From Nitrosovibrio sp. Nv4 (lineage in GTDB: Bacteria; Pseudomonadota; Gammaproteobacteria; Burkholderiales; Nitrosomonadaceae): a DNA stretch of 64,000 bases. Shown here in pieces: positions 1 through 64,000 of this stretch. The translations under genes and the position numbers were made by a program. Under the pieces are notes generated by a model. It was not told the DNA's origin and did no database searches. It worked only from the letters and a program-made list of their open reading frames with translations. How positions within the stretch are numbered: position 1 is the stretch's first letter; every line of letters starts with the position of its first letter. Location of the stretch: contig NZ_OCMZ01000001.1 of the NCBI RefSeq assembly GCF_900215485.1, positions 868,001-932,000 of the forward strand, given 5' to 3'.

Positions 1-9
1 GGAAATCCC

Positions 10-660
10 ATGCGCCGCATTGCTGCTTTCGCTGTCGCCGCTGTATTCGCCGCCTCAACTGCGCAGGCACTGGATGTGAAGAGTCCGGGGCCGGATTGGA
101 CCGAGGCCCACCGCAGCAGCGAGCTTGTCATTTTCACGAAGGACGTGGAAGAGGATCGGAGCATCGTGGCGGTCTCCGAGGTGGAGGCTCCGCCGGAAGT
201 CGTTTTCAATGTTCTTGTTGATTTCGAGCGCTATCCGGAATTCATGCCGTATGTAAAAGAGTCGCGAGTGCTCAGCCGCGAGGGTGATAGCGAGGTTGTC
301 ACTTACGCGCGTATCGCCCCGCCGTTCGTAAACGAGCGCGATTACCCGCTCAAAGTCAGGATGATGCGCGGCATGCCCTTGAATGGCGATGTCTTCAGAA
401 TTGACTGGACGGCAAGTCCCGAGGCACAGCCGGAGGTCGAGGGCGTGGTGCGAGTCAGGCTCAATGAAGGTTCGTGGCTCGCAGAACCTCTCAGCGGAGG
501 CAAGCGCACGCGGCTCACCTATAGGTTGTTAACCAATCCCGGCGGCCTCATTCCCGATTTTGTCGTCAACCTGTCGAATACCATTGCGATACCAGAACTC
601 TTCCAGGCCGTGAAAAAACGTTCTGTCGAGAAGGCGGACGCTTTCGAGAAAAGTAAATAG
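10..660 (+). CDS. Secreted SRPBCC/START-like domain protein
   Basis: Encodes 216 aa. An N-terminal signal peptide (about residues 1-20, ending TAQA before LDVKSP) implies export to the periplasm. The rest fits the SRPBCC/START-like lipid-binding fold: the stretch VEAPPEVVFNVLVDFERYPEFMPYV (about residues 57-81) is the usual start of coenzyme Q-binding or polyketide-cyclase-like domains, followed by alternating beta strands and a C-terminal helix. It probably binds a hydrophobic ligand; which one cannot be told. The ATG sits at the very edge of the window, so the upstream operon context is unknown. No obvious partner follows. Confidence 0.8.
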   Translation: MRRIAAFAVAAVFAASTAQALDVKSPGPDWTEAHRSSELVIFTKDVEEDRSIVAVSEVEAPPEVVFNVLVDFERYPEFMPYVKESRVLSREGDSEVVTYARIAPPFVNERDYPLKVRMMRGMPLNGDVFRIDWTASPEAQPEVEGVVRVRLNEGSWLAEPLSGGKRTRLTYRLLTNPGGLIPDFVVNLSNTIAIPELFQAVKKRSVEKADAFEKSK

Positions 661-744
661 GTGCACCTGGAGGCAGTGATTGGCCTTGTACAAATTACAC
701 ATTCAGGCTGAATGCTTCCAATATTGGCTTATGAGGGACGAGTC

Positions 745-855
745 GTGACAAATGAACAGAAACAGGAGCTCCGTGCAGGAATAACTGCGCAGCCTGACAA
801 GACGGAAGAGCTGGCGGTGACAATTACTCGTCAACCCAAATACCCAAATGTTTGA
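745..855 (+). CDS. Possible 36-aa small protein overlapping the YnfA-family gene
   Basis: A GTG-initiated frame of 36 codons, hydrophilic (starts [12 protein letters not shown]), whose TGA overlaps the ATG of the next gene by 8 bases. A GAGGG sequence lies about 9 bases upstream of the GTG. The overlap would suit translational coupling. It matches no family I recognise and could be a chance open frame; the support is only spacing and overlap. Confidence 0.25.
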
Positions 856-1180
856 GCTGAAAATCTTTTTTCTTTTCCTGGCGACGGCAATTGCTGAGAT
901 CGTCGGTTGCTATCTGCCTTACCTTTGGCTCAAGCAGGGCCAGAGCGTGTGGCTTCTTATGCCCGCTGCCGCGAGCCTTGCATTGTTCGCATGGCTCCTC
1001 ACGCTCCATCCGACAGCGGCAGGCCGGACCTATGCAGCATACGGAGGCGTCTATGTTTTCGTAGCGGTGCTTTGGTTATGGGCAGTGGAGGGTATAAGGC
1101 CAACCGCCTGGGATGTGGCCGGTTCCCTGGTGGCGCTTGCAGGCATGGCCATCATCATGTTTGGTCCGAGACATGCATAG
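848..1180 (+). CDS. YnfA family (UPF0060) inner-membrane protein
   Basis: A 110-aa, almost wholly hydrophobic protein with four predicted transmembrane segments. It has the YnfA/UPF0060 hallmarks: an N-terminal [13 protein letters not shown] segment, the central [11 protein letters not shown] motif (about residues 58-68) and the closing GxALALxGMxIIMF-like helix. Length matches the family (about 107-110 aa). Members are small inner-membrane proteins of the drug/metabolite transporter group; substrate and direction are not firmly established. The gene stands alone, with about 258 bases of empty DNA downstream. Confidence 0.88.
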
Positions 1181-1440
1181 TCGAATAAGGGGATCGATGT
1201 CGCTAAAACTGTTTAGTCTCGACCGGTTGCCGCTCTGTTGACTTCGCCACCTGAAACCTTACAATCTCTTAAACATCTCTTTCCGGATTTGCGGATTTGG
1301 CGAAGAGTCAGCGATCAAAGGCGACTTGTCTTTCCTGCGAGAAGCGGGAATCCCGAGGTAAAGCTGCTGGTGCCTATTCTGTAGTTCAATGAGGAATGAT
1401 TCAAAGAAGATAAAATATAAATTGTCCAGGAGAAAAATAG

Positions 1441-1782
1441 ATGGTCGTGAAAATAGGTGCCGCTGTATCAATTCTTCTTCTTGCTGGCTGTTCAGCGATA
1501 TCAACGACGCCGGAGGGAAAATCCGTCGAACTCGTGACGGAAAAACCGCCGGGCAGTTGCAAACCGCTCGGCGATGTTGTGGGCTCACAGGGCAACTGGT
1601 TCACGGGCGACTACACATCAAACAAAAATCTCCTCATCGGCGCCAGGAACGACTTGCGCAACAAGGCTGCTGAAATGGGTGGAAACTATGTCTGGGTGCA
1701 AGACTCAAGTAATACCAACGCATGGGGTAGTAAAGGCACGTCAAACACCACGGTATTGGGCGTTGTCTATCATTGTGAGTAA
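1441..1782 (+). CDS. DUF4156-like lipoprotein
   Basis: A 113-aa protein with a signal peptide ending in a lipobox (LLAGC, Cys at about residue 17), so it should be lipid-anchored in the envelope. The mature part carries the features of the DUF4156 family: a PPGSCKPLGDVVGSQGNW stretch, then an ARNDLRNKAAEMGGNYVWV segment typical of small proteins annotated as DUF4156. The final residues end in HCE. A short AGGAG-like site (ccaggagaaaaatag) precedes the ATG. Function of the family is unknown; members occur as single genes as here. Confidence 0.75.
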   Translation: MVVKIGAAVSILLLAGCSAISTTPEGKSVELVTEKPPGSCKPLGDVVGSQGNWFTGDYTSNKNLLIGARNDLRNKAAEMGGNYVWVQDSSNTNAWGSKGTSNTTVLGVVYHCE

Positions 1783-1847
1783 CACCAACCGACTTGTGCT
1801 CCAATATCCCTTGTTCCATTTCAAAATCAATATGGCGAGAGTGGAAC

Positions 1848-2216
1848 ATGTCCAGCAAGGTTTACTACAACAGCGCATGTCCTGTTTGTAATGCTGGTAT
1901 CAAAGATCAGCGCCAGCGTATGGAGGCATGCGGCATCAAAGACATTGAGTGGGTGGATGTGCACCAGCATCCAGAGGCCGTGTCTGAGGTAGGCGCTTCA
2001 TTGGAGCAGGTGCGGGAGCGGTTGTATGTCAAAGACCCGGATGGGCGTCTCAATGTCGGAGCGGACGCTTTTACGCGGTTATGGTCACAAACGCCTGGTC
2101 AGCGCTGGTTTGCGAAACTGTTGCGATTGCCCATCATCAGGCAGTTTATGCAATTGGCGTATAATATCTTTGCCCGGCTGCTTTACCGCTGGAACCTCGC
2201 CAAGAGGCATTGGTAG
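1848..2216 (+). CDS. DUF393 / DCC-family thiol-disulfide oxidoreductase-like protein
   Basis: Encodes 122 aa from the ATG at 1848; the open frame runs further upstream but those residues do not fit the family. The N-terminus YYNSACPVCNAGI carries the CxxC that defines the DCC (DUF393) family of thioredoxin-like proteins. A central GADAFTRLW segment and a C-terminal hydrophobic helix (NIFARLLYRW) are also typical. Members are proposed redox proteins, often membrane-associated; no substrate is known. It is convergent with recQ, with about 40 bases between the two stops. Confidence 0.78.
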   Translation: MSSKVYYNSACPVCNAGIKDQRQRMEACGIKDIEWVDVHQHPEAVSEVGASLEQVRERLYVKDPDGRLNVGADAFTRLWSQTPGQRWFAKLLRLPIIRQFMQLAYNIFARLLYRWNLAKRHW

Positions 2217-2256
2217 TGGCCGCGCTTAGTTATCGGGATAAAGTGCGATAAAAATT

Positions 2257-2286
2257 CGTCATTCCGGGCCTGACCCGGAATCCAGT
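2257..2286. repeat. REP-like palindromic repeat overlapping the recQ stop
   Basis: A perfect 8-bp inverted repeat (ATTCCGGG / CCCGGAAT, 5-nt loop) inside a cgtcattccgggcctgac-type sequence. This resembles a short palindromic repeat widely scattered in proteobacterial genomes (from memory). It covers the recQ stop codon and supplies the final residues of RecQ. It lies between two convergent genes and could also help end transcription on both strands. Confidence 0.6.
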
Positions 2287-4148
2287 CCGAACCGAATAAT
2301 CTCAAGCAGTTCGACACCATAACTCTCCAGTTTACGGGTACCAATACCGGGTATTTGGCTCAGCCCATCTTCTGTTTGCGGGCGCAAGCGCACTAATTCC
2401 ATCAGCGTTGCATCGTGAAATACAACATAAGCGGGAACGCCATGCCGCTTTGCCACCTCAGTGCGCCATGCGCGTAGACGCGTCCACAGTGCCTGAGCCA
2501 CCGGTTCAAGCGTGGCAAACTTTTCTTCGCGCACAGACCGGTTCTTGGCCGCAGCTTTCTTACGCTCACGCTGCAGGCGCAGCAATATTGTTTGACTTCC
2601 ACTCAGCACCGCTCGGCTGGCTGCGGTGAGACACAGCGAACCGTGGCCCTCGGCATCCGCAGTGAGCAAGCCGAGTGCGGCCAGTTGGCGGAATATCGCG
2701 CGCCACGTCTTTTCGTCCAGGTCCCTGCCGATACCGAACGTGCTGACCTTGTCGTGACCCCATTGCCTTACCCGCCCGGTATCATTGCCGCGCAGCACAT
2801 CAATAAGGTGGCCGGCGCCAAAGCGCTGGCCGGTACGGAACGCACAAGATAGCGCCTTTTGTGCCGCTACCGTGCCATCCCACACTTGTGGCGGATTGAG
2901 ACAGACATCGCAATTGCCGCAAGCAGTGCTCGCTGCAGTCTCGCCGAAATAATCAAGCAGGCGTACGCGACGGCAAGTGGTGGACTCGCACAGCGCCAGC
3001 AGTGCTTCAAGCTTGGTTGATGCTATGCGTTTAAACTGCGCTTCCGCCTCGGAACTCTCGATCATGCGCCGCTGCTGCACGACGTCGCCCAAACCGTAAG
3101 CCATCCATGCGCTGGCCGCTTGACCATCGCGCCCAGCGCGGCCGGTTTCCTGGTAGTAGCCTTCCACGCTTTTGGGGAGATCCAGATGAGCGACGAAGCG
3201 CACGTCCGGCTTGTCTATGCCCATGCCGAATGCAATCGTAGCGACCATCACGATGCCATCTTCTCGCAGAAATTGTTCTTGATTGCGGCTGCGCTCTGAC
3301 GCGCTCATGCCGGCATGATATGCAAGTGCGCGTATGCCTTTCTCGGCCAGCCATACCGCCGTTTCCTCGACTTTCCTGCGCGACAGGCAGTAGACAATGC
3401 CCGCGTCGCCGTCGTGTTCAGCACGGATAAAATCAAGCAATTGCACCTTGCCGTTCACTTTGTCCACGATCTGGTAGTGAATATTGGGGCGGTCGAAGCT
3501 GGAAATGAAAATGCGGGCGCCCTCGAGCCCGAGCCGCTCAACGATTTCCTTGCGTGTCACGTTATCCGCTGTTGCCGTCAGCGCGATTTGCGGCACGTTT
3601 GGAAAACGCTCATGCAGAATCGAAAGCTGGATGTACTCCGGGCGGAAGTCATGCCCCCACTGCGACACGCAGTGCGCCTCATCAATGGCAAACAGCGAAA
3701 GTGGCGTCCGTGCGAGCAGATCGAGGAAGCGTGGCGTCAACAACCGCTCGGGTGTTACATATATCAGATCGTGCGCCCCGGTTAGCATGCCGCGCTCGAT
3801 TGCCGCGGCTTCCGCCTGCGCCAGGGAAGAATTGAGAAATGCCGCGCGCACCCCAACTTCATGCAGCGCGGCTACCTGATTCTGCATTAGCGCAATCAGC
3901 GGTGACACCACGATTGCAACGCCTTCGCGCAATAAAGCGGGAATCTGGTAGCACAACGACTTACCGCCGCCGGTGGGCATCAGTACCAGACAGTCTCCCC
4001 CTCCGGCAACGTGCGGGATCACCTCGGCTTGGCGCCCGCGAAAAGCGGGATAGCCGAAAATGTCTTTAAGAATACCGAGAGCACGGGGTAGCATTTCCAG
4101 GGAAGCTTCGGAAAGCTTGCGTTCTTGCAGCGTTTGCACGTTAGCCAA
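2259..4148 (-). CDS. recQ: ATP-dependent DNA helicase RecQ
   Basis: A 629-aa 3'-5' DNA helicase of recombination and fork repair. Visible in order: Walker A TGGGKS (residues 59-64), DEAH box (156-159) within [18 protein letters not shown], helicase C-terminal motifs ([31 protein letters not shown]), a zinc-binding segment ([12 protein letters not shown] and CGNCDVC), an RQC winged helix, and a C-terminal HRDC domain ([22 protein letters not shown]). Length is normal for bacterial RecQ. The last residues (about GLDSGSGPE) are encoded by the palindromic repeat at the stop. It overlaps pyrC by 8 bases, so the two are probably co-transcribed. Confidence 0.97.
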
Positions 4149-5190
4149 TCAATTTCCAGAGCACGCTTCCTCCCGCGCGCAGCGGGATCAATATTTCCCC
4201 TCCAAATTCCAGCTGCGCGGGGACGTTCCAGCTTTCCTTCTTCAGTCTAATACTGTCCCGGTTGCGTGGCAGTCGGTAGAAATCCGCACCATGAAAGCTG
4301 GCGAAGGCTTCCAGCTTATCCAGCGCGCCCGCCTGTTCGAAGACTTCCGCATAAAGCTCGATCGCGGCATGAGCAGCGTAGATACCCGCGCAGCCGCAAG
4401 CAGTTTCTTTGGTGGATCTGGAATGGGGCGCGCTATCGGTGCCCAGAAAAAATTTCGGGTTGCCGCTGGTGGCGGCTTCGATCAGTTTCTGGCGATGCGT
4501 TTCGCGCTTCAGCACTGGAAGGCAGTAATGGTGTGGCCGGATTCCGCCCTGGAACAGAGCGTTGCGGTTCAGCAGCATATGATGAGCGGTAATGGTGGCG
4601 GCGACGTGACTCGACGCGCTTGTGACGAATTCTACCGCCTCGCGGGTAGTGATATGCTCGAACACCAGGCGCAAGCGTGGAAACCGCTGCGTAATGGGTA
4701 TCAGCACCCGGTCCAGAAAAACCTGTTCCTTATCGAACACGTCTACGTCGGGGTCGGTAACCTCGCCATGCACCAGCAGCGGCATACCGATATCTTCCAT
4801 TTTTTCAAGCGTTCCGTAACATCTGGTGATATTGGTAACGCCCGCAGCGGAGTTTGTCGTCGCGCCCGCAGGATAATATTTCACCCCATATATGGCGCCG
4901 CTTCCCTGCGCCTCGACAACTTCCGAGGTTGTGGTGTTGTCGGTAAGGTAGAGCGTCATCAGCGGCTGAAAGTGCATACCCTGCGGCAGCCCGGCAAGAA
5001 TGCGCTCGCGATACGCCAGCGCCATTTCCGTTGTTATTACCGGCGGCTTGAGGTTGGGCATGATAATTGCCCGAGCAAAGCGCCGTGCGGTATCAGGCAG
5101 GACCGCGCGCATTTGATCGCCATCGCGAAGATGAAGATGCCAGTCGTCCGGACGCGTGAGGGTGAGTGTGCTCAAGATAACGTCTGCCAA
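4141..5190 (-). CDS. pyrC: Dihydroorotase
   Basis: A 349-aa enzyme of de novo pyrimidine synthesis that converts carbamoyl-aspartate to dihydroorotate. Of the short, E. coli PyrC-like class. Metal ligands H18 and H20 lie in [10 protein letters not shown]; the lysine expected to be carbamylated is K104 in [14 protein letters not shown]; further ligands are in LVHGEV and VFEHITT; the late GTDSAPH motif carries the catalytic Asp. It lies upstream of recQ on the same strand, with an 8-bp overlap. Confidence 0.97.
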
Positions 5191-5378
5191 TATTTCCCTT
5201 ATCTACTGGTAAAAAAATGAATTTCGTTCCAGGCCGAACCGGAATCCGGATCAATAAAACTTCCCGCCATAATTGAACGGAATACCTGAGTTCGAGCTCG
5301 CCCTTCTTTTGTACTGCAAGAAAACCGCGACGAAATCGCATCCAGTTTAATCAGCCTGCCCGGTCTGGCCTGTTCCGC

Positions 5379-6557
5379 TTAGTCCGTTATGCGACCGAGC
5401 AGCGTTTCACTGGTGTGCGTAGCCTTTTCCGCAATTAACTGGGTGGCGGCAGCAACTTGTCCCCAGGTGTTCCAAAGCAGGACGCCACGTACGCGTCCTT
5501 CGCGCAGATAATAAATGACCCCTTTACGGAAAGGTTCCACCCAGTCTTCGATGATATCAAGACTGGAATCCAGTTCTCCTACTGCTTCATAGCCCAAATC
5601 AAACAGGTCGGAATAAAAGAATGGCTGGTGATGATATGGCTCCGATTGTCCGGCCATGTTCCTGCCCGCTGCTTCTCCCATGACATTTGCGTTATCTTCA
5701 TGTTCCACACGCATCCGTTTTTCCAATGCGGGGCTGTAGAAATTCGCAACATCGCCCGCCGCGTAAATGTCGGGATTGCTCGTCCGCAGCAATTCGTCCA
5801 CTACAATGCCATTGTCAATCTTGAGCCCGGCCTGTGCGGCCAATTCCGTGTTGGGAAGAATGCCCAGTCCGGCCACAACCCCATCGGCGGAAACTTCCGC
5901 ACCGCTCCCCGTGGTCACGACTGCTCTGGCTCCTTCGGTCCGCACGGATTTGACTGTTTCAGACGCCAGCACGGTGACACCCTTTTCCCGGTAATATGAA
6001 CTCAGGAACTCAACAAGAGGGGGCGGGTAAACACGCGAGCTGATTCCATTCTCAGGAAAGATCATCGTGACCCGCTTGTTGTTCATTGCAAGTGCAGCGG
6101 CAATTTCGGAACCGATGAAGCCCCCGCCGATAACGACAAAATCCGAACCCTGTTCAGCCAATTTCCGCAACTTGCGGTAGTCGTCCGCGGTTCTGTAATA
6201 GATTATGTTTCCGCCGAAATCAGGAAAACGCCGTACCAGACCTCCCGTGGCAAGCAAAAGCTTTTCGTAGGTGTAGATGTTCCCGGCGTCATCTGTAGCA
6301 GTTTTCTTCGATGGGTCAATGGCTACCACTTTTTTGCCGAGATGGACGGCGACATTCAGGCCGTGCTCGTTGCGCCAAATGGATTCGTATGGCGTGTCCT
6401 TCCATAGTGATTTTGTAAGGGGAGGCCGATCATAAGGCCGGTGCTGCTCCTCGCCTATCATGGCAATGGCGCCGTCCGGGTCGACCTTGCGGATACCATG
6501 AATAGCAGAATCGGCGGTCATTCCGCCGCCGACGATAAGGTATTTGTGATGTTTCAT
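5379..6557 (-). CDS. FAD-dependent NAD(P)H oxidoreductase (ferredoxin-reductase/AIF-like)
   Basis: A 392-aa two-dinucleotide-domain flavoprotein. The N-terminal FAD site is YLIVGGGMTADSAIHGI; the NAD(P) site is VVIGGGFIGSEIAAAL (about residue 142 on); a second FAD motif is NPDIYAAGDVANF. The GEEQHRPYDRPPLTKSLW segment is typical of ferredoxin reductases that serve Rieske or dioxygenase systems and of AIF-like proteins. No ferredoxin or oxygenase gene is nearby, so the electron partner is unknown. The upstream 334-bp gap is shared with a divergent gene. Confidence 0.85.
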   Translation of the reverse strand: MKHHKYLIVGGGMTADSAIHGIRKVDPDGAIAMIGEEQHRPYDRPPLTKSLWKDTPYESIWRNEHGLNVAVHLGKKVVAIDPSKKTATDDAGNIYTYEKLLLATGGLVRRFPDFGGNIIYYRTADDYRKLRKLAEQGSDFVVIGGGFIGSEIAAALAMNNKRVTMIFPENGISSRVYPPPLVEFLSSYYREKGVTVLASETVKSVRTEGARAVVTTGSGAEVSADGVVAGLGILPNTELAAQAGLKIDNGIVVDELLRTSNPDIYAAGDVANFYSPALEKRMRVEHEDNANVMGEAAGRNMAGQSEPYHHQPFFYSDLFDLGYEAVGELDSSLDIIEDWVEPFRKGVIYYLREGRVRGVLLWNTWGQVAAATQLIAEKATHTSETLLGRITD

Positions 6558-6891
6558 AGTGGTTTCCTATGTAGACGCGCGTTAAAAGTGACCGATTTAT
6601 AATATTCTGAAACTTCTCCGGTATTAGTTTGGCAAAGGTTGCGACCTATTGTGGAACTCTGTAAAGATAGCTCCATCAAATAATTCGAGCGCCCACTAAA
6701 CCATGCTCCCTTTCCGAAAAGGAGCATGGTTTCGACCTTATAGACCTAATATGGATGAATTGTTAATCTCACAAGCGAGACCACGCGTTGACCCGGCCGA
6801 TTCATCCTTATTCAATAAGGCTTATGCCAGTATATAATGGGTTCTTCTACAAATTCAAAGTTAAGGCTGGGCATGGCCCGTAATTTCTACG
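6558..6891. other. Gene-free divergent promoter region
   Basis: 334 bases between two divergently transcribed genes. It holds the strong hairpin at 6698-6732 and a TATAAT hexamer at 6833-6838 about 54 bases before the rightward ATG, without a good -35 at the usual distance. No other gene-like feature was seen. Confidence 0.5.
6698..6732. other. Perfect 12-bp stem hairpin
   Basis: AAACCATGCTCC (6698-6709) and GGAGCATGGTTT (6721-6732) are exact reverse complements. The 11-nt loop can pair further (TTT with AAA), giving an almost continuous stem. There is no clear U-tract on either side, and the genes on each side read away from it, so it is not an ordinary terminator. It could be an operator, a palindromic repeat or a structured leader. 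Confidence 0.6.
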
Positions 6892-7545
6892 ATGACTGAC
6901 ACGAACACTGAGCCGGCAACGTCTGCAATTGACAGTTGCGTGCAGCATGCGCGCGAGGTGCTGGCGTCGCAACTCTTGCAAATCAAGGACAAAGGGTACG
7001 ATTTTGCGCCGCAATTCAGGCAGCTGACAATCCAGCTTTATCTGGTGGGTGTGATGTGGCGCAAGGGCGAGAGTCTCGGCTTGTCCAATGCTCGCGATCA
7101 TGCTTTTGCCGCGCTTCAGTCAATGCTCATCAGCGATGGCATGAAAAAAAAGCAGGCTCAACAGCGAATAGAATTTCTGGGAAACATGTCACGAGTCGAA
7201 GGCGGCGCCGACACGCTTGCCGTGGCCATGGGTTATGAGGCTGCCGTAGACGACGACAGCCTGACCAGGCTCTTTGATGAGTATCGGGACGAAACACGTG
7301 TTTCCGGCGCATTGTGGCGGCTTTTCGAGCGGGGCAAGATGATTATGGCCATAGGTGGCGCGGTAGCCGCTTTTTTGACAATTTGGCTCACTACAATATT
7401 CATCCCGAAAAGCGAGGGGATCGATATATTGGCGGCAGGGTTGATGGCCGCTGCTTTGGTTGTTATTCCTACTTTTTTGATAGGATTATTGATTTATCGA
7501 CTGAAGGTCAAGAAGCCAAACCAGCCAACTCCTCCACCATCGTGA
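6892..7545 (+). CDS. Hypothetical protein with two C-terminal membrane helices
   Basis: A 217-aa protein that I do not recognise. The first 140 residues are soluble and mostly helical, with a basic patch MKKKQAQQRIEFL. Two hydrophobic segments follow (about residues 145-168, MIMAIGGAVAAFLTIWL, and 176-203, ILAAGLMAAALVVIP), then a short Pro- and Lys-rich tail (KVKKPNQPTPPPS). This arrangement suggests a cytoplasmic domain held at the inner membrane. The ATG at 6892 is the first in frame. It is divergent from the FAD oxidoreductase. Confidence 0.7.
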   Translation: MTDTNTEPATSAIDSCVQHAREVLASQLLQIKDKGYDFAPQFRQLTIQLYLVGVMWRKGESLGLSNARDHAFAALQSMLISDGMKKKQAQQRIEFLGNMSRVEGGADTLAVAMGYEAAVDDDSLTRLFDEYRDETRVSGALWRLFERGKMIMAIGGAVAAFLTIWLTTIFIPKSEGIDILAAGLMAAALVVIPTFLIGLLIYRLKVKKPNQPTPPPS

Positions 7546-8104
7546 TTCGGAGAACGCTCTGGATAAGGGAATTCCGCTGGTCTCCATGGTCGGCGCTCGG
7601 ATTAGGCCCTGATTGCGCTTGAAGCCGCAAGCTCGGTAATATGTCTCCACAGCGCGTGAAAGCTGTGGATGGACAAACTGTACTTGTCCATCTACTCACC
7701 TATATTGTCGATTCGAGCAGATAATCCTAAATCCAGCAGTTGACCGCTTATTTTTCAGTTTGGCGTATGATTCACAAAGCTTTGCCGCATCACTTGACCT
7801 TCACCTTTTTGGTGAGCTTGCTACGAGCCGGATTGAACGGTTTTTACGGCACATGGCTGCGTTGCAACTCCTTGGAATGGGGCGTCCCGGAGCGTGGCAC
7901 GCGGGCCCCCGCAAAGCGGGGATCGGGCAGCGTAGGGGATGCCGCGAGCGCGTTTTTCGGCGCCCGCATCCCGCTCCGGGGTCGCACCTTCCTGCGGAAG
8001 GCACTGCTCCGCCCTGCGCGGTCGCACCATTCCGCGTCGTTGCGCCTTGCCCTGCACCCCAAAAACCGCACACTCCGCCCCGTCCAACTGCCGGATTTAG
8101 GATA
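7546..8104. other. Gene-free region with GC-rich palindromic structure before folD
   Basis: 559 bases without a convincing gene. The left half is ordinary. From about 7880 to 8060 it is strongly GC-rich and folds on itself (see the structured element at 7886-7980). GC-richness leaves several long open frames on both strands here, including one in frame with folD; none has recognisable protein character. Confidence 0.5.
7886..7980. repeat. GC-rich three-way-junction-like palindromic element
   Basis: An outer stem (CCCGGAGC at 7886-7893 with GCTCCGGG at 7973-7980) encloses two inner hairpins. The first is CCCCGC-AAA-GCGGGG at about 7904-7918. The second is GGGATGC (7936-7942) with GCATCCC (7966-7972), directly abutting the outer stem. 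A further GCGGA/TCCGC hairpin follows near 7993-8012. The fold suggests a mobile palindromic repeat or a structured RNA upstream of folD; no copies elsewhere in the window were seen. Confidence 0.45.
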
Positions 8105-8962
8105 ATGACTGCAAAAATCCTGGATGGGAATGCGTTGGCTCGAGAAGTTCGAGCCGAGTGGAAGGTTCGCGCCGTGCGTTTGACGGAAAAAGGAATGCAG
8201 CCCGGATTGGCGGTAGTCATTGTCGGGGACAATCCGGCTTCAAGCATATATGTGCGAAATAAAGCCAAGGCTTGCAGCGATACTGGCATTTATTCGGAAA
8301 TACATGAATTTCCGGAAAGCGCAGGCCAGGACGAAGTGATACGGCGCATTCAGGAACTGAACAGAAATCCCGCGATTCATGGAATTCTGGTGCAATTACC
8401 GTTACCACGGCACTTTGACAGCGACAAGGTAATTGCATCGATCGCGGTGGAGAAAGACGTGGACGGTTTCCACCTTTATAATGTCGGTGCGCTTGTCACC
8501 GGCAATACTGTTTTTCCGCCCTGCACACCCCATGGCGTGATGAAAATGCTGGAAAAATATAACCTTCTTATAGAAGGACAGCATGCTGTGGTGGTGGGCC
8601 GCAGCAATATCGTGGGAAAGCCGATGGCATTGATGCTATTGCAAAAGGGCGCAACCGTCACAATTTGCACATCGAAGACCCGTGAACTGGCCGAGCACAC
8701 GAGTCGTGCCGATATCCTGGTGGTCGCTACCGGAAAACCGCGTATGATTACCGCCAATATGGTGAAGCCTGGTGCGGTGGTGATAGACGTAGGCATCAAT
8801 CGCATGCCGGACGGTAAGCTCACGGGTGACGTGGATTTCGACTCGGTTGAGAAAACAGCCGGTTACATCACACCTGTGCCCGGCGGAGTAGGTCCAATGA
8901 CGATCACCATGCTGCTATGTAATACCATTGAGGCCGCGGAGCGCGCTCAAGCCCGGGTTTAA
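8105..8962 (+). CDS. folD: Bifunctional methylenetetrahydrofolate dehydrogenase / methenyltetrahydrofolate cyclohydrolase
   Basis: A 285-aa enzyme that interconverts 5,10-methylene-THF, methenyl-THF and 10-formyl-THF, supplying one-carbon units for purines and formyl-Met. FolD signatures seen: [22 protein letters not shown] near residues 40-61 (catalytic Lys in RNKAKAC), [11 protein letters not shown], the NADP-binding [18 protein letters not shown], and the C-terminal [15 protein letters not shown]. The frame stays open upstream to 7760, but the family length (about 285 aa) and the conserved start favour the ATG at 8105. Confidence 0.97.
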
Positions 8963-9026
8963 CCGCAGCATGACCCAGTCGCATTGCCGAGCCGCATCGG
9001 TAAACCCAACAATCTCGAGATGAAAT

Positions 9027-11696
9027 ATGGAACCCATACCCGACATAGACCCATCTGAAACACAGGAATGGCTGGAGGCGCTGGATTCCGTGCTGACGCA
9101 CGAGGGAACGGAGCGGGCGCATTACCTGCTGGAGCGCCTGGTGGAAAAAGCCCGCCGTTCAGGCGCATACCTTCCTTACAGCGCGACCACCGCGTATATC
9201 AACACCATTCCACCAGGGAAGGAAGATCGTTCACCTGGCAATCATGCGCTGGAACACCGTATCCGTTCGTATGTACGCTGGAATTCCATGGCAATGGTGC
9301 TGCGCGCCAACAAGAATTCCAATGTCGGCGGCCACATTGCCAGCTTTGCATCGGCCGCGACCCTTTACGACGTTGGCTACAACCATTTCTGGCACGCCAG
9401 GTCGGAAAATCATGGTGGAGATCTGGTATATGCACAGGGACACTCGTCCCCTGGCCTGTATGCCTATGCCTTTCTGCTGGGAGAGCTGACGGAGGAACAG
9501 CTCAATAACTTCCGTCGCGAAGTTGGGGGAAAGGGACTATCCTCGTATCCGCATCCCTGGCTGATGCCGGATTTCTGGCAATTCCCCACCGTATCGATGG
9601 GTCTGGGTCCATTAATGGCGATTTACCAGGCTCGCTTCATGAAATATCTGGACAGCCGCGAGTTGGTCAAGACGCAGGGACGCAAAGTCTGGGCCTTCAT
9701 GGGCGATGGCGAAATGGACGAACCCGAATCGCTTGGCGCCATCTCGCTGGCCTCGCGCGAGAATCTGGACAACCTGATTTTCGTCATTAATTGCAACCTT
9801 CAGCGTCTCGACGGGCCGGTACGTGGAAATGGCAAGATCATCCAGGAACTCGAAGCCGCATTTCGCGGCGCTGGCTGGAATGTAATCAAGGTGATCTGGG
9901 GCTCATACTGGGATCCATTGTTTGCCAAGGATACCAAAGGTCTGCTGCAGCAACGCATGATGGAGTGCGTCGATGGTGAGTATCAGACGTTCAAGTCGAG
10001 AGATGGGGCGTATGTTCGCGAACACTTCTTCGGCAAATATCCCGAATTGCTGGAAATGGTTGCCAGCATGTCCGACGATGATATCTGGCGTTTGAATCGC
10101 GGTGGCCACGATCCGCACAAAGTCTATGCAGCTTACGCGGCCGCTGTGCGGCATACGGGCCAACCTACCGTGATCCTCGCCAAGACCATCAAAGGCTATG
10201 GGATGGGCGAAGCGGGCGAAGCGCAGAATATCACTCATCAGCAGAAAAAAATGGGCACCACGTCGCTGAGAGCATTTCGTGACCGCTTTGCGCTGCCGAT
10301 CGCGGACGAAACAATGGACGATATCCCGTATCTGACATTTGATAATGATTCGCCCGAATCCATTTATATGCATCAGCGGCGGCAGGCGCTGGGGGGCTTT
10401 ATCCACCATCGTGAGCGCAAAGCGGAAGCGCTGCAGATACCGCCGCTATCCGCATTTGATACGTTGCTCAAGGCTAGCGGCGAGGGGCGAGAATCTTCCA
10501 CCACCATGGCTTTCGTACGCATACTCAATGTTCTCGTAAAAGACAAGAACATCGGCAAGCGGGTGGTGCCCATCGTCGCGGATGAGTCGCGTACTTTCGG
10601 CATGGAAGGCATGTTCCGGCAATTGGGTATCTGGTCATCGACGGGCCAGCTCTACACGCCCCAGGATGCCGATCAGTTGATGTATTACAAGGAAGACAAA
10701 AACGGTCAGATCCTGCAAGAGGGTATCAACGAGGCGGGAGCCATGTCGTCGTGGATGGCGGCATCTACCGCCTATAGTACTCATGGCGTGCAAATGATCC
10801 CGTTTTACATTTTCTACTCGATGTTCGGCTTTCAGCGCGTTGGCGATCTGGCATGGGCTGCGGGGGATATGCGCTGCCGCGGGTTTTTGCTGGGAGGCAC
10901 CGCCGGACGTACCACTCTGAACGGCGAGGGACTGCAACATGAGGATGGCCATAGTCACCTGGCCGCATCGACTATTCCTAATTGCATATCCTACGATCCC
11001 ACATTCGCCTACGAACTCGCTGTTATTATTCGCGAGGGCCTGCGCCGTATGTATGAGGTACAGGAGGATGTTTATTACTATATCACCGTAATGAACGAAA
11101 ATTATTCGCATCCGGAAATGCCGGAAAATGCGGAGCAAGGAATATTGAAGGGTATGTACCTGTTCCGTGAAGGCAACCCGGCAGGAGAAAAGAGTTCGGG
11201 GCTGCGGGTACAATTGCTCGGTTCCGGTACTATTCTGCGCGAAGTTATCGCAGCGGCCGACATACTGGAAAAGGAATACGGTATTGCTGCGGACATCTGG
11301 AGCGTCACCAGCTTTAACGAGTTGAGGCGCGAGGCCCTGGATGCAGGGCGATGGAACATGTTGCATCCCGCCGAACCGGCGAGATTGTCTTATGTGGGTA
11401 CGTGTCTCAAAGATCGGGCAGGGCCTGTGGTAGCCGCCACCGACTACATGAAAATTTTTGCCGATCAGATACGCGAATTTGTCCCGGGACAGTACAAAGT
11501 ACTGGGTACAGATGGCTTTGGACGATCCGACACTCGCGAACGACTGCGCCAGTTCTTTGAAGTTGACCGCTACTACATTACCGTAGCGGCACTTAAAGCG
11601 CTGGCCGAAGAAGGCGAGATCACGGCAGAAAAGGTGTTGGAAGCGATAGGCAAGTTCGGCATTGATCCGGACAAGCCTAATCCCGTGACCGTGTAA
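9027..11696 (+). CDS. aceE: Pyruvate dehydrogenase E1 component, homodimeric type
   Basis: An 889-aa thiamine-diphosphate enzyme that decarboxylates pyruvate and acetylates the lipoyl group of E2. Full length for the E. coli AceE type. The ThDP/Mg site is visible as FMGDGEMDEPES followed about 30 residues later by VINCNLQRLDGPVRGNGKI. The transketolase-like and C-terminal regions follow (VPIVADESRTFGMEG, GRTTLNGEGLQHEDGHS, and GTDGFGRSDTRERLR at the end). aceF lies 256 bases downstream on the same strand; no E3 (lpd) gene is seen in the window. Confidence 0.98.
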   Translation: MEPIPDIDPSETQEWLEALDSVLTHEGTERAHYLLERLVEKARRSGAYLPYSATTAYINTIPPGKEDRSPGNHALEHRIRSYVRWNSMAMVLRANKNSNVGGHIASFASAATLYDVGYNHFWHARSENHGGDLVYAQGHSSPGLYAYAFLLGELTEEQLNNFRREVGGKGLSSYPHPWLMPDFWQFPTVSMGLGPLMAIYQARFMKYLDSRELVKTQGRKVWAFMGDGEMDEPESLGAISLASRENLDNLIFVINCNLQRLDGPVRGNGKIIQELEAAFRGAGWNVIKVIWGSYWDPLFAKDTKGLLQQRMMECVDGEYQTFKSRDGAYVREHFFGKYPELLEMVASMSDDDIWRLNRGGHDPHKVYAAYAAAVRHTGQPTVILAKTIKGYGMGEAGEAQNITHQQKKMGTTSLRAFRDRFALPIADETMDDIPYLTFDNDSPESIYMHQRRQALGGFIHHRERKAEALQIPPLSAFDTLLKASGEGRESSTTMAFVRILNVLVKDKNIGKRVVPIVADESRTFGMEGMFRQLGIWSSTGQLYTPQDADQLMYYKEDKNGQILQEGINEAGAMSSWMAASTAYSTHGVQMIPFYIFYSMFGFQRVGDLAWAAGDMRCRGFLLGGTAGRTTLNGEGLQHEDGHSHLAASTIPNCISYDPTFAYELAVIIREGLRRMYEVQEDVYYYITVMNENYSHPEMPENAEQGILKGMYLFREGNPAGEKSSGLRVQLLGSGTILREVIAAADILEKEYGIAADIWSVTSFNELRREALDAGRWNMLHPAEPARLSYVGTCLKDRAGPVVAATDYMKIFADQIREFVPGQYKVLGTDGFGRSDTRERLRQFFEVDRYYITVAALKALAEEGEITAEKVLEAIGKFGIDPDKPNPVTV

Positions 11697-11952
11697 GGAA
11701 GCGGAATATATGAGAGGTAGATGCATTCGAACTGACTCATGCATACCAGGCGCACAGGTCTGCGGCAGTCGGCGCGCTTTGCTGATCCGTTATTCCGGTT
11801 CCTGTAGTAGCAGGCAGAAGGCAGCACGGATGAAGCAGCCAGGATCGTGCAAATAGCGCGGGCGGTCAAGAGACAAAAACAAGGCCAAACCGATTACCCC
11901 GTTTTTATCGCAAATCGGGTTCACATGTAAAACACGAGTGAAGGAAGAGGGC

Positions 11953-13320
11953 GTGGCAGAGACTAAACAGGTATTGATTCCCGATATAGGCGACTTTAAA
12001 GACGTTCCCGTGATAGAAGTGCTGGTGAAACCCGGCGATTCGATCAAGGCGGAAGATCCGGTGATCGTGCTGGAATCGGATAAGGCAACAATAGAAGTCC
12101 CCTCTCCCTTTGCGGGCATAGTCAAGGATGTGTCCGTACGGGTGGGTGATAAGGTTTCCGAGGATTCGCCTATTTTATCGATGGAAGTTTCTGAAGCCGA
12201 GGAAGCGGCCCCTGCTACTCAGACAGTTCCAGCCCCTGCTCCACAGGTTGTATCCGAGTCTCAGCCCCCTGATCAGCGGCGTGCAGATGCTGAGGCCGAT
12301 GCTGCGCGGCAGCCACAACCAGAGCCGCCTTCGGCTCCCCAACCCGTGCCGACATCGGCTCCGCAACCGTCCCAACGAGCTACGCCCCCTCCAATAGACG
12401 AAGCCGCCTTCGCAAAGGCCCATGCGGGTCCTTCAGTGAGGCGATTTGCACGCGAGTTGGGCGTGAATCTTGGCTTGGTGAAGGGTAGCGGCCCGAAGCA
12501 GCGCATCCTCAAGGAAGATGTACAGGCCTATGTAAAAGCTGAATTATCAAGACCGCGCGGCGGCACCGGCGCCGAACTCAATCTGCTGCCCTGGCCACAG
12601 GTTGATTTCGCGAAATTCGGGCCGGTGGAAGTGAAACCGCTTTCGCGTATCAAAAAAATATCCGGAGCGAATTTGCATCGGAACTGGGTAATGATCCCTC
12701 ATGTTACGCAGTTCGATGAGGCCGATATTACGGAGCTGGAAGCTTTGCGCAAGGAATCCAATGAGGCGACAAAAGCAGAGGGCGTAAAAGTCACGATACT
12801 CGCTTTTCTGATGCGAGCCTCCATATCAGCGTTAAAAAAGTTTCCGGAATTCAACGCCTCGCTTGCCACCGACGGCGATGAGATGAATCTGGTCATCAAG
12901 AATTATTACCACCTCGGGTTTGCAGCGGATACACCAAACGGGCTGGTGGTACCTGTGATCCGTGACGTGGATCAAAAAGGCGTGATTGCCATCGGCAGGG
13001 AGATGGCCAATCTTGCAACGCTTGCTCGAGAGGGCAAGCTGAAACCCGGCGACATGCAGGGGGCAAGCTTTACTATATCCAGCCTGGGAGGCATTGGGGG
13101 CACAGCTTTCACGCCTATCATCAATGCCCCGGAAGTCGCCATTCTGGGCGTGTCCCGGACCAGCATGAAGCCGGTTTATCAAGATGGGCAGTTTGTTCCA
13201 CGATTGATGCTGCCGTTATCCCTGTCCTATGACCACCGCGTAATCGACGGGGCAACAGCCGCGCGCTTCACTTCCCATCTGGTCGAGGTGCTGGCCGATC
13301 TGCGCCGGGTGCTGTTGTAA
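11953..13320 (+). CDS. aceF: Pyruvate dehydrogenase E2, dihydrolipoyllysine acetyltransferase
   Basis: A 455-aa core subunit of the pyruvate dehydrogenase complex; passes acetyl from lipoate to CoA. Domains in order: one lipoyl domain (lipoylated Lys in ESDKATIEVPSP), a long Ala/Pro/Gln-rich flexible linker (about residues 90-155), an E3-binding domain (GPSVRRFARELGVNL), and the catalytic trimer domain ending with the active-site DHRVIDG. I start at GTG 11953 (MAETKQ), 2 bases after an AAGGAAGAGG Shine-Dalgarno; GTG 11938 would add five residues. A single lipoyl domain is within the normal range. Confidence 0.96.
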   Translation: MAETKQVLIPDIGDFKDVPVIEVLVKPGDSIKAEDPVIVLESDKATIEVPSPFAGIVKDVSVRVGDKVSEDSPILSMEVSEAEEAAPATQTVPAPAPQVVSESQPPDQRRADAEADAARQPQPEPPSAPQPVPTSAPQPSQRATPPPIDEAAFAKAHAGPSVRRFARELGVNLGLVKGSGPKQRILKEDVQAYVKAELSRPRGGTGAELNLLPWPQVDFAKFGPVEVKPLSRIKKISGANLHRNWVMIPHVTQFDEADITELEALRKESNEATKAEGVKVTILAFLMRASISALKKFPEFNASLATDGDEMNLVIKNYYHLGFAADTPNGLVVPVIRDVDQKGVIAIGREMANLATLAREGKLKPGDMQGASFTISSLGGIGGTAFTPIINAPEVAILGVSRTSMKPVYQDGQFVPRLMLPLSLSYDHRVIDGATAARFTSHLVEVLADLRRVLL

Positions 13321-13393
13321 AAAAGTTGCCTGTTGCGAAGACATGAGGATAAAAATATTAAGTAATTTTTCCGTGCTCCCAGCCTGATCGGCA

Positions 13394-14068
13394 ATGGATA
13401 GTTCCGAATTCTCCCTCGTCGGTATTTTGGGCGGTACCTTTGATCCCGTGCATTATGGCCATTTGCGGATAGCGGAGGAAATTGTAGAAATGGCCGGCTT
13501 GCGAGAAATGCGTTTTGTTCCCGCCGCACGTCCCCCTCTACGCAACGTTCCTGCTGCATCACTCCAGGACCGCGCAGAAATGGTTCGTCTGGCCATCCAG
13601 GGCAATTCCGGATTTGTACTGGATGAGCGTGAAATCCGCCGTGATGGCCTGAGTTATAGCCTGGATTCATTGCGCGAACTCAAGCAGGAACTTGGGGAGG
13701 ACGTCACACTATGCTTTGTTACAGGAGCAGACGCTTTCATGAAACTCGCCGAGTGGCATCGTTGGCGCGAGATGTTCGGCCTATGCCATTTCATCATCGC
13801 GGCCCGGCCGGGCCATAGGCTGACAATGAACCATGATGCCGTGCCGCAGGAATTAAAGGAAGAGTGTGCCCAACGCTGGGTCTCGAGCGTGGGCAGTCTC
13901 AAACGCGCAACCAGCGGATTGATTTTTATTGCTCCGACAACTTTGCTGGATATTTCCGCAACGATCATTCGTGCGCGCGTCGCAGCCGGGAAAAGCGTCC
14001 GTTATCTGATTCCCGATGCCGCTCTCGATTATATCGTTACAAATCACTTATATTCGGAAGAAGGATGA
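13394..14068 (+). CDS. nadD: Nicotinate-nucleotide adenylyltransferase
   Basis: A 224-aa enzyme that adenylates nicotinate mononucleotide in NAD synthesis. The nucleotidyltransferase signature GGTFDPVHYGHLR is at about residues 13-25, and the C-terminal region has the ISATIIRARV segment (usual form ISSTxIR). It is the first gene of a tightly packed nadD-rsfS-rlmH-maf-rng set, a common bacterial order. Its TGA overlaps the rsfS ATG (ATGA). Confidence 0.96.
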   Translation: MDSSEFSLVGILGGTFDPVHYGHLRIAEEIVEMAGLREMRFVPAARPPLRNVPAASLQDRAEMVRLAIQGNSGFVLDEREIRRDGLSYSLDSLRELKQELGEDVTLCFVTGADAFMKLAEWHRWREMFGLCHFIIAARPGHRLTMNHDAVPQELKEECAQRWVSSVGSLKRATSGLIFIAPTTLLDISATIIRARVAAGKSVRYLIPDAALDYIVTNHLYSEEG

Positions 14069-14532
14069 CGCTCGCCAAACTCGTAAAAACGATAGTTGCC
14101 GCATTGGAAGAAATCAAGGCACGTGATGTCGAAGTGCTGGATGTGCGGAAAATAACAACCTTATTTGACCGCATGATCATTGCCAGCGGGGAATCAAACC
14201 GTCAGACGCGGGCCATTGCGAACAATGTGGCCGAGAAGGTCAAAGCCGCCGGAGGCGCCGTTTATGGCATAGAAGGGGAGCAAACCGGCGAATGGATACT
14301 GGTAGACCTTGGTGATGTACTGGTACATGTCATGCAGACCGCGGTGCGGGCTCATTACAACCTGGAGGAACTGTGGGCGGAAGCTAAAAACATAAAAAGA
14401 ACGACGCCCGTTGCAGTCACAGCCAAGGCTGACCCTCGGTCACCCACTGCCAAGCCTCGCAAAACCTCAGCTCGAGCTGCATCCACAATCAAAAAAAATA
14501 AGGTTTCAAAGTCTGATCCGGACAAGGCTTGA
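14065..14532 (+). CDS. rsfS: Ribosome silencing factor RsfS with a long basic tail
   Basis: A 155-aa protein. Residues 1-115 are a normal RsfS/Iojap domain (ALEEIKARDVEVLDVRK, FDRMIIASGESNRQTRAIA, GEQTGEWILVDLGDVLVHVM). The factor binds uL14 on the 50S subunit and blocks subunit joining during starvation. The remaining 40 residues are an Ala/Lys/Ser/Thr-rich low-complexity tail, unusual since most homologues end near 105-120 aa. Coupled to nadD by ATGA overlap. A long hairpin element follows before rlmH. Confidence 0.95.
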   Translation: MTLAKLVKTIVAALEEIKARDVEVLDVRKITTLFDRMIIASGESNRQTRAIANNVAEKVKAAGGAVYGIEGEQTGEWILVDLGDVLVHVMQTAVRAHYNLEELWAEAKNIKRTTPVAVTAKADPRSPTAKPRKTSARAASTIKKNKVSKSDPDKA

Positions 14533-14573
14533 ACAATGGCAGGAACATCCGAATAGGACTCCGGCGACTTCCG

Positions 14574-14700
14574 TCCCTTCGCATTGTGGCAAAATCGGAC
14601 CAGCATCATGTTGCGCTTCCGGCATTTTCAGCCTGGCCGCAATTTTTATCCTTATGATGGGCCTTCATCCGATTTTGCCACAATGCGTTCCGTGAAGGGA
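14574..14700. repeat. Long (about 127-nt) hairpin / MITE-like element
   Basis: A 20-bp perfect inverted repeat (arms 14580-14599 and 14668-14687, starting CGCATTGTGG and ending CCACAATGCG). It is extended outside by TCCCTTC (14574-14580) with GAAGGGA (14694-14700). The 68-nt centre also pairs (CATCAT with ATGATG, GTTGCG with CGCAAT, CCGGC with GCCTGG), so the whole unit can fold as one rod. It lies between rsfS and rlmH with no U-tract, so it is more like an inserted palindromic repeat or an RNase III-type processing site than a terminator. Confidence 0.7.
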
Positions 14701-14719
14701 TTGTTCACAGGTTTTTGCC

Positions 14720-15190
14720 ATGAAATTCCTTGTTTGTGCAGTTGGTCATAAAATGCCGGAATGGGTCACAACCGGTTTTCAAGAATATGCCAAACGTATG
14801 CCTCATGAGGCTGGCATTGAACTGCTTGAAATCAAACCTGAAAAACGTGGCGGTAGCAAAAAACCGGAGCAATTGCGAGCGGCCGAGGGCGATCGTATGC
14901 GGGCGTTATTGCCGTCAAAATGCCGTATCGTGGCAATGGATGAGCATGGCAGCCAATGGACTACCGCCAAGCTGGCTGACGCTATTGCGGGTTGGATGAA
15001 GGATGGCGGTGATACAGTTTTCCTCATCGGCGGCGCGGATGGGCTGGACGCCAGCATCAAGAATTCGGCGGATGAGGTTCTGGCGTTATCCACCTTCACG
15101 CTGCCGCATGGTTTAGCACGAATACTGCTGGCGGAACAATTGTATCGCGCCATGTCGCTCATCAAGGGGCATCCTTACCATCGCGCATAA
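14720..15190 (+). CDS. rlmH: 23S rRNA pseudouridine(1915) N3-methyltransferase
   Basis: A 156-aa SPOUT methyltransferase that methylates pseudouridine 1915 of 23S rRNA at the decoding interface. Length and signatures match RlmH: N-terminal [17 protein letters not shown] near residue 44, the SAM-binding LIGGADGL, and the conserved end [18 protein letters not shown]. It is the third gene of the nadD set, about 190 bases after rsfS because of the hairpin element. Confidence 0.97.
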
Positions 15191-15295
15191 TTTACGAGGC
15201 CGCGTGAGTAGGGCCAGTGGGTATTGCCAACATACGAATGCGCCATCGTTCCATATGGATTGTGAGTGAACGCATTCATTACTGACACTTCGCAT

Positions 15296-15952
15296 ATGAA
15301 TTCATCTGAAAATCGCATTTACCTTGCTTCCCGGAGTCCGCGGCGACGGGAGTTATTGAAGCAGATCGGGGTGAGCTTTGGAACCTTGTTGCTGCGCGAA
15401 GCTTTGCCCCGGGCCGCGGATATGGATGAAAGCGCTCTGCCAGATGAAGCTCCGGCAGACTACGTACAGCGCATCGCTCGGACAAAGGCTGAGGTTGGAC
15501 GAGACCGGCTTGCAGAACGCAGGCTACCCGATCTTCCCGTACTGGCAGCCGACACGACAGTGGTGCTGGGGTCGCATATTTTCGGCAAACCTGAAAACCC
15601 TGCCCACGCGGAAGAGATGCTGCGAGCGCTTTCGGGGCAGACCCATCAGGTATTCACAGCAGTCGCTATGGCTACCAAAAATGGGATCGTGGCACGCATA
15701 TCCAGATCGACAGTGCGCTTTCGCAATATCGGCGAACACGAAATTGACGCTTATCTCGCTTGTGACGAAGCACACGACAAAGCGGGGGGATATGCGATTC
15801 AAGGGATTGCAGCGGTTTTTATTGAGGAGATTTCCGGCAGCTATAGCGGGGTAGTGGGATTGCCATTATTTGAGACAGCGCAATTGCTTGAAGAGTCCGG
15901 TATAAAAATATTTCCCCACACCTGTAATAAATCCTGGCAAACGCCTTTATGA
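15296..15952 (+). CDS. maf: Maf family nucleoside triphosphate pyrophosphatase
   Basis: 218 aa from ATG 15296. Maf proteins hydrolyse non-canonical or pyrimidine NTPs. Signatures: LASRSPRRRELLKQIG at the N-terminus, AADTTVVLG, GKPENPAHAEEMLRALSGQTHQVFTAV, DKAGGYAIQGIAAVFIE. Their content (Arg before the TVV loop, GGYAIQG) suits the dTTP/UTP-pyrophosphatase branch (YhdE-like), though I cannot assign it firmly. A GTG at 15266 would add ten residues; the internal ATG fits the family start better. The stop overlaps the rng start (ATGA). Confidence 0.92.
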   Translation: MNSSENRIYLASRSPRRRELLKQIGVSFGTLLLREALPRAADMDESALPDEAPADYVQRIARTKAEVGRDRLAERRLPDLPVLAADTTVVLGSHIFGKPENPAHAEEMLRALSGQTHQVFTAVAMATKNGIVARISRSTVRFRNIGEHEIDAYLACDEAHDKAGGYAIQGIAAVFIEEISGSYSGVVGLPLFETAQLLEESGIKIFPHTCNKSWQTPL

Positions 15953-17400
15953 ACAGTGAGATTCTCGTCAATGTCACTCCACAGGAAACCCGTGTTGCCT
16001 TCGTTGAACAAGGAGCGGTGCAAGAGCTTCATATAGAGCGTACCAGCAGCTGCGGAATTGTTGGCAATATATACAATGGCCGCGTTACCAGGGTACTGCC
16101 GGGAATGCAGTCGGCCTTCGTGGACATCGGCCTGGACCGTGCTGCCTTCCTGCACCTTGCGGACATCTGGAGATTGCGTCAGAGTGAAGATGCCGGCAAA
16201 CCCATCGAGAGACTACTGCACGAAGGACAAAACATTCTCGTCCAGGTTATCAAGGATTCCATTGGCGCCAAGGGAGCCCGGCTATCTACCCAAGTGAGTA
16301 TCGCAGGCCGAATGCTGGTTTATCTTCCCCAGGTGTCCCACATTGGCATCTCCCAGCGTATCGAGGATGAAACCGAGCGAAAGTCATTGCGGGAAAAACT
16401 GAAGCATCTGCTGCCGCCTGACGAAAAAGGCGGCTTCATTATCCGCACCATGGCGGAGGCCGCCAGCGAGCAGGATCTACAAACGGATATCGAATATCTG
16501 CACAAGCTGTGGCGCGATATCAGCGGGAAATCCTCAGCAGCTCAGCCGGGGCTGCTGTATCAGGACCTGACCCTCAGCTATCGCGTATTGCGCGATTTCA
16601 TAAACGACGACACAGTGCGTATTCTGGTGGATTCTCGCGAAACTTTTCAGAAAATGGTGGGTTTTGCTCAAATCTACATGGCCAACATGGTGGGACGAAT
16701 AGATCACTATGTCGGAGAGCGACCATTATTCGATTTGTATGGGGTGGAAAACGAAATAGAAAAATCGCTGGCAAGACGCGTAGATTTGAAATCCGGCGGG
16801 TATCTCATCATCGATCAGACCGAGGCGCTCACCACCATTGATGTCAATACGGGCGGATTCATCGGCATACGCAGCTTTGACGACACTATTTTCAAAACCA
16901 ATCTCGAGGCGGCCCAAGTCATAGCACGCCAGTTGCGTCTGCGAAATCTGGGCGGCATTATCATTATCGATTTTATAGATATGGATAACATCGAACACAA
17001 AAATGCGGTTCTCGCAGAATTCAAGAAATCTCTGATGAGAGATCGGACTCATATGACTGTGAATGGTTTCACAGCGCTCGGACTGGTGGAAATGACCCGC
17101 AAGCGCACGCGTGAGAGCTTGGCTCACATCCTTTGCGAGACGTGTCCGACGTGCCAGGGTCGCAGCAAAGTGAGAACTGCCCAGACGATGTGTTACGAAA
17201 TCCTGCGCGAACTATTGCGTGAATCGCGTCAATTTGCCGCACGCGAGTTTCGCATTCTCGCTTCGCAACAAGTAATTGATCTATTTCTCGATGAAGAGTC
17301 TCAAAGCCTTGCGCAACTCGCCGATTTCATCGCCAAACCCATCAGTTTGCAGGTGGAGGCGACCTATACCCAGGAACAATATGACGTTATTCTGATGTAG
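15949..17400 (+). CDS. rng: Ribonuclease G
   Basis: A 483-aa endoribonuclease for 16S rRNA 5' maturation and mRNA decay. It has an S1-like N-terminal domain (GNIYNGRVTRVLPGMQSAFVDIGL), an RNase H-like and catalytic core (TTIDVNTGG and IIIDFIDMDN with metal-binding Asp), and the Zn-link CETCPTCQGRS. There is no long RNase E-type C-terminal scaffold, so it is RNase G. ATGA overlap with maf is the usual arrangement. Confidence 0.97.
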   Translation: MNSEILVNVTPQETRVAFVEQGAVQELHIERTSSCGIVGNIYNGRVTRVLPGMQSAFVDIGLDRAAFLHLADIWRLRQSEDAGKPIERLLHEGQNILVQVIKDSIGAKGARLSTQVSIAGRMLVYLPQVSHIGISQRIEDETERKSLREKLKHLLPPDEKGGFIIRTMAEAASEQDLQTDIEYLHKLWRDISGKSSAAQPGLLYQDLTLSYRVLRDFINDDTVRILVDSRETFQKMVGFAQIYMANMVGRIDHYVGERPLFDLYGVENEIEKSLARRVDLKSGGYLIIDQTEALTTIDVNTGGFIGIRSFDDTIFKTNLEAAQVIARQLRLRNLGGIIIIDFIDMDNIEHKNAVLAEFKKSLMRDRTHMTVNGFTALGLVEMTRKRTRESLAHILCETCPTCQGRSKVRTAQTMCYEILRELLRESRQFAAREFRILASQQVIDLFLDEESQSLAQLADFIAKPISLQVEATYTQEQYDVILM

Positions 17401-17456
17401 CGCGTGCAGATGTATTACTGGTTTGCAACTCGCCAGCTTTGCTTATCGCCTTTTTC

Positions 17457-18683
17457 TCAAGCTCGTGTCTCGACTTCGAGACCTGTTATGGCATCTATTT
17501 CCGGTGCTTCCGGCGCCTCGATATGAGTAAATTCCTCGCTGTCCTCATAAGCAAGGCGCGTCGTGCCAGTGGCTTTTATCAGCTTGCCCGCAACGAGTCC
17601 GGCTACGAAGGCAAACGTCACACTGAAGACAATGCCGATGAATTGAGCTACTGCTATCCCCGGCACTACCAGGATGGCAACGAGCGCTCCTAATAGTCCT
17701 GGCATTCCATGTAAATTGTGGACTCCGCAGGTATCAACGATTTTGAAGCGTGCCTCCAACGCCGGCTGAATAAATACAAACCCGATGACGCTGACAGTTC
17801 CGGCTAACAGACCAATTCCAAAAGCACCTGTCGGTGATACGATATTGCACGTCGAGCCGATGGCAACCCCTCCAGCCAGTGCCGCATTCGCCATGTCGAC
17901 CATGGATGTTTTGCCTTTGTGAAAATAAGTGCTCAAAAAATAGGTGCTGATAGTGGCTCCGCACAGTGCGAGCACGGTATTGACCACCGTCTGCGGCATC
18001 TCTTCGAAAGGAACGATGGCGGTGGCGAAACTCGGCCAGAAAAGCCACAATACCATCGAGCCGAGCATTGCGAAACGATCAGAAGTGGCATCTGATTCAA
18101 TCGGCTGATTTCGTTGCTGCGCTGTCGTCAGCGCCAGCGATAATCCCAGGCCGAAATAGGCGCCAAAGGCGTGAATGATGACCGAACCCGCAGTATCCTG
18201 ATAGCCTTCCGTCAAGCCCATTCCGTTATCCAGCACCAGCCATTCGTTCATCAGATATGCGGGAACCAGGAAGAGCGCCAGCAACGCGTATTGAAAAACC
18301 CGCAGACGTCCCAGCACCGCGCCCATGGCAATCAACCCGGTAGCCACGGCGAATTCCGCGTAAAGCAATGCCTTGACCGTATTTGGCGCAATTTCGTGAG
18401 CGAAGATTCCGTTCGCACGCAGCAGCATGTAAAGAGGAAGACCAACGGCGACTACCAGATAGGTGCCGGTCGTGGCGCCAAATCCGTATCTTCTGACAAA
18501 CACCATGAGAAAACCAAAACCTACCAGCAACATGGCCAGAATGTGGATCACGTAGTTATACTGAGCCACTTGCCTCGCCTCGCTCAGCTCGGGGGCACCG
18601 CTGCTCGCGCTCGCCCAAGTACTGAAAGACAGGAGAAACAAGTTGGTTACACCAAGCAGCATCGAGCAGAGACTTTTTTTCAT
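17457..18683 (-). CDS. rh50: Rh-type ammonia/ammonium channel (Rh50-like)
   Basis: A 408-aa inner-membrane channel with a cleaved signal-like N-terminus (to about ASA-SS, residue 27) and about eleven transmembrane helices. The pattern is that of the Rh (Rhesus) branch, known in ammonia oxidisers such as Nitrosomonas europaea, rather than AmtB: YNYVIHILAMLLVGFGFLMVF, D163 in YQDTAGS, the first twin His H171 in IIHAFGAYFGLG, and VDTCGVHNLHGMPG with the second twin His at about H325. A GGGGGA ribosome site precedes the ATG. It should pass NH3 for ammonia oxidation or assimilation. It is convergent with rng; only 56 bases separate the stops. Confidence 0.92.
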   Translation of the reverse strand: MKKSLCSMLLGVTNLFLLSFSTWASASSGAPELSEARQVAQYNYVIHILAMLLVGFGFLMVFVRRYGFGATTGTYLVVAVGLPLYMLLRANGIFAHEIAPNTVKALLYAEFAVATGLIAMGAVLGRLRVFQYALLALFLVPAYLMNEWLVLDNGMGLTEGYQDTAGSVIIHAFGAYFGLGLSLALTTAQQRNQPIESDATSDRFAMLGSMVLWLFWPSFATAIVPFEEMPQTVVNTVLALCGATISTYFLSTYFHKGKTSMVDMANAALAGGVAIGSTCNIVSPTGAFGIGLLAGTVSVIGFVFIQPALEARFKIVDTCGVHNLHGMPGLLGALVAILVVPGIAVAQFIGIVFSVTFAFVAGLVAGKLIKATGTTRLAYEDSEEFTHIEAPEAPEIDAITGLEVETRA

Positions 18684-19040
18684 TTGATTTGTCCCCCATC
18701 TTTTAGATTATTGGTTTACCCACGCAGAGTGTGAACCCCGATAGCCTTAAACACAATAGGGATATATCAAATAATTTGCTCTTTGAGAAACATGACTTAC
18801 TGCGGAAAAAGAAGGAGGCGGGCGGCTTAATCCCACTGCAAAGACAGGGGAACCGTGCTATGAGCCTGGTTCGGTATGCATGAGTATGCCGACGCTATTC
18901 AGGCGACATCAGGGCTCGCACAGGAAGGACTGCCGCACGTTTTGGCTGTTTATGCCCGTGCTGCGGATGCTGCTTGGCAAATGCTCGAAGCGTTACCGAC
19001 AGTCAGCGAAAAGCCACAGCGGAGCATTCAGCCTTTTGAC
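18684..19040. other. Gene-free region upstream of the Rh channel
   Basis: 357 bases that must hold the leftward promoter of the Rh gene. There is an AT-rich stretch at about 18745-18785. A 63-codon open frame at 18876-19067 has no good ribosome site or family likeness and overlaps the next gene antisense, so I do not call it. Confidence 0.4.
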
Positions 19041-19847
19041 CTACGACTGCAAGCCGGCAAGATATAAGCTCTTTTTTCGCTGATCACTTTGTTCTTCCAG
19101 AATACCCTGGCTCTGGAAGCCTCTCTTTATATCCGCCGCAATGGTTTGGTAAAGCGGCCGCAAATTGGTCCGCATATTATCGATAGTACTGCTGACGCTC
19201 ATCACCGAGGGGATGCGTCTGCCATGGTGTTCAATTGGGCTCCCGATGTGTTGCAGACTGAAACCCAACTTACCGAAGTGATTTGCGAGCCGTTCCTCTG
19301 TCAGAACGAATACAGTCTCGATTCCGGCGAGTCGCGCCAGTTCGGTCGTGCCGAGATATAACCCGATAGGAATAAATGGAAAGCGTGCCTGTTTCGGTGT
19401 GCCAAAATCTTCGTTCGAGATGCCCACCGCGCTATTTGCTTCCCCTTTACGCCTGCGATAACCGGCTATCACAGCAAGACGGGACACTTCGGCGATACAA
19501 TCGCGCGGCAGTGTCGCTGGATCGATAACCGTTCGATCAAGTGTAGAGGCGCACGTTGTTTCGAAAGGCAAAGGCTGGTCGGGGTTGTCCGGTGAAGGAC
19601 GGATAATCCGCGTACAGCCGACAAACTCGCTCGTTTTTACGCTACGCATCAAAAGATGCAGGGAGTTGGCATCGTGCTCATCGGTTTCCTGCCCGTTCGC
19701 TCTCGCCGGCTCGAATTTCAGATCCTCGCAATAAACCTCGTGCCGGATGCGATAGACCTCGTTCTTCAGTGCATTCGAGAATGCAGGTACGATTTCAAAG
19801 TACTGCTTGAAGGCATTGCCCAGATTAAATGTTTCAGGTAAGAACAT
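19041..19847 (-). CDS. PEP-CTERM/exosortase system-associated acyltransferase
   Basis: A 268-aa GNAT-like acyltransferase resembling autoinducer (LuxI-type) synthases: YRIRHEVYCEDLKFEP, FVGCTRIIRPSP, IAEVSRLAV and a central FPFIPIGLYLG. These are traits of the family annotated with exosortase/PEP-CTERM export and exopolysaccharide loci. Substrate unknown. No exosortase or PEP-CTERM substrate gene is in the window, so it acts apart from any local cluster. An AGGAG site lies 6-7 bases before the ATG. Confidence 0.82.
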   Translation of the reverse strand: MFLPETFNLGNAFKQYFEIVPAFSNALKNEVYRIRHEVYCEDLKFEPARANGQETDEHDANSLHLLMRSVKTSEFVGCTRIIRPSPDNPDQPLPFETTCASTLDRTVIDPATLPRDCIAEVSRLAVIAGYRRRKGEANSAVGISNEDFGTPKQARFPFIPIGLYLGTTELARLAGIETVFVLTEERLANHFGKLGFSLQHIGSPIEHHGRRIPSVMSVSSTIDNMRTNLRPLYQTIAADIKRGFQSQGILEEQSDQRKKSLYLAGLQS

Positions 19848-20627
19848 ATTGATCTCCTGCGGCGTTTTTACCCATGGAGCAGTGGTTCCGGAAGGAGGGA
19901 ATTTGGAATGAATTTTCCCTGGAGTGACTGTTACAGTAATTGACGGAGTGTTTTTTACTAGAAAATCTGTCGTCCGGTTCGCACTATTACCGATAACCAG
20001 CGCTTCATCTTGAGATTTGATCGCCAGTTTATCTCCAATTTATTCCTTTTAAGCTACCATAAATGAGGAGCCTGAACTGCCATTGTGTGATCCAGTTATA
20101 CTGCGTCATTGTGACATTACATCGCTTGGGCGGAATCCACGTAAAAGCTCGAGCTAACTACCAATGAGCGTTCAGCTGCTTTTCCGACGGTAATTTCCAT
20201 TGCCAGGCGCGAGCGGGGTAAAAATTGAAGAAATGCCTCTCCTAAAGCGGATTTCGATTACTTCGTATGTAATAGCGACTGGTTGATCTAAAAAGGAAAT
20301 CGGGGTTTGTTAGAAATTGTTTGCATAGATGCTTGATTGTAGTAGGGTCCTCCCCATGCTGCAAGCATTGTCATTCCTGGAAGGATGGGTGGCTGGACAT
20401 GCCCACAGCCACTCGTTGCATAACTCGGAACGCGGCTTGAAATAGTGGAGATTGATTCCGATGCCAGACTCAAGACTCCTGATCAGGGTTTAGATCTGCC
20501 CTCAAGTGCTGGGCAACTCTTTGCTTTTGCTATAGCTTGCTGTTTGATCTCAAGGAGTCGTGTCTTTCTAACGTACAACCGAACATGAGTGCGGTTCGTA
20601 CACATCCTCTGGCAGCGCTTCAACTCC
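19848..20627. other. 780-bp region with no supported gene
   Basis: It lies between the acyltransferase start and the end of the LolA-like gene, both on the minus strand. The part near 19850-20150 should hold the acyltransferase promoter. Near 20573-20601 an AACCG/CGGTT hairpin (9 bp with one bulge) lies just past the LolA-like stop without a U-tract. The 61-codon minus frame at 20288-20473 shows no protein character. A small RNA cannot be excluded. Confidence 0.4.
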
Positions 20628-21401
20628 TCATTGCTCCAGTTTTTTCAAATAATCCTTGGTAAAGATCTTGTCGGGCAGATCGCGCAATTTCATTTCTGAA
20701 TATTCGAGTACGGATTGCTCTGCTTTACGCAATGCGTCTTCCATGACAAGGCGAGTTGGCCGCCGCTTGTCTAGCAGCGTCTGGAAATTCTCATAGCGAC
20801 AAGTTTTGAGTAACCGATCGGACAAGGAGTAGAACTCGGCGCGGTACGGCCAGAAATTCGATTGCTGTACCCAGTATAAGACTTTATGATATGTGACCCC
20901 CCGGTCGATGCCAGTGAGTTCCAGTACCCAGTACTTTTCGCCGTCGATGGTATCGGTGCGCAAAATTCTTGCATTATAATCGCCAGCAAAGTTTGCGCGG
21001 GCCAGATCACCATTTGCGACTTGACCGGTGAGTCGTTGGGACAATGACAGCCGCACGGGTTGCGAGATATCCGGCATGAATATCCACAGATCGCGCCCTC
21101 TCATAAGCAGCATCTGCCCGCGTTCGGAAGCGGGCTCGGTGATCATCACCACGCTATTTTCATTACCCTTTGAGAGCACACGGTATTTACGCGCATCCGC
21201 TGGCTGGTCAGGCGAGGTAGTCGTGATGCTGACATCGACCTGGAAGCTTTCGCTTGGGAAACGTATCTGGTCGGCCTTTACCAGGATGCTTCGAGCAAGT
21301 TCCGCGTCATCGGTTTCGGCGGAAGCAGCCGATACGGCCGAAACAGGGGCGACAAATATGAAAACCATTGTAAAGAAGTATTGCAGAAATGTGTTTCGCA
21401 T
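20628..21401 (-). CDS. LolA-like outer-membrane lipoprotein-sorting protein
   Basis: A 257-aa periplasmic protein with a signal peptide (cleavage near SAASA, about residue 28). It has the LolA-like hydrophobic barrel pattern of the family usually annotated outer membrane lipoprotein-sorting protein: MLLMRGRDLWIFMPDISQPVRLSLSQRLTGQVANGDLARANF, then ARILRTDTIDGEKYWVLELTG and the strand VTYHKVLYWV. Homologues usually sit beside a MacB/LolCDE-type ABC transporter. Here it is divergent from an ABC ATPase gene by 56 bases. It probably ferries a hydrophobic molecule across the periplasm. Confidence 0.85.
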   Translation of the reverse strand: MRNTFLQYFFTMVFIFVAPVSAVSAASAETDDAELARSILVKADQIRFPSESFQVDVSITTTSPDQPADARKYRVLSKGNENSVVMITEPASERGQMLLMRGRDLWIFMPDISQPVRLSLSQRLTGQVANGDLARANFAGDYNARILRTDTIDGEKYWVLELTGIDRGVTYHKVLYWVQQSNFWPYRAEFYSLSDRLLKTCRYENFQTLLDKRRPTRLVMEDALRKAEQSVLEYSEMKLRDLPDKIFTKDYLKKLEQ

Positions 21402-21457
21402 TTTAGTTCCTGTGGTTATCGCTTATCCTTGGGGTCATAAATTTCAGGATGATACTC

Positions 21458-22132
21458 ATGACCATAATTGTACAACTTGAGCACGTTTTCAAAGATTACA
21501 CCCTGGGTGAACAGCAAGTCCAGGCACTCAAAGACGTTTCGCTGAACATCGAAGATGGCGCTTTCATGGCCATCGCGGGCCCATCGGGTAGTGGCAAGTC
21601 CACGCTGCTCAATCTGATCGGATGCATCGATACTCCATCGCTCGGGAAAATATTTATCAACGGCCAGGATGTCAGCGGCCGAACGCCAGATGAGCTGTCT
21701 GATCTCAGGGCCCGGACCATCGGTTTTATTTTCCAGACATTCAACTTATTTCCCGTCCTTTCGGCTGAGGAGAATGTCGAATATCCTCTGCTGCAATTCA
21801 AAGAACTGAGCGCCAGGGAGCGCCGCGACAGGGTTTCGAAATACCTTGATATCGTCGGCTTGTCCAAATTCTCCACCCACCGGCCAAATCAGCTTAGTGG
21901 CGGTCAGCGGCAGCGAGTGGCGATTGCGCGGGCGCTGGCGACGCAACCAAAGATCGTGTTGGCTGACGAGCCGACAGCCAATCTCGATCACAAGACCGGG
22001 GAAGGTATCCTTCAGTTGATGATGGATATCAACGGAAGTTTCAAGACAACCTTTATTTTTTCCACTCACGACCGTCGTGTCATGGAAATGGCAAACCGGT
22101 TGGTGCGTATCGAAGACGGACAGCTCGTGTGA
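21458..22132 (+). CDS. ABC transporter ATP-binding protein, LolD/MacB type
   Basis: A 224-aa nucleotide-binding subunit. Walker A GPSGSGKST (residues 41-49), Q-loop FQTFNLFPVLSAEENVEYPL (typical of LolD/MacB), signature LSGGQRQRVAIARAL, Walker B VLADEPTANLD, H-loop FSTHD. I start at the second ATG (21458, MTIIVQL), which has AGGA 8 bases upstream; ATG 21449 would add three residues. No permease gene adjoins it; two permeases of the matching class lie at 59554-62034. Confidence 0.93.
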   Translation: MTIIVQLEHVFKDYTLGEQQVQALKDVSLNIEDGAFMAIAGPSGSGKSTLLNLIGCIDTPSLGKIFINGQDVSGRTPDELSDLRARTIGFIFQTFNLFPVLSAEENVEYPLLQFKELSARERRDRVSKYLDIVGLSKFSTHRPNQLSGGQRQRVAIARALATQPKIVLADEPTANLDHKTGEGILQLMMDINGSFKTTFIFSTHDRRVMEMANRLVRIEDGQLV

Positions 22133-22229
22133 GAGGATGTCGAGAGGAACACGGCAACTGGCACGGTGATTGAGCAGGACTCCAGAAGTCACAATCTTCT
22201 GGCACAGGATATCGATCAAAGCGAAACGA

Positions 22230-23882
22230 ATGGAACACGGACGTAAACTTCAACATTTTGGCCTCGTTGCGGCATTGATCGTTATCGCTTCCCCATTACA
22301 CAGCTTTGCCGAACCCCAAGTACCTCATTTCCTCCTTAGCGCGACACCGGCAACTAATCCCGCAACCGATAAGACTGATGGGGGGCCTTTGTCCTTGTCT
22401 TTATCTTTATCCATGTCCTCGCCTGCAACTAACCGGGCAGCCATACCTGCTGGTGTCACTATTCAAAATGATAGGCGTATGCATGACGAGGTTGAAGGTA
22501 AACCCTTGTCTTTACCTTTGTCCCTATCCCTATCTCTACCCTCAGCCCTTGCTGTCGAAAACAGCGAAAATAATGTAACTGCAAGCGAAAGGTTCGACAA
22601 TGAAAGCGGTCCCACTTCGCGCGAATCGCTATTTGGGGATGATGAACCGCTCAAGGAGAAACCGCCGGAGCCGGCCTGGAAGAAATTGGTGACCGGCTGG
22701 ACTGGTTTTTCCCAGCTGGAAATCGCTGATAACTATACCAGTCCAGAGCATTTCTCAAAAGCGAAACTCCGCACTGAATTGTCCCGCAGAGGACGATTCA
22801 CTGAAAACATAAAATGGAAAATCAGCGGCCGGTTCGACTATGACGCCGCCTATGATCTATCCAGTTTCTACCCCTCGGCGGTGCGCCAGGATCAACGCTA
22901 TGACTTCTTTCTTCGCGAAAATTATCTGGATATTTCTGCTGGAGACTTCGACTTCCGCCTTGGCCGGCAGCACGTGATATGGGGTGAGATGGTCGGCCTG
23001 TTCTTCGCCGACGTGGTATCCGCCAAGGATCAGCGCGAATTCATCCTGCCGTCATTCGACATAATGCGCATACCGCAGTGGGCAATGCGCGCCGAATATT
23101 CGAAGAATGACACCCATGTTGAAGTATTGTGGATTCCGGTGCCGACTATTGACGAGATTGGCAAGCCTGGCTCCGACTATTACCCCGGTCCGCTGCGAGG
23201 AACAGCCTCCTTCCTGGGTGAAGATCGCTCGGGGCGCAACGTAGGCAATTCAAATTATGGACTTCGCTTGTCGCAACTCGTGAATGGATGGGATATTTCA
23301 GGCTTCTACTACCACAGTCTTGATGCTGCCTCCACGTTTTATCGTGTTAGTGGTCCGGCCGAGCCACTGGTGTTTCAGCCGCGCCATGACGAGATCGATC
23401 AGGTTGGTGGAACAATTACGAAAGATTTTGGTTCGATTGTGCTTAAAGGAGAGCTGGTCTATACGGATGGGCGTAAATTCAATGTTGCGCGTCCTACCGC
23501 CCTGAATGGGCTTGTCGGACAAAATACACTTGATTACGCAATAGGCCTCGACTTCAACTTACCAGCCGATACACGGCTGAATCTGCAATTTTTCCAGCGT
23601 GTCTTTTTCGCGCATGACCGCGACAATTTCTCGGACAGTGTAGAGAATGGCGCAAGCATTCTGCTTGGCGGCAAGATCTGGCAAAAGCTCGAAGCGCAAG
23701 CGTTGCTGATTCATAGTCTGAATCGCAGTGACTGGATGTTCCGCCCCCGGTTGTCCTGGCAATTCGAGAAGAACTGGCGCTGGGCACTGGGGGGAGACGT
23801 TTTCGGAGGGGAGCCTACGGGTCTGTTTGGTCGTTTCGAGAATAATGACCGTGTTTATACCGAATTGCGCTATTCATTCTGA
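22230..23882 (+). CDS. DUF1302-type outer-membrane beta-barrel protein
   Basis: 550 aa from ATG 22230 (MEHGRKLQHFG), with a signal peptide ending about FA-EP. Residues about 40-130 are an unusual region with two Leu/Ser runs of the form PLSLSLSLS. From about residue 150 it becomes a barrel of the DUF1302 type: FDFRLGRQHVIWGEMVGLFFADVVS, then RMPQWAMR-like and repeated aromatic strands, ending in YTELRYSF with the C-terminal Phe needed for outer-membrane assembly. DUF1302 proteins often accompany LolA-like proteins and MacB-type permeases. It lies 97 bases after the ABC ATPase and is probably co-transcribed. Confidence 0.8.
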   Translation: MEHGRKLQHFGLVAALIVIASPLHSFAEPQVPHFLLSATPATNPATDKTDGGPLSLSLSLSMSSPATNRAAIPAGVTIQNDRRMHDEVEGKPLSLPLSLSLSLPSALAVENSENNVTASERFDNESGPTSRESLFGDDEPLKEKPPEPAWKKLVTGWTGFSQLEIADNYTSPEHFSKAKLRTELSRRGRFTENIKWKISGRFDYDAAYDLSSFYPSAVRQDQRYDFFLRENYLDISAGDFDFRLGRQHVIWGEMVGLFFADVVSAKDQREFILPSFDIMRIPQWAMRAEYSKNDTHVEVLWIPVPTIDEIGKPGSDYYPGPLRGTASFLGEDRSGRNVGNSNYGLRLSQLVNGWDISGFYYHSLDAASTFYRVSGPAEPLVFQPRHDEIDQVGGTITKDFGSIVLKGELVYTDGRKFNVARPTALNGLVGQNTLDYAIGLDFNLPADTRLNLQFFQRVFFAHDRDNFSDSVENGASILLGGKIWQKLEAQALLIHSLNRSDWMFRPRLSWQFEKNWRWALGGDVFGGEPTGLFGRFENNDRVYTELRYSF

Positions 23883-23929
23883 TGCTAGGGATTCGTCGAG
23901 CGACCGAGAGGCATGTCCGGTGATACAAG

Positions 23930-24170
23930 CAGCCAGTTGTTGATTCGAAATGGGTTATGGGACAAGGCTCGGAATAATGAAATCCTAGCTAGCGCCAGAA
24001 ATTCCCTGGGAATGACTCCACATTCGGGGAAAGTAGCCTGTTTCAGCCGTTTCCAGCAACTGATCCAGCACGTAGTCGGCGCTAGTAGCCGAGTCGAGCT
24101 CTGCGATATAGTCATGAATAGCTTCAAGATCGCGTTCCGTCCCTTCGGCGAGCAGCACCTTCTAGCGCAT
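23930..24170 (-). pseudogene. Broken ParE/RelE-type toxin
   Basis: Read on the minus strand from an ATG at 24170, codon 3 is TAG. The frame then gives KVLLAEGTERDLEAIHDYI, continuing AELDSATSADYVLDQLLETAE, the clear N-terminal half of a ParE toxin. A frameshift near 24025 moves the likeness to another frame (FPECGVIPREFLALA, later NPFRIN), matching the toxin's C-terminal half. A premature stop and a frameshift make it non-functional. It lies just outside the island's far attachment site. Confidence 0.7.
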
Positions 24171-24216
24171 CAGCGCCCCGTTTGCTTGGCGCGCAACCGA
24201 GCAACCACGTCGAGCT
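24170..24216 (-). pseudogene. Antitoxin C-terminal fragment
   Basis: About 14 codons ending LDVVARLRAKQTGR and TGA, resembling the C-terminus of RHH/ParD-like antitoxins. The TGA overlaps the toxin ATG (TGATG), the usual coupling in toxin-antitoxin pairs. The likeness stops at 24216, exactly where the attachment core begins, as if integration cut it off. Confidence 0.4.
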
Positions 24217-24235
24217 GGAGACGAGGACAATCGAA
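24216..24235. other. Far attachment core (attL/attR candidate)
   Basis: TGGAGACGAGGA is identical for 12 bases to the tRNA-Ala 3' part at 33437-33448. After two mismatches, ATCGAA matches again. It sits where the island's gene run ends. Confidence 0.65.
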
Positions 24236-24285
24236 TACGCCTTGAATCCCGCACGTACAAACGGTCCTAGAACTCGGGCCGGAAA

Positions 24286-24307
24286 TATGCCCCCACTTAT
24301 GCCCCCA
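24286..24307. promoter_or_regulatory. Paired TATGCCCCCA arm-type integrase sites
   Basis: Two direct copies of TATGCCCCCA (24286-24295 and 24298-24307), 12 bp apart. The same motif occurs three times near the other end. They lie about 50 bp inside the attachment core, as expected for arm sites of a tyrosine integrase with an Arm-DNA-binding domain. Confidence 0.5.
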
Positions 24308-24333
24308 ATCGATCAGTACTCTATCAGTTCTGA

Positions 24334-24975
24334 CTAGTTACTAGGGTTTAACAAAGCTTGGGCGGTGTCTTCCGAGACGGGCTCAAGCTGATAAACGTAC
24401 ACTTGGTCGTTAGCCTTCTCATGCATGTGAATTAGCCACAGGCCCTCTTGTCCCAAGATTTGAATCTTATGGATTCTAAGCAAATTTACTATCTTTTCCA
24501 TCCATCCACTGATCGATTTGTCGGCGTAGTGATATCCATTCCTTGAATCGTAAGGGTTACGAGCGTGTAGCATTCCTCCGCACTTTTCGTAAACGTGGAG
24601 GAAATCAGCTTTAGTAAGAAACCCATCTGTTAAGTCCTGACAATGCGTTATTTCGCCCTGACGCGTTTCGACAACGGGCTTAGGAAAAAAATGTGGGTTT
24701 ACACGCTCCAAATCGGCTAGCAAAAATTTCGCGTTCCAATGCTTGGCGAAATGCTTATGAATACTTGCATAAGCCTCTTGATTTGCAATAAGCGAGCTGA
24801 ACGCTATCAACTCCAAAATTTTCCGAATCTGGAGGCATATTGATTCCGTCGTTGTCGGATTATATGGAAGGGCCTGACCACCGCCTGAACGAAGGAACTT
24901 AATGGCCTCAGCCCGCCATTTGATCTCCCCCATTAAATTTGCATATCCTTCTGTAGGAGAAATAGTTTTTTTCAT
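24334..24975 (-). CDS. Unknown 213-aa island cargo protein
   Basis: I do not recognise a named family. It is predicted soluble and mainly helical; a conserved-looking segment is ESICLQIRKILELIAFSSLIAN (about residues 45-66). A second block, KADFLHVYEKCGGMLHARNPYD (about 122-143), has several charged and His residues that could form an active or binding site. Its ATG overlaps the TGA of the HNH-like gene (ATGA), so the two are translated together. It is the last gene before the far attachment site, a usual place for anti-phage or other cargo. Function is not known; a HEPN-like or effector role is only a guess. Confidence 0.75.
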   Translation of the reverse strand: MKKTISPTEGYANLMGEIKWRAEAIKFLRSGGGQALPYNPTTTESICLQIRKILELIAFSSLIANQEAYASIHKHFAKHWNAKFLLADLERVNPHFFPKPVVETRQGEITHCQDLTDGFLTKADFLHVYEKCGGMLHARNPYDSRNGYHYADKSISGWMEKIVNLLRIHKIQILGQEGLWLIHMHEKANDQVYVYQLEPVSEDTAQALLNPSN

Positions 24976-25796
24976 TTTGCACCCGGGAGTTTATTGTTCT
25001 TTTTCGCTTTCTCATGCACTCCCATTGCTTGTTGCCCATAAACAAGAATTCTTCCATCATCTGGCGCTTCTGGCCACCTTTCGTGGGGTACTACGTTCAG
25101 ATGAACCGGCAACTCTATATCATCGTCGATCCCTAAGTGTCCCCACGTCGCCATATTCGGGAATTGAGGATATTGATATCCATGTGGTTTGTCCCATATA
25201 ACAAAAAAAGCAACTGGAAAAAACTTCATTAACCATACGGACGCTGGATGGCCGAGACTCAAAATAGTCATCGCTGCGTCTCTGAATAACACTTGAGTTT
25301 GGTAAGGATATACCCAGTAGTAAACGTCCAGGTAATCAGGAAACGTCTCTGTTTGATCAATAAGATAGTTTCTGAGGTCCTCAGTATTAGGCCCTTTTTT
25401 GTACCTATTAACACCCATTGCGCACAAATGGCCCAGTACCGAACGGACAATTTTTTGAGGTTTACCTGTTATATGCAATATCTCGGGCAGCACTAGCGGG
25501 CTTTTTAAATAGGACGCGATTTTTTGGCAAAAATCGTTGAATGCGATATCATAATTCGCTCCTAGTAACGAATTGTTACACCTCTTGCATAACGTCCTGA
25601 ATTTAACCCCATTCTGGGACACTCTGGCTTTCTCTCCAGTTTCTTCGGCGCTTAATAGACTCTTAATGTGGCGCATCTCAACTTGTGTTACCCGTACCGC
25701 ACCTTTTGGTGGGGTATGGTCTTCAGTTAGCGGGCCTTCCTCTCCACAGATGTTGCACACGCCCACCTTTGGTCCAGCTGTAATAAACCGTCTCAT
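24972..25796 (-). CDS. HNH-like zinc domain protein (island cargo)
   Basis: A 274-aa protein. The N-terminal 76 residues form an HNH-type zinc motif: C14-xx-C17, then D26-H27 in LTEDHTPPKG, then C70-xx-C73-N74 in TLCKRCNNSLLG. This pattern is that of HNH nucleases with a CxxC/CxxC zinc knuckle. The rest (about 77-274) is an unrecognised domain rich in aromatics, including YYWVYPYQTQVLF and FFVIWDKPHGY. It is coupled to the 213-aa gene by an ATGA overlap and separated from the capsid gene by a terminator, so it is likely expressed on its own. It may be a nuclease effector with the next protein as a sensor or partner (inference). Confidence 0.78.
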   Translation of the reverse strand: MRRFITAGPKVGVCNICGEEGPLTEDHTPPKGAVRVTQVEMRHIKSLLSAEETGEKARVSQNGVKFRTLCKRCNNSLLGANYDIAFNDFCQKIASYLKSPLVLPEILHITGKPQKIVRSVLGHLCAMGVNRYKKGPNTEDLRNYLIDQTETFPDYLDVYYWVYPYQTQVLFRDAAMTILSLGHPASVWLMKFFPVAFFVIWDKPHGYQYPQFPNMATWGHLGIDDDIELPVHLNVVPHERWPEAPDDGRILVYGQQAMGVHEKAKKNNKLPGAK

Positions 25797-25926
25797 ACTG
25801 AGTTCTATTATCGATTCTCGAGCTATTACTTACGGCAACAATGAGGGCTTCTGAGATCCCATTTTAACACCTAGCTCTACCACAATAAGATGCGCCGCAA
25901 ACATGACGCATAGGATTATCCTTTAT

Positions 25927-25942
25927 GTGCAGACGTCTGCAA
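25927..25942. repeat. Palindrome GTGCAGACGTCTGCA, copy 1
   Basis: TGCAGACGTCTGCA (25928-25941) is a perfect 14-bp palindrome. A 16-bp version lies at 27956-27971. It may be an operator within the island. Confidence 0.45.
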
Positions 25943-25959
25943 TCTCACCAGACAAGCAA

Positions 25960-25988
25960 AAACCCCCAACCTTTCGAGCTGGGGGTTT
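25960..25988. terminator. Rho-independent terminator, bidirectional
   Basis: AAACCCCCA (25960-25968) pairs with TGGGGGTTT (25980-25988) around an 11-nt loop; A-rich and T-rich flanks allow it to work on both strands. It closes the leftward capsid transcript before the cargo pair. Confidence 0.8.
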
Positions 25989-26101
25989 CTTCTGGTACTG
26001 CCTGCCACGCAACTAAAGGAAAGACGCTGCTGCAGACTGTCGGGGTTTTCGCACTACCCGACTAATCGGGCGCATTACGGCTGCGCCTGCCTGCACTGCG
26101 T

Positions 26102-27379
26102 TTAAGGTCTAACGCCAGTCACTACCGCCAGGGCAGCAGGATAGGTCACTGCTACATCCACCCTGGTATGGCAAGCAAAGCCGATTTCTCCCGTTTCGGC
26201 GAATAGCTCCTTCAGGAGTTGCACCGATACGCCCTCGCGCATGAAATAGATCACGCTGGAAAAGTCTCCCATGTAGATCTCCGTGCAATCGGTTGATGCG
26301 CCGACGGTCAGATTATTCGGGATCTGACTGGTTGCAATAAATTGGGTATTGTCGAGGATCTTCGGCTGCTGCCGCGGCTGATTCGTGGTATCGAGCAAAC
26401 CTGCCAGTCCCGTTAGCGATCGCGGGCTCATGATGGCTGCGGTAGGCATTGGCCCATCAGCTGCCAGGATAGACTGAATACCGCTGATAAAATTGCTGTA
26501 TGCCGTGGTTGCCAAGGATGCGCCAGCTGCGCCATTTGTCACAGACTGAATGCCGGTGGTATTTAGAATACCACTGATCTCAGGCGCCGTTCCGCTGCCT
26601 CTCAACCCTGCCCGGTCGAGTTCCTTTGCGAATGCCTGAGCAATTGCAGTAAATAGCGCCTGGTCAATGTTGGCTGAGTCGGCCAGCAGCTCGCGACTGA
26701 TCTTGAGAATAAAGCTTAACGAACGAGGAGTAATATCAACTGCTCTGAATACTGGATCACTCACAGCGAGTGCGCCCTGCTCAGCGCGCCAAGCTGCTGT
26801 CGGGATCGTCGAGATAGCCGCAATGCGGTAGTTCTTCGCGCCTTGCTCAAGCTTCGCCACACCTGCTCCGGCCGTTAGCAACGAGCTAACCGGCACCATT
26901 GCCTCTAGCATTTGCAGCTGCAGGTAACTGGGCAAGGTAAAACCGCCGGCAGTGTCAGTGCCAATAAGCAGGGCATTACGAACGGTTTCAGTAAGGCGCA
27001 TACCTGCTACGCCGCGCATGAATTCACTCATGCTTGCCATTGGCAATCCGCTACCTAACCCGCCTGACGTGGACGGGAATGCCTCTTGAAGCTGATCACG
27101 AAAGCTTCCCTTTTTGGCGAAAGCTACGGGTATTTTTGCGCCGGTTTCGGCGTTGCGCCATTCAACTCCTCCAGCTTGCGAGAACCCTCCAAAGCTGGAA
27201 TCCAGGGCTTTCTGCTCAGCGTCCAACCTGCGATCAATCGAGTCGATTTCCGCAAAGTTCATGTCGATTTCCTTTTGGATTTCGCTGGTAAATTTGATGC
27301 CTGGATTCTGATCAAACAGCCTGCGGGTCTCTTTCGCCAGGTGTTGGCGTTTCTCGCGTAAGTCCTTGATGACATTCAT
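26102..27379 (-). CDS. HK97-type phage major capsid protein
   Basis: 425 aa from ATG 27379, which has AAGGAG 7 bases upstream. The first 60 or so residues are charged helix (DLREKRQHLAKETRRLF), the delta/scaffold domain of HK97-family capsids. Then come the family's core motifs: GGFTLPSYLQLQMLEAM, AAWRAEQGALAVSDPVF, then PRSLSFILKISRELLADSANIDQALFTAIAQAFAKELDRAGL and GTGGA-like loops. The end, CHTRVDVAVTYPAALAVVTG, is also typical. It is the only virion gene in the element: no portal, head protease or terminase is seen. It could form a small satellite capsid or remodel a helper's capsid. Confidence 0.9.
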   Translation of the reverse strand: MNVIKDLREKRQHLAKETRRLFDQNPGIKFTSEIQKEIDMNFAEIDSIDRRLDAEQKALDSSFGGFSQAGGVEWRNAETGAKIPVAFAKKGSFRDQLQEAFPSTSGGLGSGLPMASMSEFMRGVAGMRLTETVRNALLIGTDTAGGFTLPSYLQLQMLEAMVPVSSLLTAGAGVAKLEQGAKNYRIAAISTIPTAAWRAEQGALAVSDPVFRAVDITPRSLSFILKISRELLADSANIDQALFTAIAQAFAKELDRAGLRGSGTAPEISGILNTTGIQSVTNGAAGASLATTAYSNFISGIQSILAADGPMPTAAIMSPRSLTGLAGLLDTTNQPRQQPKILDNTQFIATSQIPNNLTVGASTDCTEIYMGDFSSVIYFMREGVSVQLLKELFAETGEIGFACHTRVDVAVTYPAALAVVTGVRP

Positions 27380-27452
27380 TTCGATACTCCTTCTGTTATG
27401 GAGTATCGATTTTCCCGCGCCTTGCTGCCGCCCGGCAATTGCGCAAAATGTA

Positions 27453-27683
27453 TCAATTCGGTTCATTTTGCGCGTGGGTGCTCTTCTCGCGTGCTTCGAG
27501 TTCTTTCCTCAGTAACCAGGCGCGCACTTCACGAACTCGTACCATTTTTATGCCAGGCGAAAGCTCGATAAAACGCGGGAAGGTCGGGTCTCTCTTCATG
27601 ATTCGCCCCAGGGTGTGGCGGCTGAATCCCAGCATGTCCGCAACACCCTTCTTTCTCAGCAGCTTGTCATCCGGCATTTCCAT
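27453..27683 (-). CDS. AlpA-like helix-turn-helix regulator (second copy)
   Basis: A 76-aa protein with an AlpA/excisionase-type winged helix: LLRKKGVADMLGFSRHTLGRIMKR, then FPRFIELSPGIKMVRVREVRAWL. Such proteins control satellite-phage excision and late genes. It follows the 27683-27913 gene with a TGATG overlap and precedes the capsid gene by 73 bases, so it may regulate capsid expression. It is distinct from the AlpA at 31298. Confidence 0.78.
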   Translation of the reverse strand: MEMPDDKLLRKKGVADMLGFSRHTLGRIMKRDPTFPRFIELSPGIKMVRVREVRAWLLRKELEAREKSTHAQNEPN

Positions 27684-27913
27684 CAGTGAATGTTCCCCCT
27701 CGGTTCTTGAGCAACTAGCGTTGCCTTATCTGCCTGGAGCCGGGCAATATGCGTTTTAATCATCGCGGTAAACATGGCGCGGCCGAGGGCTTCAAAGGGC
27801 TTGCTCCCGCCTATGCTCGCAAGTGCATTCGTTACGTCAGCCAAAGGCTTCTCGCCATCAAGCAGGAAGTGTTGCGCTACCAGGTCGATGTCCTTTTCCA
27901 TTTCAGTCGTCAT
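27683..27913 (-). CDS. Hypothetical 76-aa island protein
   Basis: Not recognised. A small helical, slightly acidic protein (MTTEMEKDIDLVAQHFLL, later FEALGRAMFTAMIKTHIARLQADKA). Its stop overlaps the next start by one base (TGATG), which supports it as a real gene. It is the first gene after the repeat patch, so it begins the alpA2-capsid unit. Confidence 0.65.
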   Translation of the reverse strand: MTTEMEKDIDLVAQHFLLDGEKPLADVTNALASIGGSKPFEALGRAMFTAMIKTHIARLQADKATLVAQEPRGNIH

Positions 27914-27955
27914 TTTGTTGTCCTATCGTTAAGGTTGATAATTGCTGCTGTTCCA

Positions 27956-27971
27956 GTGCAGACGTCTGCAC
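27956..27971. repeat. 16-bp palindrome GTGCAGACGTCTGCAC, copy 2
   Basis: A perfect palindrome about 45 bases upstream of the 27683-27913 gene, in the position of an operator or promoter element for the alpA2-capsid unit. A 15/16 match occurs at 25927. Confidence 0.5.
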
Positions 27972-28093
27972 TACCTTGAGGAGTACCCCCCTCCGAAACT
28001 CCCGCACATAAAAATTCGATTAAGCAGACGGTCTAGGCGGGTGAGGCTTTGGACTTTTAACCCGCCCCCTCTGTTTCCAACTTGCTCATCAAA

Positions 28094-28311
28094 GGTGCTC
28101 AACTGAGCATCTTTGCCAAACCCTTTATCCATGCGGATTTCAGCCAAGTTGCTCAAGGTGCTCAGGTAAGGGGGTAGTGTTAGCATGTTGCTCAACATCC
28201 TTAGACTCATGAGCAGCTTGAGCACCTTAGCTGTAAGCCTTATAAGTAGTAGTAGTTGGGTAAGTTGTTCAGTGAGCATCTTGAGTGAGCACCTTGAGTA
28301 ATGTGAGCATC
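28094..28311. repeat. Iteron-like TGAGCAYC repeats
   Basis: TGAGCATC or TGAGCACC starts at 28104, 28219, 28273, 28286 and 28304; its reverse complement lies at 28094-28101 and 28157-28164. Related GTTGCTCA copies lie at 28149 and 28187. The patch directly follows the RepA-like helicase gene, the usual place for a replication origin. Confidence 0.55.
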
Positions 28312-29505
28312 TTATTCATCAGTCACATTCAACGACATTTGGGCGCCCTTGTGCTCATCAGGTAGCGCCCACCGCCAGCAAGGCGTCTCTCCTTCCGCGC
28401 TATGGCGACGAGGTTTTATTCCTAGCGTCGCCTGTGCCCTGCGCACCGTCGCCCAGGAATACCCCGCGCCCTTGGCGTATTTCTTCACGTCATCGCTCGG
28501 CACCGGCCCATTCGCTAGCACGTCACAGAGCCACTCGGCGGCATCCTCCGCCAGCGTGCTTTCGTGATCACCCTGGTCATCCTCGCGCCCCAAGGCATCA
28601 TCTGCGGATATCAGCACAATCTCTTTCTCCCATACTACCCGAGGCACACCGCCTGCCTCCTCGATGTGGTAGGCCATGCCAGTCGCGTCCGGCCCCAGGT
28701 TGTTCTTTAACGGAAGGAATAGACGCCTGTTCTGGTCGCTCTTGTCTTTGGTCACTAGGAAGGCGGCACGTGCCGCCGCCACGAATGCCAAGCTACCGGT
28801 CGACCGGTAGAGTGCTGAGCCACCTGTACCCTTGTTCAAGTGGGTAACAAAGATAATGGCAGCACCAATGCTGCTGGCCAGCTCGGACAACGGCGCTATC
28901 ACGCCCCGCACTTCCGCATTGTTGTGGGAGTCCGCGCCGTCGAGATAGGCTGATACGGGGTCAACTACGATCAGGCGGCATTGCGGTAGGGTCAGCGCGG
29001 CTTCCCGGATAGGCTCCAGGTCGCGCCGCAAACTCAGCAGCCTGGTTTCGGGGCCGCCGTCACGGTTCAAGCTTTCCACCCCGCCGACGATATGTACCCG
29101 CGCCGGATCGGCTCCTGCTGCATCCAGACGCGGCCTGATTGTGTCGGCAGGATCATCCTCTGCTGAAACAAACAGGACGTCACCTTGTGGGCATATCCCG
29201 CCCCCAGCTGGCCAGTCCCGCCCCGTTGAGACGTGTGCTGCAAAGCTTACCGTCAGCATGCTCTTGCCCAGGCCAGGATCGCCAGCTATCAGGGTGGGCT
29301 TGCCCAGGGCGATCTTCCCTGGCCATAGCCAGCGTACGGGTTGCGGCTTGACCTCGCTCGCCCTGGTAACTTTTAATCGAGATTTTGTAGACGTCTGCAC
29401 CCCATGCCCACGATCTATGTATCGCTGCTGTTCCGGAGTAAGAGTTTTTTTCTCCTTATCCAGCGCGGCCGCGCCGCGCTCTATGCTTGAAATATTGTTA
29501 CCCAT
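28312..29505 (-). CDS. RepA-like AAA/RecA-fold replicative ATPase
   Basis: 397 aa from ATG 29505, with GGAGG six bases upstream (a GTG three bases earlier is less likely). A hexameric-helicase-type RecA fold: Walker A GDPGLGKS (75-82), a sensor-like FVSAEDDPADTIRPRLDAAG, Walker B RLIVVDPVSAYLDG, and IIFVTHLNKG. This is the class of RSF1010 RepA-like ATPases found in satellites and prophages next to CHC2 primase-type proteins. The C-terminus looks like a DNA-binding winged helix (GAGYSWATVRRAQATLGIKP). It overlaps the zinc-finger gene by 8 bases. It probably unwinds the element's origin. Confidence 0.88.
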   Translation of the reverse strand: MGNNISSIERGAAALDKEKKTLTPEQQRYIDRGHGVQTSTKSRLKVTRASEVKPQPVRWLWPGKIALGKPTLIAGDPGLGKSMLTVSFAAHVSTGRDWPAGGGICPQGDVLFVSAEDDPADTIRPRLDAAGADPARVHIVGGVESLNRDGGPETRLLSLRRDLEPIREAALTLPQCRLIVVDPVSAYLDGADSHNNAEVRGVIAPLSELASSIGAAIIFVTHLNKGTGGSALYRSTGSLAFVAAARAAFLVTKDKSDQNRRLFLPLKNNLGPDATGMAYHIEEAGGVPRVVWEKEIVLISADDALGREDDQGDHESTLAEDAAEWLCDVLANGPVPSDDVKKYAKGAGYSWATVRRAQATLGIKPRRHSAEGETPCWRWALPDEHKGAQMSLNVTDE

Positions 29506-29917
29506 CACATACCTCCGTCGCGGCCTGTAGCCGTGAAGCCGCCAGCAGCAGACGCTTTCTGTCCGCCTCCGGAAGCTCCACGCCTTGGGCCACGTTATTT
29601 GCTGCTATCGATACGACCAGCGCTTCAAATGCTACGCAGCGCAGCACGTCGATTGCCGACCATGGCCGCCGCTCTTTCGCGCCGCTGTAGCCTTCCTGAC
29701 GCTCTGGAAACAAATCCTCAAGGGTGAGCCCTACCGCCGCGAGAACGTCGCTGGTAGGGCATCCTGCAAAGTCATGCAAAAGCACGCGGCCATCGTCCAG
29801 TTCTCGAATCGCCAGGGAAGGGCGGCTGTCTTCATGAGCTGGACAACGCGAAACCCACCGGCCGCGACCAGTGGGCTTCACGCCATGCAGGAGCGAAAGC
29901 AGCTTATCGACGCTCAT
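29498..29917 (-). CDS. CHC2 zinc-finger protein, primase-like
   Basis: 139 aa from ATG 29917. It has the CHC2 zinc finger of DnaG-type primases: C25-xx-H28 (RCPAHEDSRPSL) and H48...C53 (LLHDFAGC). The TOPRIM catalytic domain is absent; the remainder is a helical segment (ERRPWSAIDVLRCVAFEAL). So it may recognise template DNA and recruit a host primase rather than synthesise primers. It overlaps its neighbours on both sides, in one operon with the RepA-like ATPase. Confidence 0.85.
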   Translation of the reverse strand: MSVDKLLSLLHGVKPTGRGRWVSRCPAHEDSRPSLAIRELDDGRVLLHDFAGCPTSDVLAAVGLTLEDLFPERQEGYSGAKERRPWSAIDVLRCVAFEALVVSIAANNVAQGVELPEADRKRLLLAASRLQAATEVCDG

Positions 29918-30179
29918 CAAGCGTGCCCTCTCTTACATCTCCCAAAAGGGAAGAGGCTTTTTCGATGCGATCCATCAAATCCTGCATGACGTAGAACAAT
30001 CCGCTAAGTTGACCGGGCAGCAGATGCAATCCTTCGTCTGGTCTCGGGCTAAGCGTGATGCTCTGGACAAAATCGGCAAGATGACGCGCTTGGGAAAGCA
30101 AATCCATTGCGTTGTTCAAATCATGAATAGGATGACGGGATGTAACGGGCGCGAGTGCGACTTTGGGTTGATTAGCCAT
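29904..30179 (-). CDS. Island paralogue family, member C
   Basis: 91 aa from ATG 30179. The N-terminus MANQPKVALAPVTSRHPIHD nearly repeats that of the upstream gene (MANQTKVALAPV); the rest is a helical segment (LSGLFYVMQDLMDRIEKASSLL) also echoed there. Stop and start overlap the neighbours on both sides. Function unknown. Confidence 0.7.
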   Translation of the reverse strand: MANQPKVALAPVTSRHPIHDLNNAMDLLSQARHLADFVQSITLSPRPDEGLHLLPGQLSGLFYVMQDLMDRIEKASSLLGDVREGTLDERR

Positions 30180-30441
30180 GGTGCGCACCCTCCCGACATT
30201 CATCCAGATCGCTTACCAGATTTTCAAGGCGGTTTGATAAGTCATCCATAAGGTGGATAAATCCAAGGGACTCTACCGAGGATAACTCGATCCCATCACC
30301 TCCCTCCATGGCTCTGAAGAACATGCCACGGCAAAAATGAACTATAAAGCTAGCTTCACAGAGGGAATTCTGAACAGTTAGTAGCTCGTTATCGGCGACG
30401 GATATAACCGGCGCGAGCGCGACTTTGGTTTGATTAGCCAT
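30172..30441 (-). CDS. Island paralogue family, member B
   Basis: 89 aa from ATG 30441; the start is fixed by the shared MANQxKVALAPV N-terminus. Its body (VQNSLCEASFIVHFCRG, GFIHLMDDLSNRLENLVSDL) aligns by eye with members A and C. It overlaps member A by 8 bases and C by 8 bases in an identical arrangement, showing tandem duplication. Function unknown. Confidence 0.7.
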   Translation of the reverse strand: MANQTKVALAPVISVADNELLTVQNSLCEASFIVHFCRGMFFRAMEGGDGIELSSVESLGFIHLMDDLSNRLENLVSDLDECREGAHHG

Positions 30442-30739
30442 GATGCACCTCCGGCGCAATATAGCCTTCGATTCCGGCCTTCTCTGCCTCTTCTCGCACT
30501 ACATCAATATCGTTATGCAGTAGATCGGCCAGGTTTTTTCCGTGCGTGGCTAGACCCATGATCTCCGGCGAATCCTTGCCCAGCAATTTAATGGCAGAGA
30601 ACAGTGAGCGCATGGATTCGACATAATCCATGGCTATGTGGCAATGACACGTCAGTTCAAGGCGTGTCAGAATTGGAAAACCGTTGTGAGTGTTGTGCGG
30701 TGTAACTGGCGCGAACGCGCCTTGGGAATTGGTTTTCAT
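30434..30739 (-). CDS. Island paralogue family, member A
   Basis: 101 aa from ATG 30739 (MKTNSQGAFAPVTPHNTHN). The open frame runs on to 31024, but those upstream residues lie in the structured leader and do not resemble the paralogues. AMDYVESMRSLFSAIKLLGKD and LATHGKNLADLLHNDIDVV correspond to the helices of B and C. It begins the co-transcribed run A-B-C-CHC2-RepA. Function unknown. Confidence 0.7.
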   Translation of the reverse strand: MKTNSQGAFAPVTPHNTHNGFPILTRLELTCHCHIAMDYVESMRSLFSAIKLLGKDSPEIMGLATHGKNLADLLHNDIDVVREEAEKAGIEGYIAPEVHHG

Positions 30740-30757
30740 GGCAAGACTCCTAGCAAA

Positions 30758-30963
30758 GCGGTTTAACCGCGCCCTCACTTCCAAATGAGGGTGGGCGGCA
30801 ACAGGCAGGTTGGAAGACCGGGCTAGGACCGGCGAGCCTCTCAGCTCCCCACCTGCGCCGCCCGTAAAGGGTGGGCAGAAATGACGGACAAAAAAATAAC
30901 CGCTCAAGGCGGTTGTCCGCCTAGCACACGGGCTTCCAAACCCGACCGCTGGAACCCCAGCGG
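30758..30963 (-). ncRNA. Structured leader of the replication operon (possible regulatory RNA)
   Basis: Four short hairpins in 206 bases: GCGGTTTAACCGC (30758-30770); CCCTCA with TGAGGG (30772-30791); GGCGG with CCGCC (30908-30921); CCGCTGG with CCAGCGG (30946-30963). They lie just before the paralogue/replication operon. In P4-like satellites this position holds a leader RNA that controls replication genes and gives immunity (established for P4). The likeness here is by position and structure only. Confidence 0.4.
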
Positions 30964-31013
30964 CAAAGAAAGCATAATCCCGGCGGCATGCGGATGTCAA
31001 GGCATGAGCCGGT

Positions 31014-31301
31014 TTATTTATCATTATCCCCCGCCTTGCTGTTCGCTATTGCATCCGCAATCTTCCCAAGGGTATTCAGCTCGGCCTCCTTCATGATGCG
31101 ACGCTCCTCTGCGCGTTCATCCAGGTGCGCGAGCAAAGCTATGCCAACGACAAGCGTAGGATGCTTTCTGATTATTTCCTCTGGCAACTCCCGCGAATCA
31201 AGAAGGCCGATTAAAACCTGTGCTGCTAACAGAAGCTGGTCGCCAGCGTAAAAAAGGCCATCGTTGTTCAGCTTATCGAAGTCGATTTCCGACGCGCTCA
31301 T
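31014..31301 (-). CDS. Hypothetical 95-aa island protein
   Basis: Not recognised. Helical and acidic, with a hydrophobic middle (YAGDQLLLAAQVLIGLLDSRELPEEII) and a charged C-terminal helix (HLDERAEERRIMKEAEL). It resembles, in size and leucine pattern, small genes that follow alpA in satellites. Its ATG overlaps the alpA TGA (ATGA), so it is in the alpA transcript. Confidence 0.65.
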   Translation of the reverse strand: MSASEIDFDKLNNDGLFYAGDQLLLAAQVLIGLLDSRELPEEIIRKHPTLVVGIALLAHLDERAEERRIMKEAELNTLGKIADAIANSKAGDNDK

Positions 31302-31504
31302 TGCGCTACCGCTTTCCGTGCGAGTGCGCGTGGACGACTGGCTACCCAGGCTTGCACCTCTTCACTATGCCAGCCGCTGGCGCACTCAGAAAGCTTAACT
31401 CTTGATGGGAATTGCCCTGATGCTTCCAGGCGATAAATTGAAGATCGAGAGAGCCCGGTTACACGTGAGACTTCGGGCTGTTTTAATATGGATTTGAGTT
31501 GCAC
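31298..31504 (-). CDS. alpA: AlpA family transcriptional regulator
   Basis: 68 aa, GTG start at 31504 with AGGAGG four bases upstream. A winged-helix AlpA protein: ILKQPEVSRVTGLSRSSIYRLEASGQFPSRVKLSE, then GWHSEEVQAWVASR. AlpA proteins switch P4-like integrase and late genes. It starts a separate unit after the terminator at 31584-31611. Confidence 0.88.
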   Translation of the reverse strand: MQLKSILKQPEVSRVTGLSRSSIYRLEASGQFPSRVKLSECASGWHSEEVQAWVASRPRALARKAVAQ

Positions 31505-31583
31505 AATACCTCCTATGGAATATCAACGTGCTTTATGCGACGTTGCAGGAGGTCATGCTAGAGTGATACTTAACAAAGATAAA

Positions 31584-31611
31584 CGCCGCTAATAAGAGCA
31601 AATTAGCGGCG
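31584..31611 (-). terminator. Hairpin terminator of the integrase-side unit
   Basis: A perfect 10-bp stem, CGCCGCTAAT (31584-31593) with ATTAGCGGCG (31602-31611), loop AAGAGCAA. On the minus strand a T-rich stretch (tttatctttgtt) follows. It lies between the small ORF at 31617 and alpA. Confidence 0.65.
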
Positions 31612-31616
31612 AAAGA

Positions 31617-31799
31617 TTAGGAGGATTTCTCGATGCTGCTTTTCGGTCGCCTTGGATAAATTATCTTATCAAGGCGTGATGCTGTTATTCCATATCGTTC
31701 AGCTACAATTTCCAACGCTTCTCTATAAGCATCAAATCCTTGCTGCGGTTTATGACTGTTTACTGCTTTCAACTTCATCATGGTGAAGTTCAGGTCCAT
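31617..31799 (-). CDS. Hypothetical 60-aa basic island protein
   Basis: Not recognised. A small basic protein: ALEIVAERYGITASRLDKIIYPRRPKSS suggests a short DNA-binding helix. No good ribosome site; an internal Met at residue 7 or 8 could also be the start. Two direct repeats overlap its start (31799-31828). Confidence 0.45.
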   Translation of the reverse strand: MDLNFTMMKLKAVNSHKPQQGFDAYREALEIVAERYGITASRLDKIIYPRRPKSSIEKSS

Positions 31800-31828
31800 T
31801 CTGTAAACAACAGTTCTGTAAAAAACAG
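31799..31828. promoter_or_regulatory. Tandem 15-bp direct repeat, operator-like
   Basis: TTCTGTAAACAACAG (31799-31813) is followed at once by TTCTGTAAAAAACAG (31814-31828), one mismatch. Each copy carries a CTGT...ACAG dyad. The site overlaps the start of the 60-aa ORF, fitting a repressor operator. Confidence 0.5.
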
Positions 31829-31843
31829 ATGCGCCTGTTTGGT

Positions 31844-32029
31844 CTAAACTACGTTTTCTCCCACTTTTTTTTTAATTTTTCCTTCAATAATATCCGCAAC
31901 AAAAATTCTTAATTCAGGCGTGAGTCTTTTCTCGCTTCTAAGTAATTGAGCTAATGGTTCAGCGTTACCTTCGTTAAGATAGCTGGTCACAGCAGAATTC
32001 CGTATGAGTTCATCAAAATTAAGGGGCAT
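31844..32029 (-). CDS. Hypothetical 61-aa island protein
   Basis: Not recognised. Sequence such as PLAQLLRSEKRLTPELRIFVADIIEGKIKKKVG looks like a small soluble protein often seen next to integrases. It begins 18 bases after the integrase stop, so it may be in the same transcript. Confidence 0.55.
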   Translation of the reverse strand: MPLNFDELIRNSAVTSYLNEGNAEPLAQLLRSEKRLTPELRIFVADIIEGKIKKKVGENVV

Positions 32030-32047
32030 ATGTGAAAATCCTCTTTG

Positions 32048-33256
32048 TCAGTTTAATTTAAAGGTCAAAATCTTTGCCCCAGTTGTAAGACTGTCCAAGT
32101 AGTCCGCCCACAACTGCATCATTTCGCGCCGCTCTTTTAGAAACTTCGTGCGGTTATATGCAGCGCCCAGGACATCAGGCACTTTGTGCGCCAGCTGGTG
32201 TTCGATGACTTCCGGCTTCTGGTGTAGCTCTTCAGCCAGAATGGTTCGCGCCATTGCCCGAAAGCCATGCCCCGTTATTTCAGTCTTAGTGTCGTATCCC
32301 ATCCTGCGCAAGGCAGCGTTGATCGCAGCATCGCTCATGGGCTTTCTAGAGTCGCGCCCAGGAAAGACATATTGCCCGGCCCCCGTCAGCGCCCGGAGCT
32401 CGCGGAGAGTTGCCACCGCCTGGGTGGCCAGAGGAACGGAATGTTCGGTCTTTGTCTTGGTGACGAAGTAGCGCCACTCGGGTTTATCGAAGTCAATATT
32501 CTTCCACTCCGCGCGCCGTAGCTCACCAGGACGCACGAACAACATAGGGGCAAGGCGTAAGGCACACTGAACCACAAAAGTGCCTCTGAAGCCCTGGATT
32601 GCGCGCAACAACTCACCAACCTGAACAGGATCGGTGATCGAAGCGAAATGGTTTTTTCTAGTGGAGGGTATTGCGTCCTTTAAGTCCTGGGAGGGATCGC
32701 GCTCCGCTCTTCCTGTCGCCACGGCATAGCGAAACACCTGCCCGCAATTTTGTTTGATTCGGTGTGCCGTATCCAGCGCGCCCCGGGTTTCCGTACGACG
32801 GATTACTGCGAGCAGCTGAGGCGGAGTTATCTCAGCAATGGGCTTATTCCCCATCCAGGGGAAAACATCATTTTCGAGACGCCTGATAATTTTGTCACTA
32901 TGAGACGCCGCCCACTGAGGGGAAAACTTCGCGAACCACTCCCGCGCTATCACTTCGAAGCTGTTCGCCGCATTTTCCCTGTTTGTGTGTTTGGACTGCT
33001 GCTTGACTATGGCAGGATCAACACCGTTGGCCAACAGCTTGCGGGCATCGTCTCGCCGCTGGCGAGCCAAGCTTAGGGGCACATCGGGATACACACCAAA
33101 GGCAAGTCGCTTCTCTTTTCCTCCAAAGCGGTACTTTAATCGCCAGTATTTCGAGGCGTTGGGCATCACTTCAAGGTACATGCCCCCGCCATCCGCCATC
33201 TTATAAGGCTTGGCTTCAGGCTTCGCCTTGCGCACTGCCATATCGTTTAATTTCAT
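32048..33256 (-). CDS. int: P4-type tyrosine integrase
   Basis: A 402-aa site-specific recombinase. N-terminal Arm-DNA-binding domain of the DUF4102 type (KPYKMADGGGMYLEV, WRLKYRFGGKEKRLAFGVYPD), SAM-like core-binding domain, then the catalytic domain with R242 (RPGEL), H330-G-F-R333, H357 (QLAHK) and the nucleophile Y367 (AAYNRT). Full length and apparently active. It lies 178 bases from the tRNA-Ala 3' end, the target. Arm-type repeats flank it at 33270-33319. Confidence 0.95.
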   Translation of the reverse strand: MKLNDMAVRKAKPEAKPYKMADGGGMYLEVMPNASKYWRLKYRFGGKEKRLAFGVYPDVPLSLARQRRDDARKLLANGVDPAIVKQQSKHTNRENAANSFEVIAREWFAKFSPQWAASHSDKIIRRLENDVFPWMGNKPIAEITPPQLLAVIRRTETRGALDTAHRIKQNCGQVFRYAVATGRAERDPSQDLKDAIPSTRKNHFASITDPVQVGELLRAIQGFRGTFVVQCALRLAPMLFVRPGELRRAEWKNIDFDKPEWRYFVTKTKTEHSVPLATQAVATLRELRALTGAGQYVFPGRDSRKPMSDAAINAALRRMGYDTKTEITGHGFRAMARTILAEELHQKPEVIEHQLAHKVPDVLGAAYNRTKFLKERREMMQLWADYLDSLTTGAKILTFKLN

Positions 33257-33269
33257 GAGGGAACCTGAT

Positions 33270-33319
33270 TGGGGGCATCAAATTTGAATTGGGGGCATTT
33301 GTTGCCGAATTATGCCCCC
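33270..33319. promoter_or_regulatory. Three GGGGGCAT/ATGCCCCC arm-type sites
   Basis: TGGGGGCAT at 33270-33278 and 33290-33298, then TATGCCCCC at 33311-33319 in the other orientation. The same motif is paired at 24286-24307 inside the far end. Likely integrase arm sites; they also lie in the integrase promoter region, where they could give self-control. Confidence 0.5.
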
Positions 33320-33377
33320 TTTAGGTGCGGGATTCAATAGAACTTGATGAGATGTGACGGGACGTAAGACCAATGAA

Positions 33378-33400
33378 AAAGCCCGCAGGGCGCGGGCTTT
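33378..33400 (-). terminator. Terminator downstream of tRNA-Ala
   Basis: AAAGCCCGC (33378-33386) with GCGGGCTTT (33392-33400), loop AGGGC, with A- and T-tracts on both sides. It ends the leftward tRNA transcript and may shield the island from it. Confidence 0.8.
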
Positions 33401-33433
33401 TGGGACTTCTTGGGACTTGCTGGAACATCTAAA

Positions 33434-33509
<76 letters not shown>

Positions 33510-33618
33510 GATTGTTGCGCGTATTTTATAACAAAAACCCGCGGCTTAATATGAAGTTGCCAAAGGATAAGGTTTTACAGATATTTCGCGTGCGATGGCG
33601 GGAAAAATTTGAAACTCC

Positions 33619-34518
33619 TCACACCCAATCCTTGCCAATCAGGAAATCCGTATAGAGCTTCTCCTCAGAGCTACCAGCCTCGGGCTTCCAGTCATAACGC
33701 CATTTCACAATAGGGGGTAGAGACATCAGGATGGATTCGGTGCGCCCACCCGATTGAAGTCCGAACAGGGTTCCGCGGTCCCACACCAGATTGAATTCCA
33801 CATAACGGCCCCGACGGTAAGCCTGGAAGTCGCGCTCACGCTCGGCATAAGGCGTATTTAGGCGGCGCTCCAGGATCGGCACATAGGCGGGGAGGAAGTG
33901 ATCGCCAACACTTTTGGTCAGGTTGAAGCAGCTATCGAAATCCGGCTTACCTAGATCATCGAAGAAGATGCCACCGATGCCGCGCGGCTCTTTGCGGTGT
34001 TTCAGGTAAAAATAGTCGTCGCACCATTTTTTGAAGCGGGGGTGAAAATCGCGCCCGAACGGTTGTAGCGCATTTTTGCAGGTCTGATGAAAATGTACGG
34101 CGTCTTCTTCAAAACCGTAATACGGGGTCAGGTCCATGCCGCCGCCGAACCACCATACCGGATCGGCGCCCTCTTTTCGCGCTTCCAGATAACGCACGTT
34201 TAGATGTACTGTTGGGGCGTAGGGGTTGCGGGGATGCAATACAATCGATACGCCCATTGCCTCGAATCCTCGGCCCGACAATTCCGGCCGTGCGGCAGTG
34301 GCTGAGGCGGGTAGCCCACCACCGAATACATGCGAGTAGTTCACTCCGCCCCGCTCGAACACGTTGCCCTCTTCCATTACGCAGCTTAAACCGCCGCCTC
34401 CCTCCGGGCGTTCCCATCCGTCGCGGTGAAAGCGTTTGCCATCCACCTCTTCCAAACGCTCGACTATACTTTCTTGAAGTCCGGTGAAAAATTCTTTAGC
34501 TTGCTGAATGGTGTCCAT
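33619..34518 (-). CDS. hemF: Oxygen-dependent coproporphyrinogen III oxidase
   Basis: A 299-aa enzyme that makes protoporphyrinogen IX from coproporphyrinogen III using O2. HemF signatures: [39 protein letters not shown] (conserved His), [13 protein letters not shown], and the end [34 protein letters not shown]. Full length. It follows purD by 55 bases on the same strand. The heme demand of an ammonia oxidiser fits. Confidence 0.97.
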
Positions 34519-34573
34519 TCAATTTTCCGTAGTGCCGTCTGGTTCAAGTTGCCAGACTGGCTTGGCTATAAGT

Positions 34574-35896
34574 CTATTTTCGATGATGATTGATCGCCCA
34601 ATGCCCAATGTCGCGCCGCATCTGGCAGCCATCGAAGCGAATTTGCTCGGTGACTTCGTAGGCCCGGCGCTGGGCAAGTTTTACGCTGTCGCCCAACACG
34701 GTGACGCACAGCACGCGTCCGCCTGCCGTTACAATTTCCTTGCCAGTTTCGCCATCCAGCGCCGTGCCTGCGTGGAAAACGTAAAAATCTTTTTCTGATG
34801 TTTCCGACGCGTCTGCTGACGCGGGGGTCGGCAAGCCATGAATCACATCGCCTTTGCGCGGCGAATCAGGATAACCGTGGGCCGCCATCACCACACTTAA
34901 GGCTGTGCGCCGGTCCCATTCGGCTTCCACCTTGTCGAGGGTTCCATTAACGGCATGCTCCATCAATGTCACCAGGTTACTCTTCAGGCGGAACAGGACG
35001 GCTTCAGTTTCCGGGTCGCCCATGCGGCAATTGAACTCAAGCACCTTGATGCCGCCGTTCGGCATAATCATCAGTCCGGCATAGAGAAAACCAGTATAGG
35101 GCTCGGCTTCCTGATCCATACCATTCATGGCAGGATGGATCACTTCTCGCATTATCCTGGCATGCAGGGCCGGTGTAATGACGGGTGCGGGAGAATAGGC
35201 CCCCATGCCGCCAGTATTGGGTCCCCGGTCACCGTCTTTGAGGCGCTTGTGATCCTGGCTGGTTGCGAGCGGCAGGACATGGCGGCCATCGGCCATGACA
35301 ATAAAACTGACTTCTTCGCCTTCCAGAAATTCCTCGATCACGACGTGAGTCCCGGCTTCGCCCAACTGGTTCGCGACCATCATTGCGTCAACTGCATCAT
35401 GGGCTTCAGCCAGCGTCATCGCGACCACTACGCCTTTGCCTGCCGCCAACCCATCGGCCTTGATGACGATGGGCGCACCCTTCTCGTCCAGATAACTATG
35501 GGCCTCGGCAGCGGAAGCGAAGGTGGCATAGCCGGCGGTGGGGATGCCATGACGCTGCATGAAGGCTTTGGCAAAATCCTTGGACGTTTCCAGCCGCGCA
35601 GCTTGTTTAGTGGGGCCAAAAATTTTCTGTCCGGCTGCCCTGAAGGTATCGACAATGCCTTCTGCCAGAGGCGCTTCCGGCCCGACAATGGTGAATGCGA
35701 TGGATTCCTTTTTGGCAAAGTCCACCAGGTCGGGAATCGCTGTAACAGGAAGATTCTCCAGGCCGTCTTCCAGCGCCGTGCCGGCATTGCCGGGCGCGAC
35801 GAAGACTTTTACGTTTCCGGGCGATTGAAGGAGTTTCCACGCTAAAGCGTGTTCCCTGGCGCCTGCGCCAATTACAAGCAGTTTCAGTAGTTTCAT
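34574..35896 (-). CDS. purD: Phosphoribosylamine-glycine ligase
   Basis: A 440-aa ATP-grasp enzyme of purine synthesis (GAR synthetase). N-terminal KLLVIGAGAREHALAWKL, ATP-grasp part PIVIKADGLAAGKGVVVA, the PurD signature RFGDPETEA in the form CRMGDPETEAVLFRLKS, and GYPDSPRKGD near the end. About 15 residues longer than E. coli PurD, within range. It sits in the dusB-fis-purH-purD-hemF series. Confidence 0.97.
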   Translation of the reverse strand: MKLLKLLVIGAGAREHALAWKLLQSPGNVKVFVAPGNAGTALEDGLENLPVTAIPDLVDFAKKESIAFTIVGPEAPLAEGIVDTFRAAGQKIFGPTKQAARLETSKDFAKAFMQRHGIPTAGYATFASAAEAHSYLDEKGAPIVIKADGLAAGKGVVVAMTLAEAHDAVDAMMVANQLGEAGTHVVIEEFLEGEEVSFIVMADGRHVLPLATSQDHKRLKDGDRGPNTGGMGAYSPAPVITPALHARIMREVIHPAMNGMDQEAEPYTGFLYAGLMIMPNGGIKVLEFNCRMGDPETEAVLFRLKSNLVTLMEHAVNGTLDKVEAEWDRRTALSVVMAAHGYPDSPRKGDVIHGLPTPASADASETSEKDFYVFHAGTALDGETGKEIVTAGGRVLCVTVLGDSVKLAQRRAYEVTEQIRFDGCQMRRDIGHWAINHHRK

Positions 35897-36085
35897 TTCT
35901 CTAAATTCAGGTTAGCCCACGTCTCGGGACGCTGCTTTTCGCACTGGCTGCCGCACTTGTTGCTTTAGCCACCAAATAAGTATTTATAGCGTACTGTCAG
36001 AAAACGGCACCATTCGGATAACCGGGGAAGAAAGGTGAACAAAACGTCGATTGATATCGTCCGGAAACGGTATTTTTCGACATAA

Positions 36086-37648
<1,563 letters not shown>

Positions 37649-37784
37649 TCGGGATTATTGAAAACGGATTATATGGCGCTACTTTTGCAGCCGCTTATTC
37701 TAACTGATCTAACCTGGCGGCTCCGCACCTCGGCAGCTGAACTACCTGGGAACGCTGGCTGATCGGCTAATCAGGCTAATCGGC

Positions 37785-38027
37785 CTATTTGATCTGATAC
37801 TGCTTCATTTTATTACGGAGGGTATTGCGATTAATACCGAGCAATTCGGCGGCGCGGGTCTGATTGCCGCCGGCGTGCTCCATCATCAGCTCGATCAGCG
37901 GCTTCTCTACGCTGCGTATAACCATATCGTGAATGGCGTGAGGCTTTTCACCATCCAGATCGTTGAAGTAATCTTTCACCGCCGTGCGCACACATCGGGC
38001 AATGTCGTTTTCGTTAATAATGCTCAT
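37785..38027 (-). CDS. fis: Nucleoid protein Fis
   Basis: 80 aa; short compared with the 98-aa E. coli protein because the N-terminal beta-hairpin arm is reduced, as in other betaproteobacteria. The C-terminal helix-turn-helix is intact: GGNQTRAAELLGINRNTLRNKMKQYQ. A growth-linked DNA-bending protein. Its start overlaps the dusB stop (ATGA), the classic dusB-fis operon. Confidence 0.93.
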   Translation of the reverse strand: MSIINENDIARCVRTAVKDYFNDLDGEKPHAIHDMVIRSVEKPLIELMMEHAGGNQTRAAELLGINRNTLRNKMKQYQIK

Positions 38028-39037
38028 GCAACCAGCTCCTCAGCTTCAACGTAAGTCAACCGCCGCCCGTAGCCGGCGAGTTGACTGAAAAATTCGTTAA
38101 CTGCCGACAATTGCTGGTCAGTGCTTTGCAACTGGTTCATCGCATGACGGAATCCTGCAGAACCGACCAGCCCTTTCGTGTACCAGGAGATGTGCTTCCG
38201 GGCAATGCGCACACCCGAATATTCGCCATAGAAGCTATAAAGATCGTACAGATGCTTGATGAGTACACGGTGAATCTCGGCGACTTCGGGTAATTGGAGA
38301 TGCGTACCCGTGGCCAGATAGTGATCGATCTCCCGGAATATCCACGGCCGTCCCTGGGCGGCGCGGCCGATCATGATGGCGTCCGCCTTGGTATAGTCGA
38401 GCACCTCTTTTGCTTTTTCGGGTGTAGTGATATCGCCATTGGCGACGACTGGAATTCCGACCGCCGCCTTTACCGCGGCAATGGTGTCGTATTCCGCATG
38501 ACCCGTATAGGCGCAAGCACGGGTACGCCCATGAATAGCCAGTGCCTGGACCCCAGCGCTCTCGGCGATGCGGGCCACGGCAAGTGCGTTTTTATGCTGC
38601 TTATCCCAGCCGGTGCGGATCTTCAGGGTGACGGGAACACGTACCGCTCCGACCACGGCATCAAGTATCCGCGCTACCAGCGGCTGATCCTGCAGCAATG
38701 CGGAGCCTGCCATCACGTTGCAGATTTTCTTGGCCGGGCAGCCCATATTGATGTCTATGATTTGCGCCCCTTGCGCTACATTGTAGCGTGCAGCTTCAGC
38801 CATCATTGCCGGATCGGCACCTGCGATCTGCACAGAAATTGGATCCACTTCGCCTTCATGATTTGCACGACGCCGCGTTTTTTCGGAACCCCATAACAGC
38901 GAGTTGCTGGAGACCATTTCCGATACCGCCATGCCCGCGCCCATGCTCTTGCACAACTGCCGGAAGGGGCGATCGGTCACCCCCGCCATGGGGGCGACGA
39001 TAAGTTTGTTTTTGAGAATGTGAGAGCCGATCTGCAT
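38024..39037 (-). CDS. dusB: tRNA-dihydrouridine synthase B
   Basis: A 337-aa FMN enzyme that reduces uridines in tRNA D-loops. Features: VAPMAGVTDRPFRQLCKSMGAGM, the active-site Cys in INMGCPAKKICN, KIRTGWD, GRTRACAYTGHA and NGDITTPEKA. Length matches. It leads the dusB-fis operon; a CCAGCGG/CCGCTGG hairpin lies about 22 bases upstream of its start in the leader (39059-39078). Confidence 0.96.
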   Translation of the reverse strand: MQIGSHILKNKLIVAPMAGVTDRPFRQLCKSMGAGMAVSEMVSSNSLLWGSEKTRRRANHEGEVDPISVQIAGADPAMMAEAARYNVAQGAQIIDINMGCPAKKICNVMAGSALLQDQPLVARILDAVVGAVRVPVTLKIRTGWDKQHKNALAVARIAESAGVQALAIHGRTRACAYTGHAEYDTIAAVKAAVGIPVVANGDITTPEKAKEVLDYTKADAIMIGRAAQGRPWIFREIDHYLATGTHLQLPEVAEIHRVLIKHLYDLYSFYGEYSGVRIARKHISWYTKGLVGSAGFRHAMNQLQSTDQQLSAVNEFFSQLAGYGRRLTYVEAEELVA

Positions 39038-39389
39038 GATTTAACTCAAGTGGCGATACCAGCGGGCAAGGCCGCTGGAAGACAAAATAGTGCAATCTTA
39101 ACAGGAAATGGCCACGACTTTCGAAACCGCCTATGGCCGCTACAATTCATGCCTCGTTAAATTTCGGCAAAGCGCTGCTATCCAGCAATTGATCGTTCCG
39201 CTTTTTTTATTGTAAAACAGGATGCTAGCGTACGCCTTTGGCGCATCAATGAATAGATGCAAGATTTTACAGGTAGACAATGGATCATGTTAACTGTAAG
39301 TAATTACAGTCCGTCCAAATACGCTATTTGGTTAAAATCTCATGCCCTTCTACTCCAGGCAGTATCTTTTTTGTCGTTTTACAGTCCGG
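39038..39389. other. Gene-free leader/promoter region of dusB-fis
   Basis: 352 bases. Besides the leader hairpin (39059-39078) it has an AT-rich stretch and the dyad ACTGTAA-GTAA-TTACAGT at 39293-39310. No gene is seen. Confidence 0.45.
39293..39310. promoter_or_regulatory. Operator-like dyad upstream of dusB-fis
   Basis: ACTGTAA and TTACAGT, 4-nt spacer, about 255 bases upstream of dusB and about 80 bases past the ubiH-family stop. A regulator site is possible; nothing identifies the regulator. Confidence 0.3.
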
Positions 39390-40703
39390 TTAACCTCTCG
39401 CGCCGAACATCATGCGGCGTGCAACAAAACGCTTGGCTTGGGGCAGACAATCCAGTGCGCTTAGCCCCATGCTGCGCACGGTTCCCAATAGGGGATCATT
39501 ATTGGAAAAGAGTTTCACCAGAGAATCGGTGAATATGCGACCGACGCCGCTGTCCAGTTGACGCTTATCGCGATATCTGGCAAGCATTGCCGGTGTGCCT
39601 GTCTGAGTGGGAGATGCGATAATTTCTTCAGCCAGCTCCCAGGCATCACGCACGCCCAGATTGAAACCTTGTCCCGCAACCGGATGCAGGGTTTGTGCCG
39701 CGTTGCCAACCAGTACAACCCGGCAGGCTGTGACAGGAGTGGCGTATTTAAGCGCAAGGGGAAAACCGGACCGCTTGCCGGCCTCGACAAATTTGCCGAG
39801 ACGGTCGCCGAAGTGGCCGTGTAACCGGGCAAGAAATTCCGCGTCATCCAATGCAAGAATTTCCTGTGCAGCTGAAGGAGAAACTGTCCACACGAGGGAG
39901 AAGTTCTCCCCGGACGGCAATAGCGCAACCGGACCGTCGGGCGTAAAGCGCTCATAAGCAACACCGGGCTGGGCCTGCGCAGCAGCGTCGCTCGCGGATT
40001 CCGTTGTATTGGAGGAACGTGCCGCAGATCCGCGCTTGGAGAACGATGCTTTTGAGGACAGTTTCGCCACTGGCGCCGATGCCGTGTTCGCGAAGTGCTT
40101 TGCGAAGGGCTCCGCGAAGTGTTCCGTTTTAATACGTGCAACCACTGCCCACTGTTGATAGTCGTGCGTGTGTTGCGTCACGCCTTCAACTTGATCAATG
40201 AGACGGCCCCCGTCTGCCACTACCAACAGCCTGGCCGTCGCTTTTTTTGTGACTCCATCGTGCTGAAATTCAACCTGTCCCAGCCCGGCATGGGTTTCCA
40301 GCCGGGTTACCTGCGCCCCGGTAAGATAGTCGGCATCACAGTTTTTCAGCGCCCTGTGCATGGCTCGAAACACATCGTGGTAATTTATCACGTAGCCCAA
40401 TGCCGGCACACCGGTTTCCGCGGCGGTCAATACGGCTCGGCCCAGTCCGCCCTGATTGGAAATATGAATGGTATAGATGGGAGTGACTTCCGGTAACCCC
40501 TTCCATACGCCCAGACGCTGCAGGATGAGCCGGCTGCCGTAAGACAGCGCCAGTGGGCGGGGATCCTCGGTTTTACTGGGCAGTCCACGCGCCTCCAGCA
40601 ACAGTACGGACACGCCACTGCCGCGCAGTGCCAGCGCCAATGCCATGCCCACGGGGCCGCCGCCAATGATGATCAGGTCGTAGTCGTATTGATGGATGTT
40701 CAT
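39390..40703 (-). CDS. UbiH/UbiF/VisC-family FAD monooxygenase
   Basis: 437 aa from ATG 40703 (MNIHQYDYDL); the upstream TTG is less likely. A ubiquinone-synthesis hydroxylase family member: Rossmann GGGPVGMALALALRGSG, LADGGR-like LVVADGGRLIDQVEG, and the C-terminal GNAAQTLHPVAGQGFNLGVRDAWEL. A central insertion rich in Ala/Ser (about residues 205-240) is not typical. Likely hydroxylates a ubiquinone precursor; which ring position is not clear. It ends the amgK-murU-pepP-ubi run; pepP next to ubiH is a common order. Confidence 0.88.
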   Translation of the reverse strand: MNIHQYDYDLIIIGGGPVGMALALALRGSGVSVLLLEARGLPSKTEDPRPLALSYGSRLILQRLGVWKGLPEVTPIYTIHISNQGGLGRAVLTAAETGVPALGYVINYHDVFRAMHRALKNCDADYLTGAQVTRLETHAGLGQVEFQHDGVTKKATARLLVVADGGRLIDQVEGVTQHTHDYQQWAVVARIKTEHFAEPFAKHFANTASAPVAKLSSKASFSKRGSAARSSNTTESASDAAAQAQPGVAYERFTPDGPVALLPSGENFSLVWTVSPSAAQEILALDDAEFLARLHGHFGDRLGKFVEAGKRSGFPLALKYATPVTACRVVLVGNAAQTLHPVAGQGFNLGVRDAWELAEEIIASPTQTGTPAMLARYRDKRQLDSGVGRIFTDSLVKLFSNNDPLLGTVRSMGLSALDCLPQAKRFVARRMMFGARG

Positions 40704-40783
40704 TTGTTTCAGCCGGACTATTTCCAAATGGTTTTGCCCTACTCCTCATTCCTCGTTTATAGCTTTATCCGCTTGCTTATGCT

Positions 40784-41146
40784 TTATTGCCGCTCCTGTG
40801 GATCCGTTTTGCGCGCTTTGTCAGTGCTTTCTTCAATAATTTCGGCATCCTCGATAACGATGTATTGTCCTTCCGCTGCATCCGCTGCATCCGCTGCATC
40901 CGCTGCATCCGCTGCATCCGCTGACTGGCGCAACTTGCGGCGCAGCCACCACAACCGAAATCCCAGGCCAATGGCAATAACTGCAAACAGCGCAAGAAAT
41001 GCGGTAAAGAAGAAAACGCCCAGAACCGCCATGATGATGAATGACGGAACAAGGAGCAGGTAAGCCAGCCAGCGGCTGGCCGGACTGGCGCCCGTTTTCC
41101 CATCCCGGGATATGTGCCTGATGATTATTTTATGGTTATCGTCCAT
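40784..41146 (-). CDS. Small membrane protein with Ala-Asp repeat
   Basis: A 120-aa protein with a basic N-terminus, two transmembrane helices (about residues 26-63: LAYLLLVPSFIIMAVLG and FLALFAVIAIGLGFRLWW), then a tail with tandem DAA triplets coded by a 9-bp repeat, ending acidic (VIEDAEIIEES). Family not recognised. It overlaps the pepP stop by one base (TAATG), so it is expressed with pepP. Confidence 0.7.
   Translation of the reverse strand: MDDNHKIIIRHISRDGKTGASPASRWLAYLLLVPSFIIMAVLGVFFFTAFLALFAVIAIGLGFRLWWLRRKLRQSADAADAADAADAADAAEGQYIVIEDAEIIEESTDKARKTDPQERQ
40872..40923. repeat. 9-bp tandem repeat in the membrane-protein gene
   Basis: TCCGCTGCA occurs five times in exact tandem from 40872 to 40916, then a partial copy. 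It codes for a DAA repeat. Its 9-bp unit keeps frame, so copy changes would alter protein length only. Confidence 0.9.
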
Positions 41147-42471
41147 TACTCTGGTTTCTTCCGCTCCGCCATCAGTTCTTCAATTTCGGCAACGCCTTTG
41201 GGAGCAGCCGATGTCAATACTTCACAGCCAGTCTCCGTTACTGTTACATCGTCCTCAATCCTTATACCGATGTTCCAGAAATGCGGGGAAACGTTATCGG
41301 CGGGGCGGATGTAACACCCCGGTTCCACTGTCAGGGTCATTCCCGGCTGCAATGGACGCCATTCCCCGCCAAGCTTGTATTCGCCCGCGTCGTGCACGTC
41401 CAGCCCCAACCAGTGGCCGGTGCGGTGCATATAGAAACGCTTGTAATCTTCCGATTGGATGACCTCGTCTACGCTGCCATGGCACAGCCCAAGATCCACG
41501 AAACCTTGAGCCAGTACCCGCAATGCCGCGTTATGCGGCGCATCCCAGGAATTACCCGGCCTTACCTCGGCTATTGCTGCCGCTTGCGCGGCCAGTACCA
41601 ATTGATACAGGTCCCGTTGTGCCGGACTGAATTTACCATCGACCGGAAATGTTCGAGTAATGTCAGAAGCATAGCCGTCCAGCTCGCAGCCTGCATCGAT
41701 CAATAATAAATCACCGGCCTTCAATGCGGCATTATTTTCGATATAGTGCAGCACGCAGGCATTAGCGCCACCGGCGACGATAGAGGTGTAGGCCGGGGCC
41801 TGCGCCCCATGACGCCGGAACTCGTGCAGCAGTTCGGCCTCCACTTCGTACTCATTCATGCCTGGCCGGGTTTTCTGCATGGCGCGACGATGAGCGCCGC
41901 ATGAAATCTCTGCCGCACGGCGCATGACCTGCAGCTCTTCTGCGCTTTTGAAGAGGCGCATCTCATCCAGCAGAAGCCGGATGTCATGAATTTCGGCGGG
42001 CGCGGTAACGCCGCTACGCGATTGTTGCCGCACCTGACTAACCCAGCCGATCACGCGCGTATCCCATGCCGTATCATGGCCCAGCGCGAAATATACGGCG
42101 GACTGATCGGCCAGCAACCGCGGCAGTATTTCGTCGAGCTTGGCAAGGGGATATGTTTCATCAAACTCGAATGCTTCCCGCGCAGCTTCGGGGCCATAGC
42201 GGAAACCATCCCATATTTCGCGCTCGGTGTTCTTCTCGCGGCAGAACAGAATGTGTTTCGACGTCCCTTTATCAGCCTCTGCCACTATCACCAATACCGC
42301 CTCAGGCTCGCCGAAGCCTGTCAGGTAGTAAAAATAGCTATCGAAGCGATAGGGGAAGTGCGCATCCCGATTTCGCACCTGCTCCGGCGCGGTGGGAACG
42401 ATGGCAACGCCCTTCTGCATTTGGGATGCCAGGTAGCGTCGCCGTTCGCTGAAGGATTTGACAGATATCAT
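41146..42471 (-). CDS. pepP: Xaa-Pro aminopeptidase (aminopeptidase P)
   Basis: 441 aa from ATG 42471 (MISVKSFSERRRYL); the frame reaches 42537 but the extra residues are atypical. A metallopeptidase that removes the first residue before proline. Metal-binding motifs: LLIDAGCELDGYASDITRTFP (two Asp), HRTGHWLGLDVHDAG (His), TVEPGCYI (Glu), IRIEDDVTVTETG (Glu). Length agrees with E. coli PepP. It is 38 bases after murU. Confidence 0.95.
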   Translation of the reverse strand: MISVKSFSERRRYLASQMQKGVAIVPTAPEQVRNRDAHFPYRFDSYFYYLTGFGEPEAVLVIVAEADKGTSKHILFCREKNTEREIWDGFRYGPEAAREAFEFDETYPLAKLDEILPRLLADQSAVYFALGHDTAWDTRVIGWVSQVRQQSRSGVTAPAEIHDIRLLLDEMRLFKSAEELQVMRRAAEISCGAHRRAMQKTRPGMNEYEVEAELLHEFRRHGAQAPAYTSIVAGGANACVLHYIENNAALKAGDLLLIDAGCELDGYASDITRTFPVDGKFSPAQRDLYQLVLAAQAAAIAEVRPGNSWDAPHNAALRVLAQGFVDLGLCHGSVDEVIQSEDYKRFYMHRTGHWLGLDVHDAGEYKLGGEWRPLQPGMTLTVEPGCYIRPADNVSPHFWNIGIRIEDDVTVTETGCEVLTSAAPKGVAEIEELMAERKKPE

Positions 42472-42509
42472 GAGGAAGATTCTTACAGTATTTCGCCGAT
42501 AAAGCAAAG

Positions 42510-43289
42510 TCAATCCGTGGATTGCACTACGCTCCATCCGCTGCCGCTGCCGCTGCCGCTACGTGCTCCAGCGCTATCGAGCTGAAGGTCGAGCAGGCGA
42601 AGGCGCTCCGGTGTGCCGACGTCCACCCATGCTCCCCGATAATATTGACCGCCAACCTTCCCCGCCGCGATGGCCTCGCGGAGCAGCGGGGCAAGCCGGG
42701 CCATGGAACCGGGCATTACGTTTTTAAAGAGTTTTGGCTGATAGACGCCAATGCCGCTGAACGTAAGCTTGTTTTCTCCTGAAAGTGCCACTCTATCGGA
42801 ATCGAGCGCAAAATCGCCCGCCGGATGATGGCCGGGGTTATCCACCAGCACGAGATGCGCCAGATCCTTATCGGGACTGGCCTCCATATGTTCCATAACC
42901 GGCAGAAGGGTGGAAAAATCCAATTCGCAATAAATATCGGCGTTCACTGTCAGAAATGGTTTTTCTGTCGGGCTATTTCCAGGCTCACCTCCCAGAATGG
43001 GCAGCGCCCGGGCGATACCCCCAGCGGTTTCCAACGCTACCGGCTCATGCGAATAGCGGATGTTCACGCCGTAACGTTTGCCGTTGCCGAGCGCCGCCTC
43101 GATCATGTACCCCAGATGAGCATGGTTGATGACAATGTCACTAAAACCAGCGCGCGCGAGATTTTCCAGGTGATATTCGATCAGCGCTTTGGCGCCGGCT
43201 CGCAACAGCGGCTTGGGCAATGCATCGGTCAGGGGACGCATGCGCTCGCCGCGTCCAGCAGCAAGAATCATGGTCTTGAACTGAACCAT
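42510..43289 (-). CDS. murU: N-acetylmuramate alpha-1-phosphate uridylyltransferase
   Basis: 259 aa from ATG 43289 ([17 protein letters not shown]), one base after the amgK stop; this spacing supports the start. A nucleotidyltransferase with the signature [20 protein letters not shown] and metal-binding NADIY. With AmgK it forms UDP-MurNAc from recycled MurNAc, bypassing fosfomycin-sensitive synthesis (known in Pseudomonas). The C-terminus has a Gly/Ser run coded by a GCCGCT microsatellite (42538-42561). Confidence 0.9.
42538..42561. repeat. GCCGCT hexanucleotide repeat at the murU 3' end
   Basis: About four tandem copies of a CTGCCG/GCCGCT unit. It codes for a GSGSGSG stretch near the MurU C-terminus. 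In-frame length changes are possible. Confidence 0.7.
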
Positions 43290-43290
43290 T

Positions 43291-44337
43291 TCAGAAGGTG
43301 TAGCCGATTTTTGCTTCCGGCTGCTCATTCATCCGCCACTCATCCAGCAGCGTTAGCAGAGGACCAAGTTCAACATAGCGTCCGCAAGCCTTGCGCAAAT
43401 AATCCTCCACCAACGGCAGGGCTGCTAGGTAGTCGCTTTTGCCATCGCGATAATTCAGGCGCGCGAAAATCCCCAGCACCTTGAGATGGCGTTGCACGCC
43501 CATCCATTCAAAATCACGATAAAAATCGCCGAAATCAGTGGCTACCGGCAACCCGAGTTTTCGGGCTTGTTCCCAATAACGAATCAGCCAGTCCAGGACA
43601 CGTTCTTCATCCCATCGTATATACGCATCCTTGAACAGCGAGACCAGATCGTAGGTAATGGGACCATAAACCGCATCCTGAAAATCGATAATGCCTGGAT
43701 TTGGAGTAGTGACCATCAGGTTACGCGAGTGATAGTCCCGATGCACAAATACCTTCGGTTGCGCCAGATTGTTCTGCACGATGCGCCGAAAAATTCCATC
43801 CAACTCTGCTTTCTGGGCTGCGCCAGGCGTTATCTGCAAATGCCTGGACAGATACCAGTCCGGAAAAAGGCTTAACTCCCTGAGCAGTAATGCTTCGTCG
43901 TAATCGGGTAACGCACCTGGGCGGCTCGCAGCTTGAATTTTAAGGAGCACAGCGACCGCTTCGCGATATAAAAGGTCCGCCTTGTCTTCCTTATCATCCC
44001 TGCCGCCGACGTTATCGACGCCGATGAGGTAATCGTTCAGCGCCTGAAGATAGGTTGTGCTGCCGAGGTCGGAAAGCAGCAGAAAGCCTTGTGTCAGATC
44101 CTGCGCAAGTATGCGCGGTACATGCGCGCCGGCTGAGCCGAACAAGTCTGCCACCTGCAGGAATGGCGCGCTGTCTTCATGCTGGGGCGGCGCATCCATC
44201 GCGATCAATGTACTCCCGCTGAAAGTCACGCGAAAATAACGCCGGAAACTGGCGTCTGCAGAAGCGGGCGACAACGTAAAACTCTTATCGGAAAGCTGTG
44301 CCTTGATCCAGTTTTCGAGAAGGTGGAAACGTTCCAT
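43291..44337 (-). CDS. amgK: N-acetylmuramate/N-acetylglucosamine kinase
   Basis: A 348-aa aminoglycoside-phosphotransferase-like sugar kinase. Signatures: ASFRRYFRV, catalytic [12 protein letters not shown], metal-binding [19 protein letters not shown]. It phosphorylates the anomeric carbon of MurNAc for cell-wall recycling, followed by MurU. The pair is adjacent, as in other bacteria with this pathway. Confidence 0.9.
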
Positions 44338-44452
44338 AATATGGCACTGAATACTCGCTGATTGCCTATTTGGCAGAAGTGTGAGATTTTAGCATGCATG
44401 CGGCACTCCTCATCCGCCCGGATGATGGAGCGGAAATTCATGGGAGAGAATC

Positions 44453-44752
44453 ATGGCTAATCAAAAGGTACTGGACGAAGTTGTAACCAAGGTCAACGAA
44501 CTGCTGGCGCAGAGTCCCGTGAAGGATGTGGAGAAGAACCTGCGTGTTATGCTCGGAGGATTATTCACCCGCCTGGATCTGGTCACGCGCGAAGAATTCG
44601 AGGTGCAGCAGGAAGTGCTGCAGCGCACGCGTGAGAAATTGACCGCGCTGGAAACGCGGGTGGCCGCACTTGAAGCTGCCGCGAAAACCGATTTATCGAA
44701 CACGTTGGATGTTCCACCGGAGACGCTGGACGATCTGTCGGAGACGGAGTAA
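44453..44752 (+). CDS. ubiK: Ubiquinone biosynthesis accessory factor UbiK
   Basis: A 99-aa BMFP/YqiC-family protein. An N-terminal amphipathic helix (VLDEVVTKVNELLAQSPV) and a C-terminal coiled coil (REEFEVQQEVLQRTREKLTALETRVAALEA) are the family's structure. It helps the Ubi complex for quinone synthesis. A GGGAGAG site precedes the ATG. It lies 136 bases before comM. Confidence 0.92.
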   Translation: MANQKVLDEVVTKVNELLAQSPVKDVEKNLRVMLGGLFTRLDLVTREEFEVQQEVLQRTREKLTALETRVAALEAAAKTDLSNTLDVPPETLDDLSETE

Positions 44753-44888
44753 CGCAGTTAGCCGGAAAGCGGCACAGGCTCCAAACCCGCTGCCAATCGC
44801 ATCCGCTTTTTTAAAAATGCAGGGGAGAGCTGATCCTGTCTGCGGAATTGTTTTGCTCGTATCTAGCCTTGATTGAGAACTTTTTTGC

Positions 44889-46406
44889 ATGCCCCTAGCT
44901 ATTCTCTATAGCCGCGCTATTTCGGGCATGGAAGCGCCGCTGGTCACGGTGGAAGTTCACATTGCCAATGGCCTGCCCAGCTTTACCATCGTCGGACTGC
45001 CGGAAGCGGAGGTGAAGGAGAGCAAAGACAGGGTGCGGGCGGCGTTGCAAAACGCGCAGTTCGAATTTCCCGCAAGGCGCATCACTGTCAATCTTGCCCC
45101 CGCCGACTTGCCCAAGGAGAGCGGCCGTTTCGACCTGCCGATCGCATTGGGCATATTAGCCGCCACCGGTCAAATTCCATCGGACAAACTCGATAAATAT
45201 GAATGGGCTGGTGAACTCGCCCTGACGGGAGAATTGCGCACAATCCGCGGAGCATTGGCAATGACTTACGGCGCGTCGCGCTCAGGGCGGAGTTTCGTGC
45301 TGCCTCTACAAAACGCGGCTGAAGCTGCGCTGGTCAAGGAGGCTGTGGTTTATCCCGCCTCATCATTGCTTCAGATTTGTGCACACCTTGCTAACCGCGA
45401 ACCATTGCAATTTTATACCTACGGTGGAGCAGGCGCGAACGGAGACACCGAAACGAGCACCACTCAACATCCTGACATGGAAGAGGTGAAAGGACAGGGC
45501 CGTGCAAAGCGGGCGCTGGAAATTGCGGCGGCAGGGGGTCACAGTATGCTGATGATCGGTCCGCCTGGGACAGGAAAGTCCATGCTGGCTGCCCGGCTTC
45601 CGGGCATTTTGCCATCCATGACCGAGGATGAGGCACTCGAATCCGCGGCGATGCAGTCGCTGAGCAGCGGGGGCTTCAACGTCGCCAACTGGAAACGCCG
45701 CCCTTATCGTTCGCCTCACCATACCGCATCGGGTGTGGCGCTGGTCGGCGGCGGGAGCAATCCGCGCCCTGGCGAGATTTCGCTGGCGATGAATGGCGTG
45801 TTGTTCCTGGACGAGCTGCCGGAATTCGATCGCAAGGTACTGGAAGTCTTGCGCGAACCGCTGGAATCAGGTCGCATAACTATTTCGCGTGCGGCGCGCC
45901 AGGCTGATTTTCCCGCCCGGTTCCAACTGATCGCGGCGATGAACCCCTGCCTTTGCGGTTACCTCGGCCATCACAGCGGAAGATGCCGTTGTACTCCTGA
46001 TCAGATAACGCGCTACCGGGGCAAAATTTCTGGCCCTCTGCTTGATCGTATCGACATCCAGATCGAAGTCCCCGCCGTACCCGAGGAAGACTTGATGCGA
46101 CAGGCGCAAGGCGAATCAAGCAGCAGAATCAGGCAACGCGTTGAAATGGCCTATCACCGGCAATGGGAGCGGCAGGGCAAGGCCAATGCACGATTGACGG
46201 TAAAGGATATGGATAAACACTGTGTACCGGATGCGCAGGGAGAGAACCTGCTCAAGCAAGCCATCAGCCGCCTGAATTTTTCCGCCCGGGCTTATCATCG
46301 CGTCCTGAAAGTAGCGCGCACCATCGCCGACCTCGCGGAAAGCACCAGTATAAGCAGTTTGCATATCGCCGAAGCGGTACAGTACCGGAAGCTGGACAGA
46401 AATTAG
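44889..46406 (+). CDS. comM: YifB/ComM family Mg-chelatase-like AAA+ ATPase
   Basis: 505 aa. An N-terminal Lon-protease-like domain (YSRAISGMEAPLVTVEVHIANGLPSFTIVGLP), AAA+ core with Walker A GPPGTGKS and Walker B FLDELPEFDR, and a C-terminal Mg-chelatase extension (LNFSARAYHRVLKVARTIADL). ComM is a branch-migration helicase for natural transformation in other species. Full length. Confidence 0.95.
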   Translation: MPLAILYSRAISGMEAPLVTVEVHIANGLPSFTIVGLPEAEVKESKDRVRAALQNAQFEFPARRITVNLAPADLPKESGRFDLPIALGILAATGQIPSDKLDKYEWAGELALTGELRTIRGALAMTYGASRSGRSFVLPLQNAAEAALVKEAVVYPASSLLQICAHLANREPLQFYTYGGAGANGDTETSTTQHPDMEEVKGQGRAKRALEIAAAGGHSMLMIGPPGTGKSMLAARLPGILPSMTEDEALESAAMQSLSSGGFNVANWKRRPYRSPHHTASGVALVGGGSNPRPGEISLAMNGVLFLDELPEFDRKVLEVLREPLESGRITISRAARQADFPARFQLIAAMNPCLCGYLGHHSGRCRCTPDQITRYRGKISGPLLDRIDIQIEVPAVPEEDLMRQAQGESSSRIRQRVEMAYHRQWERQGKANARLTVKDMDKHCVPDAQGENLLKQAISRLNFSARAYHRVLKVARTIADLAESTSISSLHIAEAVQYRKLDRN

Positions 46407-46481
46407 CCTGGAACTGCGGAAATAAGACGGAAGCCACGGGACTGATTCCATCTCGGCGGGATTCCCCGTATTTCCAGAAAA

Positions 46482-47759
46482 TTAGCCGAAGGCCCGCGAC
46501 ACGATATAAATTGTCAACCCCACCAGCCCGCCGATTAAAGTGCCGTTGATGCGGATATATTGAAGGTCTTCGCCTACCTGCTGCTCGATCCGGCGGGTAA
46601 CGGTCTCGGTGTCCCAGTTACGTACCGTGTCCGCAATCAGCAAACCCACGTCGCGTTGGTGCGATTGCACTGCCTCTACTACCACATCGTGTATCCATTC
46701 ATTGAGGCGCCAGCGCAACTCCTCTTCGCGCAACAGAGCGCGGGTGGCGGATTGCGTTGCTTCCCGCAGCCACGCCTTTATGGCCGAATCTGCGCTGCCG
46801 ATGTCTTCCCGCAGACTGCCACGGATGTCGCGCCATAAACCGGCGGCGAATTCGCGTAGTGCCGGATGATCCAGCAGCTTGCGTGTGTGTACAGCAATCT
46901 GCTGGCGATATTCAGGGGATGATGCCAGCTCGGAAACCAGTTTCTCAATGGCTGCGTCGAGCCTGAGGCGCAGCGGATGCTCGGGTTCGCGCCCAATCTC
47001 GGCGACGACCTCGCGCAGCACTGCCACCACGCTGTCAGCCACCTTGTCGTCCATCGAAAGCCGTTGCCAGAACCAGGCGGTGTTCTCGCGCACGCGCTCG
47101 CGAATACGCTGTTCGTTGGCGGTGACGTATTCATCCGCTTCCTGCAATAACCTGTCGAGCAGCACCTGATGCCGCTTCTCCGCAGTGAGCATTGCTATCA
47201 CTTCGCCAAGCAGTGGGCCGAGGTCGAAGTGCTGCGCGCGCTTGGATAAGCTGTCGGAAACGAAGCGCCGCACATGATGGTCTTCGACTGAATCCAGCAA
47301 TTGCGGAATCAGGCGGATCACACGGTCGGCGAAGACTTCGGTTCGCTCCGGGGCCGACAGCCATCGGGCCAGGTTACCGGACAGGTCTACCCCGGCCAGT
47401 TTTGCCGAGACCACCTCAGGGGAGGCGAAGTTAAGCTCCACAAAACGTCCCAGCGAAGCACCGATGCGCTCCTTGTTGCGCGGAACGATCGCAGTGTGGG
47501 GAATTGGCAGGCCCAGCGGTTGGCGGAAGAGAGCCGTCACTGCGAACCAGTCGGCCAGCGCACCCACCACGGCTGCTTCGGCGAAAGCGCGGAGATAGCC
47601 AATCGACGGATGAGCTGAAAGAAACACGTTGGCGAGAACGAGAACGACGAGCATCGCAACCAGCATCCCCGTCGCAAGCCGCCGCATCCGGTTATCGGCG
47701 AGAGATGGCTTAAGGGAGCGTTTATCCTGATCCGCGGCTTGTGGTTCGAATGGCTGCAT
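46482..47759 (-). CDS. DUF445 membrane protein
   Basis: A 425-aa protein. N-terminal hydrophobic helix (ATGMLVAMLVVLVLANVFLS), then the DUF445 hallmark AFAEAAVVGALADWFAVTALFRQPLGLPIPHTAIVPRNKERIG, a long helical middle and a C-terminal GTLIGGLVGLTIYIVS helix. Function of the family is unknown. It is convergent with comM. Confidence 0.93.
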   Translation of the reverse strand: MQPFEPQAADQDKRSLKPSLADNRMRRLATGMLVAMLVVLVLANVFLSAHPSIGYLRAFAEAAVVGALADWFAVTALFRQPLGLPIPHTAIVPRNKERIGASLGRFVELNFASPEVVSAKLAGVDLSGNLARWLSAPERTEVFADRVIRLIPQLLDSVEDHHVRRFVSDSLSKRAQHFDLGPLLGEVIAMLTAEKRHQVLLDRLLQEADEYVTANEQRIRERVRENTAWFWQRLSMDDKVADSVVAVLREVVAEIGREPEHPLRLRLDAAIEKLVSELASSPEYRQQIAVHTRKLLDHPALREFAAGLWRDIRGSLREDIGSADSAIKAWLREATQSATRALLREEELRWRLNEWIHDVVVEAVQSHQRDVGLLIADTVRNWDTETVTRRIEQQVGEDLQYIRINGTLIGGLVGLTIYIVSRAFG

Positions 47760-48196
47760 CCGATGAATGGATCAAATTTAGAAGCACTTATTTCCAAAGC
47801 ATTTTTTTCAATCTGTGTAAATTCAAAGTACCCTTTACAAAGCCTTATAGTCAAGATGTTTTTAGCGGGAAGGCGATATTCAAGGGTCGGCCTGATGGGC
47901 GCGACACTTACCGGTAACTGTTATCCGCGTGAAGAGAGACGTTTAAAAAATCACGTATCCGGCGAACGGCGGCTGCAGGCTGAGCCTACGGTTGAGCCTG
48001 ATTAGGCTGTCCGCCGGCCCGCCGACCCGCCAACCCGATATGGTAATCCTCTCCATTTCAACGGCATGGAAATATGCGAGTACCGATATTCGTTTGAATT
48101 CTGTAATTTTTGCGAATGTTAAATTTTTATGACAGTGCTTGCATCTTGAAAGATATTGGCTATAAATAATTTTTGGCGGGGAAAAAAGGTGGGATC
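47760..48196. other. Divergent gene-free region
   Basis: 437 bases between the DUF445 gene and the DUF5132 gene. The right end is AT-rich with the promoter candidate at 48139-48166. Nothing else is seen. Confidence 0.45.
48139..48166 (+). promoter_or_regulatory. Weak sigma-70 promoter candidate
   Basis: TTGCAT (48139-48144), 16-bp gap, TATAAA (48161-48166), about 30 bases before the DUF5132 start. Three of six and five of six matches. Confidence 0.3.
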
Positions 48197-48634
48197 ATGA
48201 CTTCGGAAAATTTTTTCAAAAGCAATGTTGTCACGGGACTGGCGGCGGGCGTGGGCGCAACGTTGCTTGCGCCGGTGTTACTTCCCATTCTGGCAAATAT
48301 CGCCAAGCCCCTCACTAAGGCGGCCATCAAGGCAGGCATTGTCTGTTACGAGAAAGGGGTCGAATCCTTTGCCGAATTTGGTGAAGTGATGGATGATCTG
48401 GTGGCGGAGGCCAAGTCGGAAATGAACCCCGACGCTGCGCCGGTTGCGGCAGTTGCTGCTCAGGCCAGCCAGACTGGCGACGCAGCCGCAGGTTCGGCCT
48501 CGGCAGGCGCTACCCCAGCCGGTCACACCCGTGATGCAGGCCAAGGTGCGCCTGGAACTGCCGATACGCAGTCGGGTAAGGGTAATAAGGGTAGCGATTC
48601 TGCCCAAACTCCACCTGCGGATCGAGGTGCGTGA
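48197..48634 (+). CDS. DUF5132 protein
   Basis: 145 aa from ATG 48197, after AGGTGGG; an earlier TTG is rejected. Residues 1-75 fit DUF5132: FFKSNVVTGLAAGVGATLLAPVLLPIL is a membrane-associated hydrophobic helix, then KPLTKAAIKAGIVCYEKG and an acidic helix. The rest is Ala/Gly/Ser-rich and probably disordered. DUF5132 genes often occur with HMA-like proteins and P-type ATPases, as here. Overlaps the next gene by one base (TGATG). Confidence 0.85.
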   Translation: MTSENFFKSNVVTGLAAGVGATLLAPVLLPILANIAKPLTKAAIKAGIVCYEKGVESFAEFGEVMDDLVAEAKSEMNPDAAPVAAVAAQASQTGDAAAGSASAGATPAGHTRDAGQGAPGTADTQSGKGNKGSDSAQTPPADRGA

Positions 48635-49167
48635 TGATCCCGGCTGCACGCTTGGTACACGCCCTGCCGGGCAGGAAGCGTATCAGGATTGCGGAAAAAC
48701 GGGGGGACGAGAAGTATTTCGCCTCTCTTGAAAACGACTTAGCCGCCTGTCCCGGCATTCTGGCAGTGGATGCAAACGTTCTCACAGGGAGTGTGCTGGT
48801 CCGCCACGCGGCAGATGATCTGCAAGTTTGGGGCTATGCGGCGGAGCGGGAATTATTCCGTATAACTAACGATGACCCCGGCGCGCCTGCCGTGACCCAG
48901 CCGACCGTTTCAGATCCGAAGGCGGTCACCCGGAATCGGAATCCACAGAAAAGGAATTTCCAGAAAATCTCAAGTAGGGACTTCAATTGGCGATCTCTGA
49001 TATTCCTGGGCTTGGCCGGACTGGGCATTGCCCAGGCTATAGAGGGCAATATTGCGGTTCCGGCGGTAACGGCATTCTGGTACGCGCTCAATGCTTTCCC
49101 TGGGTCAACTCACATTAATAATATGGAACGCCGGTTCGTGGAAGCAGAGCCGCCAGGCGGGCTATAG
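48634..49167 (+). CDS. Cysteine-free HMA-like domain protein
   Basis: 177 aa from ATG 48634 (GTG 48631 is an alternative). Residues 1-70 fold like HMA: LVHALPGRKRIRI, then DANVLTGSVLVRH. The metal-binding CxxC is missing. Residues about 110-150 include a hydrophobic stretch (LIFLGLAGLGIAQAIEG). It probably acts with the ATPase at 52249, whose N-terminus is similar. Coupled to DUF5132. Confidence 0.8.
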   Translation: MIPAARLVHALPGRKRIRIAEKRGDEKYFASLENDLAACPGILAVDANVLTGSVLVRHAADDLQVWGYAAERELFRITNDDPGAPAVTQPTVSDPKAVTRNRNPQKRNFQKISSRDFNWRSLIFLGLAGLGIAQAIEGNIAVPAVTAFWYALNAFPGSTHINNMERRFVEAEPPGGL

Positions 49168-49431
49168 GACGCTGAATGTACAAATGTAAGCAAGCTTTGA
49201 TCATTCTTCCCCGCATCAACCTACCGGATCAGGCGCTTCCAAACTCACAGATTTGTTTTACGCAAGACATGGCTGTGGTTGAACAAAACCGATGCGAAAA
49301 AAACGCGCAACCCGTCGTCAAAGCGGCGGGAGTCAAATCGAGCAACCGCACCATAGCGGTAAAGACGTCCAGAAGACGCATTCCGACATCATGACAGACG
49401 GATTGCAATTTACAACCAGGAGGATTTTGAA

Positions 49432-50220
49432 ATGACGACATCGAAAACAGGAAAACATCCCAGTGAAGAGAAGCACACCAGTAAAGAACCGCATACCCGC
49501 GGAACGCATACCCATGCGGAAACGCATCCCGATGAAAAAAAGCGCACCAGTGCGGAAACCTATCGCAGTGAAGAAGCGCGGGGTGCTTCTCGCACCACCG
49601 CGCGGACCATGGGCGCCGCCGGCGATACCGTAAAAACAGGCATCGTCACCAGTCTAAAAGGCATCGACGAAATCGAATCGGATATCGTCAGTCTGGTGCG
49701 CAATACCGTATCCAACTCGCTGAGAGCTACCGGCGCGGTCGGTACGGAAGCGATCAATGTAACCAGGGACGTGGTCAAAGGCGCACTCTCCGCCACCGAT
49801 GAGCTTGGGACTGGACTGCTGGTCACCACCAAGAGCGTCGCCAAGGGCGTGATACTGGGTGTCTCCGACGTAGGCGGCGACGTCATCACGGCGGCCACCG
49901 AGATTACGAAAGCCGCCGTGAAAGGTACTGGTGACCTAGGCGGCGATACTACGCTGGTGGCCAAGCGAACCGTGGACGGCGTAGTCGAGGCAGTCACCGA
50001 AACGGGTGGGAATGTCCTGGAAACTGCCAAGGCAGCGGCAAATGGTGCGGCGGAGGCTGCAGGTGGCATCGGCACCACCGCTGTCGCCAGCGTGCGCGAC
50101 ATCCTCCTCAGCGTTGTCGGCGGCGTCAAGGATGTGGCGAGTGCCGCATTGCCCAAGTCGTCCCGCGCGGAAGGCGGTCACCCTCCGGCACACCCGCGCC
50201 ATGGCAAGGATGCCGCATGA
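49432..50220 (+). CDS. Protein with seven 22-residue amphipathic repeats
   Basis: 262 aa; ATG after AGGAGG. Residues 1-55 are hydrophilic, rich in His/Thr/Lys/Glu. Residues 77-230 are seven tandem 22-residue units, each with a Gly-[Gly/Thr/Ser] near positions 6-7 and a helix with alternating small/hydrophobic and Lys/Asp/Glu residues. Units begin GIDEIES, ATGAVGT, ATDELGT, GVSDVGG, GTGDLGG, AVTETGG, AAGGIGT. The 22 = 2 x 11 period resembles apolipoprotein-type helices, suggesting membrane or lipid surface binding (inference). No named family known to me. Confidence 0.8.
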   Translation: MTTSKTGKHPSEEKHTSKEPHTRGTHTHAETHPDEKKRTSAETYRSEEARGASRTTARTMGAAGDTVKTGIVTSLKGIDEIESDIVSLVRNTVSNSLRATGAVGTEAINVTRDVVKGALSATDELGTGLLVTTKSVAKGVILGVSDVGGDVITAATEITKAAVKGTGDLGGDTTLVAKRTVDGVVEAVTETGGNVLETAKAAANGAAEAAGGIGTTAVASVRDILLSVVGGVKDVASAALPKSSRAEGGHPPAHPRHGKDAA

Positions 50221-50637
50221 CGACCTGATGCTGTTTGCATGCAGCATTTTAACTGCCCTGACGCAGAGTAACTCGGCGTTGCGTTGGTCCAGGGGAGTTG
50301 CGTCGGCAGCCCCCTGATACGCCGGGGTAGGGCAGAGTGCCGCCGTTGGCGGTCTTACCGGAAGCATCCGACATCAGCCCAGTGCCGGCCGTTTCACTGG
50401 CGCTGTTCCTGGCTGCTGCGGCCGTCACATCATTGTTCGTTGTTTCCTTCAATACTCTCCCGCCCAGGCACAGACTCCGCCTTTTGCAGCGATTCCATCG
50501 TGGATGCTCTCAGCCTCATCGCTTGCGTCTTCATCTTCAGCCGATTGCTTCACTGAACCGCAGCCGTTTCATCAAGCTGTAACAAAGCACTGATTAAATA
50601 CACGCCATGAGAAAGAAACCCGAGTGGAGGCCAAATC
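50221..50637. other. Gene-free region
   Basis: 417 bases between two plus-strand genes of the HMA cluster. A short frame at 50337-50582 contains one hydrophobic stretch but its C-terminal half is Arg/His/Leu-rich without protein character, so it is not called. A GGAGG ribosome site for the next gene lies at its end. Confidence 0.4.
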
Positions 50638-51009
50638 ATGGCTAATTATATTCACCACGTCCCCGGTCGGTTGCGAGTCAACACTCCGGCACTGAAAAAA
50701 AACGAAGCCCGCGCCCGGCAGCTGAAGTTTTACCTGGAAGGGATGCATGGCGTTCTTCAGGCTGAAACCAGCATTGTCACCGGCAGCGTTGTGATCAAGT
50801 ACGACACGTGCCTTATCAGCTCTACCACGATCCTCAACTCGTTGTGCGACCATGGATACATCCAGGATATCCAGGCGGCGCATGCCGCAGTCAATCAATT
50901 TACGCACCACCTTCATCCGGTACAGAAGGTCGCGGATGCTTTCGTGGCAAAACTGGTCGAAACTGCTGTGGAACGCTCAGCTATCGCTTTGGTCTCCGCA
51001 CTGATCTAG
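50638..51009 (+). CDS. Second cysteine-free HMA-like protein
   Basis: 123 aa; GGAGG upstream. N-terminal HMA-like fold with IHHVPGRLRVN and TSIVTGSVVIKYD, as in the 48634 protein but again without CxxC. The C-terminal half is helical (VADAFVAKLVETAVERSAIALVSALI) and may contact a membrane. It is convergent with the metK-like gene, 48 bases between stops. Confidence 0.82.
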   Translation: MANYIHHVPGRLRVNTPALKKNEARARQLKFYLEGMHGVLQAETSIVTGSVVIKYDTCLISSTTILNSLCDHGYIQDIQAAHAAVNQFTHHLHPVQKVADAFVAKLVETAVERSAIALVSALI

Positions 51010-51057
51010 CACGATATCTTTCCACTCCCAGCATGTCGGTGCTCCGTGCAATGTCCG

Positions 51058-52248
51058 TCAACGGAGCAATCCTGCCTTGTCCGTGGCCTCCCACGGTAGC
51101 CCGACATCCATTCTTCCCACCTGACCATATACCGCAAGTCTGCGGTAAAACCCTCCCCGGAACAGTTGCGGCTGATAACGCAGATTGAACACACGGATGA
51201 TCCCTGCCGGCCGGAAATCGAAATGGGCGTGAATGCGGGCCGCGATTTCCGCGTCAGGTATGCTTCCTGTGCCAAAGCTGTCCACCTGGACGCTTACCGG
51301 TCTCGTTATCCCGATCGAATACGCCAGGTGTACCTCGCACGCCTGTGCGAGACCGGCCGCAACCACGTTCTTGGCAGCGTAGCGCGCAGCATAGGCACCC
51401 ACCCGGTCGATTCGGGACGGGTCCTTGCCGGATAGTGCAGATTCCGAGTGCCGGGAATATTCACCGTAAGTATCGACGGCGTTCTTGCGGCCAGTCATTC
51501 CCGAATGCAGTGAAGGTCCTCCATTGACAACCGGTCCGTCCGGGTTGATGAAAACATGGGTACGAGCATCCGGCCGCAACTCCTCAGCCAGGAAGGCGGG
51601 CTCGATCACATGCTCATGCAGGTCGTCCCGCAACTTGTCATGGCCCCGTAGAACAGTGCTCCACTGGCTCGCCACCAGAGTAATGGAGTGGATGCGGTGC
51701 GGCCTGCCGTCGCGGTACTCCACTCCCACCTGGGTTTTTCCATCCGGGGCCAGATAGGGCAGTTGCTTTTGGAATCGCGCCGCTGCCAGACGACGGGCCA
51801 GTTTATGAGAAAGCCAGATAGGCAGCGGCATCATGGCTGCGCTCTGGTTGCAGGCAAAGCCGAAAACATTGGCCTGATTCCTGGCGGTTATGGCTTCCAG
51901 CTCTTCCTCTCCCATCTGCCGCTCATCGGGTTGCGGATAAGACAGCGCCGGCAGTTCCATCAGGCTGGTCATGACGGTGCAATCCTTTGCGTTGAAAGCG
52001 CCGTGCTCATAGCCGATCTGGCCGATGACCTGCCGCGCTACATCGGGAATATCAATCGAAGCCTGCGAAGCGAAGCGCGCCGCGATAAATAGTATCCCTT
52101 TGGATACAGCGCATTCCGCCACCACCCTTGAAAATGGGTCTTGTTGAAGGAACCGGTCGATCAGTGCATCGCTCACCTGGTCGCAAAGCTTATCCGGATG
52201 CCCATCGGTAACGGATTCAGAGGTGAACATGAAATCCTTTTTCATCAT
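51058..52248 (-). CDS. Divergent methionine adenosyltransferase
   Basis: A 396-aa MetK-family protein: FTSESVTDGHPDKLCDQVSDAL, the GKDPSRIDRVGAYAARYAAKN segment and WEATDKAGLLR at the end are clear. But positions corresponding to E. coli Asp118 and Asp238 read N (ARNQANVFG) and H (GGPSLHSGMTGRK), and the HGGGAFSGKD loop reads HSESALSGKD. It may be a specialised paralogue with altered activity. It starts one base after the P-type ATPase stop, so it is translationally coupled to that gene, an odd partner for a MAT. Confidence 0.85.
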   Translation of the reverse strand: MMKKDFMFTSESVTDGHPDKLCDQVSDALIDRFLQQDPFSRVVAECAVSKGILFIAARFASQASIDIPDVARQVIGQIGYEHGAFNAKDCTVMTSLMELPALSYPQPDERQMGEEELEAITARNQANVFGFACNQSAAMMPLPIWLSHKLARRLAAARFQKQLPYLAPDGKTQVGVEYRDGRPHRIHSITLVASQWSTVLRGHDKLRDDLHEHVIEPAFLAEELRPDARTHVFINPDGPVVNGGPSLHSGMTGRKNAVDTYGEYSRHSESALSGKDPSRIDRVGAYAARYAAKNVVAAGLAQACEVHLAYSIGITRPVSVQVDSFGTGSIPDAEIAARIHAHFDFRPAGIIRVFNLRYQPQLFRGGFYRRLAVYGQVGRMDVGLPWEATDKAGLLR

Positions 52249-55200
52249 CTAGACTTCCACTGTAAGGTCGGAGGGCAAAAGCGCCTGACGTCGCTTGCCT
52301 TCGAAGGGTTCTTTTCCTTTAGTCGCTCCGTTCATAATAAAGGGCAGTATCGATCCCGCACTTATCACCGCCATATCGGTCAGGCCCGGCAGGGTATTTC
52401 CAAGCAGGCTCCTGAGCCCTGGTACAGCGACCGATGCCAATTGCAGTGCAGCCGTTGTGCCCAGCGCCAGGTTGAGGTATGAATTGGGACGTAGTGGTTC
52501 ATGGCTGACAACGCGGCTCTGGTCGGACCGGCAGTTGTAGGCATGCAGCAGTTGCGCCATCGTCAGGGTCATGAAGGCGACTGTGCTGGCTTGGGGCCCT
52601 ATCCCATGGCGCGCCACCGCATAGCCGTAACTGGACATGGCGCCTGCGGTCATAGCAAAGGATTCGAATCCGTAGCGCTTGAAATCGGACGAACTCACGA
52701 TAGGTTCCTGGGGGTCTCTCGGCGCACGGCTTAGAATGTCCGGCTCGGGTGGCTCGACGGCGAGCGCCAGAGCCGGAAAAATGTCGGTCACCAGATTGAT
52801 CCATAGCAACTGCATGGTGGTGAGCGGTGTACCCAGTCCGGTTCCAATGGAACCCAGCATCATCATGATCTCCGAGAGGTTGGTGGCAGTGAGGAAGTGG
52901 ACCGATTTGCGGATGTTGTTATATATCGTACGTCCCTCCGAGACCGCTACGATCATGGTGTGCAGGTTATCGTCCTCCAGCACGACGTCAGCCACGTCGC
53001 GTGCCACCTCCGTGCCGACGCCGCCCATGGCCACGCCAATGTCGGCAACTTTAAGCGCCGGCCCGTCGTTGATTCCGTCACCGGTCATGGCGGCGACCTT
53101 GCCCGCGCGCTGCAGCGCCTGCATGATTTGCAGCTTGTTGGCTGGGCTTACGCGCGAAAAAATGTTGACTTTCTGGACGAGCCCGGTGAGCACCTCTGGA
53201 TCCAGTTGCTCAAGCCGGGTGGAATCGAGAATGTTCAGTTCCTTGCTGCCGGATAGGCCAAGTTCCTTGCCGATAGCATATGCGGTCGCGCTTTGGTCAC
53301 CGGTAATCATCACCGTATCTATCCCCGCCTGATGAAACAGGGCGATAAGTTCCTTCACCCCCTGCCGCACGGGGTCCGCCATGCCGGTCAACCCGAGCCA
53401 GATGAGATCTTGTGCTGAGGTCTCATCCGCTTCTTGCGCCAGCTCCATATAGGCAAACCCAAGCACACGCAGGGCTTCCCCTGCCATGCGATCATTTTCG
53501 ATCAGTATGGCGGCGCGCTCGGTTTCCGTGAGTGGAAGACGAACTCCGTCCTTGATCCACCAGCCACATAACTCTAGCACCTCGGCCGGGCTCCCCTTGA
53601 CCGCGATAAACTTTCTACCCTCTTCCATTACGTGCGTTGTGCGCATGTAATTGTGCTTTTCGGTGCGGTATTCCACTTGCACTCTTGGGTATTGCTGCCG
53701 CAGCGCGTCCACCGACACGCCAGCCGCAATTGCCAGATGCACCAATGCAGTCTCGGTTGCGGACCCCTTGAACATATAATCGCCTGCGGCGCCGCTCAAC
53801 TCCGTCTCGTTGCACAGAACGGCCACGTGCATGAGGCGCAGTAATTCATCGCTCTGATAGGGGTCCATTCTTACCCCGCTGTCGTAAAACGCATCGTTAG
53901 CCAGTGTAATGCGGCGCCCGCCGCTATGTAGCGTCAGCACCGACATGCGGTTAAGCGTAATCGTTCCCGTCTTGTCGAGGCAGATCACTTGCATGGCTCC
54001 CAAGGTTTCCACGGCGTCCAGGTGGCGCACCAGCACGTGGTGGCGGCGCATATTGCGGATACCCAGCGCCAGGGTGGTGGTGGCGACGGTGGGCAGACCT
54101 TCCGGCACTGCCGCAACGGCCAGGGAAATTGAGCTCTTCAGCATCTGCAGCCACCCGTAGCCACGCGCCAGCCCGATCAGGAACACCATTCCGCAGATGC
54201 CGACGGATAGCAGCACCATCTGGTTCCCCAAGGTAGCGAGCTGGCGTTGCATAGGTGTATCCGGAGGCCTGGTTTCACCCACCAGCACCTGGATGGTGCC
54301 AATCTCGGTTTGACGCCCGGTGGCGACCACTACTGCCAGTCCGCTGCCTCCGGTAACCACCGTGCCCATGTAGACCATGTTGATGCGGTCCCCCAGGGAC
54401 ACATCAGGCTTCTCTAGCGGCTCAACTGCCTTGATGACCGGCAGACTTTCCCCTGTCAGCGCTGACTCGTCTATCATCAGATTGCGCGACTCCAGCAGCC
54501 TGGCGTCCGCCGCTACACGACATCCTGGCGCCAGCACCAGGATGTCGCCCGGCACCAGAACTTCAGCCCCTACTTCGCCAAGCTGGGCGTCACGGATCAC
54601 CAGAGCTTTCTGGGAAGCCGTTTCTCCGAGCGCATTAATCGTTCGTTCCGCCTGGGACTCGGCGACATACCCAGTGCCTGCGTTGATTAGAACTACTCCA
54701 AGAATCACGACGGCGTCGGCCAGGCCTCCGGTAGCTACAGAAAGCACGGCGGACATGCCCAGCAAAGCTACCGGCAGGCTCTTGAACTGTCCCAGAAAAA
54801 TATTCAGCCCGGAGCGGGGCGGTATCCGCGGCAGGCTGTTGGCGCCAAAGCGCCGTAGCTTGAGCTGCACGGAATCCTGACTAAGGCCCCGCTCGCTGGA
54901 AGTTTCCAGGTCTGCCAGCACAGCATTGCCAGGCAGCACATGCCAGTTGCCTCCTTCTTGTACCGGAGCCGGGCTGGCGCCACGAGAAGCAACCGGCCAT
55001 TCGGAGGCAAGTGTGGGCTCCGCCAACACCTGCTCCACCAGGACCGTGATTTCTCCAACTTCCTGCACCGGGTCGAAAACGATCAATAAGCGGCCGGTAA
55101 GAATATTCGCGGAGGCCTGCCTGATCCCAGAATGCCTAGCCAATGCAGACTCGATCCTGAGCCTGACCGGCTCGCAGCGATACAAACCCTTGACCTCAAG

Positions 55201-55317
55201 TCTGGCGCGGCCCTTCACCGACGCATGAATCACGCGCACCAGCCACGGCGACGCAGCCTCTTCCGGCGCGTTCCCGGCAAATGGACTGAATTGCGCATGA
55301 TTGAAAAGTCCAGGCAT
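52249..55317 (-). CDS. P2-type cation-transporting ATPase with HMA-like N-terminus
   Basis: 1022 aa. Residues about 25-100 resemble the local HMA-like domain (VIHASVKGRARLEV, ANILTGRLLIVFD). A cation-ATPase N-domain follows (about 140-170), then A-domain TGES (288-291), membrane motif PEGLP (405-409) as in P2-type Ca-like pumps (not CPC of heavy-metal pumps), phosphorylation DKTGT (448-452), KGSP, MTGDGINDGPALKVADIG, and a C-terminal Cation_ATPase_C region with six helices. Ion unknown. The stop adjoins the metK-like start. It heads the leftward arm of the HMA cluster. Confidence 0.9.
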   Translation of the reverse strand: MPGLFNHAQFSPFAGNAPEEAASPWLVRVIHASVKGRARLEVKGLYRCEPVRLRIESALARHSGIRQASANILTGRLLIVFDPVQEVGEITVLVEQVLAEPTLASEWPVASRGASPAPVQEGGNWHVLPGNAVLADLETSSERGLSQDSVQLKLRRFGANSLPRIPPRSGLNIFLGQFKSLPVALLGMSAVLSVATGGLADAVVILGVVLINAGTGYVAESQAERTINALGETASQKALVIRDAQLGEVGAEVLVPGDILVLAPGCRVAADARLLESRNLMIDESALTGESLPVIKAVEPLEKPDVSLGDRINMVYMGTVVTGGSGLAVVVATGRQTEIGTIQVLVGETRPPDTPMQRQLATLGNQMVLLSVGICGMVFLIGLARGYGWLQMLKSSISLAVAAVPEGLPTVATTTLALGIRNMRRHHVLVRHLDAVETLGAMQVICLDKTGTITLNRMSVLTLHSGGRRITLANDAFYDSGVRMDPYQSDELLRLMHVAVLCNETELSGAAGDYMFKGSATETALVHLAIAAGVSVDALRQQYPRVQVEYRTEKHNYMRTTHVMEEGRKFIAVKGSPAEVLELCGWWIKDGVRLPLTETERAAILIENDRMAGEALRVLGFAYMELAQEADETSAQDLIWLGLTGMADPVRQGVKELIALFHQAGIDTVMITGDQSATAYAIGKELGLSGSKELNILDSTRLEQLDPEVLTGLVQKVNIFSRVSPANKLQIMQALQRAGKVAAMTGDGINDGPALKVADIGVAMGGVGTEVARDVADVVLEDDNLHTMIVAVSEGRTIYNNIRKSVHFLTATNLSEIMMMLGSIGTGLGTPLTTMQLLWINLVTDIFPALALAVEPPEPDILSRAPRDPQEPIVSSSDFKRYGFESFAMTAGAMSSYGYAVARHGIGPQASTVAFMTLTMAQLLHAYNCRSDQSRVVSHEPLRPNSYLNLALGTTAALQLASVAVPGLRSLLGNTLPGLTDMAVISAGSILPFIMNGATKGKEPFEGKRRQALLPSDLTVEV

Positions 55318-55845
55318 TGTCGCGGCAGGGAGCAGCTTGGTTTACAGGACAGTTTCGATGCGCCTACGCATCAGTCACACCTGTAGAGCCTTACCGCTCA
55401 CACTGCAAATATCAAATATATGAATACAGCTGCTTCTCATCAGACTGGCGGTTTTGCCGCCGCGAACAGAATTTAAAGGCTATTCTTTACTTTTTGTAGG
55501 TTAAAACTACATCTTGATCAAGCTGTTTTTTCTTTTTTATTGCCATACCGGCATCGTGAAATTTAAATATTACAACCTTGCGGTTTCATGGATGGAGTTT
55601 GATTCGACTTTCGTCGCGTAACATGGGGGGTGACGCTGGCTCGCCCACATAAGATAGAATGCATCGAATTGGCTTGATAATGAGTGCGATGAGCCTCATC
55701 TCTCCGCCAATGAGGACAAAATCAGAAGAAAATTCCATGAGATGCGGCACTCCGATTGCCGGAGGGCCCGGATTCGGATTAGTACAGCGTTGACTCCCAC
55801 AATCTGACTCCTGAGGGATTCTTTGATCCATAACAAGGCTTTTTG
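55318..55845. other. Divergent gene-free region
   Basis: 528 bases between the ATPase and the amidohydrolase, transcribed away from each other. It is partly AT-rich (55390-55600). No gene, strong hairpin or consensus promoter was identified. Confidence 0.4.
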
Positions 55846-57051
55846 ATGCATAACGCCGATATACTGTTTCGGAGCGCAAGGCTATCTGATGGAACGCTTT
55901 CGTCCATTGTGGTTAAGGATGGAAAGATTGCTTCCATCGAACCTGATGGCAATGAAAAGATTGCGGCGCGCAATGTCATCGATCTCGGCGGGGCGCTGGT
56001 TGTCTCCGGTTTTGTCGAGGGTCACATCCATCTTGACACCAGTTTTTACGGGGATGCGTGGAAGCCCCACAAATCATGCACCCACGGCTTCGATGTGCGT
56101 GAACGCGTCGAATTCCAGCGCCAGAACATGGCTCAGGCTGCACCGATGGCGGAGCGGGCCCGGAGCCAGCTTGAGCTCTGTATTGCCAACGGATCGACGC
56201 ATATGCGCAGCCACGTCATGGTGGATGCAAGTGTCGGTCTCGAATCTCTTGAAACCATAGTTGCCGTCCGTGAGGAATATCAAGATTTCATCGATATTCA
56301 GCTCGTCGCCTTCCCGCAGAACGGCATTATTGCCTGCCCAAGCACGGCAGAGTTGCTGGACGCGGCCTTTGATACTGGCTGTAACGTTATCGGCGGGCTC
56401 GATCCCGCTTCATTCGACAGAGACACCAAAGCGCACCTCGACGTGATTTTCGGTATTGCCCAAAAGCGCGGCGTCGATATCGACATTCACCTTCACGATC
56501 CCAATATGCTTGGCATATACGAATTGGAGGAAATTGCTGCCCGCACCCGCGCGCTGGGTATGGAAGGCCACGTTGCTGTCAGCCACGCCTATGCGCTGGG
56601 CGAGGTTCCACTCGATGTTGCCAGACGCACCGCGCGGCTCCTTGCTGAAGCCGGCATTGCAATCATGACCAATGCGCCGGGTGATCGTTCCTTTCCACCC
56701 ATCCTGGAATTGCGCAGAGCTGGCGTTACGGTCTTTAGCGGCAGCGACAATATTCGGGATTCCTGGTGGCCTTACGGCGATGGCGATATGCTGGGCCGGG
56801 CAATGATGGTTGGCTATCGCTCAGGCTTCTATACCGACGAGGATCTTCGCGTCGCCTTCGATATCGTGACAGAAGCGGGTGCGAAAGCGCTCGGGTTCAC
56901 CGATTACGGATTGCGCAAGAACGCAAATGCCGACTTCGTGACGCTCAACGCGGAACATATACCGGAAGCCGTCGTTTCCGTCCCAAAGAATCGCTCAGTA
57001 TATAAAGCTGGTAAATGCGTTGTCAGGCAAGGTGTGCTTGTCGGAAAATAA
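55846..57051 (+). CDS. Amidohydrolase, cytosine-deaminase-like
   Basis: 401 aa from ATG 55846 (MHNADILFRSARL); a TTG three bases upstream is rejected. An amidohydrolase with GHIHLD metal ligands (about residue 60), DIHLHD, AVSHAY and GSDNIRDSWWPYGDGDML near residue 305. The last motif is typical of the cytosine deaminase/N-isopropylammelide group. It probably deaminates a pyrimidine-like or triazine-like ring; the substrate cannot be read from sequence. The next gene begins 234 bases on. Confidence 0.88.
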   Translation: MHNADILFRSARLSDGTLSSIVVKDGKIASIEPDGNEKIAARNVIDLGGALVVSGFVEGHIHLDTSFYGDAWKPHKSCTHGFDVRERVEFQRQNMAQAAPMAERARSQLELCIANGSTHMRSHVMVDASVGLESLETIVAVREEYQDFIDIQLVAFPQNGIIACPSTAELLDAAFDTGCNVIGGLDPASFDRDTKAHLDVIFGIAQKRGVDIDIHLHDPNMLGIYELEEIAARTRALGMEGHVAVSHAYALGEVPLDVARRTARLLAEAGIAIMTNAPGDRSFPPILELRRAGVTVFSGSDNIRDSWWPYGDGDMLGRAMMVGYRSGFYTDEDLRVAFDIVTEAGAKALGFTDYGLRKNANADFVTLNAEHIPEAVVSVPKNRSVYKAGKCVVRQGVLVGK

Positions 57052-57285
57052 GGCAGCGACGGGTGGCTAACCCTTATTCGTGGGATGAGCTACAACGAGT
57101 GACAGCGTACCTGACCAAGGGCTCCATTTCATCCCACAAATTCGACCATCCAAGCTCGGCAGCTCCTCAAGCGCCGCAGTGGACAAGCGTGTTGCATCAA
57201 AGCGGGATTGCACGGCCGCAATTGCGGAGTCATTGAGATAAAGTTTTCCTCAATCTACAGAACGTCCAGATTTTCGGGAGAAGAT

Positions 57286-59316
57286 ATGCCGAACAATGAA
57301 ACTCATACGCAGGGATCCGAAATATACGATGCCGTAATTGTAGGTGGCGGAATTGCGGGTTTGTATTGTTGTCACGAACTGATCAAAAAGCGTGAATTGC
57401 TCAAAATCAACAGTATTCTCCTTCTCGAAGCTTCGAATCGATTTGGAGGTCGCATAGAAACCTGGTCCTTGCTGCGAGCTGACGAAAAACATGGGGAAAC
57501 CATTGGATTCCAGGATACGTGGGACCCGTGCAATTGGGACTTTGCCAGCGGCAAACCTGATCCTCTTGAACCACAAGGCGATAAGCAATCTCCTTATAGA
57601 GGTCCTGCGGAAACGCAGTCAACGGAGGAGAATGGCAATGTTGTAGAAAAGCTATCGAAAATAGAGTATTTCCGCGCTGAATTCGGACCCATGAGAATTG
57701 AGCCACGTGACCAGCCTTTATTGCAAAGGCTCCTCGACGAACTGGGAATCAAAGAACCCGTCCCGGGCGAAGCAGAAAGTCTGGATGATTTAGTACCGTT
57801 CTCTTCGTATGTGTCGGAAGATCCTATGGAGCCGCGGTTTACCCTGCGCGAAGAAGAGGCCCAGCAGAAAACCCCCTTCGACTTGATGATACTGGCTCTC
57901 AGGCGCATATTTGAGCTCGTTGAAGGCATTGAACCTGAAGATAAAAACTCCAAGGCTGTGGAAGAATCAAGGACTTCCGCTGGAAACGCCGCTGGCCCGA
58001 AGCTTTCAGGCCCATGGCGTACCGATGCCGCCAATGAGCAGTGGAACAACTTGCATAACGGGGCATTCTTTTACCGTCACTACTGGAAAGGGGAGTTGCT
58101 CGAATGGATTCAGAACCTTACTGATGCCGATTTCAAAAAAATTCGCGAGTGCGCCCGCTTTCGGGGCCATTCGCTTTGGGATCTAGGCTTCTGGAACGTT
58201 CTCAGTGATGTGTTAAGTCACTATGCAGTAATCAAAATCAGGGATTGGGGAAGTTATTATCACTTTGTACATGAAAATCTGAATGCAGCGGAGTGGATAA
58301 TTTTCTGGCTTAGGGCGATTCGTAGCACGGGATCGCTGCGCGGCATTCGCGGGGGAATGAGCCGGATCATATGGAAACTTCTGGAGAGGCTGCACCAGGA
58401 AAGAAAAGATAATCCCGGGTTATGCATTCAGAAAGGCAGGAAAGTACTAAGCCTTCAATCGAATGGCGGAGAGATCGATGTCATTGTCGAGAATGAGAAA
58501 AATGTCGTCAAGGCACGGCGGGTTATTCTTGCTTTGCCCAAGCAACCACTCGAAGAAATGTCCTGGAATGGACGTCCGCCGCAAGGAACTCTCAAAGAAT
58601 CGCTGAACGCCGTCGCTTGCCTTCCGCTATTGAAGTGCTTCTTCGTTATCGAAAGACCCTGGTGGGAAGACAACAGACCGCTTAACCGCAATGCTGCGGA
58701 TATACCGACACGAGAGTTGCTATACGTAAAAAGCAGCGACGGGACAAAAGGACTGATCATGGTCTATACAGATCGTCCGGCGATCACATTCTGGTCCGAT
58801 TACCTGAGAACAAGGGATTCCAACCAAGCTCAGCCCAATCAAGAGCCGTCGGAAGCTCCTCAGCTTGAAAGCCAGGAAATAGCCAGAACCTGGTTTTTGA
58901 AGCTGGAAAAGGAATCTTTCCAGTCAGACGGGCCGCAGGAATCGTATTTTAATGAGGAAAACGCTCTCATCGTGAAAGAGCCGGGTTATCCTCGATTGTG
59001 GCAGCGCTTTGTACAGTTTGCGAGGGATTATGAGCACCATGATTTTACCGAGGACCGCCTCCTCGCATGCGGCATGCGGGACTGGGGCAAGAAACCCTTT
59101 GGCGCGGCTGCTCACGGATGGCTGCCAGGCGTAATGTCCTGGAAACATATTGAGTTCCTCGAGGCATTTTCCCTGCATCAGGATACATCAGGAATAAAAA
59201 ATATCCATGTCTGCGGCGAAGCATTTTCGGACTATCAGGGCTTTATCGAGGGTTCGCTTCGATCCGCAAGACGTGTTCTACGTATCATTGAGCAGCAGGC
59301 AAAGTCGGTAGGCTGA
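57286..59316 (+). CDS. Flavin monoamine oxidase-like FAD protein
   Basis: 676 aa from ATG 57286, with GGGAG six bases upstream. N-terminal FAD-binding VIVGGGIAGLYCCHELIKK and LLLEASNRFGGRIETW, as in monoamine oxidases and L-amino-acid oxidases; the C-terminal part has VCGEAFSDYQGFIEGSLRSARRVL. Much longer than usual (450-550 aa), with hydrophilic insertions at about 90-140 and 200-260. An amine or amino-acid substrate is likely; it could work with the amidohydrolase upstream, but nothing shows this. Confidence 0.85.
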   Translation: MPNNETHTQGSEIYDAVIVGGGIAGLYCCHELIKKRELLKINSILLLEASNRFGGRIETWSLLRADEKHGETIGFQDTWDPCNWDFASGKPDPLEPQGDKQSPYRGPAETQSTEENGNVVEKLSKIEYFRAEFGPMRIEPRDQPLLQRLLDELGIKEPVPGEAESLDDLVPFSSYVSEDPMEPRFTLREEEAQQKTPFDLMILALRRIFELVEGIEPEDKNSKAVEESRTSAGNAAGPKLSGPWRTDAANEQWNNLHNGAFFYRHYWKGELLEWIQNLTDADFKKIRECARFRGHSLWDLGFWNVLSDVLSHYAVIKIRDWGSYYHFVHENLNAAEWIIFWLRAIRSTGSLRGIRGGMSRIIWKLLERLHQERKDNPGLCIQKGRKVLSLQSNGGEIDVIVENEKNVVKARRVILALPKQPLEEMSWNGRPPQGTLKESLNAVACLPLLKCFFVIERPWWEDNRPLNRNAADIPTRELLYVKSSDGTKGLIMVYTDRPAITFWSDYLRTRDSNQAQPNQEPSEAPQLESQEIARTWFLKLEKESFQSDGPQESYFNEENALIVKEPGYPRLWQRFVQFARDYEHHDFTEDRLLACGMRDWGKKPFGAAAHGWLPGVMSWKHIEFLEAFSLHQDTSGIKNIHVCGEAFSDYQGFIEGSLRSARRVLRIIEQQAKSVG

Positions 59317-59553
59317 GCAGGATAATTTCCGTTTCTTTGGGTTGAGCTCTGTCAGGTCACGATATTTACCGGGACATTTCGCAGGTGAATGCTTGAACTT
59401 GCACTGGTTCGATACATTGGAAGAGGCCAAGGCGATTATCGAAACCTGGAGACGAAATTACAGCGAGAGCGTCCTCGCATGACTCTCTATGTCCGGCAGA
59501 GGCATAACGCTCTCCTGTATCGCTCACTACTTTCCTGTGGCAGCATATGGAAA

Positions 59554-60765
59554 TCAAAAATTCTGCCGGAGCGCCTCGACGGGTTGCGTCCGGGAAACAT
59601 GCCTTGCCGGAAGCATTGCTGCCAGAGTGGTCGCCGTAATGCCGATGGCAAACGACATAAACAAGACGGAGGGGATAATCTGGATGTGGGCCGTATAGCC
59701 CACGTTAGCGTTCGGGGGCGGGGGCATCGGTATGCCGATCGCAGAGATAGCGAGCGCCAGCGCCACACCGAGCACGAGCCCGAGACTGCTGCCGATCAAA
59801 CCGAGTAGTGCACTTTCGACTACGATCAACCGAAATATCTGGCTTCGACGGTTCCCAAGCGCCATCATCGTGCCAAACTCTCCGGTCCGCTCAAAGATAC
59901 TCATGTTCACACTGTTGGCAACACTCAGCAGAACCATGAGAAGAATGATCAGTTGCAAAACGCCGAACTGGCCTTTATACAGCTCTACAGTTTTTTCGTA
60001 GAAATCGTTAAGTTCAACCCAGGTCTTAACCTCCAGGCCCAGAGCGCCAAGTTGTTCCTTCAGGCGGGTAGCGGCCCGATCGGTGTTCTCAGTTTTGTTC
60101 AGGGAAATCACGAGCGCGTTCACCCCCTCAGTGCCGAGCAATTCCTGAGCCGCGGCAAGAGGGATTTTTATCGCCCGCGCATCGTAATCGTTGGAGAAGC
60201 TCTGAAATACGCCAATTACTTCCAGGTCAATGCTGTTCAACGCGCCCTCAAGGGCATTTGCAAGCAGCGTCACGTGATCGCCAGGTTTCAATTTCAATAC
60301 CCCTGCGACACCCTCGCCTAGCACGACGCCAAACGCATCCTTGTCATCCAGTTGACGCCCCGCGATGATCGAAACAGAGCTTCCGAGCACAGCCTCTTGC
60401 TTTGCTTCCACTCCTTCGCCGATGATGGGCAAATCGCTGCGGCCGTTATTGAGCAGTCCCGAGAAGTTGAGGCGCGCCATCACAGCGGCAACATCCGGGT
60501 CGGCGGCGATGCGGTCTTTAATTTCATCAGGTGTTCCGATCAGATACTTCTCCGGAGCGCGCGTTCCCTCGGCGAAAAACCCCTTTTTATAGACCTGTAA
60601 ATGTCCCGATTGTGAGTGAATGAGGGCTTCGGATAGCTGCACGAAAACATCGTTCACCCAGCCGCCAGCAAGGATAAGCCCCGCCACCCCGCCAACGATG
60701 GCCGCCAGCGTCGTCGCAGTATGGGATTTTTGGCGAAAAACGTTGCGTAATGCGAGTTTGAACAT
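59554..60765 (-). CDS. ABC transporter permease, FtsX/MacB type (second of pair)
   Basis: 403 aa. An N-terminal transmembrane helix after LALRNVFRQKSHTATTLAAIVGG, a MacB-like periplasmic domain, then three C-terminal helices with SVANSVNMSIFERTGEFGTMMALGNRRSQIFRLIVVESALLGLIGSSLGLVLG. This is the LolC/E-MacB type. It lies nine bases after the other permease. No ATPase gene adjoins; the ATPase at 21458 is of the matching class. Confidence 0.9.
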   Translation of the reverse strand: MFKLALRNVFRQKSHTATTLAAIVGGVAGLILAGGWVNDVFVQLSEALIHSQSGHLQVYKKGFFAEGTRAPEKYLIGTPDEIKDRIAADPDVAAVMARLNFSGLLNNGRSDLPIIGEGVEAKQEAVLGSSVSIIAGRQLDDKDAFGVVLGEGVAGVLKLKPGDHVTLLANALEGALNSIDLEVIGVFQSFSNDYDARAIKIPLAAAQELLGTEGVNALVISLNKTENTDRAATRLKEQLGALGLEVKTWVELNDFYEKTVELYKGQFGVLQLIILLMVLLSVANSVNMSIFERTGEFGTMMALGNRRSQIFRLIVVESALLGLIGSSLGLVLGVALALAISAIGIPMPPPPNANVGYTAHIQIIPSVLFMSFAIGITATTLAAMLPARHVSRTQPVEALRQNF

Positions 60766-60774
60766 GATTCAGGA

Positions 60775-62034
60775 TCAGCGGTTATGCCGTAAGGCATCGA
60801 CGATCTGCATCCTTGACGCGCGCCAGGCCGGGTAAATGCTGGCGACCAGCGTTGTACCGACGGCGAGCGCGAGCGATTCCAGTGCTATGTTCCAGGTAAC
60901 GAGAATCTGTCCCGTGTAGCCCCGTGCCATGCCCGGTGGCGGCGGCATGGGAACCCCAATACTGGAGATTATATGGGCGAATAACACTCCCAGCAGCAAA
61001 CCGATCATGCCGCCAAGACAGCCGATGAGAACTCCTTCACTCACGAACAAACGCATTATACCCATGCGCTTCACGCCGAGCGCCATGGCAGTGCCGATTT
61101 CCCCGATCCGCTCCATTACACTCATGGTCATCGTATTGGTGATGCTGAGAAGGATGATAACGGCGATAATCAGTCTGATGCCATAAACTTGTTTGGTAAA
61201 CAGCGTTACGGTCTTGTTGTAAAAATCCGCAAGCGCATGCCAGGGAACAATCTCTAAGTTGTTCTTTTCCAGTTTAGCGCGCAACTTTGCGAGCATGCTG
61301 TCGGTTTGTGCGGTGTCGTTCAGCAATATCACCCAGACATGAGATCCTTTGGTGCGGAGCAAATGTCGCGCCGTTTCGATAGGCATGCGAATAGCGGCAT
61401 CGTCATAAGCCTTGGTTACCGTGGAGAAGAGGCCACGGATAGTAACCTCTACCGCATTGGTTCCTCTCGATGCGGTTGTCGCCAATAGCACGACCTGGTC
61501 GCCGACATTGACGCCGAGATTGCGTGCAAGGCCTTCGCCGACGATGATACTCCGGGGATCATCAGCAGAAAGGTTTCGGCCCGCCGAGATTTGCAGCGCG
61601 TTACCGAACGCCTCCTGTTCTTGGGGGCTGACCCCGTCGCCAATGAATGAGATTGTCGATTCGTCATGGCTGATCAGACCACTGAAGGAGATCCGCGGGG
61701 CCACGGTTTTTATTGGCTGTGGTTCATATGACGTTTTCAGTTCAGGTATGATATCGGGAAGTAGAAATGCATAGGGATCGGCTTTCCCTGCCTCATGATA
61801 GCCCGGGCGGACGATTTGCAGATGACCCAGATGTGATTTGATGGTGGATTCTCGAAAGTCCAGAAAAATCCACTCGATAAAACCGTTCGCCAGAATGAGT
61901 GCCGTAATTCCAAACGCAACAGCTCCTATCGCGATGACGCTGCGGCGTTTTTGACGCACGATATTGCGAAACGCCAATTTAAGGTCGAGCCAGAATATTC
62001 TCACTAACGACGTCATTTTGCCCATCGCCCGCAT
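60775..62034 (-). CDS. ABC transporter permease, FtsX/MacB type (first of pair)
   Basis: 419 aa from ATG 62034; ATGs at 62025 and 62016 are also possible. Same architecture: LAFRNIVRQKRRSVIAIGAVAFG with a membrane helix, periplasmic domain, and a C-terminal three-helix part (SVMERIGEIGTAMALGVKRMGIMRLFVSEGVLIGCLGGMIGLLLG). Similar in length to its partner, so they may form a heterodimer. With a LolA-like protein and a DUF1302 barrel elsewhere, it may export a hydrophobic molecule to the outer membrane. Confidence 0.9.
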   Translation of the reverse strand: MRAMGKMTSLVRIFWLDLKLAFRNIVRQKRRSVIAIGAVAFGITALILANGFIEWIFLDFRESTIKSHLGHLQIVRPGYHEAGKADPYAFLLPDIIPELKTSYEPQPIKTVAPRISFSGLISHDESTISFIGDGVSPQEQEAFGNALQISAGRNLSADDPRSIIVGEGLARNLGVNVGDQVVLLATTASRGTNAVEVTIRGLFSTVTKAYDDAAIRMPIETARHLLRTKGSHVWVILLNDTAQTDSMLAKLRAKLEKNNLEIVPWHALADFYNKTVTLFTKQVYGIRLIIAVIILLSITNTMTMSVMERIGEIGTAMALGVKRMGIMRLFVSEGVLIGCLGGMIGLLLGVLFAHIISSIGVPMPPPPGMARGYTGQILVTWNIALESLALAVGTTLVASIYPAWRASRMQIVDALRHNR

Positions 62035-62684
62035 TAGCGGTCGTGCTGGAATTTACCCGAAGGAGGATTGATTTCCGAGTGCTGCGCAACACCCTATTTG
62101 CAGTTGTGCCTTATGGAGAGGTTGGGCGCGGCACGCTGCCATGTGCCGCGGCAAGAAGTTTGCGACGCTCTTGCTTTTGTTGTCATTGTACACCCCCGAG
62201 ACTGTATGCTGTTCTTCCGCAATGCATCTTCCGGAAGAGTGATTGAATGAATACATACCATGATAACGGACTCAGCCTGCCTCGACTTTATTGCAGGAGT
62301 TCACTTGTTTTGTACCGGTTGTCGAATTAAGATTTTGCGTCGTTTTCCCCACCAGCCATTGTCGCGTTGACCCGCCATCCTGTTGGGCGTATATTCGAGT
62401 TGAGAAGGTTCTTAAAGGTTGTCGTCGCGCGAAGGGGAACCCGATTCCGCAGCCCCCATAGGCGGAATATATCCGGGCCGGCCACCGTGCTTATGGCCCC
62501 TTTTCTTTGACAGCTCAAGTGCTCCAGTATTATTTAGAGAAGCCGTTCCCTTCGCAAGCCCGTGTGACCCCATCGATGGATTTTAAGGAAGATCGCGTTT
62601 AACCGGACGGATTGGAAAATCCGCAGGTTCACAGCCGCGTCAATGTACCGCAAGGATTCGTCATGAAACATTCGGTTTAATGGC
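62035..62684. other. 650-bp gene-free region
   Basis: Between the leftward permease pair and the rightward ThiF-family gene; it should hold both promoters. No convincing gene, repeat or terminator was seen; short open frames lack ribosome sites and protein character. Confidence 0.4.
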
Positions 62685-63545
62685 ATGCAACCCTTTATAT
62701 ATGATGAGGCCTTTTCTCGAAATATCGGCTGGCTGACCCGGCGGGAGCAGGACGAACTACGCGACAAACGGGTAGCGATTGCAGGTATGGGAGGCGTGGG
62801 CGGAATTCATCTTCTGACCCTTTGCAGACTAGGTATAGGTAAATTTCATCTGGCTGATTTTGATACTTACGATCTGGCCAATTTCAATCGTCAGACTGGG
62901 GCGGCCCTTAGTACGTTGGGCCAACATAAGCTGGACGTCATGATTCGGCAGGCGGAGGACATCAACCCCGAACTGGATATCAGGGGATTCCCCGAGGGGG
63001 TGACAGCCGACAATCTGGATGAATTTCTGGATGGAGTGGATATTTACATTGACGGGCTGGATTTCTTCGCTTTCCAGGCTCGACAGCAGGTATTTGCCGC
63101 TTGTGCCGCAAAAGGTGTGCCTGCAGTGACTGCGGCCCCACTGGGTATGGGTACGGCGGTGCTCAATTTTTTGCCGGGCGGTATGAGTTTTAAGGATTAT
63201 TTTCGTCTGGACGACGGTACAGAGGCAGAAAAACCCGTCCGTTTTCTCATGGGATTGGCGCCGGCCCGGTTGCAAATGAGCTACCTCGCCGATCCTTCCA
63301 CGGTCGATCTGGCAAGACGCAAGGGTCCCTCCACGATCATGGCCTGTCAGTTTTGCGCTGGCGCCGCAGCGACTGAAGCCATGAAAATTCTCCTTGGGCG
63401 CGGCCCTGTCCGGGTCGCACCCAAGGGCTACCATTTCGATGGATATCTCAACAAACTGGCACTTACCTGGCGACCGGGGGGAAACCGCAATCCCCTGAAT
63501 CGCCTTGCGATTGCCATCGCCTGTCATAAGCTCGGCCTGAGCTGA
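62685..63545 (+). CDS. ThiF-family adenylyltransferase
   Basis: A 286-aa E1-like protein. ATP-binding Rossmann loop VAIAGMGGVGGIHLLTLCRLGIGKFHLADFDTYDLANFNRQ, with the typical Asp/Asn/Arg residues, and VDIYIDGLDFF. Only one CxxC (ACQFC) is seen, so the zinc site is reduced or absent. Such stand-alone ThiF proteins adenylate a small protein or peptide C-terminus; no ubiquitin-like, MoaD/ThiS-like or JAB partner is nearby. Its role is unknown. Confidence 0.87.
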   Translation: MQPFIYDEAFSRNIGWLTRREQDELRDKRVAIAGMGGVGGIHLLTLCRLGIGKFHLADFDTYDLANFNRQTGAALSTLGQHKLDVMIRQAEDINPELDIRGFPEGVTADNLDEFLDGVDIYIDGLDFFAFQARQQVFAACAAKGVPAVTAAPLGMGTAVLNFLPGGMSFKDYFRLDDGTEAEKPVRFLMGLAPARLQMSYLADPSTVDLARRKGPSTIMACQFCAGAAATEAMKILLGRGPVRVAPKGYHFDGYLNKLALTWRPGGNRNPLNRLAIAIACHKLGLS

Positions 63546-64000
63546 CATGATACGCCGAGGGAGCAGCAGCCCGATTTCATCCTCTCAAGAACGTCATCTT
63601 GCCACCTGAGCTGATACCAGAGTCAAATTTCCGCTTGTCTGGCTAAAATCACCTTCTCTGCGCCTGCTAGCGCCGAGACTAAACTTCTCCTCCGGAGGAA
63701 ATACGAACGCTCGTGCTATTACCGGATGTCGAGAAATCTTACAGTTCTACCGGCCATTTCTTGACGTCTCCGTCAAAATTACACTCCCAGCTCAACACGG
63801 CCCAACTGGATACGTATGCCATGTAATCGGATTGGCGGTTTTCAGCCTATGGAAGAACTCTCAGCCCCAAAACAGTCATAGATGGACTTTAGCCGAGCCT
63901 CTCCGGTTGCCAACTACCCTTGGCAAAATATCGCGCTGTACGCAGGCAGGCTCTCCCCCTGCGTGGGGAAAGCCTCTCTGTCGAATTATTTTACATATCT
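63546..64000. other. Window end without a supported gene
   Basis: 455 bases downstream of the ThiF-family gene. No open frame with protein character, repeat or hairpin stands out; a gene may begin beyond the window. Confidence 0.4.

Follow-up and report, generated by a model that had tools for sequence, protein, structure and literature searches.

What kind of mobile element occupies the tRNA-Ala(CGC) gene of this ammonia-oxidising bacterium, and what does a lone capsid gene do in it? The 9.2-kb insertion lies in a 64-kb stretch of DNA, the whole of which was analysed and is called the window here. A sequence-only reading had described a compact element, satellite-like and inserted at a tRNA, that combines replication genes with a pair of AlpA proteins and a capsid gene, and had matched this gene set to no named satellite family. 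The first part of this description is supported, with both AlpA proteins assigned to PF05930 and the lone capsid gene to PF05065. The second part is not borne out, as the layout is that of a Gram-negative PICI (GN-PICI). We put at about 0.8 the probability that the element is a PICI-like satellite that uses the terminase of a helper and whose own capsid protein makes or biases satellite capsids. Among the matches listed in the open-licence literature naming Nitrosospira with satellite or PICI terms, we found no paper on satellites of ammonia oxidisers.

Table 1. Features of the element and its integration site (positions in the window)
Feature	Position	Strand	Basis
tRNA-Ala(CGC), integration target	33434-33509	-	ARAGORN and repeat search; right core 33437-33456 is its 3' end
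Right arm region	33267-33337		three ATGCCCCC/GGGGGCAT sites and GTGCGGGATTCAA
P4-type tyrosine integrase, inward-pointing	32048-33256	-	PF13356, PF22022, PF00589
61-aa hypothetical protein	31844-32029	-	ORF; no family match
60-aa hypothetical protein	31617-31799	-	ORF; no family match
AlpA-1, regulator/excisionase type	31298-31504	-	PF05930, E=1e-15
95-aa small protein	31014-31301	-	ORF; 71% identical relative in G097 satellite
p101, p95a, p99, small proteins of similar length and N-terminus	29904-30739	-	ORFs
CHC2-type primase N-terminal protein, 140 aa	29498-29920	-	phrog_6088, E=2e-15
GTGCAGACGTCTGCAC, third copy, 2 mismatches	29385-29400		within 5' part of repA
RepA-like AAA_25 ATPase/helicase	28312-29508	-	PF13481; RepA structure 1g8y, E=7e-8
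Candidate replication origin	28083-28309		11 TGCTCA/TGAGCA repeats directly 3' of repA
cos-like packaging block, 114 bp	27956-28069		83% identical to HNH-terS intergenic region of G114 prophage
GTGCAGACGTCTGCAC, exact copy, candidate ParB-like site	27956-27971		sequence scan
76-aa protein, first gene of late operon	27683-27913	-	relative in Nitrosospira sp. Nl5 (57% identical), immediately 5' of AlpA-2
AlpA-2, directly 5' of capsid gene	27453-27683	-	PF05930, 22.9 bits (cut-off 21)
HK97-type major capsid protein, 425 aa	26102-27379	-	PF05065, E=1e-38; own ribosome-binding site
GTGCAGACGTCTGCAC, second copy, 1 mismatch	25927-25942		about 160 bp 3' of capsid gene
274-aa cargo protein	24972-25796	-	phrog_21495; weak HNH match phrog_5956, E=0.005
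213-aa cargo protein	24334-24975	-	phrog_13799
Left arm region	24242-24310		TTGAATCCCGCAC and two ATGCCCCC sites; inverted repeat with 33267-33337
Left attachment core	24216-24235	+	18/20 with tRNA 3' end (33437-33456), repeat search

Integration at a tRNA-Ala hotspot

ARAGORN finds tRNA-Ala(CGC) as the sole tRNA of the window. The 18-of-20 core repeat reported from the letters is confirmed, and its left copy is the best second copy of any 20 tRNA bases within the window, the best elsewhere having five mismatches. The arm-type sites noticed at both ends form an inverted repeat of TTGAATCCCGCAC plus ATGCCCCC sites, of which the left end has two and the right end three. The ATGCCCCC 8-mer is also present at 33180 (in int), 3651 and 59720. 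Other elements using tRNA-Ala have right ends similar to the right arm region. The left end is independently supported because the element at tRNA-Ala in G099 starts at the left core, aligning with 24216-24310 at 78% over 91 bp, with a core one base shorter in G099. Between 33256 and 24334 every listed gene is encoded on the minus strand, and both the one-way order of this cassette adjoining the tRNA and the P4 type of its integrase hold as first read.

A comparison of 23 genomes of the genus yielded no clean empty tRNA-Ala that continues into the DNA to the left of 24215. Three relatives (G094, G097 and G096) have the left-flank gene (22170-23882) and tRNA-Ala on one contig, separated by 225-415 kb, although in G100 and G096 relatives of the toxin-antitoxin remnant (23989-24212) are found 6-11 kb from tRNA-Ala. 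Of 23 tRNA-Ala flanks, 20 were fetched and compared, and gene maps were read for 11; intact related integrases, 59-92% identical to that of the element, occupy tRNA-Ala in seven other genomes, and fragments in four. Prophage tail genes are found several kb from tRNA-Ala in G103, and the G102 element at this tRNA combines a related integrase (76%) with the gene order capsid-protease-portal. In this genus, tRNA-Ala is a hotspot for several satellites with related integrases and differing capsid and replication modules.

Replication genes and a candidate origin

Only PHROGs gives a match for the 140-aa protein, to a primase N-terminus; Pfam gives none, and the relative of this protein in G102:C4 has a PF01807 match slightly below the cut-off. 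RepA is related in PHROGs to the phage primase/helicase families phrog_906 and phrog_239 (E about 1e-16). As for the Pri-Rep families, Pfam assigns AAA_25 to RepA and nothing to the 140-aa protein. Given the PHROGs matches of RepA and of the 140-aa protein, the pair may have the same function as the Pri-Rep of GN-PICIs.

In GN-PICIs an origin of the iteron type adjoins the replication gene on its 3' side, which is where the 11 repeats of the candidate origin lie here. These are 11 of the 52 TGCTCA/TGAGCA copies in the window, and none of 2000 shuffles of 27914-28311 gave any hexamer 11 times. An AT-rich spacer separating two sets of iterons is weak, at about 62% AT, and of 21 scanned elements only three were noticed to have clustered repeats immediately 3' of rep.

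The small proteins of the element gave no Pfam or PHROGs match. Three of them, p101, p95a and p99, have start codons picked by reading the sequence and relatives in other satellites. At the other end of the cassette, both cargo proteins belong to PHROGs of unknown function. In PADLOC the only hit among the element's proteins was a weak one, of the 274-aa protein to Cas8c (E=0.025).

A cos-like block and its candidate helper

The cos-like block aligns with a prophage of a relative, G114, over 100 of 121 alignment columns (blastn E=2.8e-26), in an intergenic region flanked by HNH and TerS. It is probably a copied cos site, and by similarity and position this putative site would take the place of the helper cos site or TerS of GN-PICIs. 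The statement that the element has no packaging machinery was incomplete: no terminase or portal is matched inside it, but the cos-like block had been missed. Among 11 satellites compared, four have a similar block directly upstream of a prophage terS, and the other seven have none near a prophage terS. Two further satellite-prophage pairings have the geometry of the element-G114 pair. L285 also has the block, but its ORFs look identical to those of the G114 prophage and it was therefore not counted as independent.

No helper was seen in this genome. The 36-40 kb stretches that surround its three clear terminase matches have no cos-like block and no palindrome in common with the element, and the element shares no exact match longer than 17 bases with these terminase-bearing regions. 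The Rubrivivax satellite L034 gives a weak match to the block (48 versus at most 31). The annotated cos junction of VarioGold was rejected as a relative of the block, its score of 26 being not significant against 20-26 for shuffles. The sequence of the element suggests a helper type that can be put to the test, an HK97-type phage with a G114-type terminase. Since the block itself names this candidate, the identity of the helper becomes a direct experiment.

A palindrome shared with ParB-encoding phages

Besides the repeats 3' of repA and the cos-like block, our analysis adds the palindrome GTGCAGACGTCTGCAC to the earlier description. All five of the phages and prophages that have a ParB-like gene contain copies, although three of the five were found via the palindrome, and none of six prophage regions lacking such a gene does. 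We tentatively suggest that GTGCAGACGTCTGCAC could be the site of a ParB-like family of betaproteobacterial temperate phages, and that satellites like this element might carry it to bring their DNA under the action of the helper's ParB-like protein in partition, transcription or packaging. If so, the palindrome would be an undescribed satellite-helper coupling alongside the copied cos site, and a simple DNA tag joining some satellites to helpers across Betaproteobacteria.

Several results count against this suggestion. A shortened 12-mer of the palindrome is not enriched in the window at up to two mismatches (4 against 2.9 expected, with 38 of 100 shuffles reaching 4). At up to three mismatches, one control palindrome has 3 sites within the window and 5 within VarioGold. 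The two-base-degenerate form has 10 sites in five of 28 satellite stretches, three of the five having been picked for carrying it, and one of 299 control palindromes likewise hits 10 sites across the 28 stretches. Six of the nine genus genomes with exact GTGCAGACGTCTGCAC are without a close ParB-like relative. The pattern was examined in 80 of at least 120 stretches, and the phage records matching the ParB-like protein were examined for the best two of 101. A 61-base query from the flank of one palindrome copy gave, among the matches listed, E values of about 2 or worse against phages.

A conserved capsid gene in a recurrent layout

The position of AlpA-2 directly 5' of the capsid gene is kept in L027 (76%), L029 (49%) and L033 (43%). 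The capsid protein is strongly conserved, and a predicted model with a fold search points to a full-length HK97-type fold. Compared with Nl5, the capsid gene has a dN of 0.21 with saturated dS; the integrases sharing tRNA-Ala have a dN of 0.06-0.07 with a dS of about 1 or more. The capsid gene is under purifying selection. It is decayed in three relatives, by a frameshift in G098, as a remnant in G111 and by stops in G215. None of the 175 phage and 77 plasmid records matching the protein reaches 60% identity, and among the matches listed the best full-length identity is about 27%, with partial matches up to 31%; one search of this comparison used another clade member as query. Identity to the capsid protein of the G114 prophage, which shares the cos-like block, is only about 22.5%, so that the fit to the portal of a G114-type helper is uncertain.

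Relatives were counted over 29 loci, 28 of them fetched and one a 20-kb part of the window. The count leaves out loci below about 35% capsid identity (L058, L061-L089), the decayed locus of G111 (L043), the distant one of G270 (L092), and L027, the same locus as L041. Both an integrase and a capsid gene of the element's clade are present in 23, although the profile used had 12 of these integrases among its seeds and L055 and L059 are near-identical. The integrase lies 5' of the capsid gene, co-directional and 2.8-6.1 kb away, in 22 of the 23, and within 300 bp of a tRNA or tmRNA in 10. The element's layout recurs in many genera. A large terminase subunit or portal is matched in three loci: L056 and L057, both inside prophage packaging genes, with L057 splitting the large terminase gene, and the fragment L060. 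For the other 26, the fetched DNA gave no match to a large terminase or portal, a count made with nine query proteins only and on contigs several of which stop soon after the capsid gene.

Proposed mechanism and alternatives

The attachment sites, gene order, origin-like repeats, cos-like block and purifying selection are read from the DNA, and helper induction, packaging and the capsid role are modelled on established satellites. The integrase would put the element into the 3' end of tRNA-Ala(CGC), and AlpA-1 would drive excision and/or early expression. Replication by the CHC2 protein and RepA would start at the repeats that adjoin repA on its 3' side. An HK97-type helper phage would supply the terminase, which would recognise the copied cos block, cut the DNA and package it. 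During the late phase, the operon of the 76-aa protein, AlpA-2 and the capsid protein would provide the satellite's own HK97-fold capsid protein, most likely making or biasing small capsids that would be fitted with the helper portal and tail. The 3' end of the element would bear cargo.

Alternatively, the capsid gene might build no capsids and interfere with the helper, by decoying or poisoning its capsid assembly, with the element packaged in full-size helper capsids. According to PMC6092414, EcCICFT073 packages phage-size DNA and does not need its capsid gene for transfer, which favours this alternative, as does the distance from the candidate helper's capsid protein. That the EcCICFT073 capsid gene was dispensable for both transfer and interference counts against our main reading. 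We nevertheless regard the alternative as rather unlikely, given the full-length HK97-type fold in the model and the strong conservation. In addition, parts of PMC6092414 and PMC10111431 report that PmCI172 encodes a capsid homologue and makes small capsids, and PMC6092414 states that SaPIbov5 obtains SaPI-sized capsids through its homologue.

Two readings derive the lone capsid gene from loss. It could be the only gene left from an ancestral capsid-forming PICI with capsid, protease, portal and terminase, as the G102 element with its related integrase and ordered capsid-protease-portal genes would suggest, together with a TerS located next after the capsid gene of L028 and L029 and a portal located after that of fragment L060. 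The G102 capsid protein, however, comes from another clade (27% over 274 aa), and since nine query proteins gave no large terminase or portal match in the DNA fetched for 26 of the 29 loci, the lone capsid looks more like a stable state than a recent loss; such an origin is improbable. A defective prophage that kept its capsid gene by chance would account for the single structural gene and the phage-type integrase in a genome with resident terminase-bearing regions. The inward integrase with AlpA, the two intact ends, the origin-like repeats, the purifying selection seen in the capsid gene and the recurrence of the layout in many genera make this so improbable that we reject an ordinary prophage remnant. 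A satellite with a working capsid gene remains our preferred reading.

Comparison with known satellites

P4-like satellites carry the P4 alpha replicase with sid, psu and delta. None of these had a Pfam or PHROG match among the element's proteins, and this class was rejected. PICMIs, described in part of PMC10803314 as having reduced gene content without capsid-remodelling genes, differ from the element in its capsid gene. Like SaPIbov5 (Ccm), the element bears a homologue of a phage capsid protein, but SaPIbov5 belongs to a Gram-positive family with divergent Stl regulation, not AlpA-based. Capsid-forming PICIs, whose full module comprises capsid, protease, portal, connectors, terminases and HNH in the portions of PMC10690885 consulted, share a satellite-encoded HK97-type capsid protein, and the G102 element carries capsid, protease and portal. 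The element has only the capsid gene of that module, without protease, portal, connector or terminase, and full membership was rejected. The relatives L056 and L057 sit inside prophage packaging genes like the helper-embedded PICIs described in part of PMC10111431, whereas the element is inserted at a tRNA and not in a prophage late gene.

The closest likeness is to GN-PICIs such as EcCICFT073 and PmCI172. As defined in sections of PMC6092414 and PMC10111431, these have an inward integrase with AlpA and one gene direction, as does the element. Family scans of the element's proteins found no structural or lytic phage genes beyond capsid morphogenesis. The GN-PICI definition further comprises attachment sites that prophages do not use, genes whose orthologues are exclusive to PICIs, and phage-dependent induction with packaging into infectious particles. 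The replication zone followed by repeats, the late zone with a lone capsid gene, the cos-like site without TerS and the accessory genes at one end are also alike. PMC10111431 gives the same gene order (also in PMC6092414) and a capsid gene in 21 of 29 reference elements, and both sources describe published GN-PICIs with the same zones, cos sites without TerS and a common capsid gene. The element differs in replicating, as its genes suggest, through a split CHC2 protein and RepA-like ATPase and not a Pri-Rep of the listed Pfam families, in palindromes common to ParB-encoding phages, and in its own HK97-type (PF05065) capsid clade, tRNA-Ala site and Betaproteobacterial nitrifier host. The satellite class, GN-PICI-like, is therefore known, and the departures from it are the replication genes, the capsid clade and the host.

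A probable PICI-like satellite at a tRNA-Ala integration hotspot

The element at tRNA-Ala(CGC) of this 3.27-Mb genome is, with high probability, a satellite of the PICI (phage-inducible chromosomal island) type. The tRNA, core repeat and arm-type sites lie where the sequence-only reading had placed them. Within the 64 kb, the core repeat resembles the tRNA end more closely than any other sequence does: 2 of 20 positions mismatch, against 5 at the next-best spot. GC content is 51.9% in the element and 54.3% in the remaining window. The tRNA and its right flank are matched, wholly or partly, in 23/23 genomes of the genus; flanks from 20 were fetched and compared, and gene maps were read for 11. 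The site is an integration hotspot. Seven relatives (G114, G105, G106, G102, G101, G098 and G099) carry intact related integrases (59-92% identity) at the same tRNA, and four more genomes carry integrase fragments. Support for the left boundary comes from a related element rather than an empty site: the ~10-kb tRNA-Ala element of G099 has a left end that begins at the core. The large left-flank gene lies 225-415 kb from tRNA-Ala in the three relatives with both on one contig, so the sequence on that side of the element has been rearranged. A decayed ParE-type toxin and the C-terminal end of its antitoxin are truncated at the left edge, and longer relatives of this remnant lie near tRNA-Ala in G096 and G100. 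A different, 8.2-kb island, whose integrase is distant (22% identity), occupies tRNA-Ala in G096 (locus L127, window orientation, 5310 and 13535); a 50-bp copy of the tRNA end (96%) delimits it.

Positions of features in the window
Feature	Position	Strand
Toxin-antitoxin remnant	23989-24212	
Element	24216-33456	
Core repeat, left copy	24216-24235	
Match to left end of G099 element	24216-24310	
Two cargo genes (phrog_13799, phrog_21495)	24334-25796	
Capsid gene start, as read	27379	minus
Cos-like block	27956-28069	
Palindrome copies	25927-25942; 27956-27971; 29385-29400	
Core repeat at tRNA end	33437-33456	

Inward from the tRNA, the integrase comes first, then two small proteins and AlpA-1; next are four small proteins, three of them alike at the N-terminus. 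A CHC2-type primase fragment and a RepA-like ATPase follow, and after these come the repeats and the cos-like block. The remainder consists, in this order, of a 76-aa protein, AlpA-2, the capsid protein and two cargo proteins of unknown function. The solved structure nearest to the ATPase is 1g8y, named RepA, which we take to be RSF1010 RepA. The repeats resemble an origin: the 230 bp directly 3' of repA hold 11 of the window's 52 TGCTCA/TGAGCA hexamers, and 0/2000 shuffles of this region reach 11 copies of any hexamer. Clusters of other hexamers lie directly 3' of rep-like genes in the G099 and G098 tRNA-Ala elements (0/1000 shuffles each). A cluster in this position was noticed in these 3/21 elements scanned, the remaining clusters being weaker or at other places. 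The capsid start is preceded by a ribosome-binding site, AGAAGGAG, and the protein is therefore 425 aa long, not the 454 of the longest ORF. The cargo pair at the 3' end has a palindrome copy on its 5' side, and its position is compatible with a PICI accessory slot; the two proteins gave no convincing match to any defence family.

A packaging-like site and a candidate helper

In HK97-like phages, cos usually lies between the HNH gene and terS, and the record of phage VarioGold places a cohesive end 88 bp from terS. The cos-like block is identical in 100/121 columns to part of a G114 prophage (G114:C34) that starts ~60 bp upstream of a P27-type terS and ends beside an HNH gene. The alignment scores 153, and a shorter query scores 131 against the copy in locus L285, with shuffled queries at 40 or below. 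In a comparison of eleven satellites with eleven sequences from prophages or phages, four satellites shared a block just upstream of terS: the window element, the G114 tRNA-Ala satellite (83% to the G094 prophage, ~10 bp from terS) and, against the G105 prophage, the satellites of G095 (69%) and G097 (78%), both ~17 bp from terS. The other 7/11 shared none at that place, some having short or coding matches. These similarities suggest that the block may be cut by a terminase, and it is likely to serve packaging.

The HK97-like, ParB-encoding prophage of G114 is a candidate for the helper type. The satellite's own genome has three clear large-terminase matches, at C2:368787, C2:1081801 and C3:1749620 (this third one contains one stop), plus a weak match at C3:647657. 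The stretches round the three clear matches lack both the cos-like block and the palindrome, and the genome yielded no close relative of the G114 ParB-like gene.

All three window copies of the palindrome GTGCAGACGTCTGCAC, counted at up to 2 mismatches, lie in the element. A literature search for the exact sequence gave a single paper, listed as dealing with DNA topology. In the genus, the exact 14-mer core of the palindrome is found at 24 sites spread over 9/23 genomes (reversed control, 0); 12 of them form clusters in three prophages, those of G094, G114 and G105, and satellites account for 7. Among the 23 genomes, a close ParB-like relative is confined to those three, full-length in G094 and G114 (65%) and as a C-terminal part in G105 (66%); the other 20 have a partial match at 28-44% identity, or none. 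Six of the nine genomes with sites therefore lack the close relative. All three prophages were identified by means of the palindrome and so cannot count as independent support for it. Aval and VarioGold were picked irrespective of the palindrome, as the best 2 of 101 phage records matching the ParB-like N-terminal half (39-40% identity). Allowing up to 2 mismatches, Aval has 3 sites and VarioGold 6, and in each phage the parB gene contains one of them. Six stretches picked on terminase alone had no palindrome, and control palindromes averaged 0.00-0.05 copies per stretch, never more than 1. Among viral contigs, at least 120 stretches contain the palindrome, against 11 for one composition-matched control; counted in palindrome stretches alone, 15/80 encode a ParB-like relative. 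This co-occurrence suggests that the ParB-like protein may bind the palindrome. The ParB-like protein may link satellite and helper.

An exchangeable late zone

The capsid gene has a single copy in its genome. Within the family, 20/125 genomes, own included, have a match at E <= 0.001; besides its own, close relatives occur only in G110 (73% identity), G098 (63%, frameshifted) and G111 (a remnant). Profile searches at E <= 1e-30 found at least 3/399 genomes of the order and at least 3/369 of the class, own counted each time and at most four candidates scored per genome. When one genome per species was scanned with a pattern, 12 relatives emerged (best segments 48-73% identity): two belong to Lysobacter and Stenotrophomonas, and the records of the other ten bear the names of Betaproteobacterial taxa or Proteobacteria. 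Among the phage matches listed, the best full-length one has ~27% identity. The alignment of 15 sequences keeps 63 invariant columns, and against the Nitrosospira sp. Nl5 copy dN is 0.21 with dS saturated. An AlphaFold model (mean pLDDT 72) retrieves the HK97-fold capsids of D3, a gene transfer agent and HK97, with the SaPI1 capsid at rank 28. Other satellites at tRNA-Ala carry capsid proteins from other clades, so the late zone is exchangeable; that of the G114 satellite is 44% identical to the G094 prophage capsid. The odds that the element makes its own or biased capsids are about even.

Integrase and capsid genes occur together in 23/29 loci tested, in this order on one strand in 22/23; in the exception, L091, the capsid gene is decayed. 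A large terminase or portal is matched in 3/29 loci (nine query proteins; several contigs stop shortly past the capsid gene). A large terminase ~15 kb past the stretch read on the L052 contig belongs, as read, to a neighbouring prophage. The capsid gene is followed by TerS in L028 and L029, tape measure in L037 and L090, and tail fibre J-like and tail proteins in L041. The G102 tRNA-Ala satellite (L137, G102:C26) has a capsid of another clade, then protease and portal; restriction-like genes, as read, come after the portal. The G098 tRNA-Ala element (L140, G098:C7) is satellite-like: it encodes a tape measure protein of 1183 aa (PF20155), and the window's capsid protein has no match in it. In L057, the element interrupts a prophage large terminase gene, with the N-terminal 96 residues before the integrase and the remainder beyond the element (phrog_7622 positions 5-94, 102-220). 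A 42-bp sequence from between the HNH and TerS genes of that phage recurs without change immediately 3' of the satellite capsid gene, ahead of a second TerS-type gene. In L056, a 22-bp repeat has one copy after the HNH gene and one after the capsid gene.

Three satellites found through the palindrome, which each carries, have CHC2 relatives and other late genes: L151 (G102:C4), L153 (G095:C11) and L155 (G097). RepA relatives and an S49-type head protease occur in L151 and L153, and a Nu1-like TerS in L151.

Comparison with known satellites

Clostridioides difficile plasmid records (H33-H39) hold a phage-type capsid gene ~25% identical to that of the element, and 5/7 are 7.7-8.0 kb long; they are possibly another lone-capsid satellite form. 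The comparison with PICIs draws on portions of PMC6092414, PMC10111431, PMC11389934, PMC10690885 and PMC11364771. The Gram-negative PICI EcCICFT073 likewise has cos sites and lacks TerS (PMC6092414). The element would work like a Gram-negative PICI, with which it shares the layout, the origin position and the cos-or-TerS feature, but its replication genes do not match the Pri-Rep families. It is therefore best regarded as a PICI-like variant rather than a member of the Gram-negative PICIs.
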